In this document: positions 1 to 64,000 of the stretch, piece by piece
Numbering within the stretch: position 1 is the first letter of the stretch
How the letters are laid out: every line of letters begins with the position of its first letter
Assembly (NCBI RefSeq): GCF_031128465.2
Contig: NZ_CP155618.1
Location: 3,586,501 to 3,650,500, forward strand
Origin: Mariniflexile litorale
GTDB taxonomy: Bacteria > Bacteroidota > Bacteroidia > Flavobacteriales > Flavobacteriaceae
Length of the DNA: 64,000 bases
Direction: 5' to 3'
Position numbers and translations under genes: made by a program
The notes under the pieces: model-generated
Database searches by the model: none
What the model saw: only the letters and a program-made list of their open reading frames with translations
Told to the model about the DNA's origin: nothing

Positions 1-87
1 CTAGTAATTCCATCATTAAAATTAAGCGATAAAGGATTGTTTAATGGTACAGATTTTAAATTCACATCTTTGACACTTGATAATTGA
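1..87 (+). CDS. 3' end of an unidentified gene (partial)
   Basis: Frame 1 is open from the window edge to a TGA at 85-87. It encodes 28 residues ending in SLTLDN, with ordinary amino acid composition. The next gene starts 50 bp downstream on the same strand. Too little is present to identify a family, and it could be a chance open frame. Confidence 0.4.
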   Translation, partial: LVIPSLKLSDKGLFNGTDFKFTSLTLDN

Positions 88-136
88 TAATGATAAATTA
101 ATAGTTTTATATTTCAACGCCTAACGCCAAAAAACA

Positions 137-1096
137 ATGCCCATAATAGAATCCACCTACAAACCACCATTCTTTTTAAAAAAAGGATTTGTTTCCACTG
201 TTTATTCCGGATTAGTGCGTCGGGTTTCTTTAAAGCAGGAACGCGAACGTTTAACTTTAAACGATGGTGATTTTCTAGATTTAGATTGGAGCTTTTCAAA
301 AGAAAAAGGTAGTAAACTTATTATTTTGCTCCACGGATTGGAAGGTCACGCCCAACGTCCTTATGTAACAGGAACTGCAAAACTATTTAACGAAAATGCT
401 ATAGATGCTGTTTGTGTTAATTTTAGAGGCTGTAGTGGCGAAGACAACTTGCTATTCCGAAGTTACCATTCTGGTGCTACCGAAGATTTAGAAGCTGTTA
501 TAAATCACGCAATTACACAAAAAGGATATTCTGAAATCTACTTAAAAGGCATCAGTTTGGGTGCAAATATTATTTTGAAATATTTAGGCGAACGGGACGC
601 TGTTCCTACACAAGTAAAAGTAGGTATTGCCATTTCGGTACCTTGTTATCTTTCTGGTTCTGCTAAAGAATTACACACATTTAAAAATATATTATTTCAC
701 GATCGGTTTAAAAAACATTTGGTGAGCAGATTAAAAATCAAACAAAAAAACTTTAGTAATGATATCAATAGGGAAGCTATTGAATCTATTAAAACATTGT
801 ATGATTTTGATACCGTTTATACTTCAAAAGCCCATGGCTTTAAAAACGCTGAAGATTATTATGAAAAAAGCAGTTGCTTGCAATTTTTACCTCAAATAAA
901 AACACCCTCATTGATTATAAATGCGCTTAACGATTCATTTTTATCACCTGAATGTTATCCTGTAAAAGAGGCAAAACACAACCCGTATTTGTATTTAGAA
1001 ATGCCTAAATTTGGAGGACATGTAGGTTTTATTGATAAAAAGAATGTGTATTATAATGAAAAACGAGCGTTGGAGTTTATTCAATTACATTCTTAA
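137..1096 (+). CDS. YheT-type alpha/beta hydrolase
   Basis: The 319-residue product is a cytosolic alpha/beta-fold hydrolase of the YheT/COG0429 type. An oxyanion-region motif LLHGLEGH lies near residue 65, and the nucleophile elbow GISLGAN follows near residue 138. A late Asp (LNDSFLSP) and a His (GGHVGF) complete a likely Ser-Asp-His triad. The length matches the family. The substrate is unknown; relatives act on small esters. The stop codon overlaps the end of the convergent Lrp-type gene by four bases, so the two transcripts collide. The start is the first ATG after stops in this frame. Confidence 0.85.
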   Translation: MPIIESTYKPPFFLKKGFVSTVYSGLVRRVSLKQERERLTLNDGDFLDLDWSFSKEKGSKLIILLHGLEGHAQRPYVTGTAKLFNENAIDAVCVNFRGCSGEDNLLFRSYHSGATEDLEAVINHAITQKGYSEIYLKGISLGANIILKYLGERDAVPTQVKVGIAISVPCYLSGSAKELHTFKNILFHDRFKKHLVSRLKIKQKNFSNDINREAIESIKTLYDFDTVYTSKAHGFKNAEDYYEKSSCLQFLPQIKTPSLIINALNDSFLSPECYPVKEAKHNPYLYLEMPKFGGHVGFIDKKNVYYNEKRALEFIQLHS

Positions 1097-1554
1097 ATAT
1101 AAAACGCAGAAGTATGCTTAATATCTTTTAAAACAAAGGTGCTATTTAGTACGCCAATGTTTTCAATTGTTGAAAGTTTATATTTCACAAAATTATGATA
1201 ACTTTCTAAATCTTTGGTGTTTATTTTTAAAATAAAATCAACCTGTCCTGCCATGTGATAACATTCTTGCACCTCCTTTAGATTTTGAATTTGCTCTTCA
1301 AATTTTTCAATAAAAGCTTCGTTGTGATAGCGCATGGAGACTTGGCAGATGGTTGTTACAGATCTGTCAATGAGTTTTTTGTCTAATATAGCAACGTATT
1401 TTTTTATAAACCCTTGTTTTTCAAGACGACGGATACGTTCGTAAACAGGTGAGGATGTTAAATTTAAAATGTGCGCTATTTCTTTAGCCGTTTTTTTAGA
1501 ATCATTTTGTAAAATTCTAAGTATGGTTACATCGGTTTCATCTAAATTTTCCAT
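1093..1554 (-). CDS. Lrp/AsnC-family transcriptional regulator
   Basis: The 153-residue protein has an N-terminal winged helix-turn-helix (residues about 5-60, with the family pattern DVTILRILQNDSKKTAKEIA) and a C-terminal RAM ligand-binding domain (about 65-140). Size and order are those of Lrp/AsnC regulators, which bind DNA as dimers or octamers and usually respond to amino acids. It is divergent from the threonine dehydrogenase/kbl operon, with a 160-bp AT-rich gap that could hold both promoters. Control of threonine or glycine metabolism is therefore a reasonable inference, but no operator was identified. Confidence 0.88.
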   Translation of the reverse strand: MENLDETDVTILRILQNDSKKTAKEIAHILNLTSSPVYERIRRLEKQGFIKKYVAILDKKLIDRSVTTICQVSMRYHNEAFIEKFEEQIQNLKEVQECYHMAGQVDFILKINTKDLESYHNFVKYKLSTIENIGVLNSTFVLKDIKHTSAFYI

Positions 1555-1716
1555 AAAAAGTCAAATAAAAATTATTGCAAAGTTTGATTTATTTAATATT
1601 AAAAAGTGAATACAACTGTTTTTTGTTTAAATTAAAGCTTTTATTTCTTAATAATAGTCTTTTTTAGAGTTTAAAACTCATATTATGTAATTTTGTTAGT
1701 GAATAATACTTTTGTT

Positions 1717-2667
1717 ATGAACGGTAAAATTTTAATAATAGGAGCAAACGGTCAATTAGGATCTGTATTAACTACTGCACTTCAGAACAGGTATGGACTT
1801 GAAAATGTGATTGCTTCCGATTTAAGAAAACAAGAACATAATCATGGGATATTTGAAATTATTGATGCGACAGATTATGATAGAATTCAACATGTAGTCA
1901 CACAATACAACATTACTCAAATTTATCATTTAGCTGCTATTCTTTCGGCAAAAGGAGAAGTAAATCCATTACAAACCTGGGATATTAATACCAAGACTTT
2001 ATTAAATGTTCTTGAAATATCCAGACTTAATCATATAGAAAAAGTGTTTTATCCAAGCTCCATAGCTGTTTTTGGAGCTGCAGCTCTTAAGCATAATACA
2101 CCCAATGATTCGTATTTAAACCCTTCAACTGTATATGGAATAAGTAAGGTAGATGGTGAAAATTGGGTACAATATTACTTTCTTAAATACGGATTAGATG
2201 TACGTTCTATTCGTTATCCAGGAGTTATAGGGTATCAAACATTGCCAGGAGGTGGTACAACCGATTATGCGGTAGATATTTATCATAAAGCGGTTTTAAA
2301 AGAACCTTTTGTCTGTTTTTTAAAAGAAGACACAACCTTGCCTATGATATATATGGATGATGTAATTAGAGCAACTATGGAGCTTATGGAAGCACCTTCT
2401 GAAAAAATAAAAATAAGAACGTCTTATAATATTGCAGGGCTTAGTTTTTCTCCTAAAGACGTTGCCTTAGAAATATCTAAAATATTGCCTAATTTCATTA
2501 TAGCATATAAACCAGATTTTAGAGAGGATATAGCAAAGAATTGGCCAAAATCAATTGATGACTCACATGCACAAATAGATTGGGGATGGCAGCCGAATTA
2601 TAATTTAGAAGCGATTACAAAATCTATGATAAGTGCATTAAATGATTATTATAAAAAGGCAGTTTAA
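1717..2667 (+). CDS. tdh: L-threonine 3-dehydrogenase, short-chain (epimerase-like) type
   Basis: The 316-residue product is an extended short-chain dehydrogenase. It has the NAD-binding glycine motif GANGQLG at residues 9-15 and the catalytic Tyr-Lys pair in VYGISK near residue 150. Flavobacteria use this epimerase-like enzyme, not the zinc type, to oxidise threonine to 2-amino-3-ketobutyrate. The neighbouring kbl, 27 bp downstream, cleaves that product to glycine and acetyl-CoA, which supports the assignment. The frame is open from a TTG at 1693, but ATG 1717 places the Rossmann strand directly at the N-terminus as in relatives, so it was chosen. Confidence 0.88.
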   Translation: MNGKILIIGANGQLGSVLTTALQNRYGLENVIASDLRKQEHNHGIFEIIDATDYDRIQHVVTQYNITQIYHLAAILSAKGEVNPLQTWDINTKTLLNVLEISRLNHIEKVFYPSSIAVFGAAALKHNTPNDSYLNPSTVYGISKVDGENWVQYYFLKYGLDVRSIRYPGVIGYQTLPGGGTTDYAVDIYHKAVLKEPFVCFLKEDTTLPMIYMDDVIRATMELMEAPSEKIKIRTSYNIAGLSFSPKDVALEISKILPNFIIAYKPDFREDIAKNWPKSIDDSHAQIDWGWQPNYNLEAITKSMISALNDYYKKAV

Positions 2668-2694
2668 ATTATATAGAAATTAAAATATAAAATT

Positions 2695-3885
2695 ATGTAT
2701 TCAAATATAAAAGACGATTTACAAAACGAATTACGCGAGATTAAAGCGGCTGGTTTATATAAAGAAGAACGCATTATAACTACGCCTCAAGGAGCTAAAA
2801 TTAGTACAACAGCATCAATTGGCGTATTGAATTTTTGTGCTAATAATTATTTAGGCTTATCATCCCATCCTGATGTTATTAAAGCTAGTAAAGCAGCTAT
2901 TGATACACATGGTTTCGGATTGTCGTCTGTACGTTTTATTTGTGGAACTCAAGATATTCATAAAGAATTAGAGCAAAAAACAGCCGATTTTTTAGGGATG
3001 GAAGATTGTATTTTATATGCAGCAGCTTTTGATGCAAACGCTGGTGTTTTTGAGCCTATTTTAGGGGCTGGAGATGCTATTATTTCTGATGCTTTAAACC
3101 ATGCGTCTATTATTGATGGTATTCGATTGTGTAAAGCAGGTCGTTTTAGGTATAACCATAATGATATGGCTGATTTGGAGGAACAGTTAATCAAGGCTAA
3201 AGATGCCCGTAGAAAACTAATTGTGACTGATGGTTCTTTTTCTATGGATGGCACCATTGCTCAGCTTGACAAAATTTGTGATTTAGCCGATACATATGAT
3301 GCCATGGTGATGGTTGATGAGTGTCATTCTACAGGATTTATTGGAAAAACAGGTCGTGGTACACACGAGTATAGAAATGTCATGGGTAGAGTTGATATTA
3401 TTACAGGTACATACGGAAAAGCATTAGGTGGTGCTTCAGGTGGTTTTACGGCTGCAAGAAAAGAGATTGTAGATATGCTTAGACAGCGTTCTAGACCTTA
3501 TTTGTTTTCAAACACTTTAGCGCCGTCTGTAGTTGGTGCTTCTATTAAAGTTTTAGATTTACTCAGTGTATCTACTGAATTGCGTGATAAACTGGTTGAA
3601 AATACCCATTATTTTAGATCGGAAATTGTTGCAGCAGGTTTTAATATCATTTCAGGTGATCATCCTATTGTACCAATTATGTTGGGAGAGGCTAAATTAG
3701 CTCAAGAATTTGCTTCAAAATTATTGTTAGAAGGTATTTATGTAATAGGATTCTTTTATCCTGTTGTTCCAAAAGGAAAAGCTAGAATTCGTGTTCAAAT
3801 ATCGGCAGCTCATGACCGTAAAGATTTAGAAAAAGCTGTTAAAGCTTTTGTAAAGATTGGAAAAGAGTTGGGGGTTATAGATTAA
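2695..3885 (+). CDS. kbl: Glycine C-acetyltransferase (2-amino-3-ketobutyrate CoA ligase)
   Basis: The 396-residue protein is a PLP-dependent alpha-oxoamine synthase. The substrate-binding segment [10 protein letters not shown], the PLP-contacting [10 protein letters not shown] and the Schiff-base lysine in [12 protein letters not shown] are all present, and the length matches KBL. It converts 2-amino-3-ketobutyrate plus CoA to glycine and acetyl-CoA. It follows the dehydrogenase with a short gap and is almost certainly co-transcribed. Related enzymes (BioF, serine palmitoyltransferase) are less likely because of the tdh context. Confidence 0.93.
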
Positions 3886-3919
3886 TAAATAACACAGGCT
3901 TTTTAATTTTATATTGAAG

Positions 3920-4050
3920 AGGTGGTCTGAAAAGTGTTTTTTATTTACTTTGTCAGGTTGAGCTTGTCGAGACCTATATTGATTTTCTGTAGGTTAAAAT
4001 ATTTAGACAGGCTCAATAAGACATAGCAAGACACTTTTCATAAAGCTTCT
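3920..4050. repeat. Intergenic inverted repeat / REP-like element
   Basis: The gap between kbl and the YdeP-type gene contains GAAAAGTGT near 3929 and its complement ACACTTTTC near 4031, enclosing GGTTGAGCTTGTCGAGACC. That GTCGA-centred segment resembles extragenic repeats common in flavobacterial genomes. It may end the kbl transcript as an extended hairpin. No coding frame is present. Confidence 0.5.
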
Positions 4051-4140
4051 TTTTTAATTATAAAGAAACTTTTAATTCTTCCTTTAAAAAATGTAGATTT
4101 AGACTCAAAACAATATTATAATCAAACATTAAACATCAGG

Positions 4141-6444
4141 ATGAGTTCATCGCCACAAGATAAAGCCAAAACACCCGAAATTTTTTCGAATTTAAAAACG
4201 AAAATACCACCAAAAAATAGCGTGGGTATTCCGGCTATTAAAGTGGCTTTGGGTCAGGTTTCAAAATATATGAATGCGGGTGATGCTTTAAAAATTTCAC
4301 TAAAGCTGAATCAAAAAGGTGGATTTGATTGTCCTGGTTGTGCATGGCCAGATCCAGATGATGAGCGTTCTTCCATAGGTGAGTACTGTGAAAATGGTAT
4401 CAAAGCCATGGCAGAGGAAGCGCAAAATAAAACCATTGGCGCTGAATTTTTTGCAAAACATGCGGTGGATGAACTAGCTCGTTGGTCCGATTTCGAAATT
4501 GGTAAATCCGGACGTTTATCAGAACCTCTATTTTTGCCAAAAGGCGCCACGCATTATCAACCTATTTCATGGGACAATGCGTTTAAAAAAGTTGGTACCC
4601 ATTTAAATGCTCTAGATAATCCAGACGAAGCGGTGTTTTATACGTCTGGAAGAACAACGAACGAAGCGGCTTTTCTGTACCAATTATTTGTCCGTGAATT
4701 TGGAACTTCAAATTTACCTGATTGCTCTAATATGTGTCATGAAGCAAGCGGAAGTGCTCTTACTGAAACTTTAGGGATTGGTAAAGGTTCGGTGACCTTA
4801 GATGATTTATATAAAGCGGAGGTGGTGATGGTCATTGGACAAAATCCAGCTACCAATCATCCTAGAATGCTAACGGCTCTAGAAAAATGTAAAAAAAACG
4901 GTGGTAAAATAATTGCGATTAATCCGCTTCCCGAAGTAGGTTTGGTGAAGTTTACCAATCCACAAAACCCGCTTAAAATAATAACGGGTGGTACTAAAAT
5001 GGCAGACGTTTTTGTACCCATTACTATCAATGGCGATGTGGCTTTTGTAAAAGCCTTACTTATTAAATTATTAGAAAAAGAAGCGCGTGATGGCGGTGTG
5101 TTTGATACAGATTTTATAGCGGAGTTTACACATGGTTATGAGGGATTTGTATCAGATTTAAAGACCTATAATTTTGATGACTGTTTGAAATTATCAGGTG
5201 TTTCAAAAGCTGTTTTTGATGATGTTTTCAATTTAATACTAAACAACAATAAAATCATTATTTGTTGGGCGATGGGTTTAACACAACACCAAAACGCGGT
5301 TGATAATATTCGTGAATTGGTAAACTTATTATTGCTAAAAGGGAGTATTGGAAAAGAGGGGGCGGGCACTTGTCCGGTTCGCGGCCACTCCAACGTACAA
5401 GGCGATAGAACGGTAGGGATTTGGGAATCGGCACCACAAGCTTTTTTAGATAAAATTGAAGCTAAATATGGTTTTAAACCAAGTGTTAAGCATGGATATT
5501 CAGTAATTGACGCTATTAAAGCCATGTACGAGAAAAAAGCACAAGTTTTTTTTGGTATGGGTGGCAATTTTATATCGGCAGTTCCAGATACACAATATGC
5601 AGCTCAAGCTTTAGCAAATTGCAAGTTAACGGTTCATGTAAGTACAAAAATGAATCGCTCCCATTTAGTAACTGGTAAAGAAGCTTTGATTTTACCTTGT
5701 TTGGGACGTGCTGAAAAAGATTATCAAAAATCAGGCGTTCAAGTACAAAGTGTAGAGAACTCCATGGGCATTGTGTCTTCAACCAAAGGCATTTTAGAAC
5801 CTTGTTCTGATGCTTTAATTAGCGAAGTGGCTGTGGTTTGTGGTATTGCTCATGCAACATTACAAAATCGAACTAAAGTCAACTGGCTTCAATATAAAGA
5901 CGATTATGCTTTAGTAAGAAATGATATTGCAGAAGTGGTTGAAGGTTTTACAGATTTTAATACCAAACTAAAACAGCCCTCAGGATTTTATTTGCCTAAT
6001 GGGGCACGCGTTCGCCAATTCAAAACAGACACAGGAAAAGCTAATTTTTCAGTAAATAAATTACCCGAGTGGAAACTTAAAGACGATGAGTTGATTATGA
6101 TGACGATTCGCAGTCATGATCAATTCAATACCACTATTTACGGGTTAAATGATAGATACCGAGGTATTTATAATGAACGTCGTATCATTTTTATGAATCG
6201 TGAGGATATGGTAACACGTGGTTTAAAGGAACAGCAAGTGGTGCATTTAAAATCCGAATTCAATGGGGTGGTTCGAGAAGCACACCATTTTAAAGTAGTA
6301 GGCTATGAGATTCCTAAAAATTGCTGTGCTACGTATTTTCCAGAAACCAATGTGTTAGTCCCTTTAGATAGTTTTGCGCATACGGCTAAAACACCCGCTT
6401 CAAAAAGTGTAATCATTACGGTTACGGCTCATGAATCTGTTTAA
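4141..6444 (+). CDS. FdhF/YdeP-family molybdopterin oxidoreductase
   Basis: The 767-residue protein matches the YdeP branch of the DMSO-reductase superfamily. It has an N-terminal FDCPGCAWPDP cysteine motif (about residue 59), molybdopterin-dinucleotide binding regions (YTSGRTTNEA, VIGQNPATNHPRM, CPVRGHSNVQGDR) and a C-terminal aspartate-decarboxylase-like fold from about residue 640. It has no signal peptide, so it is cytosolic. The family is annotated as formate-dehydrogenase-like, but the substrate is not established. It lies 181 bp upstream of nirB on the same strand, although the shared nitrate box sits between them, so it may be expressed separately. Confidence 0.85.
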   Translation: MSSSPQDKAKTPEIFSNLKTKIPPKNSVGIPAIKVALGQVSKYMNAGDALKISLKLNQKGGFDCPGCAWPDPDDERSSIGEYCENGIKAMAEEAQNKTIGAEFFAKHAVDELARWSDFEIGKSGRLSEPLFLPKGATHYQPISWDNAFKKVGTHLNALDNPDEAVFYTSGRTTNEAAFLYQLFVREFGTSNLPDCSNMCHEASGSALTETLGIGKGSVTLDDLYKAEVVMVIGQNPATNHPRMLTALEKCKKNGGKIIAINPLPEVGLVKFTNPQNPLKIITGGTKMADVFVPITINGDVAFVKALLIKLLEKEARDGGVFDTDFIAEFTHGYEGFVSDLKTYNFDDCLKLSGVSKAVFDDVFNLILNNNKIIICWAMGLTQHQNAVDNIRELVNLLLLKGSIGKEGAGTCPVRGHSNVQGDRTVGIWESAPQAFLDKIEAKYGFKPSVKHGYSVIDAIKAMYEKKAQVFFGMGGNFISAVPDTQYAAQALANCKLTVHVSTKMNRSHLVTGKEALILPCLGRAEKDYQKSGVQVQSVENSMGIVSSTKGILEPCSDALISEVAVVCGIAHATLQNRTKVNWLQYKDDYALVRNDIAEVVEGFTDFNTKLKQPSGFYLPNGARVRQFKTDTGKANFSVNKLPEWKLKDDELIMMTIRSHDQFNTTIYGLNDRYRGIYNERRIIFMNREDMVTRGLKEQQVVHLKSEFNGVVREAHHFKVVGYEIPKNCCATYFPETNVLVPLDSFAHTAKTPASKSVIITVTAHESV

Positions 6445-6574
6445 TCCACTTTATTAGAAAGATTCAAACTTTCCTAATTCTAATATCTAAATTTTATATA
6501 ATACTTAGTTTTAAGGATTTCAATTTGTGAAATTCTTAAAATTCTGAAATTCTTAGTTTTTTTAATTTAAAAAT

Positions 6575-6625
6575 AAGTATAATTACGTAGTTTTAATATA
6601 TATTTGTCATGTAAAATACGTAGTT
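6575..6625 (+). promoter_or_regulatory. Predicted nitrate-responsive promoter/operator of nirB
   Basis: Positions 6575-6594 read AAGTATAATTACGTAGTTTT and match the narK upstream box (17300-17319) at 18 of 20 bases. The box contains a partial inverted repeat AAGTA-N4-TACGT and a -7-like TAGTTTT. On the complementary strand an overlapping TACTTAT fits the NarL heptamer TACYYMT. A further TACGTAGTT abuts the ATG. Regulation by the NarX/NarL-like pair at 10-13 kb is inferred. Confidence 0.55.
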
Positions 6626-9142
6626 ATGAAAAAAATTATTGTTGTAGGTAATGGTATGGTAGGGTATAAGTTTTGTGAAAAATTTGTCGCTCTTGCAGAA
6701 AATAAAAAATTTCAGTTAACTGTTTTTGGTGAAGAACCCAGACCAGCATACGATCGTGTTCATTTGAGTGATTTTTTTCAGAATAAAGATGCCAAAGCTT
6801 TAGAAATGGCTCCAAGAACATGGTATGAAGAACATGGTATTGAATTAGTAACAGACGAACGGATTACCGCGATTCACAGGGTTTCTAAAAAGGTGACTAC
6901 CTCAAAAGATTTAAATTATAAGTACGATTACTTAGTATTGGCAACAGGCTCTGCACCTTTTGTCCCAAACATTCCCGGTGTTGAGAAAAAGGGAATTTTT
7001 GTTTACAGAACTATTGAAGATTTAGAGGCGATGCTAGCATATGCCGAAAAACTTAAAAAAGGAAAAAAACGCAGGATAAAAGCCGCTGTTTTAGGTGGAG
7101 GCTTGTTAGGTTTAGAAGCCGCTAAAGCAGTTATGGATATGGGGTTTGAACCTCATGTGGTCGAGTTTGCGTCTAAATTAATGCCACGTCAATTAGATAC
7201 CAGAGCGAGTAATGTGTTACTGGAAAAAATAGAATCTTTAGGAATTCATGTGCATTTATCGAAAGCCACAAATAAAATACTCGGTGATAAAACCATTACG
7301 GGTATGGAGTTTGGCGAATATGATAAAATTGATGTTGAAATGCTGGTTATTTCGGCAGGAATTAGACCTCGTGATGAGTTAGCAAAAACCTGTTTTTTGG
7401 AAATGGGAACGCGTGGAGGTATTGTGGTTAGTGATAAAATGCAAACCTCCGATCCCGAAATTTATGCCATTGGTGAGGTGGCTTTGTATAATCAAATGAT
7501 ATACGGTTTGGTGGCTCCAGGTTACGATATGGCTGGTGTTGCCGTAAACCAAATTATAGGAAATACAGAGGTTGTTATGGAAAGTGATATCGATATGTCT
7601 ACCAAACTAAAACTAATTGGTGTAGATGTAGCGAGTTATGGCGAACCGTTTATGCCTGTTGAAAAAGGCTATTCTATTATTTACGAAAACAAAACGAAAA
7701 ATTTATATAAGCGTATCAACATCAGTCACGATGGAAAGAGTCTGTTAGGAGGTATTTTAGTAGGTGATGCATCTGATTATAACATGTTTCACCAAATATA
7801 TTTAAACGGATTGCCCATTCCTAAAGATGCGGAAGAGTTAATTTTAGGCAGTAGAGGAGAAGGTGGTTCATCCTTTGGTAGTGTAATGGATATTCCTGAT
7901 GCAGCTCAAGTATGCTCTTGCGAAAGTGTTACAAAAGGTGCTATTTGCTGTTCAATTACTGAAGGCGATTGTCAAAATCTAGGTGATGTCATCGCTAAAA
8001 CCAAAGCGACAACGGGTTGTGGTGGCTGTAAACCTATGGTAGTAGATTTAGTGAATGAAACTCTTAAATCTTTAGGGAAAGAAGTTAAGGAAACCATTTG
8101 TGAGCATTTTAGTTTTAACAGACAAGAGCTATACGATCTTATCAAAGTGAATCAAGTAAAAGATTATGATGAAACACTTAACTTGTTTGGTGAAGGCGAT
8201 GGTTGTGAAGTTTGTAAACCGTTAGTAGCTTCTATTTTTGCGACCATTACTATGGAAACGCCCAACAAACAAGTGGGTATTCAAGATACAAACGATCGTT
8301 TTTTAGCAAACATTCAACGTAACGGAACCTATTCGGTAGTGCCAAGAATTGCTGGTGGTGAAATTACGCCTGATAAGCTAATTGTTATTGGTGAAGTTGC
8401 TAAAAAATACGATTTATATACAAAAATAACAGGCGGACAACGTATCGATTTATTCGGTGCCCAATTACACGAATTGCCACTTATTTGGAAAGAATTAATT
8501 GATGCTGGTTTTGAAAGTGGACATGCCTACGGGAAATCTTTAAGAACGGTAAAAAGTTGTGTCGGTTCTACTTGGTGTCGTTTTGGGATGCACGAAAGTG
8601 TGACTTTTGCGATTGAAATTGAAGACCGTTACAAAGGTTTACGTTCGCCACATAAATTAAAAGGAGGTGTTTCAGGATGTATTAGAGAATGTGCTGAAGC
8701 CAGAGGAAAAGATTTCGGATTGATCGCAGTTGATGGTGGTTGGAACTTATACGTTTGTGGAAACGGGGGCGCTACACCAAAACATGCGGTACTTTTTGCA
8801 GAACACTTAGATGATGCTACAGTTATTAAATACTTAGACAGGTTTTTAATGTTTTACATACGTACAGCTGGACCTTTAGTAAGAACAGCACCTTGGTTAG
8901 ATAAACTAGACGGAGGTATTGAATACTTAAAGAAAGTGGTGATTGAAGATTCATTAGGCATTGCTGAAGAGTTAGAATTAGAAATGCAAGGACTTGTAAA
9001 TAAATACGAATGTGAGTGGAAACAAGCTATTGAAGATCCAAACATGGCGAAACGTTTCAAACATTTTGTGAATTCGGATGATACAGATGATAATTTGGTA
9101 TTTGTACCGATGCGGGACCAGAAAATGCCGAAAGCGTGGTAA
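6626..9142 (+). CDS. nirB: Assimilatory nitrite reductase [NAD(P)H], large subunit
   Basis: The 838-residue protein shows the full NirB order. First comes an FAD/NAD(P)H reductase (GNGMVGYKFCEKF at the N-terminus, a second glycine motif GGGLLGLEAAKAV near 155). Next are one or two BFD-like [2Fe-2S] segments (CSCESV...GCGGCK near 430-475). The nitrite/sulfite reductase ferredoxin-like half domain and the siroheme/[4Fe-4S] ligands follow (SCVGSTWC and GCIRECAEA, about 645-695). It reduces nitrite to ammonium in the cytosol. nirD follows with a 108-bp gap. No key residue appears to be missing. Confidence 0.96.
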   Translation: MKKIIVVGNGMVGYKFCEKFVALAENKKFQLTVFGEEPRPAYDRVHLSDFFQNKDAKALEMAPRTWYEEHGIELVTDERITAIHRVSKKVTTSKDLNYKYDYLVLATGSAPFVPNIPGVEKKGIFVYRTIEDLEAMLAYAEKLKKGKKRRIKAAVLGGGLLGLEAAKAVMDMGFEPHVVEFASKLMPRQLDTRASNVLLEKIESLGIHVHLSKATNKILGDKTITGMEFGEYDKIDVEMLVISAGIRPRDELAKTCFLEMGTRGGIVVSDKMQTSDPEIYAIGEVALYNQMIYGLVAPGYDMAGVAVNQIIGNTEVVMESDIDMSTKLKLIGVDVASYGEPFMPVEKGYSIIYENKTKNLYKRINISHDGKSLLGGILVGDASDYNMFHQIYLNGLPIPKDAEELILGSRGEGGSSFGSVMDIPDAAQVCSCESVTKGAICCSITEGDCQNLGDVIAKTKATTGCGGCKPMVVDLVNETLKSLGKEVKETICEHFSFNRQELYDLIKVNQVKDYDETLNLFGEGDGCEVCKPLVASIFATITMETPNKQVGIQDTNDRFLANIQRNGTYSVVPRIAGGEITPDKLIVIGEVAKKYDLYTKITGGQRIDLFGAQLHELPLIWKELIDAGFESGHAYGKSLRTVKSCVGSTWCRFGMHESVTFAIEIEDRYKGLRSPHKLKGGVSGCIRECAEARGKDFGLIAVDGGWNLYVCGNGGATPKHAVLFAEHLDDATVIKYLDRFLMFYIRTAGPLVRTAPWLDKLDGGIEYLKKVVIEDSLGIAEELELEMQGLVNKYECEWKQAIEDPNMAKRFKHFVNSDDTDDNLVFVPMRDQKMPKAW

Positions 9143-9156
9143 AGAGTTTAATTGTG

Positions 9157-9210
9157 GATTTGTTGATTTGTTTATACGTTGAACCGTAAACCTTTTCAAA
9201 TCAACAAATC
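9157..9210. promoter_or_regulatory. Perfect 14-bp hairpin between nirB and nirD
   Basis: GATTTGTTGATTTG at 9157-9170 is followed by its exact complement at 9197-9210, with a 26-nt loop. It has no U-run directly after it, so it is more likely an mRNA-stabilising or attenuating intercistronic stem than a full terminator. Confidence 0.5.
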
Positions 9211-9250
9211 TACGAATCATCAGATAAACAAATCAACAAATAATATAGAT

Positions 9251-9628
9251 ATGCAAAACATTCTTGAACAATATAAATCGGTTGCAGAAGCAGAAGTGAA
9301 AACTTGGTTTGAAGTGGGTACGGTATCGGATTTTCCTGAAAACAGCGGTGCTTGTATAAAGTACAAAACCAAGCAAATTGCGGTGTATAATTTTGCAAGA
9401 AAAGACAAATGGTATGCCTGCCAGAATTTATGTCCGCATAAAATGGAAATGGTATTGTCTTTAGGAATGATTGGCGATAAAGATGGCATTGCAAAAGTGG
9501 CTTGTCCCATGCATAAAAAGAATTTTTCGTTGGAAGATGGTACTAATTTAGCGGGCGATGATTTAAAAATTGCCGTATATCCTGTTAAAATTGAAAGCGG
9601 AAATGTGTATATTGGCTTTTCAGATTAA
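9251..9628 (+). CDS. nirD: Nitrite reductase small subunit, Rieske-type
   Basis: The 125-residue product has the two Rieske-type [2Fe-2S] ligand pairs, CPHK near residue 57 and CPMHKK near 84, spaced as in NirD-family proteins. It partners NirB in NAD(P)H-dependent nitrite reduction. The frame extends upstream to 9179 through the low-complexity spacer. ATG 9251 was chosen because conserved sequence begins there (QNILEQYKSV) and the length then fits the family. Confidence 0.92.
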   Translation: MQNILEQYKSVAEAEVKTWFEVGTVSDFPENSGACIKYKTKQIAVYNFARKDKWYACQNLCPHKMEMVLSLGMIGDKDGIAKVACPMHKKNFSLEDGTNLAGDDLKIAVYPVKIESGNVYIGFSD

Positions 9629-9645
9629 CCCATATACTCAAAATA

Positions 9646-10230
9646 ATGAAACCAACACGATTTGAAATTGCCATCGCATTAATTGATAAAAAAAATTCAG
9701 AAGATCCTAACGTATACGAAAGTCATGGTTTAGAGTTTCCTAAGGAATTATTATATGCACAGCGCATGTCTCAAAAGTTGTTGCAATTCAAACCCGATGC
9801 GTCTAGAGCACTTCAAATTGCCGCCAGAGCACAACATATTTGCCGTTGGAAAATTGCCAGAGATGAGTATCCAATGGATCGTGTAGGCTATTTAAAATGG
9901 CGTGAAACGCTTAAAAAAATGCATGCAGATATCGCTTCTGATATTTTAAAGGAAGTGGGTTACGAAGAAGAGTTTATTGAGCGCGTGTCTTTTTTAATTA
10001 ATAAAAAGCTCATTAAAAAGAATGAAGAAAGCCAAACGATTGAAGATGTGATTTGTTTGGTGTTTTTAGATTATTATTTTGAAGAATTTGCCGCTAAACA
10101 TGAAGATAAAAAGCTGATTGATATTCTACAAAAAACATGGGTTAAAATGTCGGAAGAAGGACATGCAGAAGCTTTAAAAATTAAATTCTCAGAAAAAAGT
10201 CTAGCCTTGGTAAAACAGGCTATTTCTTAA
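9646..10230 (+). CDS. DUF4202 protein of the nitrite reductase operon
   Basis: This 194-residue cytosolic protein matches DUF4202 as recalled. It is mostly helical, with conserved stretches AARAQHICRWKIARDEYP and LVFLDYYFEEFAAKH. The HICRW and DYYF pattern recalls HD-type metal-dependent hydrolases, but this is not shown. The family is often found next to nirBD in Bacteroidota. It starts 17 bp after nirD and ends 15 bp before the sensor kinase, so it is part of the operon. Biochemical function is unknown. Confidence 0.8.
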   Translation: MKPTRFEIAIALIDKKNSEDPNVYESHGLEFPKELLYAQRMSQKLLQFKPDASRALQIAARAQHICRWKIARDEYPMDRVGYLKWRETLKKMHADIASDILKEVGYEEEFIERVSFLINKKLIKKNEESQTIEDVICLVFLDYYFEEFAAKHEDKKLIDILQKTWVKMSEEGHAEALKIKFSEKSLALVKQAIS

Positions 10231-10245
10231 ATACGATAACAAACA

Positions 10246-12063
10246 ATGACGAAAAACGGTAATTCATTAGATCAACGCACTTTTGATAGATTAAGCCGTT
10301 TATACATCATCGCATTAAGCACCATTGCACTTTCTGTACTTGTGAGTCAAATTTTGGTACGCAAGCATTTAAATGACCAGCAAAGTGACTCTTCTGTTAT
10401 TAATGTGGCAGGAAGGCAACGCATGTTGAGTCAGAAATTAACAAAAGAAATCGTTTCACTTTCCACCGAAAACAGTTTACCGAAACGCCTACTTCTTAAA
10501 GAAAAAATAAAACGAACCTTAAAAGTTTGGGAGCTATCGCACCAAGCACTTCAAAAAGGGAATGATAGTTTGGGGTTGCCTGGTAATAACAGCGCGATTA
10601 TTCAAAAGAAGTTTGAAGTTTTAAACCCAACCTTTCAAATTATTAGTGATGCTTCCAAAGCCATTATTGAGAAAATTGAAAATGTACCACCCTTACCACT
10701 TTCGGTGTTTATTGAGGATATCGAACGTGTAAAGGAAAACGAAGGTCACTTTTTATTGGTTATGGATCAAATTGTGAATCAATACGATTTGGAAGCCGAT
10801 GCTAAAGTGAACTGGTTGCGTACGTTGGAATTGTTGTTAACAGCATTCACTATTTTAATATTACTAGGTGAGTTTTTGTTTATATTTTGGCCCACAGCAA
10901 AATCGGTAAAAGCCACTTTGGCCGATTTATTAATTGCGGAAAAGAAAGCTAAAAAGATGGCTTTTGATGCCGATGAGTTAAGCGTTTCAAAAGAAAAATC
11001 TATTAAAGAATTGCGAGCGTTGAGTCATGCGATGGACGAAACCTTACTTTTTGCTAGAATTACACCCAACGGGCATTTAGTGCACATGGGGAAAAAGTTT
11101 TCACGCCTTTTTAAGTATACAAATTTCAGTAAATCTGCTAATTTTTCAGAAATCCTTTCAATTAATGAAAAAGAGCAATTGGTTATTGAAAACTTAATCG
11201 CGAAGTATAAAAAAACAGGCTGGCAAGGGGAATTAAAAGCGACTAATATTGATAACCATGATGTATGGTTAGAAATGGCAATTATTCCTTTCCATCCAAC
11301 AGATGATAAATCGGAACTCCTTATTATCGCTTCCGAAATAACAGAACGTAAAGCCGCCCAACTAGAAATAGCCCGCCTAACGAAGGACAGTTTTGAAGAG
11401 AAAATGAACCAACAAAAGGTGATTTCAAGTAAAATTATTGAGAATCAAGAAAAGGAACAAAACCGGATTGCTAAAGATGTACACGATGGTATTGGGCAAA
11501 TGCTTACGGGGTTGAAATACAATTTAGAAAGTATTGATATTAAAGATATTGATAAAACGGCTTCAAAAATTGAACATCTTAAAGCGCTTACTACCAATAT
11601 TATAAAAGGTGTTAGAACCGCTACATTTAACTTAACACCACCCGAATTATCCGATCACGGTATTGTGCCAGCCATTAATAAACTGACTTTAGAATTAGGA
11701 AAACTTACCGGGAAACAAATCGTTTTATTTAATAAAACCGACTTCAACCAGCGTTTAGATTCGTTAGCGGAAATAAACATTTACCGCATTGTACAAGAAG
11801 CGATTAATAATGCCATTAAATATGCCGATTCTACTCATATTTTAGTATCCATGTCGCACAGCGAAAATATACTTAGTGTGGTTGTAGATGATAACGGAAA
11901 AGGTTTTGACCCCGATAAAGTTGAAAACATTAAGAATGGCGATGGCGGTATGGGTATGACCTTTATGCGGGAGCGTATTAAGTATATTGATGGACGTTTG
12001 TTTTTAAATTCTGAAATAGGTAAGGGGACACGCGTGACTTTAAATATCCCATTAAGTAATTAA
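10246..12063 (+). CDS. NarX-like nitrate-sensing histidine kinase
   Basis: The 605-residue kinase has a first membrane helix at about 20-40 and a periplasmic region that opens with VINVAGRQRMLSQKL, resembling the nitrate-binding P-box of NarX/NarQ and PilJ-type sensors. A second membrane helix follows at about 190-212, then a PAS-like domain (250-375). The HisKA_3 dimerisation domain carries the phospho-accepting His in RIAKDVHDGIGQ, and the ATPase has an N-box (EAINNAIKYA) and G-box (DDNGKGFD, GGMGM). It belongs to the NarX/NreB class. The next gene, 231 bp away, is its likely partner regulator. Confidence 0.88.
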   Translation: MTKNGNSLDQRTFDRLSRLYIIALSTIALSVLVSQILVRKHLNDQQSDSSVINVAGRQRMLSQKLTKEIVSLSTENSLPKRLLLKEKIKRTLKVWELSHQALQKGNDSLGLPGNNSAIIQKKFEVLNPTFQIISDASKAIIEKIENVPPLPLSVFIEDIERVKENEGHFLLVMDQIVNQYDLEADAKVNWLRTLELLLTAFTILILLGEFLFIFWPTAKSVKATLADLLIAEKKAKKMAFDADELSVSKEKSIKELRALSHAMDETLLFARITPNGHLVHMGKKFSRLFKYTNFSKSANFSEILSINEKEQLVIENLIAKYKKTGWQGELKATNIDNHDVWLEMAIIPFHPTDDKSELLIIASEITERKAAQLEIARLTKDSFEEKMNQQKVISSKIIENQEKEQNRIAKDVHDGIGQMLTGLKYNLESIDIKDIDKTASKIEHLKALTTNIIKGVRTATFNLTPPELSDHGIVPAINKLTLELGKLTGKQIVLFNKTDFNQRLDSLAEINIYRIVQEAINNAIKYADSTHILVSMSHSENILSVVVDDNGKGFDPDKVENIKNGDGGMGMTFMRERIKYIDGRLFLNSEIGKGTRVTLNIPLSN

Positions 12064-12294
12064 GTATTTCTTTCTACGTATTTTTTATTAAATTTGTGCA
12101 AATAGAATAAGTGGAGTATTCATCGAAAATAGTTAGGTGTTTAAAAATGTAAGTCAAATGAGCATCTAAATGTTAGTCTGAGCGTGTGGAAGACTCAAAA
12201 GAGACATTTCTATAAGCTCCATGTGACCATTTAGGATCGAATTGACTTTTAGAAATATATTTACCCAACGAATTAAATAACGTTAAGATAAGAA
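12064..12294. repeat. Spacer with REP-like segment between kinase and regulator
   Basis: The 231-bp gap carries GTCTGAGCGTGTGGAAGACT near 12177, a sequence type that recurs between genes in flavobacteria, and no coding frame. The NarL-like regulator may have its own promoter here. No copy of the nirB/narK box was seen. Confidence 0.4.
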
Positions 12295-12960
12295 ATGAGT
12301 ATTATAAATGTAGTTTTAGCAGATGATCATGTACTGGTAAGAGACGGTATTAAAGCACTTTTAGAAGATCAAGTAGGTATTAAAGTTATAGATGAAGCTT
12401 CCAACGGTAGGGAAGCGCTAGAAGTTATAAAAAACCACCAACCACATATTTTAATAGTCGATATTCGTATGCCCGAACTTAACGGTATTGAAGTGGTGGC
12501 AGAAGTTAGCAAATCCTATCCTAATGTAAGAACTCTGGTGCTTTCTATGCACGATTCAGAAGAATACGTAGTAAAAGCGATTCAAGCAGGGGCCGATGGT
12601 TACTTACTTAAAGGAGCAAGTAAAGAGGAGTTTTTAAAAGCACTACATAAAGTTGCATCTGGAGGTAAGTATTTTACAGGTGATATTTCGGCAATTATCA
12701 TGAATAATTTTGTGAATGGGAATGTCACAAAAACAGATGTGAAAGAAGAAAAACAAATAGAAGATCCTTTTAATCTTACCAAACGTGAAAAACAGATTTT
12801 AAACCTCGTTCTACAACTAAAAAATAATAAAGACATTGCCGACGAACTTCAAATAAGTAAGCGTACAGCCGAAGTGCATCGTTTTAATTTAATGAAAAAA
12901 TTAGACGTTAAAAACCTTATGGAACTAAGTAATAAGGCAAAGGAGTTTGAGTTGATTTAG
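12295..12960 (+). CDS. NarL/LuxR-type response regulator
   Basis: The 221-residue protein has an N-terminal receiver domain and a C-terminal LuxR/NarL helix-turn-helix. The receiver shows the acidic pair in VVLADDHVLV, the phospho-accepting Asp in ILIVDIRMPELNG, and a late Lys in YLLKGAS. The HTH shows LTKREKQILNLV and the recognition segment NKDIADELQISKRTAEVH. It should be phosphorylated by the preceding NarX-like kinase and bind the TACYYMT-like sites at nirB and narK, which is an inference from family and context. Confidence 0.92.
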   Translation: MSIINVVLADDHVLVRDGIKALLEDQVGIKVIDEASNGREALEVIKNHQPHILIVDIRMPELNGIEVVAEVSKSYPNVRTLVLSMHDSEEYVVKAIQAGADGYLLKGASKEEFLKALHKVASGGKYFTGDISAIIMNNFVNGNVTKTDVKEEKQIEDPFNLTKREKQILNLVLQLKNNKDIADELQISKRTAEVHRFNLMKKLDVKNLMELSNKAKEFELI

Positions 12961-13529
12961 TTAGTATTGTGGTACTTTTTGTCTCACGTTTTTACGACCT
13001 GTACCAAAAACTAATAAAATCGTACAAATGGGTGCTTCATTAATAATCAAAAGTTTATAGAATATCGTCATTGAGAGTTTTACTTTTTTTTAAAGTAAAA
13101 TGTGGCAATCTGCTTATCGATAAACAGATTGCTTCAGTCGTGCCTCCTTCGCAATGACGGAGCGTTTAATGTTTAACGTCATGGCGAGAAACGAAGCCAT
13201 CTCATGATGCAGAATCAAAAACTGATACTAATCCGCTGTTCGAAGTCTCCGCTGTACGAAGTCTCCTGACTTCGTACCTCTTTCAATATAGAGTTACAAC
13301 TTTCTATAACCCCATATTCATTAAAACATAAAATGTCAATTTGACACTCATTTTGATAAAAAAATGACAATTATTCTTGAAAAAAGACACAAAAATGCTC
13401 TTTTTAAGTCAAATTTTCATAAAAACGCATTTTATTCATTTTGGTATTTATTTTGAAATAGTATCATTGAAATCAAATAAAAAAGTGATTTCAAATTTGA
13501 AATAATGTTTAATTTAAAATTTTATTATT
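12961..13529. repeat. Gene-free 570-bp stretch with several extragenic repeats
   Basis: No convincing gene is present. A hairpin-forming element runs from about 13069 (GTCATTGAG) to 13159 (CGCAATGACG), enclosing AATCTG...CAGATT. Near 13188 there is an AACGAAGCCATCTCATGATG segment. Two GAAGTCTC units follow at 13240-13280, one forming GAAGTCTCCTGACTTC, the same palindrome found four more times at 15 kb. The last 150 bp are very AT-rich and probably hold the hsp20 promoter. Confidence 0.55.
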
Positions 13530-14006
13530 ATGAGCAATTTAGTAAATGTTCCTAAAAATGGAGGTTTAGCGAACACTAATTCAAATGTAAACTTCCCTAC
13601 GTTGTCAAACTGGTTGGATGATATTTTTAACAGAGATCTACCTTCCGTATTTACTTCAAACTTCAATACAGGTATTACACTACCCAAAGTAAATATAAAG
13701 GAAACAGCCGATGCTTTTATAGTAGATATGGCAGTTCCGGGTCTTAAAAAATCAGATTTCCATATTGACCTAGACAATCAATTATTATCCATTTCCACTG
13801 AAACTAAGGAAGAGCAAGAACACAAAGAAGCCAACTACACGCGTAGAGAGTTTGGTTATGCTTCGTTTAAAAGAACTTTTACCTTACCGGAGAGTGTGAA
13901 TGATGAAAACATTAATGCGAGCTACAACGATGGTATTTTAAGCATTCTTTTACCTAAAAAAGAAGAGGCTAAACAAAAACCTGCACGAAGCATTAAAATT
14001 TCATAA
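13530..14006 (+). CDS. Small heat-shock protein, Hsp20/alpha-crystallin family
   Basis: The 158-residue chaperone has a variable N-terminal arm and an alpha-crystallin domain from about residue 48. Marks are the start PKVNIKETADAFIVDMAVPG, the REFGYASFKRTFTLPE strand, and the closing NDGILSILLPKKEE. A C-terminal SIKI fits the IXI anchor that binds neighbouring subunits. It prevents aggregation of unfolded proteins without ATP. It appears monocistronic, with its own terminator. Confidence 0.94.
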   Translation: MSNLVNVPKNGGLANTNSNVNFPTLSNWLDDIFNRDLPSVFTSNFNTGITLPKVNIKETADAFIVDMAVPGLKKSDFHIDLDNQLLSISTETKEEQEHKEANYTRREFGYASFKRTFTLPESVNDENINASYNDGILSILLPKKEEAKQKPARSIKIS

Positions 14007-14036
14007 GTGCATCATTACATTTTAAACTAAGGATTT

Positions 14037-14067
14037 AAAGAAGAGGCTGATTTTTCAGCCTTTTCTT
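14037..14067 (+). terminator. Terminator after hsp20
   Basis: AAGAGGCTGA and its near complement CAGCCTTTTCTT form a stem with a five-T loop, followed by a pyrimidine-rich tail, 31 bp after the hsp20 stop. The A-rich upstream arm could also stop transcription in the other direction. Confidence 0.7.
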
Positions 14068-14097
14068 AACAATTATATTATAAACTATTATTATGAT

Positions 14098-14334
14098 ATG
14101 GTTATGCCAAGAAAGTTTAAACCAGGAGAGTGGGTAAAAATAAAAGGTCATACTTCTGCTCCCAAAATGGAGGTGCTTAAGTATGTTTCAAAAAAGGATT
14201 CCATTTTTGGAACGATTGATAATGATACTTATTTGGAATGTGTTTGGTACCAAAATGGCGATAGGAAGTTAGAAGCATTTCACCAAAACAAGTTAATAAA
14301 ATTGATTGAAACCGGTGGTTTGTTTAAAACCTAA
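14098..14334 (+). CDS. Small YodC/DUF2158-like protein
   Basis: The product is 78 residues, or 76 from ATG 14104. It starts with a KPGEWVKIKG strand, continues with PKMEVLKYV and LECVWYQNGDRKLEAF, and ends at KLIKLIE. This resembles the YodC-like DUF2158 layout (GD.V.LKSGGP.M.V...C.W), but the match is from memory of the pattern. It is probably a small soluble beta-rich protein of unknown role, between two stress-type genes. Confidence 0.6.
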   Translation: MVMPRKFKPGEWVKIKGHTSAPKMEVLKYVSKKDSIFGTIDNDTYLECVWYQNGDRKLEAFHQNKLIKLIETGGLFKT

Positions 14335-14378
14335 TAGGTAACACAGGGGATATGATGTTAAACTTAAAATTTAAAATC

Positions 14379-14867
14379 ATGAAAACATATATTTTATTAT
14401 TATCTGCAGCTTTATTAAGCGTTAGTTGTAACGGACAAAAAAAGGACAGTAATAAAGCAGAGGCAAAAACAAATGAACAAAGCATAGAAGCACCACCACA
14501 AGGCACATGGAAGGTGGATAAAGAATTTGATGAACATGGGAATTTAATTAGATACGATAGTATTTATTCATGGTCTTCTCATGATGATTTAAATCATTTG
14601 TCATTTTCAGATAGAGATAGCGTGATGCAATCTTTTAAATCCAGATTTTTTACCAATTTTTCACGGTTTGAAAACCAAGGCTTTGAAGATGTGTTTTCTA
14701 AAGACTCTCTTTTTAGTAAGCGTTTTTTTAATGATGATTTTTTTGGAAGTGATTTTGGTCAAGACTTTATGGATCTTGACAAAATAACACAACAAATGAT
14801 TTCCAGACAGAAACAATTTTTAGAAAAATATCAGTCTGAATTTATAAAACCTGAAGAGGAAAATTGA
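14379..14867 (+). CDS. Hypothetical lipoprotein
   Basis: From ATG 14379 the 162-residue product begins MKTYILLLSAALLSVSCNGQ, a lipoprotein signal with lipobox LSVSC. A lysine/glutamate linker follows, then an acidic, Phe- and Asp-rich region with many FxxDxxF motifs. The frame is open from 14352, but the upstream residues would spoil the signal peptide. No family is recognised. The protein is likely anchored in the inner or outer membrane. Confidence 0.75.
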   Translation: MKTYILLLSAALLSVSCNGQKKDSNKAEAKTNEQSIEAPPQGTWKVDKEFDEHGNLIRYDSIYSWSSHDDLNHLSFSDRDSVMQSFKSRFFTNFSRFENQGFEDVFSKDSLFSKRFFNDDFFGSDFGQDFMDLDKITQQMISRQKQFLEKYQSEFIKPEEEN

Positions 14868-15246
14868 TGCTGTTTATTATGAAATTTAATTTGGCTTTTA
14901 ATGTATTGATTTAAAAGCCAAATTTATATTTGAAGGCATTTGAGATTTAGTAGGGGGTACTTTACTAGATACTATAGTGTATGCTGTATGCGGTACGAAG
15001 TCTCCCGACTTCGTACCGATTCCACGTTATAACTTTGTCTAGCTCTATATTCAATATATTTGTGAAATTATTCATTGCCACCTCTTATAAAACACAAAAA
15101 CCAAGCAAATGGTCTCGGTTTTTGTGTTTATTAATTTGTTATGGTTGCTGTTGTTTGTGTCTCAGCTTTGTGAGTACGAAGTCGGGAGACTTCGCACAGC
15201 AATTGTGATATTCTTCAAGGATCATTTCGTAAAGCTGGGTGGGTCA

Positions 15247-15351
15247 ATTCTAAATCAGGATGCTTGTATTCTAAATCAGGATACCTTTATTCTAAATCAT
15301 GACACCTTTATTCTAAATCAGATTGCTTCATCTCTAAATGCGGACGTCTGC
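15247..15351 (+). repeat. Five-unit 21-bp minisatellite
   Basis: Five consecutive 21-bp units start with ATTCTAAATCAGGAT or a close variant and diverge toward the right. The period keeps a frame open (ILNQD-type peptide), but no start or ribosome site precedes it. The units are contiguous, without spacers, so this is not a CRISPR array. Confidence 0.7.
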
Positions 15352-15467
15352 TTAATGCTGTTCGAAGTCTCCCGACTTCGAACCCATTCCTATAAGTCGT
15401 TGTAACTTTATTGGGCTCCCTATTCAGTATATTTAGTGAAATTATTCATTGCCACCTCTTATAAAAT

Positions 15468-15499
15468 ACAAAAACCAAGCAAATTGACTTGGTTTTTGT
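15468..15499. terminator. Bidirectional terminator-like hairpin
   Basis: ACAAAAACCAAG (15468-15479) and its exact complement (15488-15499) form a 12-bp stem with an eight-base loop, A-rich on the left and T-rich on the right. It lies downstream of the SLATT-type gene on the minus strand. A weaker copy of the same hairpin occurs at about 15094-15125. Confidence 0.55.
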
Positions 15500-15637
15500 G
15501 TTTATTAATTTGTTTTGGTTGCTGTTACTTGTGTCTCAGCTTTGTGGGTACGAAGTCAGGAGACTTCGCACAGCAATTTTGATATGCTTCATGGAACACT
15601 TCGTAAAGCTGAGCTATAAGTTTTTTGATTTTTTCTA

Positions 15638-17038
15638 TCATTCAATGAATCCTAAGTTTTCTGGATATTTTTTCATTTTACGAATTTTTTCAGAGGCTTT
15701 TTTGAAGTTATACTCCCTTACGTTATGTAATGTTAGCTCTTTCCACTCATTTCTTATTTTATCAAGCATAATTTCTAATCTTTCATCATTGTTAAATACA
15801 ATGTGCTGCTCTAATTTATGTCTTAAGTGTTCGAGTTTTTCTGAATTTAACCTATGTTTCTCACTTAAGTCACTTGGTTTTACTACTTTGTTAATAGTTC
15901 CTAATAAAGTACTTAAGGCGGCTAAAATAGCTACCCAAAATATAATATCCTCTTGTTTTTCAGGTAACTGTTTTAGATAGAATGCTGTTCCAGAAATTAT
16001 TGCTGGTAAAGCAACTATAGACCAAGAAAGAACTTTAGAGAAATTATTTAAATGTCTTGACTCTATTCTGTGAGCATGTTCCAAAGTATGTATTTTTCTT
16101 GACCAATCTAGAGCAAGAAGTATTTGTTTGTTGTAATATTTTTTGACTTCACGATCTATGTTATAGAGGCAAGGGAAAAAGTTAGTTTTTTCATATTTGA
16201 ACCCAGGTTCTGAATCATTTTTTGGGCCAACAACTTTAGATAAATCATTTAAGCCTTCATTTGAATTAAATAAAAATAAAGTTGCTGAAAGTGGAGTAAT
16301 AGATTCAGAACTGTGATATTCGTCTATTGAGACAGAATAACCTTGACATGTAGTGATTTTTTCACTAGATATTTTCTTTATCCGAATATTACTTTTATCA
16401 ACTTCTAATTTAGATTCTCTTTTAATTGTACCATTTTCATCTTTATTCGATTTCCAATTAATGGAATAAAGACTGTTTTCAGATTCCGTTTCGGAATCTG
16501 TAACCTCATACCTATTGTTTAAAATATTGCCAACAAGTACATGACTTTGTACACTATATAGATGCGAATGGATTTTGTATTTTCTGAAATCATTTTCTTC
16601 AAAATCGTTACTAAATGAATCATCCCAAATATGAAGTCTTAATATTTTTCTATTATCATCTATTTCAAATCGATATAATTCTATTGATAAAAAACCTTGA
16701 GAACCAATTCCAGCGTAAGGATTGTTTTTTTTAAAAAAAGTTAAAGAATCAAAGATTAAACGCCAAACAAACTGTGTGTTTATTCTATTTCTATTTTTAA
16801 AATTTTTTAACGAATAATCGCATAAAATTACATGCTTAATGAAGCATATAGCAGTAGAAGATTCATCAATGCTATACTTTTCTAGAATGTCATCATAGTT
16901 TAATAGGCTTTTATGTCTGTAAATGCGTAGAGTTAAATTATCTAAATCTATTCTTGAATGGAAATCTTTATCAATAATGAATTTAATTAAGTTTTCACCT
17001 ATCCATTTAAATTGATCTTTTGTAATATATGTTTCCAT
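15638..17038 (-). CDS. Putative cupin-like/SLATT two-helix membrane effector
   Basis: The 466-residue protein has no signal peptide. Residues about 330-375 form two membrane helices (WSIVALPAIISGTAFYL and IIFWVAILAALSTLLGTI). A charged helix with LSEKHRLNSEKLEHLRHKLEQ follows, an arrangement like SLATT two-helix effectors that accompany nucleotide-sensing defence systems. In the middle, HSHLYSVQSHVLVGNI and YHSSESITPLSATLFLF resemble the two metal-binding motifs of cupins. The N-terminal 120 residues are unrecognised. It stands alone between repeats and the narK promoter. A stand-alone defence or stress effector is inferred. Confidence 0.55.
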   Translation of the reverse strand: METYITKDQFKWIGENLIKFIIDKDFHSRIDLDNLTLRIYRHKSLLNYDDILEKYSIDESSTAICFIKHVILCDYSLKNFKNRNRINTQFVWRLIFDSLTFFKKNNPYAGIGSQGFLSIELYRFEIDDNRKILRLHIWDDSFSNDFEENDFRKYKIHSHLYSVQSHVLVGNILNNRYEVTDSETESENSLYSINWKSNKDENGTIKRESKLEVDKSNIRIKKISSEKITTCQGYSVSIDEYHSSESITPLSATLFLFNSNEGLNDLSKVVGPKNDSEPGFKYEKTNFFPCLYNIDREVKKYYNKQILLALDWSRKIHTLEHAHRIESRHLNNFSKVLSWSIVALPAIISGTAFYLKQLPEKQEDIIFWVAILAALSTLLGTINKVVKPSDLSEKHRLNSEKLEHLRHKLEQHIVFNNDERLEIMLDKIRNEWKELTLHNVREYNFKKASEKIRKMKKYPENLGFIE

Positions 17039-17340
17039 TATTAGATTTTACTTTTAATTGAATACAATAAATATATAACCATAATAATCTATAATTTCCT
17101 AGCCAATAAATATATAAAATTCCGACAGAAAAAACCTATTTAAAATTATTTTACTTATAAATATTTTTACCTTAATCTACCCATTCCATCAATTTCCAAA
17201 CCATATCAATCCCTTTTTTATCAATTCCTCAAAAACCATCTTCTAAAATTAACAACTTCATATTAATTATCATATAATACGTATTTTGTATTTTTAATTA
17301 AGTATAAATACTTAGTTTTGTACGTATAAATATACTTATT
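17039..17340 (+). promoter_or_regulatory. narK upstream region with predicted nitrate box
   Basis: The gap is AT-rich and gene-free. Positions 17300-17319 read AAGTATAAATACTTAGTTTT, including the inverted repeat AAGTA-TAAA-TACTT and, overlapping, TAGTTTTG (17313-17320), which fits the Bacteroidota TAnnTTTG element. TTTG at 17285-17288 could be the distal element, although the 24-bp spacing is long. TACGTAT and a perfect NarL-type TACTTAT follow before the ATG. The 20-mer matches the nirB box at 18 positions. Confidence 0.6.
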
Positions 17341-18756
17341 ATGAAAACGACAGCATCACTTAAGGCTACAAAATTAAATTTATTTAATCTTAAATCGGTT
17401 CCAACTCGTACATTCTGGATTACATCGATATCATTCTTTATGTGTTTCTTCGCATGGTTTGGTATTGTGCCCTTTATGCCCGATGTGGTGAAAGATTTAG
17501 GTTTAACACCCACACAAAAATGGAACTCCATTATTTTAGCAGTTACTGGAACAGTGTTTGCCCGTTTACTTATTGGTAAATTATGCGATAAATACGGTCC
17601 GCGTTTGTGTTATACCTGGTTATTAATTTTAGGTTCCATTCCTGTTATTGCATCGGGTTTGGTGCAAACGCCGCTTCAATTTTTAGTTTGTAGATTGTTT
17701 ATAGGTTTTATTGGGGCATCTTTTGTTATTACCCAAGTGCATACCTCGTTAATGTTTGCTTCTAATATAGTGGGTACGGCGAATGCGACGTCTGCCGGAT
17801 GGGGTAATTTAGGTGGTGGTGCGAACCGTTTGGGGATGCCATTAATTGCTGCATTGGTGGTGAGTTTGGGCGTTTCTGATGGTGATGCTTGGAGGTATTC
17901 TATGGTTATAGCGGGTGGCATTTGTTTTTTAATGGGCTTGGTGTATTACTTTTTTACACAAGATACGCCAGAAGGTAATTTTAAAGATTTAAGAGCTTCG
18001 GGTGAGGAAGTAACCACTAAAAAAGATCAGGTTGGGTTTTTAACCGTGATTAAAGATTACAGAACGTGGATTCTTTTTATAATATATGCTGCATGTTTTG
18101 GTATTGAATTGACGGTATATGGTACGATGGATGATTACCTTCAAAACACCTTTCAACTAGAACGAGTAACGGCTGGTAACATTGTATTGTCTTTCGCCTT
18201 AATGAATATTTTTGCCCGTACGTTGGGAGGTTATTTTGGTGATAAATTTGGGAAACTGAGAGGCTTACGCGGTCGTGTGTTGTTTCTTGCGGCTATTTTA
18301 TCTTTAGAAGGGATTATGTTGGTTACATTTTCTACCACCACCAGTATCGTGTTAGGTATTGGTCTTTTAATATTATTTAGTTTAACGGTTCAAATGGCAG
18401 AAGGCGCTACGTTTTCAGTGGTACCATTTATAAATAAAAAAGCGATTGGTTCTGTTTCGGGTATTGTAGGAGCAGGTGGTAATGTAGGGGCTTTTTTAGC
18501 GGCTATGTTATTGAAATCGAAATCGGCCGTAGCCGAGAAAGCTGCCATTGCAGCCAACGAAGGTTTGGGGGAAGCGTTTGTGAAATCGGCACAATCTGCC
18601 GCAGCATCTAGTGCCGTTGCTAGTGGTTATTTTATTATTGGTTTTGTAGTGGTGATTACAGGAGTATTAGCACTTGCCATTCGTTTTTCGACTAGCGATG
18701 AGGAAGTTGCAGAAATGGATTTACAAAAACCTACGAACGATTTGATTACTGCATAA
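17341..18756 (+). CDS. narK: Nitrate/nitrite transporter, NarK-type MFS
   Basis: The 471-residue protein has about twelve membrane helices and the nitrate signature of the NNP family, AGWGNLGGGANRLG, near residue 160. A second signature-like segment GIVGAGGNVGAFLAAML lies near 385. An MFS loop GKLCDKYGPR is also present. It imports nitrate and may export nitrite across the inner membrane. It is followed by the nitrate reductase 130 bp away and led by the predicted nitrate box, so uptake and reduction are probably induced together. Confidence 0.94.
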   Translation: MKTTASLKATKLNLFNLKSVPTRTFWITSISFFMCFFAWFGIVPFMPDVVKDLGLTPTQKWNSIILAVTGTVFARLLIGKLCDKYGPRLCYTWLLILGSIPVIASGLVQTPLQFLVCRLFIGFIGASFVITQVHTSLMFASNIVGTANATSAGWGNLGGGANRLGMPLIAALVVSLGVSDGDAWRYSMVIAGGICFLMGLVYYFFTQDTPEGNFKDLRASGEEVTTKKDQVGFLTVIKDYRTWILFIIYAACFGIELTVYGTMDDYLQNTFQLERVTAGNIVLSFALMNIFARTLGGYFGDKFGKLRGLRGRVLFLAAILSLEGIMLVTFSTTTSIVLGIGLLILFSLTVQMAEGATFSVVPFINKKAIGSVSGIVGAGGNVGAFLAAMLLKSKSAVAEKAAIAANEGLGEAFVKSAQSAAASSAVASGYFIIGFVVVITGVLALAIRFSTSDEEVAEMDLQKPTNDLITA

Positions 18757-18886
18757 ACAGTTTATGTGTCTATTATTTATATATTTTAAGAAATAAAACA
18801 AGCATTTTACCGTATTTGTAATAATACATACAGCGCTTGTTTGGTGTTGGTAAATTGCCTTAATTCGTATTAAAACGCAGGTGTAA

Positions 18887-21800
18887 ATGTTTAAGAAGGA
18901 AGTAAAAACAACGTGTTCGTATTGTGGGGTTGGTTGTGGTATTGTTGTTAAAACAGACACGAACAATCAGGTTTTTGTGGAAGGGGATAAAGACCATCCT
19001 GTAAACCACGGCATGCTTTGTTCTAAAGGCATGAACTTACATTACGTAGTTAATGATACTTCCGATAGAATTTTATATCCTGAAATGCGTTGGAGCCGTT
19101 CGCACCCCCGTGAGCGTGTGAGTTGGGACGATGCTTTAGACCGTGCGGCGCGTGTTTTTAAATCGATTATTAAAAAACATGGTCCAAATAGTGTGGCTTT
19201 TTATGTGTCTGGACAAAGTTTAACCGAAGAATATTACATTGCCAACAAACTTACTAAAGGCTTTTTAGGAACGAATAATATTGATACGAATTCGCGTTTA
19301 TGTATGAGTTCGGCAGTAGTAGGGTATAAGAAAACCTTTGGAGAAGATAGTGTGCCTATTTCGTATGAAGATATTGAGTTGGCGGATTGCTTTTTAATTA
19401 CCGGGGCCAACCCTGCGTGGTGCCACCCGATTCTTTTTAGACGTATTGAACAACACAAGGAGAAAAACCCCGAGGTTCAAATTATTGTGGTGGATCCACG
19501 AAAAACGGATTCGGCTAATTTTGCCGATTTACACCTGCAGTTAATACCAGGAACCGATGTGATTTTATACAACGCCATTGCGAGATGCTTGTATAAACGC
19601 GGTTTAATTGATGAAGATTTTATAAAAAACCATACCGAAGGATTTACAGATTATAAAGAACAGATTTTTGGAACCTCGCTTAAAGAAGCGTCCAGAATAT
19701 GTGGGGTTCCAGAAACTGATATTCGAAAAGCAGCCGATATGATTGGCTTATCGAAAGGGTTTATAAGTATGTGGGCGATGGGACTTAACCAAAGTGTGGT
19801 GGGCACCGATAAAAACACCGCTTTATTAAATTTATCTTTAATTACAGGACAAGTTGGAAAACCGGGTTCGGGGCCGTTTTCGTTAACGGGACAGCCGAAT
19901 GCGATGGGCGGACGTGAAGTAGGCGGGATGGCAAATCTTTTGGCGGTTCATAAAGATTTACAGAATGAAGAACATCGGCGGGAGGTGGCTCAGTTTTGGG
20001 GCGTTGATAGTATTTCACCCAAACCAGGGTTAACAGCCACCGAAATGTTTGATGCTTTAGAGTCTGGAAAACTAAAAGCTATTTGGATTGCCTGTACCAA
20101 CCCATTGGTGAGTTTACCCAATACGAACCGCATTGAACGGGCTATGAAAAATGCGAAGTTTGTGGTGGTTCAAGAGATTTCTCATAAATCGGATACCGTG
20201 GCTTTTGCCGATTTGGTGCTTCCTGCTGCTGGCTGGTTGGAAAAAGAAGGGACGATGACGAACTCTGAGCGTCGTATTTCCTATTTACCAAAAGAAATTA
20301 ACGCACCAGGAGAGGCGAGACCCGATGTAGAAATTTTCTGTGATTTTGCACAGCGCATGGGTTTCCGAGGTTTTAACTTCAACAGTGCCGAAGAAATATA
20401 TGATGAGTATGCTTCCATGACGAAGGGTACAAAAATGGATGTTTCCTTTTTAAATTACGATCGATTAAAGAATGAAGGCACCTTCCAATGGCCTGTACCA
20501 GAGTATAGGCATGTAGGGACACCCCGACTTTTTGAAGATAAAAAATTCTATACGCCCTCGCAAAAAGCGATTTTTAATGTGGCGAAAAGTATTGTAAATA
20601 CCTCGTTATTGCCCAATGAAGACTATCCGTTGGTTTTAACAACAGGTAGAGTGCGCGACCAATGGCATACCATGACTAAAACCGGTAAAGTGTCGCGTTT
20701 AAAAACGCATTATCCAACCCCTGTTTTGGAAATAAACCCGGTGGATGCTTTTTTGAACAAACTAAAAGATGGCGATATTACCGAAATTAAAAGTGAAAAT
20801 GGTGTGGTTCGCGTGCGCGCCAAAGTTACCGAGAACATTGTAAAAGGCTGTGTGTTTTTACCCATGCATTGGGGAAAACAGTTGCAAAGCGATTTAAATA
20901 GAGCCAATAATTTAACCAACACACATGTAGATCCTGTTTCTAAAGAACCTGATTTTAAATTTACCCGGGTATCGGTTTCAAAATATAAAAAACCAGTCGA
21001 AAAAATAATTATTGTGGGAGCAGGCGCTGCAGCATTTCGATTTGTTCAAAATTATAGAGAATCGAATGAGGTTGATGAAATTCACGTATTTTCAAAAGAA
21101 CCGCATTTATTCTATAACCGCGTATTACTGCCAGAGTATGTTACCGAAGAATTATCATGGGAACAACTTCTTAAAATAAAACAAAAGGAATTAAAGAAAT
21201 TAAATATTAAACTGTATCCTGAAACGTCTATTACCAAGATTGATTCGAATGCCAAAATTGTTACCGATACAAATGGCGTGCAACACAGCTTTAATAAGCT
21301 TATTTTAGCAACGGGAAGCCGTTCTTTTATTCCTAAAGACGTACAAATAGATTTGCCAGGGCGTTTTACCATGCGTAATAAAAATGATGCCGACACCTTT
21401 AAAGCCTATTTAGAAGCTACAGGTTTGCCGCCAGAAGAACAGCACATTGTTATTGTAGGTGGTGGCTTGTTGGGCTTGGAGTTGGCAGCAGCCATGAAGC
21501 ATAAAAACGTAAAAATCACGATTATTCAACGTGCTTCACGACTTATGGAACGTCAGTTAGACAAGATTTCTAGTAAATTATTGGCTTTAGATGTGCAAGA
21601 GCGTGGCATTCAAATTTACTTTGATAATGAAGTAAGCACGGTGTTTGATGATGAAGATACGGGCGAATTAAACATTACCCTTAAGAGTGGTAAATTTATA
21701 ACTGCCAATGCCATTGTGTATGCTATTGGCACCATTCCTAATATAGAAATTGCCAGAGAAAACGGTATTGTTTGCAGTCGTGGGGTGAAGGTGAATCAGC

Positions 21801-22408
21801 ATTTACAGTCTTCAAACCCCGATATTTTTGCTATTGGAGAAATTGCTGAATTTAACAATCAGTTATTCGGAATTACCTCGGCTGCGGAAGAACAAGCAGG
21901 TATCTTAGCCAACTTTATTGCCGGCGATATTAGTTGTGCTTATAACGGTTCGGTGTTGATGAATATTTTAAAATTCAACGACCTGAATTTGTGTAGTATT
22001 GGGGAGATTAATGTCCCGGAAAACGACGATTCTTATGAAGAAATTATTTTCACAGACATCTCCAAACGCTATTATAAAAAGTGTATTGTTAAAGACGATT
22101 TGTTGATTGGGGCTGTTTTAATGGGTGACAAAAATGAGTTTGCGGAATTTAAAACCATGATTGAGAGCAAGATTGAAATGTCTGATAAACGAAATACCTT
22201 ATTACGAGGTTCGTCAAACGATGTGCCCGTTATTGGAAAATTAGTCTGTTCCTGCAGTCAAGTGGGTGCAGGAAATATTGAAGAAGCTATACAAGGTGGC
22301 TGTACCAATTTTACAGAACTGTGTAATAAAACAGGTGCAGGTTTGGGCTGTGGTAGTTGTAAAACAGAGGTAAAGGAAATTCTAAATAACACCAAGGTAT
22401 TGGCTTAA
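18887..22408 (+). CDS. nasA: Assimilatory nitrate reductase fused to FAD reductase and [2Fe-2S] modules
   Basis: The 1173-residue protein joins three modules. Residues 1-700 are a NasA/NarB-type Mo-bis-MGD nitrate reductase, starting with the [4Fe-4S] ligands CSYCGVGC...MLCSKG and ending in the dinucleotide-binding fold. Residues about 710-1070 are a NirB/NasC-like FAD/NAD(P)H oxidoreductase with glycine motifs GAGAAAFRF and GGGLLGLELAAA. Residues about 1105-1160 form a BFD-like [2Fe-2S] domain (CSCSQVG...GCGSCK). It should pass electrons from NAD(P)H to nitrate within one chain in the cytosol. It is much longer than the usual 700-900 residues, and no frameshift is seen at the junctions. Confidence 0.93.
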   Translation: MFKKEVKTTCSYCGVGCGIVVKTDTNNQVFVEGDKDHPVNHGMLCSKGMNLHYVVNDTSDRILYPEMRWSRSHPRERVSWDDALDRAARVFKSIIKKHGPNSVAFYVSGQSLTEEYYIANKLTKGFLGTNNIDTNSRLCMSSAVVGYKKTFGEDSVPISYEDIELADCFLITGANPAWCHPILFRRIEQHKEKNPEVQIIVVDPRKTDSANFADLHLQLIPGTDVILYNAIARCLYKRGLIDEDFIKNHTEGFTDYKEQIFGTSLKEASRICGVPETDIRKAADMIGLSKGFISMWAMGLNQSVVGTDKNTALLNLSLITGQVGKPGSGPFSLTGQPNAMGGREVGGMANLLAVHKDLQNEEHRREVAQFWGVDSISPKPGLTATEMFDALESGKLKAIWIACTNPLVSLPNTNRIERAMKNAKFVVVQEISHKSDTVAFADLVLPAAGWLEKEGTMTNSERRISYLPKEINAPGEARPDVEIFCDFAQRMGFRGFNFNSAEEIYDEYASMTKGTKMDVSFLNYDRLKNEGTFQWPVPEYRHVGTPRLFEDKKFYTPSQKAIFNVAKSIVNTSLLPNEDYPLVLTTGRVRDQWHTMTKTGKVSRLKTHYPTPVLEINPVDAFLNKLKDGDITEIKSENGVVRVRAKVTENIVKGCVFLPMHWGKQLQSDLNRANNLTNTHVDPVSKEPDFKFTRVSVSKYKKPVEKIIIVGAGAAAFRFVQNYRESNEVDEIHVFSKEPHLFYNRVLLPEYVTEELSWEQLLKIKQKELKKLNIKLYPETSITKIDSNAKIVTDTNGVQHSFNKLILATGSRSFIPKDVQIDLPGRFTMRNKNDADTFKAYLEATGLPPEEQHIVIVGGGLLGLELAAAMKHKNVKITIIQRASRLMERQLDKISSKLLALDVQERGIQIYFDNEVSTVFDDEDTGELNITLKSGKFITANAIVYAIGTIPNIEIARENGIVCSRGVKVNQHLQSSNPDIFAIGEIAEFNNQLFGITSAAEEQAGILANFIAGDISCAYNGSVLMNILKFNDLNLCSIGEINVPENDDSYEEIIFTDISKRYYKKCIVKDDLLIGAVLMGDKNEFAEFKTMIESKIEMSDKRNTLLRGSSNDVPVIGKLVCSCSQVGAGNIEEAIQGGCTNFTELCNKTGAGLGCGSCKTEVKEILNNTKVLA

Positions 22409-22461
22409 TAATTTAGTTTCCTGCAAAGTTTCCAAAACCGTGTAGGTATAAAAAAAGTAAA

Positions 22462-23889
22462 ATGAAAGAATCGTGTAGATTGCTAATAAATGGCGGTGTA
22501 TTATCTCCGGGAGAGTTAAAATACATTTGTGAAGCCGCCGAAAGTTTGGGTTTGGATAGTATTTCCTTTGGTTCAAGACAGGATATTATATTCCCCGAAC
22601 CTGTAGCTATTGAAAAATTAAAGACTTTCGATAAGCTTCAAATGGTGGTTTCAAATAATAATAGGAGTGAAAACATGGTGTCGTCCTATGTGTCATCTGA
22701 TATTTTCCCTAGTACCTCGTGGCTTACGGGCGACCGGTATTTATATATTTTAGAACAATTTAAACACGAATTAAAATTACGTGTTAATATTACGGACCCG
22801 AAACAACGTTTAGTGCCTTTATTTACAGGCCATATTAATTTTATAGCTTCTGAACATGAAGACTATTGGTATCTGTATATCCGGCTTCCCGATTGGAAAA
22901 AAACAGTGATGTACCCAGCACTTATCTATAGCTGGGATTTAGATAAAGTGGAGTTGGCTATTGAAAATATGTTGCAGGAAGAACCAGAAACGGTTGAAAT
23001 GATTTTTGATTTGGTGAGTGATGCCATAGATACCAATAACAGAACCGTAGATAAACCTTTGGAAGTCCCTTTTTACCCCTTTCCTTATTATGAAGGTATG
23101 AACCGCATAGGGGACAAGTATTGGTTGGGGTTGTATTGGCGTAATAACCGCTACGATGTGTCGTTTTTAAAAGCCATGTGCGAGTTGTGTGCCGAAAATA
23201 AAATTGGAAAAATATCCATTACGCCTTGGAAATCCTTTATAGTGAAGGGGATTCCGTTACAATCAAAATTGCAATGGGAGAAATTCTTGGGTAAATTTGG
23301 TATTAATGTGCGCCACTCCATGCTTGAGTTAAATTGGCATTTGCCAGTGAATGATACCGAGGCATTGAGTTTGAAAAAGTACTTGGTGACTAATTTCGAC
23401 CAGAATGATATTAGTACTTATGGTTTGACCTTTGGGTTGACCAATTATGCGAGTAGCGCTTATTATTTCACCTCGGTGGTGATTGAAAAGAACAAACAAC
23501 CCGAAGCGTTAAGTGGTTTTGTAATTCGAGATACTTACAATTTATTATACGCTAAAAATTTCGACCCAAATACGCGCGATTACATCATGCATGTACAAGA
23601 TGTAGATAAAGTGGAATTGCCTGGGTTGTTAATGGAATTGAGTCAGTTGTATTTTGAGCAATTAGGAACCGAGCGAGAAGAAACGATTGTAAAACAGGTG
23701 AAAAAAGAAAACTCAGAAGAAAATGTGTATCAATGTAAAGATTGCCTAACTATTTATAATGAAGTGTATGGAGATATCACTCAAAATATTGCACCAAATA
23801 CCACCTTTGAAAGTCTTCCAGATACATATGAATGTTCCCTTTGTGAAGCACCAAAAAGTAGTTTTGAAAAGAAGGTGTTGGTAAAATAG
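22462..23889 (+). CDS. NIR/SIR ferredoxin-like half domains fused to rubredoxin
   Basis: The 475-residue protein starts with a nitrite/sulfite-reductase ferredoxin-like half domain (INGGVLSPGELKYICEAAES...GSRQDIIF). A second copy appears to lie near residue 250 (KIGKISITPWKSFIVKGI). The end (about 425-470) is a rubredoxin with YQCKDC and YECSLCEAPKSSF. The cysteine cluster that holds siroheme and [4Fe-4S] in true nitrite reductases is absent, so it cannot be a nitrite reductase by itself. It follows nasA by 53 bp. An electron carrier or assembly partner for nitrate or nitrite reduction is inferred. Confidence 0.75.
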   Translation: MKESCRLLINGGVLSPGELKYICEAAESLGLDSISFGSRQDIIFPEPVAIEKLKTFDKLQMVVSNNNRSENMVSSYVSSDIFPSTSWLTGDRYLYILEQFKHELKLRVNITDPKQRLVPLFTGHINFIASEHEDYWYLYIRLPDWKKTVMYPALIYSWDLDKVELAIENMLQEEPETVEMIFDLVSDAIDTNNRTVDKPLEVPFYPFPYYEGMNRIGDKYWLGLYWRNNRYDVSFLKAMCELCAENKIGKISITPWKSFIVKGIPLQSKLQWEKFLGKFGINVRHSMLELNWHLPVNDTEALSLKKYLVTNFDQNDISTYGLTFGLTNYASSAYYFTSVVIEKNKQPEALSGFVIRDTYNLLYAKNFDPNTRDYIMHVQDVDKVELPGLLMELSQLYFEQLGTEREETIVKQVKKENSEENVYQCKDCLTIYNEVYGDITQNIAPNTTFESLPDTYECSLCEAPKSSFEKKVLVK

Positions 23890-23982
23890 TTGGGAAAAAC
23901 GATTTGAAATGGACTTTGTTATCATCCCACCTATATGTTCAATAAATTGAAGAGGTTTCGACTGCTCTTAAACTGACAAAAA

Positions 23983-24483
23983 TCACAAAAGCTGTTTGGT
24001 AATTTCATAGAGTGCAATGTTTGTGGCTTGCACCACATTCATGCTACTGTTTTGTCCGAACATATCAATATGCACCACAACATCCGAATTATTTAAAATA
24101 GCTTCTGAAACTCCAAAATTTTCATCACCAATTACTAAAACGATGGGTTTTTCTACGGAAAATTGTAGGGTATGAATGGGTTTACTGGAAGAGGTTATTT
24201 CCAACGATATAATTTGATAGTTCTGTGCTTTTAAATCTTCCACCACTTTTATTGCCGATTCACAAATTTCAAAATCGACCACTTTTTCGGTTGCTCGTGA
24301 TGTTTTAGAGACTTTTCGTCCTATAGAAATATGGTCACCACAAAGTAGTAGTTTTTTAACCCCAAAAGCATCTGCCATTCGAAATAAACTCCCAATATTT
24401 GGCGCATTCGTCACGTTATCACATACTAATATAATGGGAAAGCTGCGTTTTTTAAAATGGGTGGTGTAGTGGGTGAGTTGCAA
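23983..24483 (-). CDS. TrmH/SpoU-family RNA 2'-O-methyltransferase
   Basis: The 166-residue protein is a SPOUT methyltransferase domain without extra RNA-binding domains. It has motif 1 DNVTNAPNIGSLFRMADAF, motif 2 VIGDENFGVSE and motif 3 HIDMFGQNSSMNVVQATNIA, which form the trefoil-knot AdoMet site. It probably methylates a ribose in tRNA or rRNA; the exact target is not evident. It is convergent with the nitrate genes and marks a return to core genome. Confidence 0.88.
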   Translation of the reverse strand: MQLTHYTTHFKKRSFPIILVCDNVTNAPNIGSLFRMADAFGVKKLLLCGDHISIGRKVSKTSRATEKVVDFEICESAIKVVEDLKAQNYQIISLEITSSSKPIHTLQFSVEKPIVLVIGDENFGVSEAILNNSDVVVHIDMFGQNSSMNVVQATNIALYEITKQLL

Positions 24484-24533
24484 GGGTGCTTAGTTGTTTA
24501 GTTGTTGATGCGTTTAATCGTAAAGTTAAATTT

Positions 24534-24565
24534 TTGCTAATTGCTAATTGCTAATTGCTAATTGC
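24534..24565. repeat. Short tandem repeat (TTGCTAA)
   Basis: Four perfect TTGCTAA units plus a partial fifth lie between the methyltransferase and the DUF4159 gene. They are outside any reading frame, just after the DUF4159 stop on the minus strand. No function is evident. Confidence 0.7.
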
Positions 24566-24567
24566 TT

Positions 24568-25215
24568 TCAATGCTCAAATGCATATTTAACAATATTAGC
24601 GCCCATTTTCAATGCTTTTTCTCTAACATCAGCAGGGTCGTTGTGTACTTCGGGGTCTTCCCACCCATCACCTAAGTCACTTTCAAAAGTAAATAATAAC
24701 ACGAGGCGATCTTCAAAATAAATACCAAAAGCTTGTGGGCGTTTGCCATCATGTTCATGAATTTTAGGTAATCCGTTCGGGAACTTATAAACAATATTAA
24801 AAATATCGTGGTTTGAAGGCAATTCTACCAATTCCTTATCTGGAAACACTTTTTTAAGTTCTTTAGTAATATAAGGTTGCATCCCGTAATTATCATCAAT
24901 GTGTAAAAATCCACCAGAAATTAAATAATTACGTAAGTTTTCAGCATCGGTGTCGCTAAAAAATACATAGCCGTGACCTGTCATATGTAAGAAAGGAAAC
25001 TGAAAAATATCTGTACTACCAACTTCCACATCTTGAGGTTTTGGGTTTATTTTAGTGGCTATATTGTTGTTACAGAAAGTGATTAAATTACGTAAAGCTG
25101 TTGGATTGGCGTACCAATCACCACCACCTTTGTATTTAACCAAGGCTATTTCTTGAGCCGAAAGTGTAAAAAGTATCAAGTTGAAAGTTAAAAGTAAAAC
25201 GGCTTTTTTCATCAT
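24568..25215 (-). CDS. DUF4159 exported protein
   Basis: The 215-residue protein has a signal peptide (MKKAVLLLTFNLILFTLSAQ, cut after AQ). It then matches DUF4159, with YKGGGDWYANPTALRNLI, FPFLHMTGHGYVFFSD, LISGGFLHIDDNYGM and FESDLGDGWEDP. The fold is related to glutamine-amidotransferase-like domains without a clear catalytic triad. The family is common in Bacteroidota and its function is unknown. Its start overlaps the end of rsmE by four bases, so they are translationally coupled. Confidence 0.85.
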   Translation of the reverse strand: MMKKAVLLLTFNLILFTLSAQEIALVKYKGGGDWYANPTALRNLITFCNNNIATKINPKPQDVEVGSTDIFQFPFLHMTGHGYVFFSDTDAENLRNYLISGGFLHIDDNYGMQPYITKELKKVFPDKELVELPSNHDIFNIVYKFPNGLPKIHEHDGKRPQAFGIYFEDRLVLLFTFESDLGDGWEDPEVHNDPADVREKALKMGANIVKYAFEH

Positions 25216-25919
25216 ACTTCATTTGTAAATGCTACCGAATGACACGCTACAATCGCAGCCGTTTCAGTACGCAGTCTGGTTTCACCCAAAGTTACGGGAA
25301 TAAACTTGTTTTTAAGAGCCAATTCAATTTCTTTGGTGCTAAAATCGCCTTCCGGACCAATTAAAATGGTGATGTTTTGTTTCGGATTCAGTTGTTGTTT
25401 TAACGATTTTCTATCGGTTTCTTCACAATGCGCTATAAATAAAGCGTCACTAAAATCTTGTTTTATAAAATCTTTAAAACTAATGGCTTCATTAAGTCTT
25501 GGCATATAACAACTCAGCGATTGTTTCATCGCCGATTGCAAAATTTTCTCAAAACGCTCAAGTTTTATTATTTTACGTTCGCTGTGATCGCAAATAATAG
25601 GGGTGATGCTATCAATGCCAATTTCAGTCGCTTTTTCTAAAAACCACTCGTAGCGATCGTTCATTTTGGTAGGTGCTACCGCAAGATGCAAATTATAATG
25701 ACGTTTGGGTTGTTCTGTTTTTGAAATGATGGTTACAACACATTTGTTAATATTAGGAATGGCAACTTCGGCTGTAAATAACCAACCGTTGCCATTCGTA
25801 ATGTGTAATACGTCTCCCGTACTTTTCCGAAGTACTTTTACAATATGCTTGCTTTCTTCTCTTTCAAAAGAAAATTGCGTGGTGCTTTCGGTGATATCTG
25901 GATTATAAAAAAGTTGCAT
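25212..25919 (-). CDS. rsmE: 16S rRNA (uracil-1498-N3)-methyltransferase
   Basis: The 235-residue protein is an RsmE-type SPOUT methyltransferase. An N-terminal PUA-like domain (VLRKSTGDVLHITNG) is followed by the knot with ILIGPEGDFSTKE and the final LGETRLRTETAAIVA that binds AdoMet. It methylates U1498 of 16S rRNA. It sits in a minus-strand run with a parvulin gene upstream and DUF4159 downstream, with gene ends touching. Confidence 0.94.
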   Translation of the reverse strand: MQLFYNPDITESTTQFSFEREESKHIVKVLRKSTGDVLHITNGNGWLFTAEVAIPNINKCVVTIISKTEQPKRHYNLHLAVAPTKMNDRYEWFLEKATEIGIDSITPIICDHSERKIIKLERFEKILQSAMKQSLSCYMPRLNEAISFKDFIKQDFSDALFIAHCEETDRKSLKQQLNPKQNITILIGPEGDFSTKEIELALKNKFIPVTLGETRLRTETAAIVACHSVAFTNEV

Positions 25920-26557
25920 TAATCGAGTGCTTCTACAATTTTTAGTACTTTAATTTCTGAAATATCTTTTGGTTCATGGGTTTTTAATATCACATAATAC
26001 CAGTTTTTGTCAGGAACATCTATAGTGAATATATCATTCAAATTATGATTGCCATATATAATTTTGTTTTCAAATCCAGGATGCATATCACCTTGTGTAA
26101 ACCAGCCTATATCGCCACCTTTATTACCGTTTTTATCCATAGAATAGCGCTTTGCTAAATAATCGAAAGACTCTCCATTTTTGTAGTCTTTAATTATTTT
26201 AGTTCTTAAAGTATTTAATTCGTTTATACTGTATTTTGTACCATCCAAATAAACATAAGCCACTCTGTAATAGGTTTTTTTCGTTTTTTCAACAACTTTA
26301 TAAATTGTTTTATTGAAGTTGGATCTTACGGTTTTAATACTTCCTTTAGAAAGCTCAAAAAGTTCTTTAGCAAATATGGTTTTGTGCTTTTCTTCATTAA
26401 AAGTAATCAATTTATTTTCTTTTGATTTTTTTAATGCGAGATATTCATTAATCTGCTCGGGTGTTTCAATAAATTCTAATTCTTTTTCGGTTGAACTTTG
26501 GGCATTTAGAAAAGCAGAAATACTAATGATTGCTGCAAAAAGTAATTTTTTTATCAT
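25919..26557 (-). CDS. Exported parvulin-type peptidyl-prolyl isomerase
   Basis: The 212-residue protein has a signal peptide (residues 1-19, ending LNAQ) and a parvulin domain at about 95-205. The domain shows YRVAYVYLDG, the core ESFDYLAKRYSMD and GGDIGWFTQGDMHPGFE. It probably helps envelope proteins fold in the periplasm. It is the first gene of the run leading to rsmE and DUF4159, and its stop touches the rsmE start. Confidence 0.88.
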   Translation of the reverse strand: MIKKLLFAAIISISAFLNAQSSTEKELEFIETPEQINEYLALKKSKENKLITFNEEKHKTIFAKELFELSKGSIKTVRSNFNKTIYKVVEKTKKTYYRVAYVYLDGTKYSINELNTLRTKIIKDYKNGESFDYLAKRYSMDKNGNKGGDIGWFTQGDMHPGFENKIIYGNHNLNDIFTIDVPDKNWYYVILKTHEPKDISEIKVLKIVEALD

Positions 26558-26724
26558 GGTTTGGGGTTTAAATTCAGTTTCAAATTTAAACTTATTCTTT
26601 AAAGTCCTTTTAAGAAGCCATTATAAGTTTTTAAGAATGGATTGTTTACAACTTATTTACTTTTTGTGATTTATTCGAAATAGATTAAAATGTATAAAAG
26701 TTGCAATTTATATCCTGCTAAATA

Positions 26725-27747
26725 TTAAATCTTTAACCTAGCGGAAGCTGACACATTTTGTTCTGAGAAATCACCATCTAAATATTTTAAATACCCAACA
26801 ATGGCAATCATAGCCGCATTATCGGTAGTAAATTCAAATTTTGGTATGTAGGTTGTCCATCCAAATTTTTGCTCGCCATCTTTTAAGGCTAGACGAATAC
26901 CAGAATTTGCCGAAACGCCACCACCAATAGCAATGTGTTTAATACCCGTTTGTTTGGAAGCAAGTTTCAATTTATCAATTAAAATCCCAATGATGGTATA
27001 TTGAATGGAAGCACAAACATCATTTAAGTTTTCTTCAATAAATTTAGGATTCGCTTTGGTTTGATTCTGAATAAAATAAAGAATAGCTGTTTTTAACCCA
27101 GAAAAGCTAAAATTCAATCCAGCTACTTTTGGTTTTGTAAATTTAAAAGCTTTCGGGTTTCCTAATTTGGCACGTTTATCAATTTCTGGTCCTGCGGGAT
27201 AACCTAAACCAAGAATTTTCCCACTTTTATCAAAGGCTTCACCAACAGCATCGTCAATAGTTTCACCAATAACGGTCATATCAAAATAACTATCAACTTT
27301 AACAATTTGGGTATGCCCGCCAGAAATGGTCATGGCTAAAAACGGAAAAGGTGGTTTGTTAAACCCATCTTCATCAATAAAATGTGCTAAAATATGCCCC
27401 TGCATGTGGTTTACATCAATAAGCGGAATATCCAATCCATAAGCTAACGATTTAGCGAACGAGGTTCCAACCAATAACGACCCCATAAGTCCGGGACCTC
27501 TTGTAAAGGCAATGGCATGCAATTGTTCTTTGGTTATATTGGCTTTTTTTAAGGCTTGCGAAACCACGGGCACAATGTTTTGTTGGTGTGCTCTGGAAGC
27601 TAATTCGGGTACCACACCACCATATTCTTCATGTATTTTTTGGTTCGCAACAATGTTGCTTAAAATACGTCCATTGTGTATAACAGAAGCGGCTGTATCA
27701 TCGCAAGAAGACTCAATTCCTAGAATATAAATATTTTGTGAAGGCAT
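26725..27747 (-). CDS. tsaD: tRNA N6-adenosine threonylcarbamoyltransferase
   Basis: The 340-residue protein is TsaD (Gcp/YgjD). It has IESSCDDT at the N-terminus, the metal-binding histidines in NHMQGHILAH, the TISGGHTQIV and DDAVGEAFDK motifs, and IAIGGGVSANSG. With TsaB, TsaE and TsaC it makes t6A37 in tRNAs that read ANN codons. It is divergent from tamB, an arrangement common in this family of bacteria. Confidence 0.97.
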   Translation of the reverse strand: MPSQNIYILGIESSCDDTAASVIHNGRILSNIVANQKIHEEYGGVVPELASRAHQQNIVPVVSQALKKANITKEQLHAIAFTRGPGLMGSLLVGTSFAKSLAYGLDIPLIDVNHMQGHILAHFIDEDGFNKPPFPFLAMTISGGHTQIVKVDSYFDMTVIGETIDDAVGEAFDKSGKILGLGYPAGPEIDKRAKLGNPKAFKFTKPKVAGLNFSFSGLKTAILYFIQNQTKANPKFIEENLNDVCASIQYTIIGILIDKLKLASKQTGIKHIAIGGGVSANSGIRLALKDGEQKFGWTTYIPKFEFTTDNAAMIAIVGYLKYLDGDFSEQNVSASARLKI

Positions 27748-27907
27748 TACTTAAATTTAGGCATAATAATTGTTAATTTTGAAACAGAATTAAAGTCTAA
27801 TGCAGTACTTTTATTCGTAATTGCAAAGGTAATGCATTCTTAATAAATCCATAACTTTAAAAAGTATCAAAAAAGCATTCAAAATAGCATATAAAATAGC
27901 AGCCATA

Positions 27908-30900
27908 TTGTTGCTGCTTTTCATCATTTTGGTGTTAGTGTTTTCTATTCCTGCTGTTCAAACCCGTTTAGGTAAATATGCAACAAAGCGCCTTAACGAT
28001 GAGTTTAAAACCAATATAAATATTAATAAAGTGAGCTTGCAGTTAAATGGTGATGTCGAGCTTAAAAATATTTATATTGAAGATTATAAGCAAGATACTC
28101 TTATAAATATAGCCGAATTAAATACATCCATTATAAGTATAAGCAATTTAATTAATGGTAAATTGACTTTTGGAGATATTGATGTGGAAGATTTGGTTTT
28201 TAATATTAAAACGTATAAAGGGGAAGTAGAAACCAATTTAGATGTTTTTGTTCATAAATTTGAAGACGATAATCCAAGAAAAACGGCGAGCACATTTTTA
28301 TTATCGTCTAGTGATGTATCTATTTATAATGGTATTTTTAGATTACTCGATGAAAACAGAGAAACCACACAATTATTAGAGTTTACTAAGCTAAATATTA
28401 ATGCCACTAATTTTTTAATTAATGGAAGTGATGTGAGTGCTAGAATAAATACACTGGCTTTTAACGATAGCAGAGGTTTGGTTATGAAAAACATGATGAC
28501 CGATTTTGCCTATACACTTACAGGTATGACCTTTGCTAATCTAAATGCTAAAACACAACATTCGGTTTTAAAAGGCGATTTAAATTTCTCTTACGATAGA
28601 GAAGATTTACAATATTTTACCGATAAGGTTTTGGTGACCGCCAGCTTTAAGGATTCTAATATTTTTTTAGATGAAATTAATGTGTTTTATAACGAGTTTG
28701 GGCAAAATCAATCGGTTGAATTAAGTGTTGATTTGTATGGAACTTTAAATAATTTACAAACCATCAACTTAAAGTTAAATGCCAACAGTAATACAGAAGT
28801 TGATGGTGATATTATTTTTAAAAATCTGTTTAACAAGGAAGAAGGAAATTTTTACATGAATGGAAATTTCCGAAATTTATCTTCTAATTATAAAGATTTA
28901 AAAGCAATGTTGCCCAATATTTTAGGGGCTTCCATTCCATCATCATTTGATAAATTAGGAAAATTCACTATTGTAGGAAATTCGCAGGTAACGGCTTCAA
29001 CAGTTCATGCAAATATTCAAATTGATACCGAATTAGGTTATGTAGACTCCAATTTACAAATCTCAAAAATAAATGATATTGATAATGCATCCTACAGCGG
29101 TAAGGTAGCCTTTGAAAGTTTCGATATTGGAACCTTTTTAAACGATCCCCTTTTTGGGAAAACTTCATTAAATTTTGATGTTAAAGGTTATGGTTTTACT
29201 GCAAAAAACTTAAATACCCAAGTTAAAGGTGATGTATATGAATTAGAATTCAATAAGTATAATTACACAGGAATAAAAGTAATAGGAAATGTTAGGAATA
29301 AAATTTTTGACGGGAATTTAATTGCAAACGATAAAAATTTAAGATTAAACTTTTTAGGACTTGTGGATTTTTCTGAAAAAGTAAAGAAATATGATTTTGA
29401 AGCGCATGTTGATTATGCCAATTTAAAGACTCTTAACTTTATAAAGAAAGATAGCTTATCTCATTTTAGTAGTAATGTTAAAATGAATATGAATAGTAGT
29501 AGTCTTGATGATGCCTACGGAAAAATTTCTTTTAAAAACACGGTTTATAAAAATCAAAACGACACATATTATTTTGATAAATTTGATTTAACTTCTAGAT
29601 TTGAAGATGATATTCGTCTTATAGAAATCAAATCGCCCGATATCATAGAAGGTGAACTTAAAGGGCGTTTTATTGTTAATGACATTAAAAAGCTTTTTGA
29701 AAATTCTTTAGGATATATTTACACCAATTACATTCCGCACAAAATAAAAACCAATCAAAGTATTGATTTCAATTTTAAAATTTACAATAAAATAGTAGAA
29801 GTATTTTACCCAGAAATTGAGTTGGGAAAAAACACTTATATAAAAGGGAGAGTTGAGAACGATCAAAGACAATTTAAACTCACGTTCAAATCACCCCAAA
29901 TTAAATTACTAGATTATTTCGCCAATAATATCGAATTACAAGTAGATAATAGTAATCCTCTTTTTAATACTTACGTAGAAGTAGATAGTTTAAAGACAAA
30001 GTATTATAATGTTTCTAAATTCAGTTTAATTAATGTTACCGTAAACGACACGCTATTTATGCGTTCGGAGTTTACAGGCGGTAAACGTAATACGGATATT
30101 TATAACTTAAGTTTCTATCATACTATTAATAAAGAAAAAGAATCGGTTATAGGGTTTAAAAAATCGGACATCACTATAAAAGATAATATGTGGTATATTA
30201 ATGAAAGGAAAGACAGTTTTAATAAAATTTCTTTCAACAACACATTTACAAAATTCAATATCGATAATTTTGTAATTAACCACGGAAAGGAAGAAATTAA
30301 ACTGTCAGGCTTTATAAAAGATTCCACACAAAAGGATTTAAAACTCGATTTTAAAAATGTTGATCTTATTAAAATCGTTCCAGAAATAGATAATTTAAAG
30401 TTAGCAGGAAACGTTAATGGTAAGTTAGATATACTACAAAAAAATGGCAATTATTTGCCAAATTCAAATATAGTTATAGATAACCTTAAAGTTAATGATG
30501 TCGATTTTGGATCTTTTGATGCCCATATTAAAGGCAATCAAAACTTAACTAATTATAATGTTGATGTTACCATAAAAGACGAAGTGAATAAAACATTTAG
30601 GGCTATAGGAGATATTAATGTAAGCGGAAAACAATCAAACATTAATGTAAATGTAGAATTCGACGCTTTTAATTTAAAACCTCTAAACCCTTTTTTAAGT
30701 AATGTATTATCTAATATAAGAGGACTTGCCACAGGAAAAGTAAATGTAGTAGGTAATCTAAAAAAGCCAAATATTAATGGAGACCTTATTTTAGATAAGG
30801 CGGGTATGGGGGTGCCGTATCTTAATGTCGATTATCAGTTTGCCAACAACTCTTCGGTTACCCTTAAAAACCAAAGTTTTATTTTTAATAAGGTTCAGCT

Positions 30901-32308
30901 AACCGATACAAAGCATAAATCTAAAGGTCAGGTAAATGGTTCATTAAGCCACGTGAATTTTTCAAAATGGCATTTAGATTTAAATTTAAGTACGTCAAAA
31001 TTATTGGTTTTAGACACTAAAGCCGCCGAAGACGTTTTGTATTATGGTACAGGTTTTATAGGAGGTAGGGCCAGTATTTCAGGTCCCACAGACCAGTTGG
31101 TAATAAGCGTTGTAGGAGAAACAAAACCGGGTACTTTCTTTAAAATTCCGTTAAGTGATACCGAATCTTTTGGTGATAACACCTATATACATTTTATAAC
31201 AAAAGAAGAAAAGGAAGCCAGAAGGTTGGGAAAAGATGTTGTTTTTGATGAAATAAAAGGACTTGAATTAGATTTTGATTTAGATCTTACCGAAGATGCC
31301 GAAGTTGAAATTATCATAGATAAAAACTCTGGACATTCATTAAAAGGACGTGGTCGGGGAGGTTTATTAGTAGAGATAAATACCAATGGTAAATTTAATA
31401 TGTGGGGAGATTTCTCGGTATTCGAAGGGGTTTATAATTTTGCATATGGTGGTCTTATTCAAAAAGAATTTTCAGTACAACCTGGTGGTACGATTGCTTG
31501 GGAGGGCGACCCACTAAAAGCACAAATAGATATGCTTGCTATTTATAAAACACAAGCCAACCCATCTCCATTATTAGATAATCCAATTAATAGAAGTATT
31601 CCAGTAGAATTGAATATTAGCCTAACAGGCGATTTGGAACGCCCCAATCCCATATACGATTTTAAGTTTCCTACCGTAAGTTCTACCGTAAAATCTGAAT
31701 TGCAATACAGGCTAGAATCCGACAACGATAAACAAAACCAAGCCTTATATTTATTATCTACAGGCTCTTTCTCTAGAGGGTTAAGCGAGCTTAATTTTTC
31801 TGGTACTATTGCAGAACGACTCAATGGTATTATTAACGGAATATTCACTACAGGAGATAGTAAACTTAATATTGGGTTAAATTATGAAGCAGGCCAAAAC
31901 AGGCCAGATTACCAAACCGATGATCGTTTTGGGGTTACCTTACAAACCCAAATTAGCGATCGCGTAATTATTAATGGAAAAGTAGGTGTGCCAGTAGGTG
32001 GTGCTGGTGCATCAGAAACCGTTATAGCAGGCGACGTAGAAATAAACTTTTTGTTGAACGATGAAGGAACTTTAACGGCCAACGTATTTAATAGAGAAAA
32101 CAGTATTCGTAATTTTGGAGAAAAAGTAGGTTATACACAAGGTGTGGGACTTTCGTATAGTGTAGATTTTGACACCTTTAAAGAATTGCTTCAAAACTTT
32201 TTTAAAAGCGCTAAAAAAGAAGAAGAAATTACTATTGAAACAGAAGCAGAAAAAGAAACTAATATCCTTCCGGAATTTATAAAATTAAAGCCTACTTCAC
32301 AGAAATAA
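27908..32308 (+). CDS. tamB: TamB-like translocation/assembly module protein
   Basis: The 1466-residue protein has one N-terminal membrane anchor (LLLLFIILVLVFSIPA) and a very long beta-helical repeat region rich in alternating hydrophobic residues. The C-terminal TamB/DUF490 domain follows from about residue 1090, with KGRGRGGLLVEINTNGKFNMWGDFSVFEGVYNF. It spans the periplasm to support outer-membrane protein or lipid transport. The only standard start in frame is TTG 27908. The frame remains open upstream to 27833, encoding a basic stretch (KSIKKAFKIAYKIAAI) that would suit a cytosolic flank, but there is no ATG, GTG or TTG there. Confidence 0.93.
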   Translation: MLLLFIILVLVFSIPAVQTRLGKYATKRLNDEFKTNININKVSLQLNGDVELKNIYIEDYKQDTLINIAELNTSIISISNLINGKLTFGDIDVEDLVFNIKTYKGEVETNLDVFVHKFEDDNPRKTASTFLLSSSDVSIYNGIFRLLDENRETTQLLEFTKLNINATNFLINGSDVSARINTLAFNDSRGLVMKNMMTDFAYTLTGMTFANLNAKTQHSVLKGDLNFSYDREDLQYFTDKVLVTASFKDSNIFLDEINVFYNEFGQNQSVELSVDLYGTLNNLQTINLKLNANSNTEVDGDIIFKNLFNKEEGNFYMNGNFRNLSSNYKDLKAMLPNILGASIPSSFDKLGKFTIVGNSQVTASTVHANIQIDTELGYVDSNLQISKINDIDNASYSGKVAFESFDIGTFLNDPLFGKTSLNFDVKGYGFTAKNLNTQVKGDVYELEFNKYNYTGIKVIGNVRNKIFDGNLIANDKNLRLNFLGLVDFSEKVKKYDFEAHVDYANLKTLNFIKKDSLSHFSSNVKMNMNSSSLDDAYGKISFKNTVYKNQNDTYYFDKFDLTSRFEDDIRLIEIKSPDIIEGELKGRFIVNDIKKLFENSLGYIYTNYIPHKIKTNQSIDFNFKIYNKIVEVFYPEIELGKNTYIKGRVENDQRQFKLTFKSPQIKLLDYFANNIELQVDNSNPLFNTYVEVDSLKTKYYNVSKFSLINVTVNDTLFMRSEFTGGKRNTDIYNLSFYHTINKEKESVIGFKKSDITIKDNMWYINERKDSFNKISFNNTFTKFNIDNFVINHGKEEIKLSGFIKDSTQKDLKLDFKNVDLIKIVPEIDNLKLAGNVNGKLDILQKNGNYLPNSNIVIDNLKVNDVDFGSFDAHIKGNQNLTNYNVDVTIKDEVNKTFRAIGDINVSGKQSNINVNVEFDAFNLKPLNPFLSNVLSNIRGLATGKVNVVGNLKKPNINGDLILDKAGMGVPYLNVDYQFANNSSVTLKNQSFIFNKVQLTDTKHKSKGQVNGSLSHVNFSKWHLDLNLSTSKLLVLDTKAAEDVLYYGTGFIGGRASISGPTDQLVISVVGETKPGTFFKIPLSDTESFGDNTYIHFITKEEKEARRLGKDVVFDEIKGLELDFDLDLTEDAEVEIIIDKNSGHSLKGRGRGGLLVEINTNGKFNMWGDFSVFEGVYNFAYGGLIQKEFSVQPGGTIAWEGDPLKAQIDMLAIYKTQANPSPLLDNPINRSIPVELNISLTGDLERPNPIYDFKFPTVSSTVKSELQYRLESDNDKQNQALYLLSTGSFSRGLSELNFSGTIAERLNGIINGIFTTGDSKLNIGLNYEAGQNRPDYQTDDRFGVTLQTQISDRVIINGKVGVPVGGAGASETVIAGDVEINFLLNDEGTLTANVFNRENSIRNFGEKVGYTQGVGLSYSVDFDTFKELLQNFFKSAKKEEEITIETEAEKETNILPEFIKLKPTSQK

Positions 32309-32467
32309 TTTTCACAATATGATACGAAATCAGATATGTTTTTAATTCTAAACTATTTATTTTTCGTTAACTAAAACGTTATAGTTTAATATGTTTCATA
32401 AAATAGAATAAATGCTAGCGATATATGGTTTTTGTTTAGTAATTTTACCTTTGAAAATTTAAATTTA

Positions 32468-34476
<2,009 letters not shown>

Positions 34477-34499
34477 GTAAAGAACATAAATTATTAATG

Positions 34500-34549
34500 A
34501 CTCCACAGATTTATTGTAAATTAAATACAAGAGTCTGTGGAGTTTTTTA
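34500..34549 (+). terminator. Rho-independent terminator of pfkA-gap
   Basis: ACTCCACAGA (34500-34509) pairs perfectly with TCTGTGGAGT (34534-34543) and is followed by a run of T. It ends 12 bp before the next start codon. Confidence 0.9.
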
Positions 34550-34560
34550 TTTAAAAGCAC

Positions 34561-35430
34561 ATGATTTTAATTGTTGATAGTGGTTCTACAAAAAGCGACT
34601 GGATTGCGGTAGATAATAATGGGAAAAAACTTCTAGAAAAGTTACGCACCAAAGGTCTCAATCCCGAGATTTTAAAAGCGGACAAAATAAAAAAGATAAT
34701 TAAGAAAAATCCCGACCTAAAAGCGCATAGAAAAGAAGTGACTCACGTCTTTTTTTATGGAGCGGGCTGTGGAACAGATCGTGCTAAAGATATAGTCTAT
34801 AGTGTTTTAAAAGAAGTCTTTTTAAATGCTATTGTAAAAGTTGAAGAAGATACCATGGCTGCGGTTTATGGTACCATCTCACACGATACCGAAGCCGCTG
34901 TAGTTTGTATTTTAGGAACAGGTTCTAATTGCAGTTATTTTGATGGCAGCGTGCTACATCAACGTGTACAATCGTTAGGCTATATTTTGATGGATGATGC
35001 CTCAGGAAATTATTACGGAAAAGAATTAATTAGAGATTATTATTTCAACCTGATGCCAGAAGCTATCAAAGTGGCATTTGGTAGTAAATACAATATGGAA
35101 GCCGATTATATTAAATACAATATATACAAGCAACCAAACCCTAACGCGTATTTAGCAAACTTTGCTGAGTTCATCTTTTTAAACAAAGATTCTGAATACA
35201 TTGTAGAGCTTATTAAAAAAGGAATTCGGGTGTTTGTAAAAAATTACATCATGCAATATACCGAGGTTATTAAAACCGTTCCTGTGCATTTTGCAGGTTC
35301 TATTGCGTTCTTTGCCCAAAAAGAAATTAAAGAAGTGGCAGATGAAATGGGCTTTACAGTTGGTAATTTCGAACGCAGACCTATTGAAGGTTTGGTAGCT
35401 TTTCACACCAAAAAGCTACAAACTACATAA
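34561..35430 (+). CDS. BadF/BadG-type sugar (N-acetylglucosamine-like) kinase
   Basis: The 289-residue protein belongs to the ASKHA fold. The phosphate-1 motif ILIVDSGSTKSDWIA is at the N-terminus, FYGAGCGTD lies in the middle, the phosphate-2 motif CILGTGSNCSYFDG follows near residue 120, and HFAGSIAFFAQ gives the adenosine motif. This pattern is that of the BadF/BadG family, in which eukaryotic-like N-acetylglucosamine kinases fall. A role in amino-sugar salvage or wall recycling is inferred. It has its own transcript, bounded by terminators. Confidence 0.82.
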   Translation: MILIVDSGSTKSDWIAVDNNGKKLLEKLRTKGLNPEILKADKIKKIIKKNPDLKAHRKEVTHVFFYGAGCGTDRAKDIVYSVLKEVFLNAIVKVEEDTMAAVYGTISHDTEAAVVCILGTGSNCSYFDGSVLHQRVQSLGYILMDDASGNYYGKELIRDYYFNLMPEAIKVAFGSKYNMEADYIKYNIYKQPNPNAYLANFAEFIFLNKDSEYIVELIKKGIRVFVKNYIMQYTEVIKTVPVHFAGSIAFFAQKEIKEVADEMGFTVGNFERRPIEGLVAFHTKKLQTT

Positions 35431-35533
35431 TAGCCTAAGTGCTATTATTAAAATATAATTTTTAATCCTGCAAGGTTTCCAAAACCTGCTAGGTATGCAA
35501 CCTAAAATCATATAAAGGTTTTTAAATTAAGAT

Positions 35534-35571
35534 AGACCTCACAGGTTTTTAAAACTTGTGAGGTCTTTTTT
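35534..35571 (+). terminator. Terminator after the sugar kinase
   Basis: AGACCTCACAGGTTTT and its near-perfect complement form a long stem ending in a T-run at 35566-35571. A related GGTTTCCAAAACC segment lies just upstream at about 35470-35495, with a similar sequence after nasA near 22420. Confidence 0.8.
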
Positions 35572-35628
35572 ATGAAGTCACTTTTTTTAAATTTTATTTA
35601 TTAGTTTAGAACGCAAAAAGCAACCAGT

Positions 35629-36852
35629 TTGAAAAATCACATAGCCATTTACATTTCAAATAATGATGATAAACTTCTGCTTATAGAACGCATCATTTCA
35701 GGAAGTACATTTAAAGAATTAACAAACTTAAAGTACGCTCTCTTTTCAGAAATCACACTGAATAAATTCATTGAAGAAGAAATGATTCATGGTCAATTTG
35801 ATGTGCAAACCGATACAAAAAACAGTTTACTGCATTCTTCAGAAGGGGAACGTAAAAAAGCATTACTCCATCACATCATTTCACAAAATCCCGATTATAT
35901 TATTACCGACAATGTGTTTGGCAATTTAGATGTAGAAAAACAAGCAGCCATTGAAAAAACATTAACGACATTGAGTAATAAAACACTCATTGTTCAAATA
36001 ACCAATAGAAAAGAAGAAATTCTGCCCTTTATAAATAAAGTTTATACAGTAGAAGGCCATGCGCTTGTGCCATTTAATAAACAAGTAGCTAAAGATATAA
36101 ATACCCCAATACGTTTTGTGGAAGCTTTACCAAAGCCCTACCGTCCTATAGCCGATAACATCAATCCCTTAATTAAATTCAATAAGGTATCGGTTGCATA
36201 TCAAGATCGGCCTATTTTAAATGCCATTTCCTGGGAAATTAAACGCGGCGAATTTTGGCAATTACTAGGCGCTAATGGGGCGGGTAAAAGTACCATGTTA
36301 AGCATGATATATGGCGATAATCCCAAAGCATACGGACAAGATATCACCCTATTTGGAGTTAAAAAGGGGAGTGGTGAGAGCGTTTGGGATATAAAAAGGA
36401 AAATTGGTTATTTTTCTTCGGAAATGCTACGTGGTTTTAAACGCTTAGATTCTATTGCAAATATGATTGTGTCTGGTTTTTTCGATTCGGTTGGGCTTTA
36501 TAAAGAACCCACCAACGAGCAAATTAATATTACCGAGCAGTGGCTGCATGTTTTAAATATGTATCCTATTAGAAAACAAAACTTTTTAGAGCTATCCAAA
36601 GGACACCAACGTCTGGTATTAATAGCCAGAGCCATGGTAAAACACCCACCATTACTTATTTTGGACGAACCTACTAACGGATTAGACGATTTTGATGTGA
36701 ACCTGTTCACAGAACTCATCAATAAAATAGCCAAAGAAACCGATACCGCTATTTTATACGTATCACACCGAAAGGAAGCGGGCTTAAATCCGGATTTTAT
36801 GTACCAACTCACTCCAAACCCAACAGGCTCCACAGGAAAACAAGAATCTTAA
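35629..36852 (+). CDS. ModF-like ABC ATPase with degenerate first half
   Basis: The 407-residue soluble protein has two ABC halves. The second (from about 180) is intact: Walker A GANGAGKST, signature LSKGHQRLV, Walker B LLILDEPTNGLD and an H-loop VSHR. The first (1-150) keeps signature-like SSEGERKKAL and DNVFGNLD but has no Walker A. It resembles ModF/PhrA-type proteins with no membrane partner. The start is TTG 35629, the only suitable codon before a stop. A broken copy of its 3' part lies at 38426-38545. Confidence 0.8.
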   Translation: MKNHIAIYISNNDDKLLLIERIISGSTFKELTNLKYALFSEITLNKFIEEEMIHGQFDVQTDTKNSLLHSSEGERKKALLHHIISQNPDYIITDNVFGNLDVEKQAAIEKTLTTLSNKTLIVQITNRKEEILPFINKVYTVEGHALVPFNKQVAKDINTPIRFVEALPKPYRPIADNINPLIKFNKVSVAYQDRPILNAISWEIKRGEFWQLLGANGAGKSTMLSMIYGDNPKAYGQDITLFGVKKGSGESVWDIKRKIGYFSSEMLRGFKRLDSIANMIVSGFFDSVGLYKEPTNEQINITEQWLHVLNMYPIRKQNFLELSKGHQRLVLIARAMVKHPPLLILDEPTNGLDDFDVNLFTELINKIAKETDTAILYVSHRKEAGLNPDFMYQLTPNPTGSTGKQES

Positions 36853-36932
36853 TTAATAGTATTTATATCTTTTAAGAGGTTTTTTTACCAAATGATAAAT
36901 TATCAAAATTTAGTATTTACTAACTTGCGATT

Positions 36933-37499
36933 ATGAAAGAATTGATAGAATATATATTGCAATTTGGCACACTAAACAAACAACAAATAGATCTTATAAT
37001 AAGTAAATCAAAAGAATTAACCCTTCAAAAAGACGACTATTTTTCTGAAGCAGGAAAAGTGCCCAAACAAGTTGGCTTTGTTGTAAAAGGAGTTGTTCGT
37101 GGTTGTTATTATAACAACAAAGGAGAGGAGGTTACACGATGCTTTATTAGTGAAAATAGTTTGATGGTAGACTATGTCAATTTTGAGGCAGATACAGTTT
37201 CTTCAGAATATTTGCAGGCTTGTACCGATTGCAAACTCGTTGTGTTTTCAAAACAAAATTGGGAAGAACTTTCTCAAATTATCGTTGGTTGGGACCACAT
37301 AAAAAACAAAATGGTGCAAATATGTATGTATGAAAAATCTAGAAAAGGTCCTGTAATTTCTCAAGATGCTACGACACGTTATTTGGAATTTATGGAAAAT
37401 TATCCATCACTTATTAACCGAGTTCCATTAATACATATTGCATCTTACTTAGGTGTCACACAGCAATCATTAAGCAGAATACGCAAAAACATTCGTTAA
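36933..37499 (+). CDS. Crp/Fnr-family regulator
   Basis: The 188-residue protein has a cyclic-nucleotide-binding-like domain (about 10-115) with FVVKGVVRGCYYNNKGEEV, and a C-terminal helix-turn-helix ending PLIHIASYLGVTQQSLSRIRKNI. This is the flavobacterial Crp-like type that usually controls one neighbouring gene. It lies 75 bp upstream of an SDR gene on the same strand, a regulator-plus-enzyme pair like those in the cassette array further right. Confidence 0.88.
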   Translation: MKELIEYILQFGTLNKQQIDLIISKSKELTLQKDDYFSEAGKVPKQVGFVVKGVVRGCYYNNKGEEVTRCFISENSLMVDYVNFEADTVSSEYLQACTDCKLVVFSKQNWEELSQIIVGWDHIKNKMVQICMYEKSRKGPVISQDATTRYLEFMENYPSLINRVPLIHIASYLGVTQQSLSRIRKNIR

Positions 37500-37574
37500 T
37501 CGCTTTTTACCATTAGGTAAACCATTTCATTTTTATAAGTAGCAATTTTGTATTGTTAATTTAAATTATTAAAA

Positions 37575-38312
37575 ATGAAAACAGTATTGATTACAGGTGC
37601 CAATAAAGGCATAGGTTTTGAAACAGCAAAACAATTATTGCAAAAAGAATTTTACGTTTTTCTCGCCAGCCGAGATTTAAAAAAAGGGAAGAAAGCCGTT
37701 GAAAAATTAAAACTGGAAGGATTAACCCATGTAGAAGTGGTACAATTAGATGTTACGGACGAAAATTCGGTTAAGACTGCTCGAGAAGAAATTGGAAAAA
37801 AAATAACATCCTTAGATGTTCTCATCAATAATGCTGGTGTCAATGGAGGTAGTCCGTACACCGCACTTAAATCGAGTTCAGACCAATTTATGTTAGCGTT
37901 TAATACCAATGTGTTTGGGGTCGCAAGAGTTACCCAAGCATTTATGGATTTATTACGAAAATCGCCTGAACCAAGGATTGTTAATGTAAGCACTAGCGTA
38001 GGTTCTCTGTCGCTGCAAAGCAACCCCAGTTGGCCAGCTTATGACTTTGCAAAATATGCCGTTTATGGTTCATCAAAAGCAGCTTTGAATATGTATACCA
38101 TACATTTAGCTTATGAGTTACGTGATACTGACTTTAAAGTAAATGCCGTTTGTCCTGGTTATACAAGTACTGATTTCACTTTCCAGAATGGTGGAAAAGT
38201 AGAAATTGCAGGAAATCGAATTGTAAAATATGCATTGATTGACAAAGACGGTCCAACAGGTACATTCTTTAGCGAAGAAACGAACCCTGAAACAAGTGAA
38301 ATTCCTTGGTAG
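37575..38312 (+). CDS. Short-chain dehydrogenase/reductase
   Basis: The 245-residue protein is a classical SDR: cofactor motif TGANKGIGFE at residues 7-16, NNAG near 89, a catalytic serine in NVSTSVGSLS, and YGSSK near 160. Residues RDLKK after the second strand suggest NADP preference. The substrate is unknown. It probably forms a unit with the preceding Crp-type regulator, and a half attC-like arm follows the stop. Confidence 0.92.
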   Translation: MKTVLITGANKGIGFETAKQLLQKEFYVFLASRDLKKGKKAVEKLKLEGLTHVEVVQLDVTDENSVKTAREEIGKKITSLDVLINNAGVNGGSPYTALKSSSDQFMLAFNTNVFGVARVTQAFMDLLRKSPEPRIVNVSTSVGSLSLQSNPSWPAYDFAKYAVYGSSKAALNMYTIHLAYELRDTDFKVNAVCPGYTSTDFTFQNGGKVEIAGNRIVKYALIDKDGPTGTFFSEETNPETSEIPW

Positions 38313-38323
38313 CAGAAACAACA

Positions 38324-38420
38324 AACCGCTAACAAATACACATATAAAAAATAGTGGTTTAGGAGCAAGCCAGAACCGTTTTTGTTTTTAATAAAGCATA
38401 TTGCTTATCGAAAAGTGAGC
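38324..38420 (+). other. Orphan left half of an attC-like site
   Basis: AACCGCTAAC at 38324-38333 followed by AAATACACATATAAAAAATA has the form of the left arm of the cassette sites found after 43 kb. No right arm with GTT follows; instead the sequence runs into a broken ABC gene copy. It suggests that the Crp-SDR pair was once a cassette whose site was destroyed. Confidence 0.5.
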
Positions 38421-38425
38421 ATTTT

Positions 38426-38545
38426 ATGGTAGAACAGCCACCATTATTTATTTTAGACCAACCTACCAAACCCAACAGGCTCCACAGGAAAACAAGAATC
38501 TTATATTAATAGGATTTATATCTTTTTTAAGAGAGTATTTTATAC
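38426..38545 (+). pseudogene. Internally deleted copy of the ABC ATPase 3' end
   Basis: The segment repeats the Walker B region (36638-36680) joined directly to the end of the ABC gene and its downstream DNA (36812-36890), with about 130 bp missing. The motif now reads FILDQPT, losing the catalytic Glu, and the frame shifts after the joint. It is a non-functional relic flanking the Crp-SDR block on the side opposite the intact gene. Confidence 0.8.
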
Positions 38546-38662
38546 ACAATTAATTTTATCTTTACCAGGTAACGCTAACTAAAACATATCATACCTTCAC
38601 TTATTTACAAAGTATGAGAAATAAAAATTGTTATATACCATAGTTAATGGTAATTAGTAAAA

Positions 38663-39178
38663 ATGATTAAACAAGTTATAATATTGTCACTTTCAATAAT
38701 ATTATTGAATGGTATCTCGACAAAAAATATCACTTGTAAAAATCGAAAAGAGCACATGAATTTTAAAAATATTACCAGTCAAATTGATACTAATGAATTT
38801 GAAAAAATAAAAACATTTATACTCAAGAATGGTGATAAAATGACTTATAGAAACTTTGATAGTAACAACCCTCATTATAAGTTTGAGAATTGTGATGCCT
38901 TTTTAGGTTCAGACATAGGACAAAAAAACATTCATAATGATCCTGAAATTTCTGATTTCAACCAACTTACTATAGCAGACTGGAATTCTGATGTTAAATA
39001 TTATGAATTAATTATAATCAGAAAGGGAAGTTTAAAAGAAAATAAAGCTTGGGTTAGGAAAGGAATGAAAGAGAATCACGTTTACCTGGTAGATGATGAT
39101 GGCAAAGGATTGGAATTAATAGAAAACAATTTGCCAAATTATCTAAAACGAATTAAAGAAGAAATAAATAGCCACTAA
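38663..39178 (+). CDS. Hypothetical exported protein
   Basis: The 171-residue product starts with a hydrophobic stretch (QVIILSLSIILLNGIST) that could be a signal peptide. A charged domain follows, with ENCDAFLGSDIGQKN and WVRKGMKENHVYLVDDDGKG. No family is recognised. It ends 18 bp before the pentapeptide-repeat gene and may be co-transcribed with it. Confidence 0.6.
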   Translation: MIKQVIILSLSIILLNGISTKNITCKNRKEHMNFKNITSQIDTNEFEKIKTFILKNGDKMTYRNFDSNNPHYKFENCDAFLGSDIGQKNIHNDPEISDFNQLTIADWNSDVKYYELIIIRKGSLKENKAWVRKGMKENHVYLVDDDGKGLELIENNLPNYLKRIKEEINSH

Positions 39179-39196
39179 GACATTATAATAAAAGGA

Positions 39197-39769
39197 ATGG
39201 AAGTACTCACGCATTATAATAAATCTTTTAATAAAATAGTTTACGCTCAAAAAGAAACGAAAAATAGAGAATTCGATACTTGCAATTTTATAAACTGCGA
39301 TTTTTCAAATAGTTTATTTCTGTCATGTTTATTTACCAATTGTGTTTTTACAAGCTGCAATCTTTCAATTACAAAATTCAATCACTGTCAATTAGATAAT
39401 ATCACCTTTAAAGAATGTAAATTATTAGGAGTGAATTTTAGTAGTTGTAATGACTTTCTCTTTTCATTAAAATTTGATGCTTGTATTTTAGACTGCTGTT
39501 CCTTTGCTAGAAAAAAAATGCAAAAAACCCCTTTTATTAATTCATCTGTTAAAGATGTAGATTTTTCTGAATGCGATTTAACCCATTCTATATTCAAAAA
39601 CGCCGATCTCACCAATACTATTTTTAGTAACACCAATCTTAAATCAGTAAATTTTCTTACGGCTAAAAATTACACTATTGATCCGGAACGGAACAGCATT
39701 TCTAAAGCGAAATTTTCCTTAGAGGGTGTCCTAGGATTATTAAATAAATATGATATTAAAATTGGATAA
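39197..39769 (+). CDS. Pentapeptide-repeat protein (Qnr/McbG-like)
   Basis: The 190-residue protein consists of pentapeptide repeats with Phe, Leu or Cys at the centre, for example CNFINCDFSNSLFLSCLF and VDFSECDLTHSIFKNADL. A break near residues 90-115 is followed by a second block, as in Qnr and McbG. Such right-handed beta-helices can mimic DNA and shield gyrase. The abundance of cysteine is typical of the McbG/Qnr group. A protective role is inferred only; the gene is chromosomal and accessory. Confidence 0.85.
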   Translation: MEVLTHYNKSFNKIVYAQKETKNREFDTCNFINCDFSNSLFLSCLFTNCVFTSCNLSITKFNHCQLDNITFKECKLLGVNFSSCNDFLFSLKFDACILDCCSFARKKMQKTPFINSSVKDVDFSECDLTHSIFKNADLTNTIFSNTNLKSVNFLTAKNYTIDPERNSISKAKFSLEGVLGLLNKYDIKIG

Positions 39770-40045
39770 AGCCAGTTAACTAAACACGTTAACCAATTTA
39801 ATTGAGAATTTATAGCCTTTTACTATTGAGAGTCATTATACACAGTTGTGACACCATAAAAAATAGACAAAAAAAGTGTTTATAATAACCAAATCAAAAT
39901 TTGCAACAGATTTTTGGAATGGTAAATAATAAAAATTTCTCAAAACTGATTATCCTTGAATAATTCTTCATATTAACTAATATTACAACAGAAAATTTAA
40001 TGCAACCGAAAATGTATTAAAACGGAATATGTAAATTACTATTAA

Positions 40046-42715
40046 TTAACGAATAATTATTTTTGTAGATAAAACACTAGATTCAGATTTAATAACAATA
40101 AAAAAAACACCTTTATTCTTAAGGGAAACTTTTAAACTATTCTTTATATTATTTTCATATACTAATTGACCAGATATATTATAAATATTGACCTCTCCTT
40201 TACCTTCATATTTTATAAAAAAATCTTCATTTATTTTAGAAGGATTAGGATAAACTATAAATTTGTTTCTAGCTAATTCTAAGTCATCAATACTTAAAGA
40301 TTGTTCTTGTAATACAATTGTTTTTATTAAATTATCTTCAGTTAAAATAGCAGATCCCGTCGCTTCGTAAAAGCCAACCTCTTTAATTACATAATTGTAT
40401 GTACCAATAGTAAAGTTGTTAATTTGAATTTCCCCATTAGTATTTGTTATATAATCTAAACCATTAAAATTCACAGATACACCATTTAACGGGTTTATAC
40501 CATTTGTAACTAAAATAGTGAAATCAAACATAGTTATTTCCTGTTCTAAAACAAAGTCATTATATATAGAGTTTTCAGTCAAATTATTTAATTCTATAAT
40601 TCCTGTATTATTTGTATAACCATTTAAATAAGTGCTAACTTTACCAGACCAACCACCTGTTAAAGAAGTGGAATAATTTCCATTAACATCAGTTAATACT
40701 GATGTAGGAAACCCTAAAACAGAAACATTTGCTAGTGGATTTCCTTGAGTATCTGTAACAATTCCACTTACCGTATAATCTGCAGATTTTACTAAACGAA
40801 AGCCAGTTGAATTCATATATTGTTCACCAGAAAGTCTAAACCTTGTTTTATTTCTAAAATATGGAGGAGCATCTAAACGAAAATCTCTACCTCTTGTTAC
40901 ATGCCCAAAATTATTATAAACAGTATTTATTGGATTAATGGTGGGGCTATTTGCATAGTAGTTTGGGTTATAATAATCTTCACATATTTCCGAAACATTA
41001 CCCGACATATCATAAATACCTAATTCGTTTGGTAATTTTGTACCAACTGAAGCGGTTGAAGCACTTGATTTAACAGCTACATCATCAACATTATTACTGC
41101 CACTATAGGCATAACTCAAACTTTTATTACCTCCTAATGCCGCATATTCCCATTCGGCCTCTGTTGGCACACGGTAATTCCCTAACCATTCACCATACAG
41201 CTTTGTACCTGTATAATACATCCATCGAATGGGATGATTTGCATAATTGGCATCCAGTTCAAAAGATGTACCGTTCCAAATAATTGGTGAGTCAAAATTA
41301 GGTTCATAATCAATATTTGCTCGGGTACTTAAATCTCTTGTGGCATCAAAAATTTGACATAGTGCTTGTTTCCCTTTATAGGATGCTCTTCTATAACTAA
41401 AGGCTTTATTTCGATGAACCCGAAAATCGGTAGGTTCAATTACAATATCATCAAGTATACTATTTAAAAAGGCTACATATTGGGTATTCGTTACTTCGTA
41501 TGTCCCTATTTTGTAATCACTTAATGTAATCGGATGTGCGGGGTTTTCGTTCGATATGTCCATATAAAGCGGATCTCCGTTAATTAAAACACCTATTTGA
41601 ATTTGAGAATGTTCAGATTGCCCCATGGTAAATGTGCCACCTTCAACATTAATCATTTCGGGTTGGTCAATAGGTCTGTTTTTCCAACAAGTAAAAGACC
41701 AGATATTGGATGTTGTTTCGTGCCCAAAATTATCTTTTGCAACTACTTTCCAATAAATTTCATCATAAGTGTTAAACGTATGTAAAAATGTTGTTTTAGA
41801 AATATTTGAGGCAATTAATGTTTGTGGGTTACTATTTGCATCTGCATAAACATCATACAGAATGGGCTCATCATCCGCATCTGTACTTACACTCCAAGAG
41901 AAATTAACCTGAAACCCTCTATTGGTAGCGTTATCTTGAGGAGTAGATAAAGAGAATGCTGTAGGGGCATCATTTTGATAATTTTCTACTGTAAACGATG
42001 CGGTATTAGAACTAACAGACGCATTGGCACCTTCATAACCATCTATTGCTTGTATATACCAAATGTAGGAGGTATAATCTTTTAGAGTTGTTGAAATGGT
42101 ATATGAAGTTTCTGTAGTTTCTGTTAAAAGGCTAAAATTACTTCCAGGATGGTCTTCTTTAAAAAATACACGATAGGTTATTGGGTCATTATCGGCATCT
42201 ATACTTTCAGACCATGACAAAGTAGGTTTTGCATTTACATCTGTTAAGCCATTTACAGGTGATAATAAATGTGGTGTTGTAGGCAACGTATTTTCTCTAA
42301 TGGTTGTAAATGAAAATGTATCACTAATAGATAAAACACCATTTGTGTTTTTTGCAACAACTTTCCAATAATACGTGGTTTTATAATTTAAGGTTATCTG
42401 TTTAAAAAAAATACTTGTAGGTATTGTATTAACACCATCTATTATTCCTCCTTGAAGAATATAAGTATCAGTATCAATTTCTCCATTTGTACTTGGAGTT
42501 AAATCACTGTAATATAAAATAGGGTTGGAATTCGTACCAAAGTACAAATCATAACTCACATTACCTCCTAATATATTTGTATCTTCAATCCATTCTAAAT
42601 AAATTTGGTCAACCACTAAAAAATTAGCATTATCAGTAGGGGAATTTAATGTTACTTGTGAGAAACTGAAAATAGAATAAAGTGTAAAGAAAATAAAGAT
42701 TAGTTTTTCTTTCAT
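40046..42715 (-). CDS. T9SS-secreted surface protein with SUMF1-like domain
   Basis: The 889-residue protein has a signal peptide (ends SFSQ) and about three fibronectin-III-like domains (residues 25-345). A sulfatase-modifying-factor/FGE-like domain spans about 350-650 (VEGGTFTMGQ, YKIGTYEVTNTQYVAFLN, RVPTEAEWEYAALGG, GNVSEICEDYY, NSTGFRLVK). Two carboxypeptidase-regulatory-like beta domains follow, then a type IX sorting tail (KFIVYPNPS...IIIR). It is exported and probably surface-attached. The FGE-type domain here is more likely a lectin or structural fold than a sulfatase activator. No sulfatase lies nearby. Confidence 0.88.
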   Translation of the reverse strand: MKEKLIFIFFTLYSIFSFSQVTLNSPTDNANFLVVDQIYLEWIEDTNILGGNVSYDLYFGTNSNPILYYSDLTPSTNGEIDTDTYILQGGIIDGVNTIPTSIFFKQITLNYKTTYYWKVVAKNTNGVLSISDTFSFTTIRENTLPTTPHLLSPVNGLTDVNAKPTLSWSESIDADNDPITYRVFFKEDHPGSNFSLLTETTETSYTISTTLKDYTSYIWYIQAIDGYEGANASVSSNTASFTVENYQNDAPTAFSLSTPQDNATNRGFQVNFSWSVSTDADDEPILYDVYADANSNPQTLIASNISKTTFLHTFNTYDEIYWKVVAKDNFGHETTSNIWSFTCWKNRPIDQPEMINVEGGTFTMGQSEHSQIQIGVLINGDPLYMDISNENPAHPITLSDYKIGTYEVTNTQYVAFLNSILDDIVIEPTDFRVHRNKAFSYRRASYKGKQALCQIFDATRDLSTRANIDYEPNFDSPIIWNGTSFELDANYANHPIRWMYYTGTKLYGEWLGNYRVPTEAEWEYAALGGNKSLSYAYSGSNNVDDVAVKSSASTASVGTKLPNELGIYDMSGNVSEICEDYYNPNYYANSPTINPINTVYNNFGHVTRGRDFRLDAPPYFRNKTRFRLSGEQYMNSTGFRLVKSADYTVSGIVTDTQGNPLANVSVLGFPTSVLTDVNGNYSTSLTGGWSGKVSTYLNGYTNNTGIIELNNLTENSIYNDFVLEQEITMFDFTILVTNGINPLNGVSVNFNGLDYITNTNGEIQINNFTIGTYNYVIKEVGFYEATGSAILTEDNLIKTIVLQEQSLSIDDLELARNKFIVYPNPSKINEDFFIKYEGKGEVNIYNISGQLVYENNIKNSLKVSLKNKGVFFIVIKSESSVLSTKIIIR

Positions 42716-42893
42716 AAGACTATGTATAATTTATTTTATTTAGATGGTATAAGCCATAAATGGTTGCGTTCTTTTTTTGTAAAATTACAAAACTATAGAA
42801 TTTTTAATTATTTTAAAAAGTTCTGCAAAGATCTCTAATTCTTATATAGGGATAGGAATAATGACAATTATTAGTCACTTTTATAAAACTAAA
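42716..42893. other. Left border of the cassette array, no gene
   Basis: This AT-rich segment separates the divergent T9SS protein gene from the first X repeat. It may hold the promoter of the minus-strand gene. No integrase gene or attI-like site was recognised. Confidence 0.5.
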
Positions 42894-43063
42894 ATCAAGC
42901 AAATTATTTTTCATTTAGTAGTTTTTCTAAATATTCCATTTTATCTAGTTTAGATTTAATAACCAAGCGCTTTAAGTCATTGGATACCTAATTAAAAAGT
43001 AATATATTGCATACATAAACGATATAATTGCAATAAGATTAATTTATTGTGGTTATACCTATC
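42894..43063 (+). repeat. X repeat, copy A
   Basis: This 170-bp copy shares CAAGCGCTTTAAGTCATTGG and AACGATATAATTGCAA with five other copies and ends exactly at the GTT core (43064) of cassette 1. On the minus strand it keeps a 27-codon open end, VSNDLKRLVIKSKLDKMEYL and then EKLLNEK with a stop, which looks like the fossil 3' end of a gene. Confidence 0.85.
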
Positions 43064-43138
43064 GTTAGCGGGCATTGCAAAAACGCTGAATAAAAATTAT
43101 AATTAATTAAATGAGTGGCCATTACAAATCTGTCAAAA

Positions 43139-43714
43139 ATGAAACCCATAAAAATTTTATTCGCTCATAGTGGTGGTGGACAAGGTAGCGTAGGACAAGG
43201 AAGTTTTGATTTAGTAACGTACTTAAAAAATGAATTGGGAAACGAATTTGAAATTCTTTACCCGATAATTGATGACCCAGAAGCTCCAACTTATCAAATG
43301 TGGAAAAATCTTTTCACAAAAGAGTTTAAGAAAGCTAGCCAACCTACAATCCTTATTGGGCATTCATTGGGAGCTTCAATGCTGCTTAAATTCATTTCAG
43401 AAGAAAAACCAAATGTTTTGATTTCAACGCTGTATTTAGTTGCCACGCCATTGTGGGGAAAAGACGGTTGGGATGTGGACGAATTTGTACTCAAGGATAA
43501 TTTTAAAAATGAACTCAAGCAAGTTAATAAGATTTTTCTCTATCAATGTAAAGACGATTCAATTGTTCCTTTCAAACATCTGAATTTCTACAAAAAATCT
43601 TTTCCAAAGGCCACCATAAAAGTTTTGAATGGGACAGACCACGCATTTGCAAACGGACTACCTGAATTGGTTGATGACATATTACTATGCAACAAGACAA
43701 CGAAAAAATTATAA
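43139..43714 (+). CDS. Cassette 1: alpha/beta hydrolase
   Basis: The 191-residue product from ATG 43139 is a small serine hydrolase. It has FAHSGGGQGS near the N-terminus, the nucleophile motif IGHSLGAS near 80, CKDDSIVPF with the likely acid, and TDHAF with the likely His. Size and motifs recall RBBP9/YdeN-type hydrolases. Its substrate is unknown. The unit starts at GTTAGCGGG (43064). The gene overlaps the following acetyltransferase by 28 bp, so the pair is coupled. Confidence 0.78.
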   Translation: MKPIKILFAHSGGGQGSVGQGSFDLVTYLKNELGNEFEILYPIIDDPEAPTYQMWKNLFTKEFKKASQPTILIGHSLGASMLLKFISEEKPNVLISTLYLVATPLWGKDGWDVDEFVLKDNFKNELKQVNKIFLYQCKDDSIVPFKHLNFYKKSFPKATIKVLNGTDHAFANGLPELVDDILLCNKTTKKL

Positions 43715-44211
43715 ATACAACAATGGATGATTTTCCAGCAGTTCTTTGGCTTTTTGAGGAAGCCATGAAATTGCAGGGACAAAATGGCTATAAAGTTTGG
43801 AAAACACTTGATAAAGCAGGTTTGGTGAATGACATTCAACACAATCTTCAATATAAAATAGTGAGCAGAAATGACATTCTTTGTGTTTTCAGCGTTCAAC
43901 TAAACGACCCGCTAATATGGCACAATCGTGACCAGAATGACGCAATATATTTACATAGAATAGTTGTTAACCCAAATCATAAGGGGCAAAAGCAGTTTGA
44001 AAAAGTCATGAATTGGGCAATAAAATATGCTCGGCAACATAATTTAAAATTTATAAGAATGGACACTTGGGCTGATAATGGTAAAATAATTGACTATTAC
44101 CAATCATTTGGGTTTAGGTTTATTGAAAATTACAGGACAACAAATGCCCCGGAACTTCCCATTCAAAACCGTAATTTGAATGTGGCTTTAATGGAGATAA
44201 CAATACCATAA
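43687..44211 (+). CDS. Cassette 1: GNAT acetyltransferase
   Basis: The 174-residue protein has the GNAT core: substrate strand, YLHRIVVNPNHKGQKQFEKVM (acetyl-CoA loop, slightly degenerate at Q/R-x-x-G-x-G/A) and YYQSFGFRFIENY. It transfers an acetyl group to an unknown small molecule or protein. ATG 43687 was used; ATG 43723 is possible and would remove the overlap. The end of the unit is the core ACCCGCTAAC at 44224, the perfect complement of the unit's own start. Confidence 0.82.
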   Translation: MQQDNEKIINTTMDDFPAVLWLFEEAMKLQGQNGYKVWKTLDKAGLVNDIQHNLQYKIVSRNDILCVFSVQLNDPLIWHNRDQNDAIYLHRIVVNPNHKGQKQFEKVMNWAIKYARQHNLKFIRMDTWADNGKIIDYYQSFGFRFIENYRTTNAPELPIQNRNLNVALMEITIP

Positions 44212-44223
44212 AAGTAAACAACG

Positions 44224-44533
44224 ACCCGCTAACAATGTATATGAAAAATGGGCGAAATAGGAGTGAATTCAAAGCTTTTGGTTCGTATCAAATTTTGTGA
44301 TTAACCGAAAAATTTGCACTTTGAAACTGTCTACTTTTCATATACCAATGGCTATAATTAATACGGGTATTGGTGCTTAATCCAAAGTTTAGAGCTTTTA
44401 ACAAAGTCCGCCAAATCTTTTGATTTGGCTTTAGAACAAAAAAGATAAAACAAAATAAAAAGTTTTGGCTAAGTGCTTAATCGGAAATTCAGTAATTTTA
44501 ATTCCCGTAATAATCATAGCCGAGCCGTTAGGC
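44224..44533 (+). repeat. Compound attC-like site 1
   Basis: The left core CCCGCTAAC complements the start of cassette 1 (GTTAGCGGG). A first hairpin pairs GTATATGAAAA with TTTTCATATAC (ending about 44345). A second hairpin starts at GGCTATAATTAATACGG (about 44350) and pairs with CCGTAATAATCATAGCC (about 44505-44522) before GTTAGGC at 44527. Two sites have fused with loss of the cores between them. Confidence 0.75.
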
Positions 44534-44538
44534 GCAAA

Positions 44539-45105
44539 ATGAACGAAATCAGAAAATTTATTGATAATATATCTCCAATGAACGATTCTGATTGGGAATT
44601 TTTCTCTTTGAAACTACAAAAAGTGGAGCTTGAAAAAAACACTACAATATTAGAAATTGGTAAAACTGAAAATTATTTATCCTTTATTTCAAAAGGAATA
44701 ATCCGACTTTATATTCCTAGAGAAGAATCTGATTTAACTTTTGGCTTTTTATTTGACAATGAATTTGTTACTGCTTATGAATCTTTTCTAACACAAAGTC
44801 CATCCGAATATCAAATTGAAACATTGACAGAAACAATCTTGTGGAAAATTTCGAACAAAGATTTACAAGAAGTCTATGAAAGAACAAGTAACGGAAATAT
44901 TATTGGACGGAAGATGGCTGAAAATATGTTTCTAATAAAATCGAAAAGAGAACTTTCCTTATTAAATAAAACAGCCGAAGAACGATATTTGGACTTATTC
45001 TCTGACAGACCAAAATTATTACAACAAATTCCTTTAAAATATATTGCCTCATATATTGGGATTACTCCACAAGCCTTGAGTAGAATAAGAAAACGCATTA
45101 ATTAA
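44539..45105 (+). CDS. Cassette 2: Crp/Fnr-family regulator
   Basis: From ATG 44539, six bases after the core GTTAGGC, the 188-residue protein shows a cNMP-like beta-roll (ISKGIIRLYIPREESDLTFGFLF) and an HTH ending YIASYIGITPQALSRIRKRI. The frame is open further upstream (44473), but that part lies inside the attC-like hairpin and is not expected to be translated. It probably regulates the DoxX-type gene 62 bp downstream. Confidence 0.88.
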   Translation: MNEIRKFIDNISPMNDSDWEFFSLKLQKVELEKNTTILEIGKTENYLSFISKGIIRLYIPREESDLTFGFLFDNEFVTAYESFLTQSPSEYQIETLTETILWKISNKDLQEVYERTSNGNIIGRKMAENMFLIKSKRELSLLNKTAEERYLDLFSDRPKLLQQIPLKYIASYIGITPQALSRIRKRIN

Positions 45106-45167
45106 CTTGGGTTCATTCTTTTTATTTATTCTTTTCTAACCTTTGTATTGCAATAATTTAGAAAAAT

Positions 45168-45620
45168 ATGAAACCATTAATTATACTTTTATTAACTTTT
45201 ATAATATGTCTTTTTGTAATTAAGTTCACAAGGAAAGAATATGATTTTGCATTATCTGCAAGGGTTGCAATGTCTATGATGCTAGTATTTACAGCAATTG
45301 GACATTTTGTCTTTACAAAAGGAATGTCAATGATGATACCTCGATTTATTCCTTTTAAAGAAAGTTTTGTTCACTTAACAGGAATCTTTGAGATTTTACT
45401 TGTAATAGGTCTTTTAATTCCTAAATTAAAAGTTATATCTGGATGGACATTAATTATTTTCCTTCTTTTAATGTTACCTGCAAATATTTATGCTTCTATA
45501 AATAATGTGAATTACCAAAAAGGAACGTTTGATGGAAATGGTCTTGCCTATTTATGGTTTCGAATCCCATTACAAATTCTGTTTATTATTTGGACTTATA
45601 TTAGCACAATCCGAATTTAA
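45168..45620 (+). CDS. Cassette 2: DoxX-like membrane protein
   Basis: The 150-residue protein has four membrane helices and motifs of DoxX-type proteins: FTAIGHFVFTKGM, HLTGIFEILLVIGLLIPK and LPANIYASINNV. It lies in the inner membrane, and relatives are linked to thiosulfate or redox functions without firm evidence. It is the second gene of a regulator-plus-target cassette that ends at GGCTAAC (45635). Confidence 0.8.
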   Translation: MKPLIILLLTFIICLFVIKFTRKEYDFALSARVAMSMMLVFTAIGHFVFTKGMSMMIPRFIPFKESFVHLTGIFEILLVIGLLIPKLKVISGWTLIIFLLLMLPANIYASINNVNYQKGTFDGNGLAYLWFRIPLQILFIIWTYISTIRI

Positions 45621-45634
45621 TGAAGAAAGCCAGT

Positions 45635-45777
45635 GGCTAACAATGTATAAAAATTATGCGTAGTTTTATGCTTAATAAAAAGTTAGTGCTTTTTGCTAGC
45701 TTCTGATTTTCCTTCGGAAAATCGCCGCTCACAAACCTGCACTATTATTATACGAATATTATACGAACCGTTGTATC
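45635..45777 (+). repeat. attC-like site 2
   Basis: The left core GGCTAAC differs by one base from the complement of its cassette start (GTTAGGC). The apex is a hairpin ATTTTCC-TTCG-GAAAAT (about 45708-45723). The right arm ends at GTTGTATC (45770). The left arm ACAATGTATAAAA pairs roughly with the ATACGAACCGTT side. Confidence 0.75.
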
Positions 45778-45790
45778 TAATTAAAATATA

Positions 45791-46298
45791 CTGAACAAAC
45801 TTATTTACATATTGATTTTTGGAGTTTTTTTTAGTTGTTCTGACAAACCTAAAAAACTTGAAATAGACAGAATGAAAATAGACGTAGAAATCTATCTAGA
45901 ATTTGCTGATGGAGGTTATGCTATTTCTTGGAATGATAAACTCTGTCCTGAATTCAAATCAGATTGGAATTACTTGCAAAAAAGACCTTACGAACTTTAC
46001 TGTCTTATATTAAATAAAGAAAAAGACACTTTAGGTTATTACAGAGGATTAAGCAGTCCTAGACAATATTACTTACTTCCAAATACCAAAAAGTACAGAT
46101 TCAATCATTGATTTAGAATTCTCTATAGGAATAAACCACTTTTCTGAATTTCTCTATGGACAATCAAGGGATTATATAGAAAAATTCCATGAGAATTTTA
46201 AAGACCAAATTAAATTTGAATCAATAAGAATTGATTTGAAATCAAACCGAGTAATAAATAAAGAAATAGAGTTAATTAATGCCAAAATATACAAATGA
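45791..46298 (+). pseudogene. Cassette 3: lipoprotein gene with apparent frameshift
   Basis: The first part (to 46111) encodes a short lipoprotein signal (LIYILIFGVFFSCSDKP) and a charged domain. Its start is unclear: TTG 45812 or a non-standard CTG 45791. Coding-like sequence continues in another frame (IDLEFSIGINHFSEFLYGQ, then a Lys-rich end) to TGA 46296-46298, which overlaps the next ATG by four bases. A one-base shift near 46085-46110 best explains this; a sequencing error cannot be excluded. The family is unknown. Confidence 0.6.
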
Positions 46299-46672
46299 AA
46301 AAAATCTTATTTACAATATTATTAATGTTTGCAGTCTTTAATCTATCAGCTCAAAATTCGGAAACGATTGTTGGAAAATGGGTTTTTACTAAAGCACTTA
46401 ATAAAGGTATCGATCAAGCTGGAATGGAATCCCTAAAAACACAAGTAATCGGAAAATGGAAATTCGAGTTTTTTGCTAATGGCAAATATGATACATTTAT
46501 GATGGGAGAAAAAACTAGTGGGAATTGGGTATTAAAAGATCAAACTCTTACTTTGAATGGAATTGAAGGTGACCCTCAAAAATTAAAAATATTAAAGTCA
46601 TCAAAAAACGAATTAGCTCTTAAACTTGGATTAGGAGAATTTTTATTGACAAGACTAACTGAATTAAACTAG
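46295..46672 (+). CDS. Cassette 3: small lipocalin-like exported protein
   Basis: The 125-residue protein has a signal peptide (ends LSAQ) and a pattern IVGKWVFTKAL...GKWKFEFFANGKYDTFMMGEKTSGNW...TLTLN. This fits lipocalin-like beta-barrel proteins common in Bacteroidota. It follows the lipoprotein frame with an ATGA overlap and ends at the left core AGGTACAAC. Confidence 0.68.
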   Translation: MKKILFTILLMFAVFNLSAQNSETIVGKWVFTKALNKGIDQAGMESLKTQVIGKWKFEFFANGKYDTFMMGEKTSGNWVLKDQTLTLNGIEGDPQKLKILKSSKNELALKLGLGEFLLTRLTELN

Positions 46673-46865
46673 GTACAACACCATATATAGCAAATAGGGC
46701 GATTAGTATTTAACCTAAATCTGGTGTTTATTTCAAAAGTCGCCAAATCTTTTGATTTAGCTTGATAATAAAAAAGATAAATTAAAATGCAATAGTTTGG
46801 CTTAGTACTTATTTAAAAATAAGTGTTTATTTTCTGCCCCAAATGCCATATATTTAACGTTGTAC
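46671..46865 (+). repeat. attC-like site 3
   Basis: AGGTACAAC (46671-46679) complements its cassette start GTTGTATCT except for one base. Inside, CGCCAAATCTTTTGATTTAGC and a distal TTTGGCTTAGTACTT make the central stems, related to parts of sites 1 and 6. The right core is GTTGTAC at 46859. The stop of the previous gene (TAG) lies in the left core. Confidence 0.75.
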
Positions 46866-46880
46866 ACAAAAACAAAAACA

Positions 46881-47390
46881 ATGAGAAAATTATTCGGAAT
46901 CTTACTATTTAGTCTTTCAACAATCATATGTTTTGGACAGGAAAGCATTGAAGTTGTTTACAATCAAGACTACTCGGTTAAATTGAATGGAGTATCAGTA
47001 AACAATGAAACCACTTACCAAGAGATTGTGGAAGCGCTTGGTGAGCCAGAAATTTATAAAGAGCACCCAACAGGGAAAATTAACTATCGATACCCAGATT
47101 TGGGTCTTGTCTTTCATACAGTGAATGGCAAACTACTGACCTTGGCGTTTAACTTTAATTGGGATGGGGACAAAAACTTTCCGAACAAAACTTTTGAAGG
47201 AGTACTAAAAATAGGCGAAACTGTAATAAATAAAGTAACGAGAGAGAGCATCATTAATGAATTAGTAAGCTTTGAAATTAAATGCATTATGCCTGGAATG
47301 TGCATGAACAATCCTAAAGAAATCAAGAACCCAATTCTCTTGGGCTTTAAGGATGATTTGATTACTCAACTAGCCATTGAATTTCATTGA
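46881..47390 (+). CDS. Cassette 4: exported protein of unknown function
   Basis: The 169-residue protein has a signal peptide (MRKLFGILLFSLSTIICFGQ). The mature part carries SVKLNGVSVNNETTYQEIVEALGEPE and YRYPDLGLVFHTVNGKLLTLAF, a beta-rich arrangement seen in DUF7738-type proteins, recalled without certainty. ATG 46881 gives the signal peptide directly. An in-frame TTG inside the GTT core (46860) is unlikely to be used. Confidence 0.68.
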   Translation: MRKLFGILLFSLSTIICFGQESIEVVYNQDYSVKLNGVSVNNETTYQEIVEALGEPEIYKEHPTGKINYRYPDLGLVFHTVNGKLLTLAFNFNWDGDKNFPNKTFEGVLKIGETVINKVTRESIINELVSFEIKCIMPGMCMNNPKEIKNPILLGFKDDLITQLAIEFH

Positions 47391-47400
47391 AAATAAAACA

Positions 47401-47587
47401 GTTGCCAACCCCGTATCCTATGAAAGGCACTAGCCTAGTTCTCCAAAGCCAGTTTTTATCTGGAAAGGTCTGTGCCGAGACACGCCACAGCTCATATACA
47501 AAAACGTAGGCAACCTAATTAAAAAGTTGCATACATAAACGATATAATTGCAATTAGATTAATTTATTGTGGTTATACCTATCGTTG
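47401..47587 (+). repeat. attC-like site 4 fused to X repeat copy B
   Basis: The left core GTTGCCAAC (47401) is met by CGTAGGCAAC at 47505-47514, one base off its own full complement, where a normal site would end. The sequence then runs straight into a truncated X repeat (47513-47583) and reaches GTTGGAC at 47584. Unlike most units, the left core does not match the cassette's own start GTTGTACAC, so this site looks rearranged. Confidence 0.65.
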
Positions 47588-47593
47588 GACGTA

Positions 47594-48196
47594 ATGTTGA
47601 ATCCAAGCTCGAATATGACAGAATTACTAACACGAAATATATTAAACCATATTACTCTTTCAAAAAAAGAGCTAGATAGTTTTTGCAGCTTATTTAACCA
47701 AAAAGAAGTTAGAAAAAAACATTTCCTCATGCGAGAAGGAGAGATTTGTAAGTTTGAGGGCTTTGTTACCAAAGGACTTTTCAGAGTATATCACATAGAC
47801 AATAATGGTTTTGAACAAGTACTCTATTTTGCTCAAGAAAATTGGTGGATTACTGATATAGATAGTTTTACCAATGAAAAACCATCACAACTTTATATTC
47901 AAGCATTGGAGGATAGTGAAGTATTATTAATTTCAAAAAAAAATAAAGAGTTTGCTTATAATAACATTCCCAAAATTGAGAAACTGTTCAGAATCATGAC
48001 TCAAAAAACTCATATCGCATTGCAACGAAGAATGATAGATAATTTAAGTAAAACAGCAGAGCAACGTTATATAGGTTTTATTGAAAAATATCCTAAACTC
48101 TTTCAACGATTAACAAACTTACAGATTGCCGCATATTTGGGCATAAGCCACGAGTTTTTGAGTAAAATTAGACGGAAAATCGCTAGTAAAAAATAG
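47594..48196 (+). CDS. Cassette 5: Crp/Fnr-family regulator
   Basis: The 200-residue protein (193 if ATG 47615 is used) has a cNMP-like domain (FVTKGLFRVYHIDNNGFEQVLYF) and an HTH ending LQIAAYLGISHEFLSKIRRKI. It lies ten bases after the core GTTGGACGT. It precedes an exported metallo-beta-lactamase-fold gene and an NTF2-like gene in the same unit, which it may control. Confidence 0.85.
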   Translation: MLNPSSNMTELLTRNILNHITLSKKELDSFCSLFNQKEVRKKHFLMREGEICKFEGFVTKGLFRVYHIDNNGFEQVLYFAQENWWITDIDSFTNEKPSQLYIQALEDSEVLLISKKNKEFAYNNIPKIEKLFRIMTQKTHIALQRRMIDNLSKTAEQRYIGFIEKYPKLFQRLTNLQIAAYLGISHEFLSKIRRKIASKK

Positions 48197-48282
48197 TTGA
48201 AAATTCATTTATTGAACTTGTTCAATGTTTTGTGATAGGTATCCATCGCATCTTTGTACCCTCATTCAAAACAAGACAAAAA

Positions 48283-49173
48283 ATGAAATCGATTATTTCA
48301 ACAACATTATTCACAATTTTAATTTTATTCAAAATGAACGCACAAGAACAAAGTTTCAAAACAATTGAAACAAACAATTTTAAATTACAAGTTTACAACG
48401 CATCAGAAAACAGCTTTGGTGTGGCATCTATAATTATCTCAGGTAAAAACGATGCGGTATTGATAGATGCACAATTTACTTTGGCAGATGCCGAAAAGGT
48501 AGCACAAGAAATCAAAAACTCAGGAAAGAAATTAACCACGATTTATGTTTCACATGGTGACCCTGATTTTTATTTCGGATTAGAAGTATTCAAGAAATAT
48601 TTCCCAGAGGTTACGGCTTATGCATCGCCTGAAACAGTAGAACATATTAAGGCAACAGCTCAAAAAAAATTGGAAGTTTGGGGAGAAAGATTAGGCGATA
48701 AAATTACGTCCAATGTTATTTTGCCTCAGGTTCTTAAAGGAAATTTTATTGATTTAGAAGGCAAAAAATTGGAAATCATTGGGTTAGACGATTTCCCAAA
48801 AAGAACCTTTGTATGGATTCCTTCCATAAAAACAGCTTTAGGCGGAATTAATGTTTTTGGCACAACATTTAATGTATGGATGGCAGATGCACAAACAACA
48901 GAAGTACGTAATAATTGGATTTCAATCTTAAATACTATCAGTGATTTAAAACCTGAAATAGTAATTCCTGCACACGCAAATACAAATTCAGATTTTACTA
49001 TTGATGCTGTTAACCACACGAAGAATTATATTCAATTTTTTGAAGAAGCGTTAAAAAGTAATAAAACTTCTGAAGAATTAATAGCAACTATAAAATCAAA
49101 ATATCCAAATTTAACTTTTGAAACAGCCTTAATGTTAGGAGCAAAAGTGAACACAGGAGAAATGAAATGGTAA
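48283..49173 (+). CDS. Cassette 5: exported metallo-beta-lactamase-fold protein
   Basis: From ATG 48283 the 296-residue protein has a signal peptide (ends KMNAQ) and an MBL fold. The usual HxHxDH motif appears as VSHGDPDFYFG, with the first His position kept and the second replaced by Asp. Later ligands are less clear, although VIPAHANTN supplies a His. Metal binding may thus be altered. The substrate is unknown. It overlaps the next gene by seven bases. Confidence 0.78.
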   Translation: MKSIISTTLFTILILFKMNAQEQSFKTIETNNFKLQVYNASENSFGVASIIISGKNDAVLIDAQFTLADAEKVAQEIKNSGKKLTTIYVSHGDPDFYFGLEVFKKYFPEVTAYASPETVEHIKATAQKKLEVWGERLGDKITSNVILPQVLKGNFIDLEGKKLEIIGLDDFPKRTFVWIPSIKTALGGINVFGTTFNVWMADAQTTEVRNNWISILNTISDLKPEIVIPAHANTNSDFTIDAVNHTKNYIQFFEEALKSNKTSEELIATIKSKYPNLTFETALMLGAKVNTGEMKW

Positions 49174-49631
49174 GACCTATAATAATCATCAACTTGACAA
49201 TGCTTTTAGTAGTGTCAAGTTGTTCATATAAACAAGAAGCTATGACAAATTTAGATATAATAAAAAGCACGTATGAAGGTAAAACTTCAGAAGAAAACGG
49301 TGAAAACTTAGCCAAATATGTAGCCGAAAATATCAGTTGGACAGAAGCCAAAGGCTTTCCTTATGCAGGAACTTATTTTGGTTTAGAAAGTGTTACTGAA
49401 AATGTTTTTAAGCGCTTGGGTAGCGAGTGGATTGATTATAAATTTTCACCCGAAGATTATATTGCAAATGAAGACAAAGTAGTTGCTTATGGCACATATT
49501 CGGGCACATATAAAAAAACGAAAAAGTATTTTGAAGCAAGAGTTGCCCATATATGGAAACTAAACAATGGCAAGATTATCCGTTTTGAGCAGTTTGTAGA
49601 CAGTAAATCGGTTGACGAAGCAATACGTTAA
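49167..49631 (+). CDS. Cassette 5: NTF2/SnoaL-like lipoprotein
   Basis: The 154-residue protein has a lipoprotein signal (lipobox VVSSC) and an NTF2-like cone fold: IIKSTYEGKT, ENISWTEAKGFPYAGTYFG, and the closing strands ARVAHIWKLNNGKIIRFEQF. SnoaL-type proteins bind or isomerise small ligands. It is the third gene in its cassette, which ends at the left core ACGCCCAAC. Confidence 0.75.
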   Translation: MVRPIIIINLTMLLVVSSCSYKQEAMTNLDIIKSTYEGKTSEENGENLAKYVAENISWTEAKGFPYAGTYFGLESVTENVFKRLGSEWIDYKFSPEDYIANEDKVVAYGTYSGTYKKTKKYFEARVAHIWKLNNGKIIRFEQFVDSKSVDEAIR

Positions 49632-49637
49632 AACACT

Positions 49638-49865
49638 ACGCCCAACACCGTATCCTATGAAAAGCACTAAAGTTAATATTTATTTTTTAATTATCTCATA
49701 ATGAATATTCTATGATGTTGGAATGTTGATCTAAATACTCCATTTTATCTTTAATAATCAAGCGCTTTAAGTCATTGGATACCTAACTAAAAAGTAATAT
49801 ATTGCATACATAAACGATATAATTGCAATTAGATTAATTTATTGTGGTTTTATACAGTGTTAGCG
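49638..49865 (+). repeat. attC-like site 5 with X repeat copy C
   Basis: ACGCCCAAC (49638) complements the cassette start GTTGGACGT apart from one base. After a short left arm (ACCGTATCCTATGAAAAGCAC, also seen in site 4) the X repeat begins at 49730 and runs to 49858, just before GTTAGCGGT. The X copy keeps the fossil minus-strand frame intact. Confidence 0.75.
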
Positions 49866-49876
49866 GTAATTAAAAC

Positions 49877-50605
49877 ATGAACTATCAAGAATATATACCT
49901 AACTCAAATATCCAAGGGGTAGTAGAAAAATTCTGGATAGTATCTGATATAAAAGAAAGCTATCGTGAGAGAATTTTTCCTGAAGGTTGCACCAACTTAC
50001 TTTTTAATATATCTGATACAAATAGTTCTCTAGACATCCTTGGAATTAATTCAATTTTCTCTGACTTCACCCCAAACCCTAGTGATTATTACTTTGGAGT
50101 TAGTTTTAAACCAGGTATGTTAGGTGCTTTGACAAAAGAATCTCTTTTTCTCATTAAAAATCAATCTATTCCAAGCCAAGAAATTATTCCTCAATTTGAC
50201 AATAACATTTTAGAGAAATTTATTGATTTACAGACTGCTAAAAAGAGAATAGTATTTGTCGAAAATCAGTTGAATAAAGTCATCAATTTGAATTTAAATG
50301 ACACTCAACTAACTAACAGTGTTGCAAACTCAATAAAGAGCAACTATATCCAAGGCACGAAGAATCTGGCTAAAAATCACAATATTTCACTTAGACAACT
50401 AGAAAGAAAATTTAAAAACGAAGTAGGAATATCAATGAAATTATATGCTCGCTTAATGCGATTTAATAAAGCATTAACAATAATTAAATCATATCCAAAT
50501 CGTAGTTTATCAGAAATAGCTTATGATTTAGGTTTTTATGATCACTCACATCTTACTAATGAAATCAAACATTTCACAGGACTTCAACCATCACTATTTA
50601 GATAA
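49877..50605 (+). CDS. Cassette 6: AraC-family regulator
   Basis: The 242-residue protein has an N-terminal sensor-like domain (YIPNSNIQGVVEKFWIVSD, FPEGCTNLLFNIS) and a C-terminal double HTH: NHNISLRQLERKFKNEVGIS and LSEIAYDLGFYDHSHLTNEI. It starts ten bases after the core GTTAGCGGT. A VOC-family gene follows at 58 bp, so regulator and target travel together. Confidence 0.9.
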   Translation: MNYQEYIPNSNIQGVVEKFWIVSDIKESYRERIFPEGCTNLLFNISDTNSSLDILGINSIFSDFTPNPSDYYFGVSFKPGMLGALTKESLFLIKNQSIPSQEIIPQFDNNILEKFIDLQTAKKRIVFVENQLNKVINLNLNDTQLTNSVANSIKSNYIQGTKNLAKNHNISLRQLERKFKNEVGISMKLYARLMRFNKALTIIKSYPNRSLSEIAYDLGFYDHSHLTNEIKHFTGLQPSLFR

Positions 50606-50662
50606 AGTCGTTTTTTTCCAATAATTATCTTTTTTTGACTACCTATTTTTGTTTTAAAACAA

Positions 50663-51145
50663 ATGATGATAAAAACCATTTTACTGATAAGCTGCTTGTT
50701 TATTCAAATTGCTTGTCAAACAAAACAAAATTCTACAAAGATGAAAAAAGACGAGCTAATAAAATTAAAAGTACTCCATACTAATTTAATGGTAGATGAT
50801 GTTACATCAACCATATTTTTCTATGAAAAGATTGGGTTCGAAGTTGTACAAAAAGCGCCAAACAAAAAACCTGAATGGGCTTATATAAAAAAAGATAATG
50901 CTTCACTTATGTTTCAATCCACATCCTCACTCCAAAAGGAATTTATCCAACTTAAAGAACAAAAAATGGGAGGTGGGTTGACTATATGGATTCAGGTTGA
51001 AAATATCAAAGAATACTACAATCAAATAAAAGATGAAGCCGAAGTATTAAAACCGTTAGGCGTGACTGAATATAATGGTGCAACTGAATTTGTTATTCAA
51101 GATTTGAATGGATTCATTTTGCATTTTTCAAATCTTGAACTATAA
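50663..51145 (+). CDS. Cassette 6: VOC/glyoxalase-family lipoprotein
   Basis: The 160-residue protein has a lipoprotein signal (lipobox IQIAC). It then carries one VOC unit pair: LHTNLMVDDVTSTIFFYEKIGFEVV and TIWIQVENIKEYYNQIKDE, ending FVIQDLNGFILHFSNL. This is the glyoxalase/bleomycin-resistance fold. A membrane-anchored VOC protein is uncommon. The stop is five bases before the left core ACCGCTAAC, the perfect complement of the cassette start. Confidence 0.82.
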   Translation: MMIKTILLISCLFIQIACQTKQNSTKMKKDELIKLKVLHTNLMVDDVTSTIFFYEKIGFEVVQKAPNKKPEWAYIKKDNASLMFQSTSSLQKEFIQLKEQKMGGGLTIWIQVENIKEYYNQIKDEAEVLKPLGVTEYNGATEFVIQDLNGFILHFSNLEL

Positions 51146-51149
51146 AAAA

Positions 51150-51339
51150 ACCGCTAACAGGGTATATAGCAAATAGGGCATTCAGGGAATGACGAAAGTT
51201 TTGTACTTTTAAGCAATCACGCCAAAACAAAGTTTTGACGTTTAACAAAATATAAAAGTTAAAACGTTTGTTTTGGCTTAGTGCAAACTCGAAAGGTTCT
51301 CGCTTTCCCTGCCCTACTTGCCATATACAAACGTTGGCC
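51150..51339 (+). repeat. attC-like site 6
   Basis: ACCGCTAAC (51150-51158) is the exact complement of the start of cassette 6. The left arm GGGTATATAGC pairs with the right arm TGCCATATAC. The centre holds nested stems (CGCCAAAACAAAGTTTTGACG, a GAAAG/CTTTC pair). The site ends in GTTGGCC at 51333. Its total length of about 190 bp is above the usual attC size. Confidence 0.8.
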
Positions 51340-51350
51340 TTAATTAACAA

Positions 51351-51983
51351 ATGACCCCAAGAAGTTTAAAAATATTTGAAAAGAAAAAAGGAATCTATAT
51401 TTCTCCAGAAAACATTATTGCCGTTTCTTGGACAATTCTAATTTTTCTAATCTATTATTTAAAACATTCTTTTGAATTTTATTTTAATGGTTGGGAGACT
51501 ATTATATTAATTTTTTGGCTTATTTATATAATTGGATTACTAATAAGCACTTTTTTTCGATATCAAAGAGAAATTGGTAAGTATAATGGTAAATTAACCT
51601 TCCAACAAGATCAAATACAATTGAATGATGTAGTTTATAATATTTCCGAAATTGCTAAATTAGATTTTATACACGCCTATGACATTCGAGGAATGTTTGT
51701 TAATTATCTCATCGAATTTGCACCACACCTATCGAATGGACTTGACAATGAATTATTTTTAGTTCTTAAAAATGGAGAAAATATAAAATGCAACTTTTTA
51801 CAAACAGAATCGGAAAGACTCAAACATTTTAAAGAAGTATTAACGCACTACCACAGAAAAGGAATTATTGATTGGTTACAGCTTTTGAACCTATTAGACA
51901 TCGAGGATTACGACAAAATACAGGAATTTAAAAAAGAAATAACTAAGGCCAACACCGTGTCTCAAAAACATTGCTTATTTTAG
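51351..51983 (+). CDS. Cassette 7: hypothetical membrane protein
   Basis: The 210-residue protein has two membrane helices at about 22-36 and 47-68 and a cytosolic PH-like beta domain (KLTFQQDQIQLNDVVYNISEIAKLDFIHAY). The family is not recognised. Its last nine codons and stop lie inside the left arm of the attC-like site, so the C-terminus (NTVSQKHCLF) is set by the recombination site. Confidence 0.65.
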   Translation: MTPRSLKIFEKKKGIYISPENIIAVSWTILIFLIYYLKHSFEFYFNGWETIILIFWLIYIIGLLISTFFRYQREIGKYNGKLTFQQDQIQLNDVVYNISEIAKLDFIHAYDIRGMFVNYLIEFAPHLSNGLDNELFLVLKNGENIKCNFLQTESERLKHFKEVLTHYHRKGIIDWLQLLNLLDIEDYDKIQEFKKEITKANTVSQKHCLF

Positions 51984-52318
51984 TTTAACCGTTTGGTCGT
52001 TGCTTTGTTTGCTAGCTTCCGATTTTCCTTCGGAAAACCCTCGCACACAACCACGCAACTTTCCAAGATACACCAAACACTAAGCAATTTCCTAAAAAAT
52101 GGTTGAACAAGTATAGTAACGAAGAAGGTTTACTATTCTATATTTTGCATCAAGCAAATTATTTTTCTTTTAGTAGTTTTTCTAAATACTCCATTATTTT
52201 ATCTTTAATAATCAAGCGCTTTAAGTCATTGGATACCTAATTAAAAAGTAATATATTGCATACATAAACGATATAATTGCAATTAGATTAATTTATTGTG
52301 GTTATAGATGTGTTAGGC
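51945..52318 (+). repeat. attC-like site 7 with X repeat copy D
   Basis: AAGGCCAAC (51945) is the exact complement of the cassette 7 start. The apex is GATTTTCC-TTCG-GAAAACC (about 52021-52037). The long form of X (52050-52311, 262 bp) follows. The right core GTTAGGC is at 52312. X copy D carries a two-base insertion that breaks the fossil minus-strand frame. Confidence 0.78.
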
Positions 52319-52546
52319 GTAGTTAAGGTCTTCGGTACTTTTATCAATCCCTGCATATTCATCAAACCTGTTATACATCTTCTCGCCAAAATCTTCTCGG
52401 TTTCTCCAAAGCCATTCCGCAAAAGTTTCTATGTCATCACCATCAGCTTTACGCTCATTCTGTTCGTCTTGATAGTCTTCAAGCATATCGTTAAATACTT
52501 CTTTTGCTTGATACTCAAAATTGTCTTCTATTGTTCTTACGTTCAT
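52313..52546 (-). CDS. Cassette 8: small acidic protein, antisense to the array
   Basis: The 77-residue product is acidic and probably helical (EVFNDMLEDYQDEQNE, AEWLWRNREDFGEKMYNRF). It resembles small proteins carried by Bacteroidota mobile elements (DUF7222-like, uncertain). It is the only array gene on the minus strand, and its TAA stop is formed by the core GTTAGGC itself. The unit's ends are complementary over 14 bases. Confidence 0.6.
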   Translation of the reverse strand: MNVRTIEDNFEYQAKEVFNDMLEDYQDEQNERKADGDDIETFAEWLWRNREDFGEKMYNRFDEYAGIDKSTEDLNYA

Positions 52547-52554
52547 AATTAACT

Positions 52555-52686
52555 ACGCCTAACAAAGTGTATAAAACAGGGCTGTTAAGCGGTTTATTTG
52601 CACCCTGCACGGCATTTAATTAAGTTAGTTCAGTTTGATAAGTTCCGTGTTCTTATCGCCCCGATTTCATACACAAACCGTTACCC
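52555..52686 (+). repeat. attC-like site 8
   Basis: TAACTACGCCTAAC ends at 52563 and is the exact 14-base complement of the cassette 8 start. The left arm AAGTGTATAAAACAGGGC pairs with GCCCCGATTTCATACAC on the right. The right core is GTTACCC at 52680. The site length of 132 bp is close to Vibrio-type attC sites, and no X repeat is present. Confidence 0.85.
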
Positions 52687-52719
52687 ACAAGCTAAAAAAC
52701 AATTCGTCCATGCGATAAA

Positions 52720-53628
52720 ATGAAGACCAAAATCAAAACATACGATTCGGAGGGATTCAGAAAAGAATACTTCAACGACAATTCGAGACTTGACGAACTG
52801 TTTAAGAAAAGCATAATTGATTTCTTTTGCCTACGAATTGAAGACTTAATTTCAGGAGTGCTGAAACCTATTTTGCCATCAAAAGAAGAAAGTCACACGT
52901 TTATTTTTGTAACCGAAGGTTCGTACAAAACGAAAATTGGATTTAAGGAATATGAAATAAAGCCAAATCAAGTTTTAACGATTCAAGCAGGTGTAGTTTT
53001 TTCTGTTGAACAGATAATCAAAAATGTAAAAGGCTATACCTGCCACTTTCACCCAAACACACTTATCGGAAAATTTGGCAATCGTTCTCTGATTTCAGAG
53101 TTTGAATTTCTTAATGTAGGAAACTACCCGATAATAGGCATAAAAGAAAGTTCAATGTCAGCAATTTTGAATATCTTCAAAAGGTTAGCTACCGAATTTG
53201 CTAATGATAATAACCCAAATATTATTCATACTTATCTATACACATTACTAACGGAATTGAAGATACTCGTTGGCGAAAGCAATTTAGTAAAACAAGGAGC
53301 TTCATATCAGATTACCACTCAATTTAGAACCTTGGTTCACGCCAAGGTAAAAGAAAACCTAAAAGTAACAGACTTTGCACGTATAATGAACGTAAGTCCA
53401 AACCACTTGAACAAATCTGTGAAGTCAATTACCGCAAAATCAGCATCAGAAATTATTGACGAAATCAAACTCATTGAAATTAAGTATTTATTGTACCAAT
53501 CAACTCTATCAATAAGTGAGATTTCCTATGAAATGGGTTATTTAGACCCTTCATATTTCACAAGGTTTTTCAAAAAAAGAGAAAATGTATCACCAACGGA
53601 ATTTCGAGAATTGATTGAAAAGTCCTAA
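52720..53628 (+). CDS. Cassette 9: AraC-family regulator
   Basis: The 302-residue protein has a cupin-like N-terminal sensor (VTEGSYKTKIGFKEYEIKPNQVLTIQAGVVFSV) and a C-terminal AraC double HTH (KVTDFARIMNVSPNHLNKSVK, SISEISYEMGYLDPSYFTRFFK). It leads a four-gene cassette starting at GTTACCCAC and probably controls the three small genes behind it. Confidence 0.9.
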   Translation: MKTKIKTYDSEGFRKEYFNDNSRLDELFKKSIIDFFCLRIEDLISGVLKPILPSKEESHTFIFVTEGSYKTKIGFKEYEIKPNQVLTIQAGVVFSVEQIIKNVKGYTCHFHPNTLIGKFGNRSLISEFEFLNVGNYPIIGIKESSMSAILNIFKRLATEFANDNNPNIIHTYLYTLLTELKILVGESNLVKQGASYQITTQFRTLVHAKVKENLKVTDFARIMNVSPNHLNKSVKSITAKSASEIIDEIKLIEIKYLLYQSTLSISEISYEMGYLDPSYFTRFFKKRENVSPTEFRELIEKS

Positions 53629-53697
53629 TCAAAGCATAAAAGTTTCTAATCGAAGATGAACTGAATATAGACCTTTGCCTTAACAAATTCAAGGCGT

Positions 53698-54162
53698 ATG
53701 TATTCAACTGTACTAATTCTTCATTCCATTTTCAGATGGCTTGTTCTACTCTCATTGGTTTATGCCATATTTCGGGCAGGTAGAGGTTATTTCACAAAAG
53801 GCAATTTTTCGTTTTGGGATAACAAGGTTCGTCATTGGACTGCGACAATAGCACACGTCCAACTTATTTTGGGCATTCTCGTTTATATGAAAAGTCCTCT
53901 TGTTCAATACTACTTTGACAACTTCAAAACTTCCATTTCGAATTGGGATTTAACCTTTTTTGGGCTTTTCCACTTTGCCTTAATGGTTGTTGCTATTGTG
54001 CTTATCACAATTGGTTCTGCAAAAGCGAAACGAAAAGCCACTGATTTGGAAAAGTTTAAGACAATCCTTTTGTGGTTTTCAATTGCATTTATTATTATAT
54101 TCATAGCAATTCCTTGGCCATTTTCACCTTTGACAAATAGACCATACATAAGAACATTTTAG
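53698..54162 (+). CDS. Cassette 9: four-helix membrane protein
   Basis: The 154-residue protein has four membrane helices with histidines near the membrane (LILHSIFRWLVLL, RHWTATIAHVQLILGILVY, LFHFALMVVAIVLI). The His pattern recalls cytochrome b561-like proteins found in Bacteroidota, but haem binding is not established. It follows the AraC gene by 69 bp, and its stop is followed at once by the next ATG. Confidence 0.65.
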   Translation: MYSTVLILHSIFRWLVLLSLVYAIFRAGRGYFTKGNFSFWDNKVRHWTATIAHVQLILGILVYMKSPLVQYYFDNFKTSISNWDLTFFGLFHFALMVVAIVLITIGSAKAKRKATDLEKFKTILLWFSIAFIIIFIAIPWPFSPLTNRPYIRTF

Positions 54163-54483
54163 ATGAATACATTTCTTAATTCAAATATCGGAAGATTGCG
54201 TTTGTTGGCAATTATAGAAGGAATTTCGCTACTCATTTTAGTATTTGTTTCAGTTCCATTAAAACGGATTTACGGAGTTACAACTCTATCCTCGGTTTTA
54301 GGACCAGTTCACGGAATACTTTTCCTCTTGTTCGTTATGAACACGATAAGTGTAGGAACGGAGCAAAATTGGAAATTCAAACAGACGACTTGGAAAGTTC
54401 TATTAGCCTGTATTATTCCGTTTGGAACATTTTACATTGATAGCAAGATTCTTAAACCCCTGCACAAAAAAATCGGTCAATGA
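54163..54483 (+). CDS. Cassette 9: DUF3817 membrane protein
   Basis: The 106-residue protein matches DUF3817: RLRLLAIIEGISLLILVFVSVPLKRIYG, a central LGPVHGILFLLFVM helix and a third helix IPFGTFYIDSKIL. Relatives are integral membrane proteins of unknown role. It begins immediately after the preceding stop and overlaps the next start by four bases. Confidence 0.85.
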   Translation: MNTFLNSNIGRLRLLAIIEGISLLILVFVSVPLKRIYGVTTLSSVLGPVHGILFLLFVMNTISVGTEQNWKFKQTTWKVLLACIIPFGTFYIDSKILKPLHKKIGQ

Positions 54484-54689
54484 ATGTTTATGTTTTTAAG
54501 ACTTCAATCAACCAGAATGACGTTAGACTTGTGAACTCGATACTTCGTTCCATTATTCCTCAGATCAGATGGAATTTTGACTTGGAAGACTGCGACAAAA
54601 TCTTACGAGTTGAGAGTAAAAAAGACATTGTTGAGATAATATGTTTTAACCTTGAAATTGAAGGAATTAACTGCAAAGAACTCAAATAA
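54480..54689 (+). CDS. Cassette 9: small ferredoxin-fold-like protein
   Basis: The 69-residue protein (VYVFKTSINQNDVRLVNSIL...WNFDLEDCDKILRVES) has the length and beta-alpha-beta order of HMA-like proteins but lacks their CxxC metal site. It overlaps the DUF3817 gene by four bases and closes the operon just before the left core GTGGGTAAC. Confidence 0.6.
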   Translation: MNVYVFKTSINQNDVRLVNSILRSIIPQIRWNFDLEDCDKILRVESKKDIVEIICFNLEIEGINCKELK

Positions 54690-54694
54690 AGCCA

Positions 54695-54961
54695 GTGGGT
54701 AACATCGTGTATAATTAATGGCTAGTCCTCGCTACTTACGAAAATCCTCCCACGCCCAAAAGCGTGGCGGGACGGATTTTCTATTCGGTTTTTATTTGCT
54801 AAATTAGGTGCTGTAACACGCCACTAATCATACACAAACACGTCAAACTGTCTAATAACCTATATTCGTAACTTTGATATTCGGGTAGGTGTCTTTTTAA
54901 TTTTGCAAATAGACGATTCTCAGCGATCGAAATTTAGTTATTAGACAGACTGACGTTACCC
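54695..54961 (+). repeat. attC-like site 9, interrupted by a miniature element
   Basis: GTGGGTAAC (54695) is the exact complement of the cassette 9 start. The apex is a GC-rich hairpin, CTCCCACGC/GCGTGGCGGG, inside GAAAATC...GATTTTC. The right end reads ...ACAAACACG, then a 109-bp insertion flanked by ACGT, then TTACCC. Removing the insertion restores a continuous right core GTTACCC. Confidence 0.8.
54844..54952. mobile_element. 109-bp MITE related to the IS1182-type element
   Basis: Terminal inverted repeats CAAACTGTCTAATAAC and CAGTCTGTCTAATAAC match apart from bases 3-5. The first 22 bases match the IS left end at 20 positions. ACGT flanks both sides (54840-54843, 54953-54956). It has no coding capacity and would need the transposase of a full element. 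Confidence 0.8.
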
Positions 54962-54994
54962 AATATGTCTGAAAAACGAAATCCGAATTAAAAT

Positions 54995-55492
54995 TTGAGA
55001 AAGAAAGAAATATTTTTGTTGATTGGAACGACAGTTCTCGTACTGATTTTGAACACGCTGATTTTCGGAATTGACGGATTAAAATCTGACTCGACTCTTG
55101 ATCTAAATATTCACGATACTTATTTCGTAATTGCGAATTTTCATTTCATTCTATTACTCGGAGTTCTGGTGTTTTTTGGGATTTATTTTGTTAGAACATT
55201 ACGCAGGAATTTTAAAAACTTGACTGCAAATCTGATTTTAATGATTTCGACAATACTTCTGATTTTAGTATTAATCGGAATTGATTCGATTTTAGATGCT
55301 TTTATTAGACAAACCACGAGTTGGACAATTTATCCGCCTTTAAGCGCTGGAGAAATTGAACCTGAAATGGAACCGAAAGAAAATAATTTAGAAGTTTTAT
55401 CAAGTGTACTTTTTTACACCCAAATATTGTTGCTGATTTTCCTCGCTTATTGCGGATTTAAAACTGGACGGAATTATAAACAGAACGAATAA
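54995..55492 (+). CDS. Cassette 10: small membrane protein with cytochrome oxidase subunit I motifs
   Basis: The 165-residue protein starts at TTG 54995; an in-frame stop lies just upstream. It has about four membrane helices. STLDLNIHDTYFVIANFHFIL resembles the helix X region of haem-copper oxidase subunit I, and SWTIYPPLSA resembles its WTVYPPL segment, but the order is reversed compared with subunit I. The position of the haem a3 ligand (VAHFH) is Asn here, while the second His remains. It cannot be a complete oxidase, and its function is unknown. Confidence 0.68.
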   Translation: MRKKEIFLLIGTTVLVLILNTLIFGIDGLKSDSTLDLNIHDTYFVIANFHFILLLGVLVFFGIYFVRTLRRNFKNLTANLILMISTILLILVLIGIDSILDAFIRQTTSWTIYPPLSAGEIEPEMEPKENNLEVLSSVLFYTQILLLIFLAYCGFKTGRNYKQNE

Positions 55493-55500
55493 AAACACTA

Positions 55501-55869
55501 TGCACAACAAGCCGTGTATAATTAATTGCTTGGTCACTGCCGACTTAAGAACATTCCTGCGGAATATTCTATCTGTGATTTATTTGCTAAATTTAGTGCT
55601 TAAACCACGCAACTTTCCAAGAGACACCAAACCCTAAGCAATTTCCTAAAAAATGATTGAACAAGTATAGTAACGAAGAAGGTTTACTATTCTATATTTT
55701 GCATCAAGCAAATTATTTTTCTTTTAGTAGTTTTTCTAAATACTCCATTTTATCTTTAATAATCAAGCGCTTTAAGTCATTGGATACCTAACTAAAAAGT
55801 AATATATTGCATACATAAACGATATAATTGCAATTAGATTAATTTATTGTGGTTATACATGTGTTAGGT
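55501..55869 (+). repeat. attC-like site 10 with X repeat copy E
   Basis: The left core TGCACAAC matches only the GTT of its cassette start, so this unit is an exception. The left arm ends in an ATTCC-TGC-GGAAT apex (about 55552-55566). X copy E spans 55604-55862 with the fossil minus-strand frame intact. The right core is GTTAGGTTT at 55863. Confidence 0.7.
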
Positions 55870-56253
55870 TTAATCCAAAAAATAAAATGGTAAACCGTTC
55901 CATAAAAATCTGAAAGGTAATTTTTTAAGCACTGATTTTAGAAAGGGATTAGGAAAATCCCTAGTTAAGTTTTTTCAGTTACACTGTGAAAGCCAGTGCT
56001 TTCAAACATTGTGAATGTTACAAAAACTTACGAAAATTAGTGGTTTTTTTTGACAAAACCAAGAAATTTTAAAATCAGTGCTTAAAAAATGTTTGATTTC
56101 TACAGATCAGACAGCACTTATACAAATATAAAGGTCTATATGATCTGTGTTTTAAGTAACGGATAGGTGGATTCATTGGTTTGTTTATTTTTTCGGACTC
56201 CGCCTTTTCTATAAAGAATTTTTTATCTTTGAGAGACAAAAAAACAAAAGGCT
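55864..56253 (+). ncRNA. Cassette 11: gene-free, hairpin-rich unit
   Basis: This 390-bp body has no plausible reading frame, yet its ends are perfectly complementary over ten bases like other cassettes. It contains a perfect 21-bp inverted repeat (55920-55940 and 56070-56090) enclosing AGGGATT/AATCCCT and GAAAGC-CAGT-GCTTTC stems. An ACAGATC/GATCTGT pair lies near 56100-56145. An encoded structured RNA, or a small element nested in a cassette, is possible. No known RNA family is recognised. Confidence 0.45.
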
Positions 56254-56323
56254 AAACCTAACACTGTATAACCAGCCATAGCCGCCTATCGGCAGGCTAC
56301 GGTGGTTATACCTATCGTTGGCA
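56254..56323 (+). repeat. attC-like site 11, minimal form
   Basis: This is the shortest site, 70 bp. AAACCTAAC complements the start of cassette 11. TATAACC pairs with GGTTATA, and CATAGCC with GGCTACG, around a GCC-TATC-GGC apex. The right core is GTTGGCAGC at 56317. Its size and simple stem are closest to classical short attC sites. Confidence 0.85.
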
Positions 56324-56345
56324 GCAAGCCGAAAGCAAATAACGA

Positions 56346-57281
56346 ATGAGATATTTCAAAAGAAAATGGAATGAAACAAGGGGTGACCAATACGATAATT
56401 GGGGTACTTCCACATTTTTTATTGAAACTGATGATTCAGGTTTTCCATCACGACAGATTGAGAAATATGATAACGGAATCGTTCTCAAATATGACGATAA
56501 AAAAACCGAAGACGAATTTGGAATGTTAGGTGACCAAGATTTGGACTTAGAAGAGTTTAGTGAATTTGAAATTTCAAAGACCGATTTCGAGAGCGAATGG
56601 GAAACAAACGAAAAGAAGTTTATTACGAGTGAAATAATTGGAATTCTATTCCAAAACGATCAATTCGATGATTGGTGGGAAAGTGAGCCAATTGAAATTA
56701 GATTCTTTGATAAAAAGAAATTGAAAATCACATTTATGGACTTGGTTCCTGAAAGAGACCAAAGTTTCATCAAGGAAGCTGACTTGGCTTTAAAATCATT
56801 CTTGGAAAAGAAAACGAATGACAGATTAGAACTTAGTGAGCTTACTTATCAAAATTGTATGGAGTTCTTAAAAGCTGTTGAATACGATGAAGCCGACAAA
56901 CCACTTTGGGACATCAAAGACAAAAGTGAAATATGGAATTTCATTTATCCACAGGACATTTACGTAACTAGAAGGCATCGGAGAGATGAAGACATTTATA
57001 TCAATTTGACCTGTGAATGCGAATGGGAACAAGAACACGGACTTCAATTCATATTCAGACAAGGGAAAAAACTGACTCGGATTAGCGATCAGGATGGACA
57101 CATAACAGAAGCTGATGCATACGACAAACCAGACGAAGAAGATGAATTACTGAGCCAATTTGAGAATAAAGAAAAAAGCCAGCTGCCAACAATGCATAAA
57201 AGCAATGGCGGGGATGGTGATAAATCAAACGATAGTACTAATAATAAAAGTCGGTCTTGGTGGAAAAGACTTTGGTCTTAA
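56346..57281 (+). CDS. Cassette 12: immunity-like protein extended into the site
   Basis: The 311-residue protein has an N-terminal region (about 1-85, MRYFKRKWNETRGDQYDNWG) and a second domain (about 90-275, GILFQNDQFDDWWESEPIEI...INLTCECEWEQEHGLQFIFRQG). These resemble DUF6881 and DUF6985, domains common among small immunity or stand-alone proteins; the match is from memory. The last 33 codons (from SQLPTMHKSNGG to WWKRLWS) are the attC-like site itself, so the C-terminus is site-encoded. Confidence 0.65.
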   Translation: MRYFKRKWNETRGDQYDNWGTSTFFIETDDSGFPSRQIEKYDNGIVLKYDDKKTEDEFGMLGDQDLDLEEFSEFEISKTDFESEWETNEKKFITSEIIGILFQNDQFDDWWESEPIEIRFFDKKKLKITFMDLVPERDQSFIKEADLALKSFLEKKTNDRLELSELTYQNCMEFLKAVEYDEADKPLWDIKDKSEIWNFIYPQDIYVTRRHRRDEDIYINLTCECEWEQEHGLQFIFRQGKKLTRISDQDGHITEADAYDKPDEEDELLSQFENKEKSQLPTMHKSNGGDGDKSNDSTNNKSRSWWKRLWS

Positions 57282-57314
57282 ATCCGCCACTGCTCTTATG
57301 CGAGATCGTTGTGG
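57182..57314 (+). repeat. attC-like site 12, overlapping a reading frame
   Basis: GCTGCCAAC (57182) is the exact complement of the cassette 12 start. GCATAAAAGCAATGGCGG pairs with CCGCCACTGCTCTTATGC. The right core GTTGTGG is at 57308. The cassette's own gene reads through three quarters of the site. Confidence 0.85.
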
Positions 57315-57329
57315 GTAATGTAAAAAAAA

Positions 57330-57770
57330 ATGAAACTATCCGAACATAATATCAATACTTTAATGCTTTTTCTTCAACAAAAAATTGAGGAAAATGCGGA
57401 ATATGTTGCTGACGAATTGGAAAAAGGAAATTCGACTGATTTTTTGACTTATCCGCCAAATGGAGGATTAACCGAAATGGAAGAATCTTCTCTGAAAAAA
57501 TTAAAAAACGACCCGATTTTAAAAAGTGCATTGAGAAAAATTTTAGCAGATAATTCTGCTGGAGTTTTATTTGAAATGCTGAACATTATTGATGGAACTT
57601 CTGACCCAGATGAAAACCTTGGAAAATGGACTGAAATAAGTTTTGTGGATAAAACGGATGAACTGGCTGAAAATACTGAAATGCTTCACGATGAATTATA
57701 TTCTAAATATTGGGATTGGAAAAAAATCAGACCAGAAAAAAGCTGGAAATTGGACAATCATAGTGAATAA
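57330..57770 (+). CDS. Cassette 13: hypothetical helical protein
   Basis: The 146-residue, acidic, soluble protein (MKLSEHNINTLMLFLQQKIE...LTYPPNGGLTEMEESSLKKL) has no signal peptide or membrane segment. The size and composition suit small immunity-like proteins, but no family is recognised. It is the only gene in its unit, starting 20 bases after the GTT core. Confidence 0.62.
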   Translation: MKLSEHNINTLMLFLQQKIEENAEYVADELEKGNSTDFLTYPPNGGLTEMEESSLKKLKNDPILKSALRKILADNSAGVLFEMLNIIDGTSDPDENLGKWTEISFVDKTDELAENTEMLHDELYSKYWDWKKIRPEKSWKLDNHSE

Positions 57771-57779
57771 AAACACTAA

Positions 57780-57916
57780 GCACAACAAAGCCGTATATAA
57801 TTTATTGCTTGGTTTTAGCCAATTTACGAAAGTCCTCGCGGACTTTCTTGGGTGGTAATTATTTACTAAATTAGTTGGTTGAAACACGCAACAAACCATA
57901 TACATCAACGTTGCCC
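57780..57916 (+). repeat. attC-like site 13
   Basis: GCACAAC complements the first six bases of the cassette 13 start (GTTGTG). The left arm AAGCCGTATATAATTTATTGC pairs with the AACAAACCATATACATCAACG side. The apex is GAAAGTCC-TCGC-GGACTTTC. The right core is GTTGCCC at 57910. Confidence 0.78.
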
Positions 57917-57921
57917 ACAAT

Positions 57922-58566
57922 ATGACAAAACCGAATATGACACAAACTTTACTCTTTATTTTAGTCATTACTATCGGACTTTATTACGCTTATAAACACG
58001 GAAATAAAGCAGAAAAAGATATTCAAAATCTAACTCAAGAATCTGACGATGAAGAGTCTTCAACAATGCTTTTATGGGAAGATGATTATTTAATGGCAGA
58101 AATTATGTCCTCAAATAATCTGGACTTTGCAAAAAAACAAATTGGAGAAATAGAAGACAAATCCGAACTCAAACAAATTGAGACAAAAGAGCTGGAAATT
58201 TCTAAAACGGAATTGAGTGATTTACTCAAAAGTGCGGAATTGAATGAATATGAGAAAATAGGTTACGCTGGGATTGGAGAACCGCAAATATTGGAAAATC
58301 CAAAAACAAGGGCTTTTGGCGATTTGAGTAGTGCCATTTTCTTTGACGGAGAAACCGACAAAGTAGAACATATCTGGTTGTCTTCTCACAATTGGACAGA
58401 AGTAAATAAGACAAATATTTTAAACGGACTTAATGCTATCGGAAATAAATACGATATGATTTTAGTAGACATTTATCCGATTCAAAATAAAATCGTTGAC
58501 TTGAAAGATAAAGCTGAAATTCAAAATTATTTAGATGTTTATGTAAAACGATTTAATGAAAAATAA
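57922..58566 (+). CDS. Cassette 14: membrane-anchored hypothetical protein
   Basis: The 214-residue protein (209 if ATG 57937 is used) has one N-terminal membrane helix (LLFILVITIGLYYAYKHG). An acidic linker follows, then a soluble domain (about 85-210) ending DMILVDIYPIQNKIVDLKDKAEIQNYL. No family is recognised. The unit ends are complementary over ten bases. Confidence 0.62.
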   Translation: MTKPNMTQTLLFILVITIGLYYAYKHGNKAEKDIQNLTQESDDEESSTMLLWEDDYLMAEIMSSNNLDFAKKQIGEIEDKSELKQIETKELEISKTELSDLLKSAELNEYEKIGYAGIGEPQILENPKTRAFGDLSSAIFFDGETDKVEHIWLSSHNWTEVNKTNILNGLNAIGNKYDMILVDIYPIQNKIVDLKDKAEIQNYLDVYVKRFNEK

Positions 58567-58570
58567 ATAC

Positions 58571-58929
58571 TGTGGGCAACAAAGTATATAATTTAGCTAA
58601 ACCAATGTTAGTTGCTTGTTTGCTAGCTTCCGATTTTCCTTCGGAAAACCCTCGCACACAACCACCCAACTTTCCAAGATACACAAAACCCTAAGCAATT
58701 TCCTAAAAAATGATTGAACAAGTATAGTAACGAAGAAGGTTTACTATTCTATATTTTGCATCAAGCAAATTATTTTTCTTTTAGTAGTTTTTCTAAATAC
58801 TCCATTATTTTATCTTTAATAATCAAGCGCTTTAAGTCATTGGATACCTAATTAAAAAGTAATATATTGCATACATAAACGATATAATTGCAATTAGATT
58901 AATTTATTGTGGTTATACATGTGTTGGCA
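58571..58929 (+). repeat. attC-like site 14 with X repeat copy F
   Basis: TGTGGGCAAC (58571) is the exact complement of the cassette 14 start. The apex GATTTTCC-TTCG-GAAAACC and X copy F (58661-58922) nearly repeat site 7. The right core is GTTGGCAAC at 58923. Sites 7 and 14 are thus recent copies of each other's body, although the cores differ. Confidence 0.8.
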
Positions 58930-58962
58930 ACAAGCTGAAAAGACGAACATCTAATAAACTAA

Positions 58963-60288
58963 ATGAGTAAACCGAAGCTAAATAACGACCAAATTAAAAC
59001 GCTCTATAATGAGTTAGTTAATGGCTCGAAATTTACAGCACAAGAAAGAGGTTACGAATTTGAAAAACTGATTGAAGCAAAACTCACTAACGAAAAACTT
59101 GAACCAAGAGCAAGTTATAAACCGAAAGGAGAACAAGTTGATGGTTCTTTTTTTTGGGAAGGGCAAACTTTTTTATTGGAAGCAAAATGGGTTAAATCGA
59201 AAATACCTGCATCAAGTATTTATGCTTTTAAAGGCAAACTTGATGGTAAATTTCATACTACAAGCGGTATTTACCTATCTGTAAATGGATATTCCAACGA
59301 TGTTGAAGATGCTTTAAAATTTGGTAAATCATTAAATATTTTACTATTTGACACATCTGATATTGACTTGATTTTTAATGGAAATGTAGCATTTTTAGAG
59401 GTTTTAAAATTCAAATTAAGAGAAGCTGGAGATACTGGTAGTTTGAATGTCCCTTATGATTTAAAGAATAAAGCGGAAAAAATTTCCAAAGCAGAAAAAT
59501 TAGATTTTCTAACAACACAATTATTTGATACAAAAACCAAAAAGAGAAGTATCGCAGAAGATTTATTGATTTTTGTTGAAGGTAAAAGTGATATTCAAAT
59601 TATTGACAATCTATTAAAACCAATCAAATTAGACTTTCTTCTCTCTTATAAAATAATTTCATTGGAAGGTGTGAACAATATCAGGCAAATACCTGCTTTA
59701 CTCAATCTGTATGCAACCTACCATCAAACAAAAGCTGTTATTGTCATTTTAGATGACGACCAGGCTACTTTACAAATAAAAGATATTATAGAAAATGTTA
59801 GTGAACAGATTGTGAATTCATCTATTCCTATAAATACCAAATTTTATTTTATTGACGAGCAACTAAAGCAAAAGCTATCAAATGAAATATTAGAAAAAGT
59901 AATATTCTCTAAAGGCTATAAAAAACCAAATCTATACGTAGAATTAGAAAGATTTATGAATGAAATATCTTATGAATATTATGACCCAGAAGTAGATATT
60001 CCAAGACATTCTTTGAAATCTAATCTTCAAAGTGCGGAATGGGATTTTGAAAACAAAGAAATTAGGTTTTCAGACGAATATACAGGTAGAGATTTTAGCA
60101 TAGATAATCTAGAGGGTTTAATAGAATATCTTAACGAAGAAATGATTAGTGCCGCACAAGGAGAAATGCCTTTGTATATACTAAAACAAACGGACTATTT
60201 AGATTACGAAACCGAAGTTAGAGAATATCTGTTTGATTACTATAAAGACAAACTCGAAAAACTAAATTGGAATACTGGAGAATTATAG
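58963..60288 (+). CDS. Cassette 15: PD-(D/E)XK nuclease-like plus TOPRIM-like protein
   Basis: The 441-residue soluble protein has an N-terminal restriction-endonuclease-like fold (about 20-150), with RGYEFEKLIEAKL, an acidic residue in QVDG and the E-x-K pair in LLEAKWVKSK. From about 200 a TOPRIM-like domain follows, with the acidic LLIFVEGKSDIQII and the DxD-type VIVILDDDQA. Such nuclease/TOPRIM pairs occur in defence proteins. No partner gene is present in the unit. A single-gene defence function is inferred. Confidence 0.72.
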   Translation: MSKPKLNNDQIKTLYNELVNGSKFTAQERGYEFEKLIEAKLTNEKLEPRASYKPKGEQVDGSFFWEGQTFLLEAKWVKSKIPASSIYAFKGKLDGKFHTTSGIYLSVNGYSNDVEDALKFGKSLNILLFDTSDIDLIFNGNVAFLEVLKFKLREAGDTGSLNVPYDLKNKAEKISKAEKLDFLTTQLFDTKTKKRSIAEDLLIFVEGKSDIQIIDNLLKPIKLDFLLSYKIISLEGVNNIRQIPALLNLYATYHQTKAVIVILDDDQATLQIKDIIENVSEQIVNSSIPINTKFYFIDEQLKQKLSNEILEKVIFSKGYKKPNLYVELERFMNEISYEYYDPEVDIPRHSLKSNLQSAEWDFENKEIRFSDEYTGRDFSIDNLEGLIEYLNEEMISAAQGEMPLYILKQTDYLDYETEVREYLFDYYKDKLEKLNWNTGEL

Positions 60289-60299
60289 CGAAAAAGCCA

Positions 60300-60433
60300 G
60301 TTGCCAACAATGTATAAAAATAATAGCGGTTTAATCGCTAAAGCGAGAGTAAGTAAATATAAAAAAGGTCTGGCCTTAACCGAAAAGTTAGTGTGCAAAA
60401 ATCCGCTACTATTCTTATACTAGACCGTTAGGC
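60300..60433 (+). repeat. attC-like site 15
   Basis: GTTGCCAAC (60300) is the exact complement of the cassette 15 start GTTGGCAAC. ATGTATAAAAATAATAGCGG pairs with CCGCTACTATTCTTATAC. The right core is GTTAGGC at 60427. The length is 134 bp. Confidence 0.85.
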
Positions 60434-60449
60434 AAAATAACAAACTCAA

Positions 60450-61169
60450 ATGAAAAACATAATAATATTCATCTTACTAATAATTTTTACGTCATGTAAC
60501 TTAGGAGATAAAAAGTCATCTCAAAAAAAGTATCAAGACTATTTCTATGATATAAATAAACTAACACAACCTAAGGTACAAATTTTCAAATATCATAAAA
60601 ATGATTCTATAGAATATTATTTCACCAAAATCGAAAGGCTCATAAAAGGAACTGATACTCTTTATATTCAAAATAATTTCAATAATTATATAAAGTTTGA
60701 TTCTTTAATATCAAAAATCAATGAAAATAAAACGGAAATCGTAGGGCTTTACTTTTTTAATGGTGACTCTTCCGAAATAATAACTAAAGCTGAAATGATT
60801 AGTGGACAAACAATGCCTAACGATAAATTTAAAACACACCAACTTCTAATGAACGTAAAAACACCTACTGGTGAACTCATGAATTTTAAAGGAGTTTTAT
60901 CTTTATTGAAAATTGAAAATTATCAAATAGAAAACAGAGAAGTTGAATGCATGGTTATGACTTCCGAAACTAATGCTTATTATAAGAAAAACTTATTATT
61001 CTCTAATATTGACACATTGTACATGGCAAAAGGATTAGGATTAATAAGGAAATACTCTAGTTCAGTAGGTCAAAATAAATTATGGGAAATCGAAAAAGTG
61101 ATTAATTTTAGTGACTTTGATATAAACGATTACAAAGATTATACTTTGCCTAACACCGTGTATAATTAA
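60450..61169 (+). CDS. Cassette 16: hypothetical lipoprotein
   Basis: The 239-residue protein has a lipoprotein signal (lipobox IFTSC) and a charged mature part with VGLYFFNGDSSEIITKAEMISG. No family is recognised. The last residues (PNTVYN) and the TAA stop are encoded by the left core and arm of the attC-like site (TTTGCCTAACACCGTGTATA). Confidence 0.65.
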   Translation: MKNIIIFILLIIFTSCNLGDKKSSQKKYQDYFYDINKLTQPKVQIFKYHKNDSIEYYFTKIERLIKGTDTLYIQNNFNNYIKFDSLISKINENKTEIVGLYFFNGDSSEIITKAEMISGQTMPNDKFKTHQLLMNVKTPTGELMNFKGVLSLLKIENYQIENREVECMVMTSETNAYYKKNLLFSNIDTLYMAKGLGLIRKYSSSVGQNKLWEIEKVINFSDFDINDYKDYTLPNTVYN

Positions 61170-61277
61170 TTGCTTTGGCAAGTGCTTATTTGGAAAATTC
61201 CTTCGGAATTTTCTCTGGCAAGTTTTTGTTTACTAAATTAGTTGCTGAACTACGCAACTAATCATACACATCAACGT
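61145..61277 (+). repeat. attC-like site 16, split by an IS
   Basis: TTTGCCTAAC is the complement of the cassette 16 start. The left arm ACCGTGTATAATTAATTGC, a GGAAAATTCC-TTCG-GGAATTTTC-type apex and the right arm GCAACTAATCATACACATCAACG are intact. The core is interrupted after ACGT at 61277 and resumes at 62974 as ACGTTGCC. Confidence 0.82.
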
Positions 61278-62973
61278 CAAACTGTCTAAAAACCTATTTT
61301 TCAACAACTCATAATTTGCCTTAAAAATCGCTCATTAAAATTGCGTATATCCTTTGTTTTTCATATTTTTATATATGAAATTCATCAACGGCTCCAACAG
61401 AAACCAACTCCCACTTTTTGCTTCTTCAATAGATGATGCCATTGCCCAAAACAATGAGGTTAGGCTCATAGACCTTTTTGTAGACAGCCTTAAACTCGCT
61501 GATTTTGGATTCGATTTCGATTTTGTCGAAAATGGAAGACCAGCTTACCATCCTTCGGATCTGCTCAAACTATTCATTTACGGATACCTTAATCGCATTC
61601 GCTCCTCACGAGTCCTCGAGAAAGAATGTCAACGCAATATTGAGCTTATGTGGCTCTTAAAAAGACTTGTTCCTGATCATAATACTATTGCTAATTTTCG
61701 CAAGGACAATACTAAGCCCATTGCTAAGGTTTTTCGTGCCACAGTAAAAATGGCCTCGCACTTTGAGCTTATTGGTGGCACATTGGTCGCTGGAGACAGC
61801 ACAAAACTTAGAGCACAAAATTCCAAGAAAAACAACTTTAACCCTGCAAAAATAGAACGTCACATTGCATACATTGATGCGCGATTAGAAGAATACGCCT
61901 TGGCTTTGTCTAAACAAGATGGAGATACTAATAACAAAAAAGTCATAACTAAAAAGATTAGCAAACACCGTTTACAAAAACAAAAATACATCGCATATCA
62001 AAATACCATAGACTCCACTGGAGTAACCCAAATATCGACTTCCGATCCTGATAGTCGTCAAATCATGACCCGAAACAACATCTCGGAAGTAGCCTATACC
62101 GTGCAAACAATTGTTGATGCCCGCCATAACATCCCGATTGATTTTAAAGTGACCAACCAAAACGATTCCAAGGCCATGGGAGGCATGCTACGCAGAACAA
62201 AGACCATTTTAAGAACAAACAATTTTACGGCTCTTTTTGATAAAGGATATCACACTGGAAGTGAATTTAATGCAGCTCATCAATTAGGTATTAAAACACT
62301 CGTAGCCATACCTAGTATAGGCAGGGCTTCACAAGCTCGGACACAAACTACAACTCCGAACACTTTGCCTATTGCAAGGAAAACGACACCTACACATGTC
62401 CACAGGGAAATATCCTAAAAAGCAATGGCAGCACTTATAAAGGCAATAATTACACATTCAAGCAGTACAAGACCAAAAAATGTAAAAACTGTCCCGTTAG
62501 AGACCTGTGCACCACTGCCAAAGCCAATGGAAAAGTAATACAACGCAGTGAATACCAACATTACATTGAGCAGAATGCCATAAGAATGAAACAAGATCCA
62601 AAGGCTTACAAAAAAAGACAGGCTATCGTAGAGCATCCTTATGGCGTAATAAAAAGACAATGGGGATTTTATTATATCATGACCAAGAAGACCATTGAAC
62701 ATGCCTCGGCAGATGTGGGTCTTATATTTTCTGCATATAACCTGCGTAGAATATTCAACTTAATTGACCACAATTCTCTAAAAGAGTACCTAAAAAGGCT
62801 GTTTTTGATTTTTTACACCTATAGGACTGTTTTTAAAGCCTTTTGCCAAACCTATATCAATTCCAAAAACCAAAATATTTACCACAAAAAATATTATATG
62901 GTAGCTTAAACCACCTATTTTTACTTAATTTTAAATTAAAAAAATAAAAAAACGATAGTTTTTAGACAAACTG
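61278..62973 (+). mobile_element. IS1182-family insertion sequence
   Basis: The 1,696-bp element has terminal inverted repeats CAAACTGTCTAAAAAC and CAGTTTGTCTAAAAAC (same except bases 3-5) and is flanked by ACGT on both sides. It carries one IS1182-type transposase gene, which is frameshifted. It lies exactly at the GTT core of site 16. A 109-bp relative sits at the same position in site 9. Confidence 0.88.
61375..62909 (+). pseudogene. IS1182-type transposase, frameshifted
   Basis: From ATG 61375 the frame encodes the DUF772-type N-terminus (YHPSDLLKLFIYGYLNRIRSS) and the catalytic core with VAGDSTKLRAQNSKKNN, terminating early at 62418. From about 62337 the next frame continues with YCKENDTYTCPQGN, a cysteine motif CKNCPVRDLCTT and the final DDE-fold part (EHPYGVIKRQWGFYYI) to 62909. 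A single missing base near 62335 explains it. The element is probably unable to move by itself unless the shift is programmed or a sequencing error. Confidence 0.85.
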
Positions 62974-62987
62974 ACGTTGCCACACAT

Positions 62988-63959
62988 TTGAAAAAACGAA
63001 CATTGAGAAAAATTTACCTTCTGATTTTAATGTCATTCTTCTTGCAAAACTGCAAAGAAAAGACAGAATTGAATACAAATCTAAAACCGACTTACTCGGA
63101 ATTTAAGAACGCTTGGGAATCAAACAATCTTTATGGAAAAATAAAGGAACTGAAACAACTAAAAGCCAACTCTCAAGGAGAAAACAAATTTGAAAAGCCA
63201 ATCTTAAACTTCACTCAAAAGTTTACCGATTTCGGAGAAATTAAAGAAATTGAAAGCTATGACAATTTTGGAGAACTAATTCAAAAAGATGTTTACGAAT
63301 TTGACAACAACAATTTTTTAATAAAAACTATATCAACCAACAAACCGGCTGAATTGAATTACATTATGACTGTAAAAAATGACACAGTCAACAAAAATAA
63401 CGTAAGAACTTTAATTATAAATGACAGCTTAAAACAGCAAATCACGGTTTTTTATGACGAAAAGGATTTTGTAACAAAACAAGTTGCAATTGAAAAAGGC
63501 GATACAACTACTATCAATCACAAATATCATTTTGAAAACGATAATCTAATTTCAGAAATTCAATTTGAGAGAGACGAAAAAAAACCAAATCAAGAGTTTC
63601 ATTACAAATACGATAATAATAGAAACCTTGTGGAAAGTTCAACCAGAACAGAATGGATTGAATATTTGACCAAAACGGAATGGAAAGACAATCGAATTTT
63701 AAAGCAAACTGAATACACAGTTTCGGCAGATTTAAAAAAACACTTGGATAGAATAACCGAATACGACAGACTATTTAATCCTATCAATGTAAAAATCTAT
63801 GAAAACTCGGAATTAAATCGAGAATTAGAGTATGACTACGAATTTGACAAGTTTGGGAATTGGATAAAACGGACTGTTTCAATGAAAGAACATTTTGCGA
63901 ATTCGGACAAGTTCATACCTATTTACATTGAGTCGAGAGAAATAAAATATTGGAATTAA
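62988..63959 (+). CDS. Cassette 17: hypothetical lipoprotein with YD-like repeats
   Basis: The 323-residue protein begins at TTG 62988, right after the core GTTGCCACAC. It has a lipoprotein signal (lipobox FLQNC). The mature part consists of repeated Tyr/Asp strands (ESYDNFGELIQKDVYEFDN, HYKYDNNRNLVESSTRTEW, YDYEFDKFGNWIKR) similar to YD/RHS-type beta repeats. Such lipoproteins are frequent in Bacteroidota, with unknown function. The unit's ends are complementary over ten bases. Confidence 0.72.
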   Translation: MKKRTLRKIYLLILMSFFLQNCKEKTELNTNLKPTYSEFKNAWESNNLYGKIKELKQLKANSQGENKFEKPILNFTQKFTDFGEIKEIESYDNFGELIQKDVYEFDNNNFLIKTISTNKPAELNYIMTVKNDTVNKNNVRTLIINDSLKQQITVFYDEKDFVTKQVAIEKGDTTTINHKYHFENDNLISEIQFERDEKKPNQEFHYKYDNNRNLVESSTRTEWIEYLTKTEWKDNRILKQTEYTVSADLKKHLDRITEYDRLFNPINVKIYENSELNRELEYDYEFDKFGNWIKRTVSMKEHFANSDKFIPIYIESREIKYWN

Positions 63960-63964
63960 AAAAC

Positions 63965-64000
63965 GTGTGGCAACATGTATAGCTCATTGCGGCTGAATTC
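63965..64000 (+). repeat. attC-like site 17 (partial)
   Basis: GTGTGGCAAC (63965-63974) is the exact complement of the cassette 17 start GTTGCCACAC. The left arm ATGTATAGCTCATTGCGG runs to the window edge, so the array continues beyond it. Confidence 0.8.

Follow-up and report, generated by a model that had tools for sequence, protein, structure and literature searches.

Unit 11 of the cassette array described here is probably a mobile gene for a noncoding RNA, packaged as an integron-type cassette, transcribed with its array and acting in trans, a reading to which we give a probability of roughly 0.7. The unit lies within a window of 64,000 nucleotides, positions 3586501-3650500 of the single-contig 4.52-Mb genome of Mariniflexile litorale, where from about 43 kb on small genes are found almost all on the plus strand with repeats between them; features of the window are given below in its plus-strand coordinates. 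A conserved folded element sits in this ORF-less cassette and recurs in other Bacteroidota, often together with cassette ends.

The cassette is 400 bp long, from GTT to AAC (55863-56262), and has a homologue of 425 bp over its whole length in G318, a genome of another genus. Its ends are exact reverse complements over ten bases (GTTAGGTTTA at 55863-55872 and TAAACCTAAC at 56253-56262), as an earlier note on this DNA had claimed, and the match extends to 12 nt (55861-55872 and 56253-56264); the end of the unit at 56262 was also correctly placed in that note, whereas the start given as 55864 has to be moved by one base, to the G of GTT at 55863. Just outside, another ten nucleotides pair perfectly (TGGTTATACA at 55850-55859 and TGTATAACCA at 56265-56274). 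This is the layout of integron attC sites, by analogy with which the boxes at the ends are named R and L. At the left junction (55850-55872), recognized by its inverted repeats, an L'-like box at 55850-55859 is followed by an R'-like box from 55861; the junction consists of the end of the preceding long attC-like repeat and the start of unit 11, and this preceding repeat resembles the 3' end of an integrase gene plus its adjoining site. On the right, inverted repeats and sequence delimit an attC-like site (56253-56322) composed of R'' (56253-56264), L'' (56265-56274) and then L' and R' (GTTGGC, 56317-56322). With complementary GTT and AAC ends, R boxes and adjoining L boxes, unit 11 has the makeup of an integron-type cassette. 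It also has no reading frame, as previously claimed: the ORF list of the window holds no ORF of at least 60 aa between 55492 and 56346 and within the unit no stop-to-stop stretch exceeds 58 codons, a length reached on the minus strand, as expected of an ORF-less cassette carrying a small RNA. The upstream neighbour encodes a 165-aa protein with weak COX1 similarity below the cut-off, the downstream neighbour a DUF6985 protein.

Repeats between the units show features of their own. Stretches of about 90 bp at 42978-43058, 49773-49861, 52227-52314, 55778-55865 and 58838-58926 are 81-85% like the 3' ends of the integrase genes at 4.158 Mb and 0.647 Mb of the same genome together with the site next to them. 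The window's array has no integrase, yet an attI-like junction seems to stand at the start of several of its units. The attC-like repeats of about 300 bp at 52005-52304, 55559-55858 and 58616-58915 are unusually long, a 128-nt subset of them being present in five copies, and by eye their reverse strand resembles the end of an old reading frame.

The folded element stands apart inside the cassette, at least 57 bp from either end. Its block spans 171 bp (55920-56090), and the 21-base stretches at its two ends are exact reverse complements of each other, in agreement with the 170-bp block and perfect 21-bp inverted repeats reported before; the match between the arms extends to 24 nt at 96%. The further perfect stems reported between the arms correspond to two 7-bp stems, one in the hairpin at 55944-55962 and one in that at 56041-56061; the hairpin between them (55966-56030) is longer and bulged. 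In the predicted fold, one long outer stem closes on these three hairpins. The outer stem P1 has its 5' arm at 55920-55943, of which the first 21 nt are perfect, and its 3' arm at 56067-56090, and is supported by the inverted repeat, the fold, covariation and a swap of arms between copies. Hairpin 1 (55944-55962), with seven base pairs and AGGA in its loop, has three of the seven pairs changed on both sides in G318; hairpin 2 (55966-56030) is the most conserved part of the family; and hairpin 3 (56041-56061), a U-rich module UUUUGACAAA...CAAG, is conserved in sequence, its stem being poorly supported across the family. The core matched by covariance models R2 and R3 covers 55966-56073. Further towards the 3' end an inverted repeat would form another hairpin, CAGATCA...TGATCTG (56103-56147), with a G318 counterpart seen by eye, and the sequence GCCTTTT...AAAAGGC (56202-56252) may form a closing stem, with GTCTTT...AAAGAC as its counterpart by eye in G318. 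The fold of 165 nt of the block has an energy of -53.1 kcal/mol, lower than any of 200 dinucleotide shuffles, whose mean is -27.5 (sd 3.7; z -6.9), and the reverse strand reaches a z of -8.0, so that the fold alone cannot name the RNA strand.

A BLAST search with the cassette gave matches in 21 of 397 genomes of the family, its own included; five matches were inspected (L043-L046 and L048), and only that in G318, the one convincing BLAST relative among these genomes, was kept, the other four being short. The G318 unit starts with GTTAG, ends in TAAACCTAAC like unit 11 and has no long ORF, and the similarity spans the whole cassette, both sides of the block included. The minimum-energy folds of the two cassettes, predicted separately and compared through a sequence-only alignment, have 51 pairs in common (of 59 and 65), and 16 of the 51 are changed on both sides in G318. 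Eleven of these 16 fall in the outer stem, whose arms largely differ in sequence between the two, and when the pairing partners are slid by 1-3 columns at most four two-sided pairs are left. The two-sided changes constitute the main evidence that it is a fold which is kept, not a sequence or a palindrome. Since the 52-pair structure used in the sliding comparison was derived from the two predicted folds, and its 100% paired cells exist by construction, the independent facts are the 51 common pairs and the two-sided changes.

When 39 distinct copies are aligned, two-sided changes occur at every one of the 28 modelled pairs, with 165 two-sided cells vs 48.5 in shuffles and a covariation of 0.420 vs at most 0.086 when slid. 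These pair counts lean towards the model, to which the large alignments (A5 and A6) had been fitted. Support differs between helices: the share of paired cells is 93.6-96.6% for helices 1, 3 and 4, 70.0% for helix 2 and 51.4% for helix 5, which is hairpin 3. From this alignment RNAalifold predicts 19 pairs, each of them with two-sided changes; hairpin 3 contributes none. The outer stem is outside the 28-pair model and was tested separately by swapping arms among 29 copies: the mean energy is -31.9 kcal/mol with native arms vs -19.6 with swapped ones, and 15 of the natives are better than all swaps, while four rank 14th or lower. The conserved secondary structure expected of a small-RNA cassette is thus present. 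A structured RNA had been one of the options in the earlier note, which proposed covariation in homologues as a check; with the two-sided changes both against G318 and throughout the 39 copies the option is strongly supported, as homologous cassettes keep the fold via compensatory changes.

The element recurs in the family and reaches beyond it. Model R1, built from unit 11 and its G318 homologue, matched in 10 of the 397 family genomes at E<=0.01. One R1 match, L068 1501-1647 in G209, was dropped as a near-perfect 147-nt hairpin matching on both strands; this hairpin, at -120.9 kcal/mol, is placed inside a longer inverted repeat and is possibly an assembly artefact. A pattern from the core common to unit 11 and G318 was found in five contigs of the genome collection, all named as Bacteroidota, namely two uncultured Flavobacteriaceae, a Polaribacter, a Bacteroidetes bacterium and Kriegella sp. 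EG-1, the last with a single copy. Model R2 was built from twelve sequences and, at E-values that are rough for all these models owing to a short calibration, has matches in 28 of the 397 genomes at E<=1e-4 (eight of them sources of training sequences, the other 20 not) and in 44 at E<=0.01; the 16 further genomes with E between 1e-4 and 0.01, some of which have only the 3' module, are not relied on. In a phylum-wide draw eight of 395 genomes matched R2 at E<=5e-4, five from the same family, one from another family of the order and two from other families of the phylum. Among six genomes of the window's genus the core is found in the window's own, the other five being without a match. Up to eight copies are present per genome (eight in G085, six in G105, five in G298 and four in G261), and many genomes have a single one; the same cassette occurs at different array positions and in different genomes. 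No match was obtained for unit 11 in plasmid and phage collections, for three other family copies in the plasmid collection or for two hairpin-2 core patterns in viral contigs. ORFs of at least 80 codons overlap the core in nine of 40 copies examined and are mutually similar in two loci only; homologues with an intact gene, which according to the earlier note would have shown unit 11 to be a decayed copy, were not seen.

An exact rule for cassette ends (GTT...AAC with at least seven complementary bases) is satisfied by 15 of the 38 copies with enough flank; the background is 63 of 768 positions drawn at random from these loci (8.2%), some of them true cassette ends, and two of the 15 (L126 and L137) are doubtful by eye. 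The rule fails for 23 of the 38, and several copies beyond the 15 have imperfect ends by eye; in twelve copies the cassette ends are 380-431 bp apart. In one array (L085) the RNA cassette is the sole repeated unit by megablast, with four copies 94-100% alike, and in another (L087) other cassettes are repeated too. Within the inspected arrays the copies share their orientation.

Among 198 ORFs around 40 copies, the tyrosine recombinases, present at nine loci, are the sole group found in more than three loci, and no other conserved protein partner reaches this number; at seven of the nine loci the recombinase is directly upstream of the copy on the same strand. For 63 copies in 34 genomes, seven are located 163-230 nt behind an integrase, one (G442) is divergent, and 17 more are within 30 kb downstream of an integrase, with integrase matches taken at >=162 bits to exclude XerC/D-like proteins, at which level three of the 34 genomes have none. 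No RNA match was found in 60 other integrase-downstream regions, picked among the matches listed at loci without a known neighbouring copy and including eight shorter than 400 bp at contig ends, nor at the two integrase loci of the window's genome. The RNA was therefore rejected as an obligatory partner of the integrase, and recombination does not require the element. The integrase family at the seven copies is also present in the window's genome, where the protein fits best to TIGR02249 (integron integrase) at 186.9 bits, below the cut-off of 265, and aligns to IntI4 (2a3v) in two pieces and to the XerC-like 4a8e in one. The gap in the IntI4 alignment apparently corresponds to the IntI-specific insertion, which would be missing from this integrase, and a canonical IntI integrase with the insertion was not found for the unit 11 cassette. 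Members of the tyrosine recombinase family head arrays at L034 and L035 (G000:C1:4157313 and 646298) in the same direction as the cassettes, and 213 of 329 genomes of the bacterial family contain matches to it at E<=1e-45. Separately, G105:C1 encodes eight related 304-aa tyrosine recombinases of about 119-122 bits (e.g. 2152945-2153727), some of them inside cassette arrays.

The plus strand, which is the direction of the array genes, is presumed to be the RNA strand. It folds better in 33 of 36 copies, an advantage that base composition mostly explains as judged by shuffles; the excess left after shuffle correction is -1.2 kcal/mol (23 of 35 copies, p 0.08), and the strands fold about equally vs shuffles, with mean z values of -4.4 and -4.3. 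G-U and A-C cells number 28 vs 33 over all helices, 0 vs 10 in helix 1, 6 vs 2 in helix 3 and 5 vs 3 in helix 4, and for the two closest homologues they number 6 vs 0 on the plus strand.

Exact occurrences of AAGTTAGT-N11-ACAAAGTCAA, the 3' portion of the core, without the rest of it were found in seven of 20 chosen genomes, and the reversed pattern in none of the same 20. The isolated module often follows short attC-like hairpins ending in CGTTAAACG. The pattern is present in 42 viral contigs, some of the matches being T-rich like the genomic ones and others apparently unrelated or redundant. Model R3 gave no match at E<=0.01 on these 54 module loci, two genomic relatives reaching 33 bits with filters off, and the isolated module may be either an RNA domain in common or a DNA site. 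Short elements with the 3' module only are L127 1501-1567, L128 1501-1567, L201-L212 and some of L213-L254.

No family of Rfam 15 reaches its threshold in the window between 38000 and 64000, and none does so in the 19 homologous loci scanned; with the limit relaxed to E 10, unit 11 has 14 sub-threshold matches (best E 0.029) and the G318 homologue has eight (best 0.27), with no family in common. Group IIC-attC introns are structured RNA elements associated with attC sites, and unit 11 is unlike them in having no intron-encoded protein and no match at threshold in the Rfam library, which includes group II intron models. These introns are mentioned in the available part of PMC8876359. ORF-less integron cassettes are known, some with promoter activity, from the accessible portions of PMC11014356 and PMC8876359, and those of Vibrio and oral Treponema likewise combine an attC-type end, the lack of a gene and a place in an array; they were tested for promoter activity, whereas unit 11 stands out by its covarying multi-hairpin content across genera. 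The words sRNA, ncRNA and Rfam are absent from the accessible portion of PMC11014356. According to the text available of PMC12444791, the noncoding sRNA-Xcc1 is carried on a Xanthomonas integron cassette and has spread between species, but that cassette also encodes symE, both running against the usual cassette direction, whereas unit 11 has no ORF; the available part of PMC8876359 instead assigns sRNA-Xcc1 to ORF-less cassettes. Its likeness to unit 11 is one of description. Nothing like the element is named in the available part of a Flavobacterium psychrophilum transcriptome (PMC9723704), and nothing similar in that of a survey of 104 candidate RNAs (PMC2864571), where the word integron is absent as well. 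A structured RNA family in Bacteroidota integron cassettes was likewise not found in the literature covered, which was mostly non-subscription and consisted of titles and the beginnings of abstracts. As neither Rfam at threshold nor this literature holds such a family, the RNA family appears to be new, within a known kind of cassette.

Selection very probably keeps a folded nucleic acid at unit 11. A decayed protein gene that folds by chance would explain why the unit has no gene though its neighbours have one, but it is scarcely credible in view of the two-sided pair changes and of core ORFs that are unrelated save in two loci. The 171-bp block with its perfect 21-bp inverted repeats could also be a miniature inverted-repeat element inserted in a decayed cassette, akin to the small palindromic element considered in the earlier note. 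This is highly improbable, since the block, which the note suggested looking for elsewhere, occurs just once in its own genome, the exact-arm pattern is found in none of the genome contigs scanned (the own genome perhaps not being among them), the G318 similarity reaches both sides of the block, and the arm sequences vary between copies with the pairing kept. No homologous cassette cleanly without the block plus a target duplication has been found so far, nor have dispersed copies outside cassettes with the same terminal repeats, as would be expected of a MITE. The folded molecule is probably RNA. Integron recombination uses folded single strands, and a fold selected as DNA, in the form of a single-stranded hairpin or cruciform aiding recombination, replication or protein binding, would be consistent with the nearly equal folding of the two strands and with the solitary 3' module behind attC-like hairpins in other genomes. 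It is nevertheless improbable, as the element is separate from the cassette ends and missing from the 60 integrase-adjacent regions, and the plus-strand counts for the closest pair are six G-U cells and zero A-C.

Whether the folded element acts in trans or on the array that carries it is, taken alone, a matter of even odds, and action on the array is the main rival to a trans-acting RNA. Folded RNA in the array transcript could insulate or attenuate it or be a site of its processing, or the cassette could supply a promoter to those behind it. Unit 11 may also have a regulatory role, the remaining option of the earlier note. With a role in cis several copies can share one array, which agrees with the up to eight copies per genome and their uniform orientation within the inspected arrays, and near the 3' end of both unit 11 and its G318 homologue there is an octamer, TATCTTTG, which resembles the Bacteroidota -7 box. 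The octamer is, however, missing from most of 18 cassettes scanned and preceded by a -33-like box in three only. The promoter activity of gene-less cassettes (PMC11014356 and PMC8876359, in their accessible portions) also favours such a role, but a conserved multi-hairpin fold is needless for a simple promoter or terminator and many genomes have a single copy; on the whole we consider action in cis rather unlikely. A discrete trans-acting RNA is preferred in view of the elaborate fold, each piece of which is conserved, and of the usual lack of a tie to one neighbour. An integrase would move unit 11 as a circle through its complementary ends, the unit would be transcribed in the array's sense direction, and its folded transcript would be a discrete RNA at work in trans. 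The most likely partner of this RNA is a protein or another, targeted RNA, which it would bind via hairpin 2 and via conserved but unpaired sequence around hairpin 3.

A wider view, tentative and with the odds against it, is that of a large structured-RNA family living as integron-type cassettes throughout the Bacteroidota, whose members would be RNA-only accessory genes, amplified in arrays, often first behind the integrase, and with a biochemical activity of their own such as RNA-based defence or control of the platform, the hairpin with the AAGUUAGU...ACAAAGUCAAG module serving as an RNA domain that is reused widely. The usual view of a cassette array is that of a store of protein genes, and gene-less units tend to be ignored or tested only as promoters. 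The family provides a concrete object for the role of gene-less cassettes, and the natural variation in its copies already suggests compensatory mutants. If the proposed reading is true, an RNA family moves between genera as a cassette, and integron-type systems would trade functional RNAs as well.
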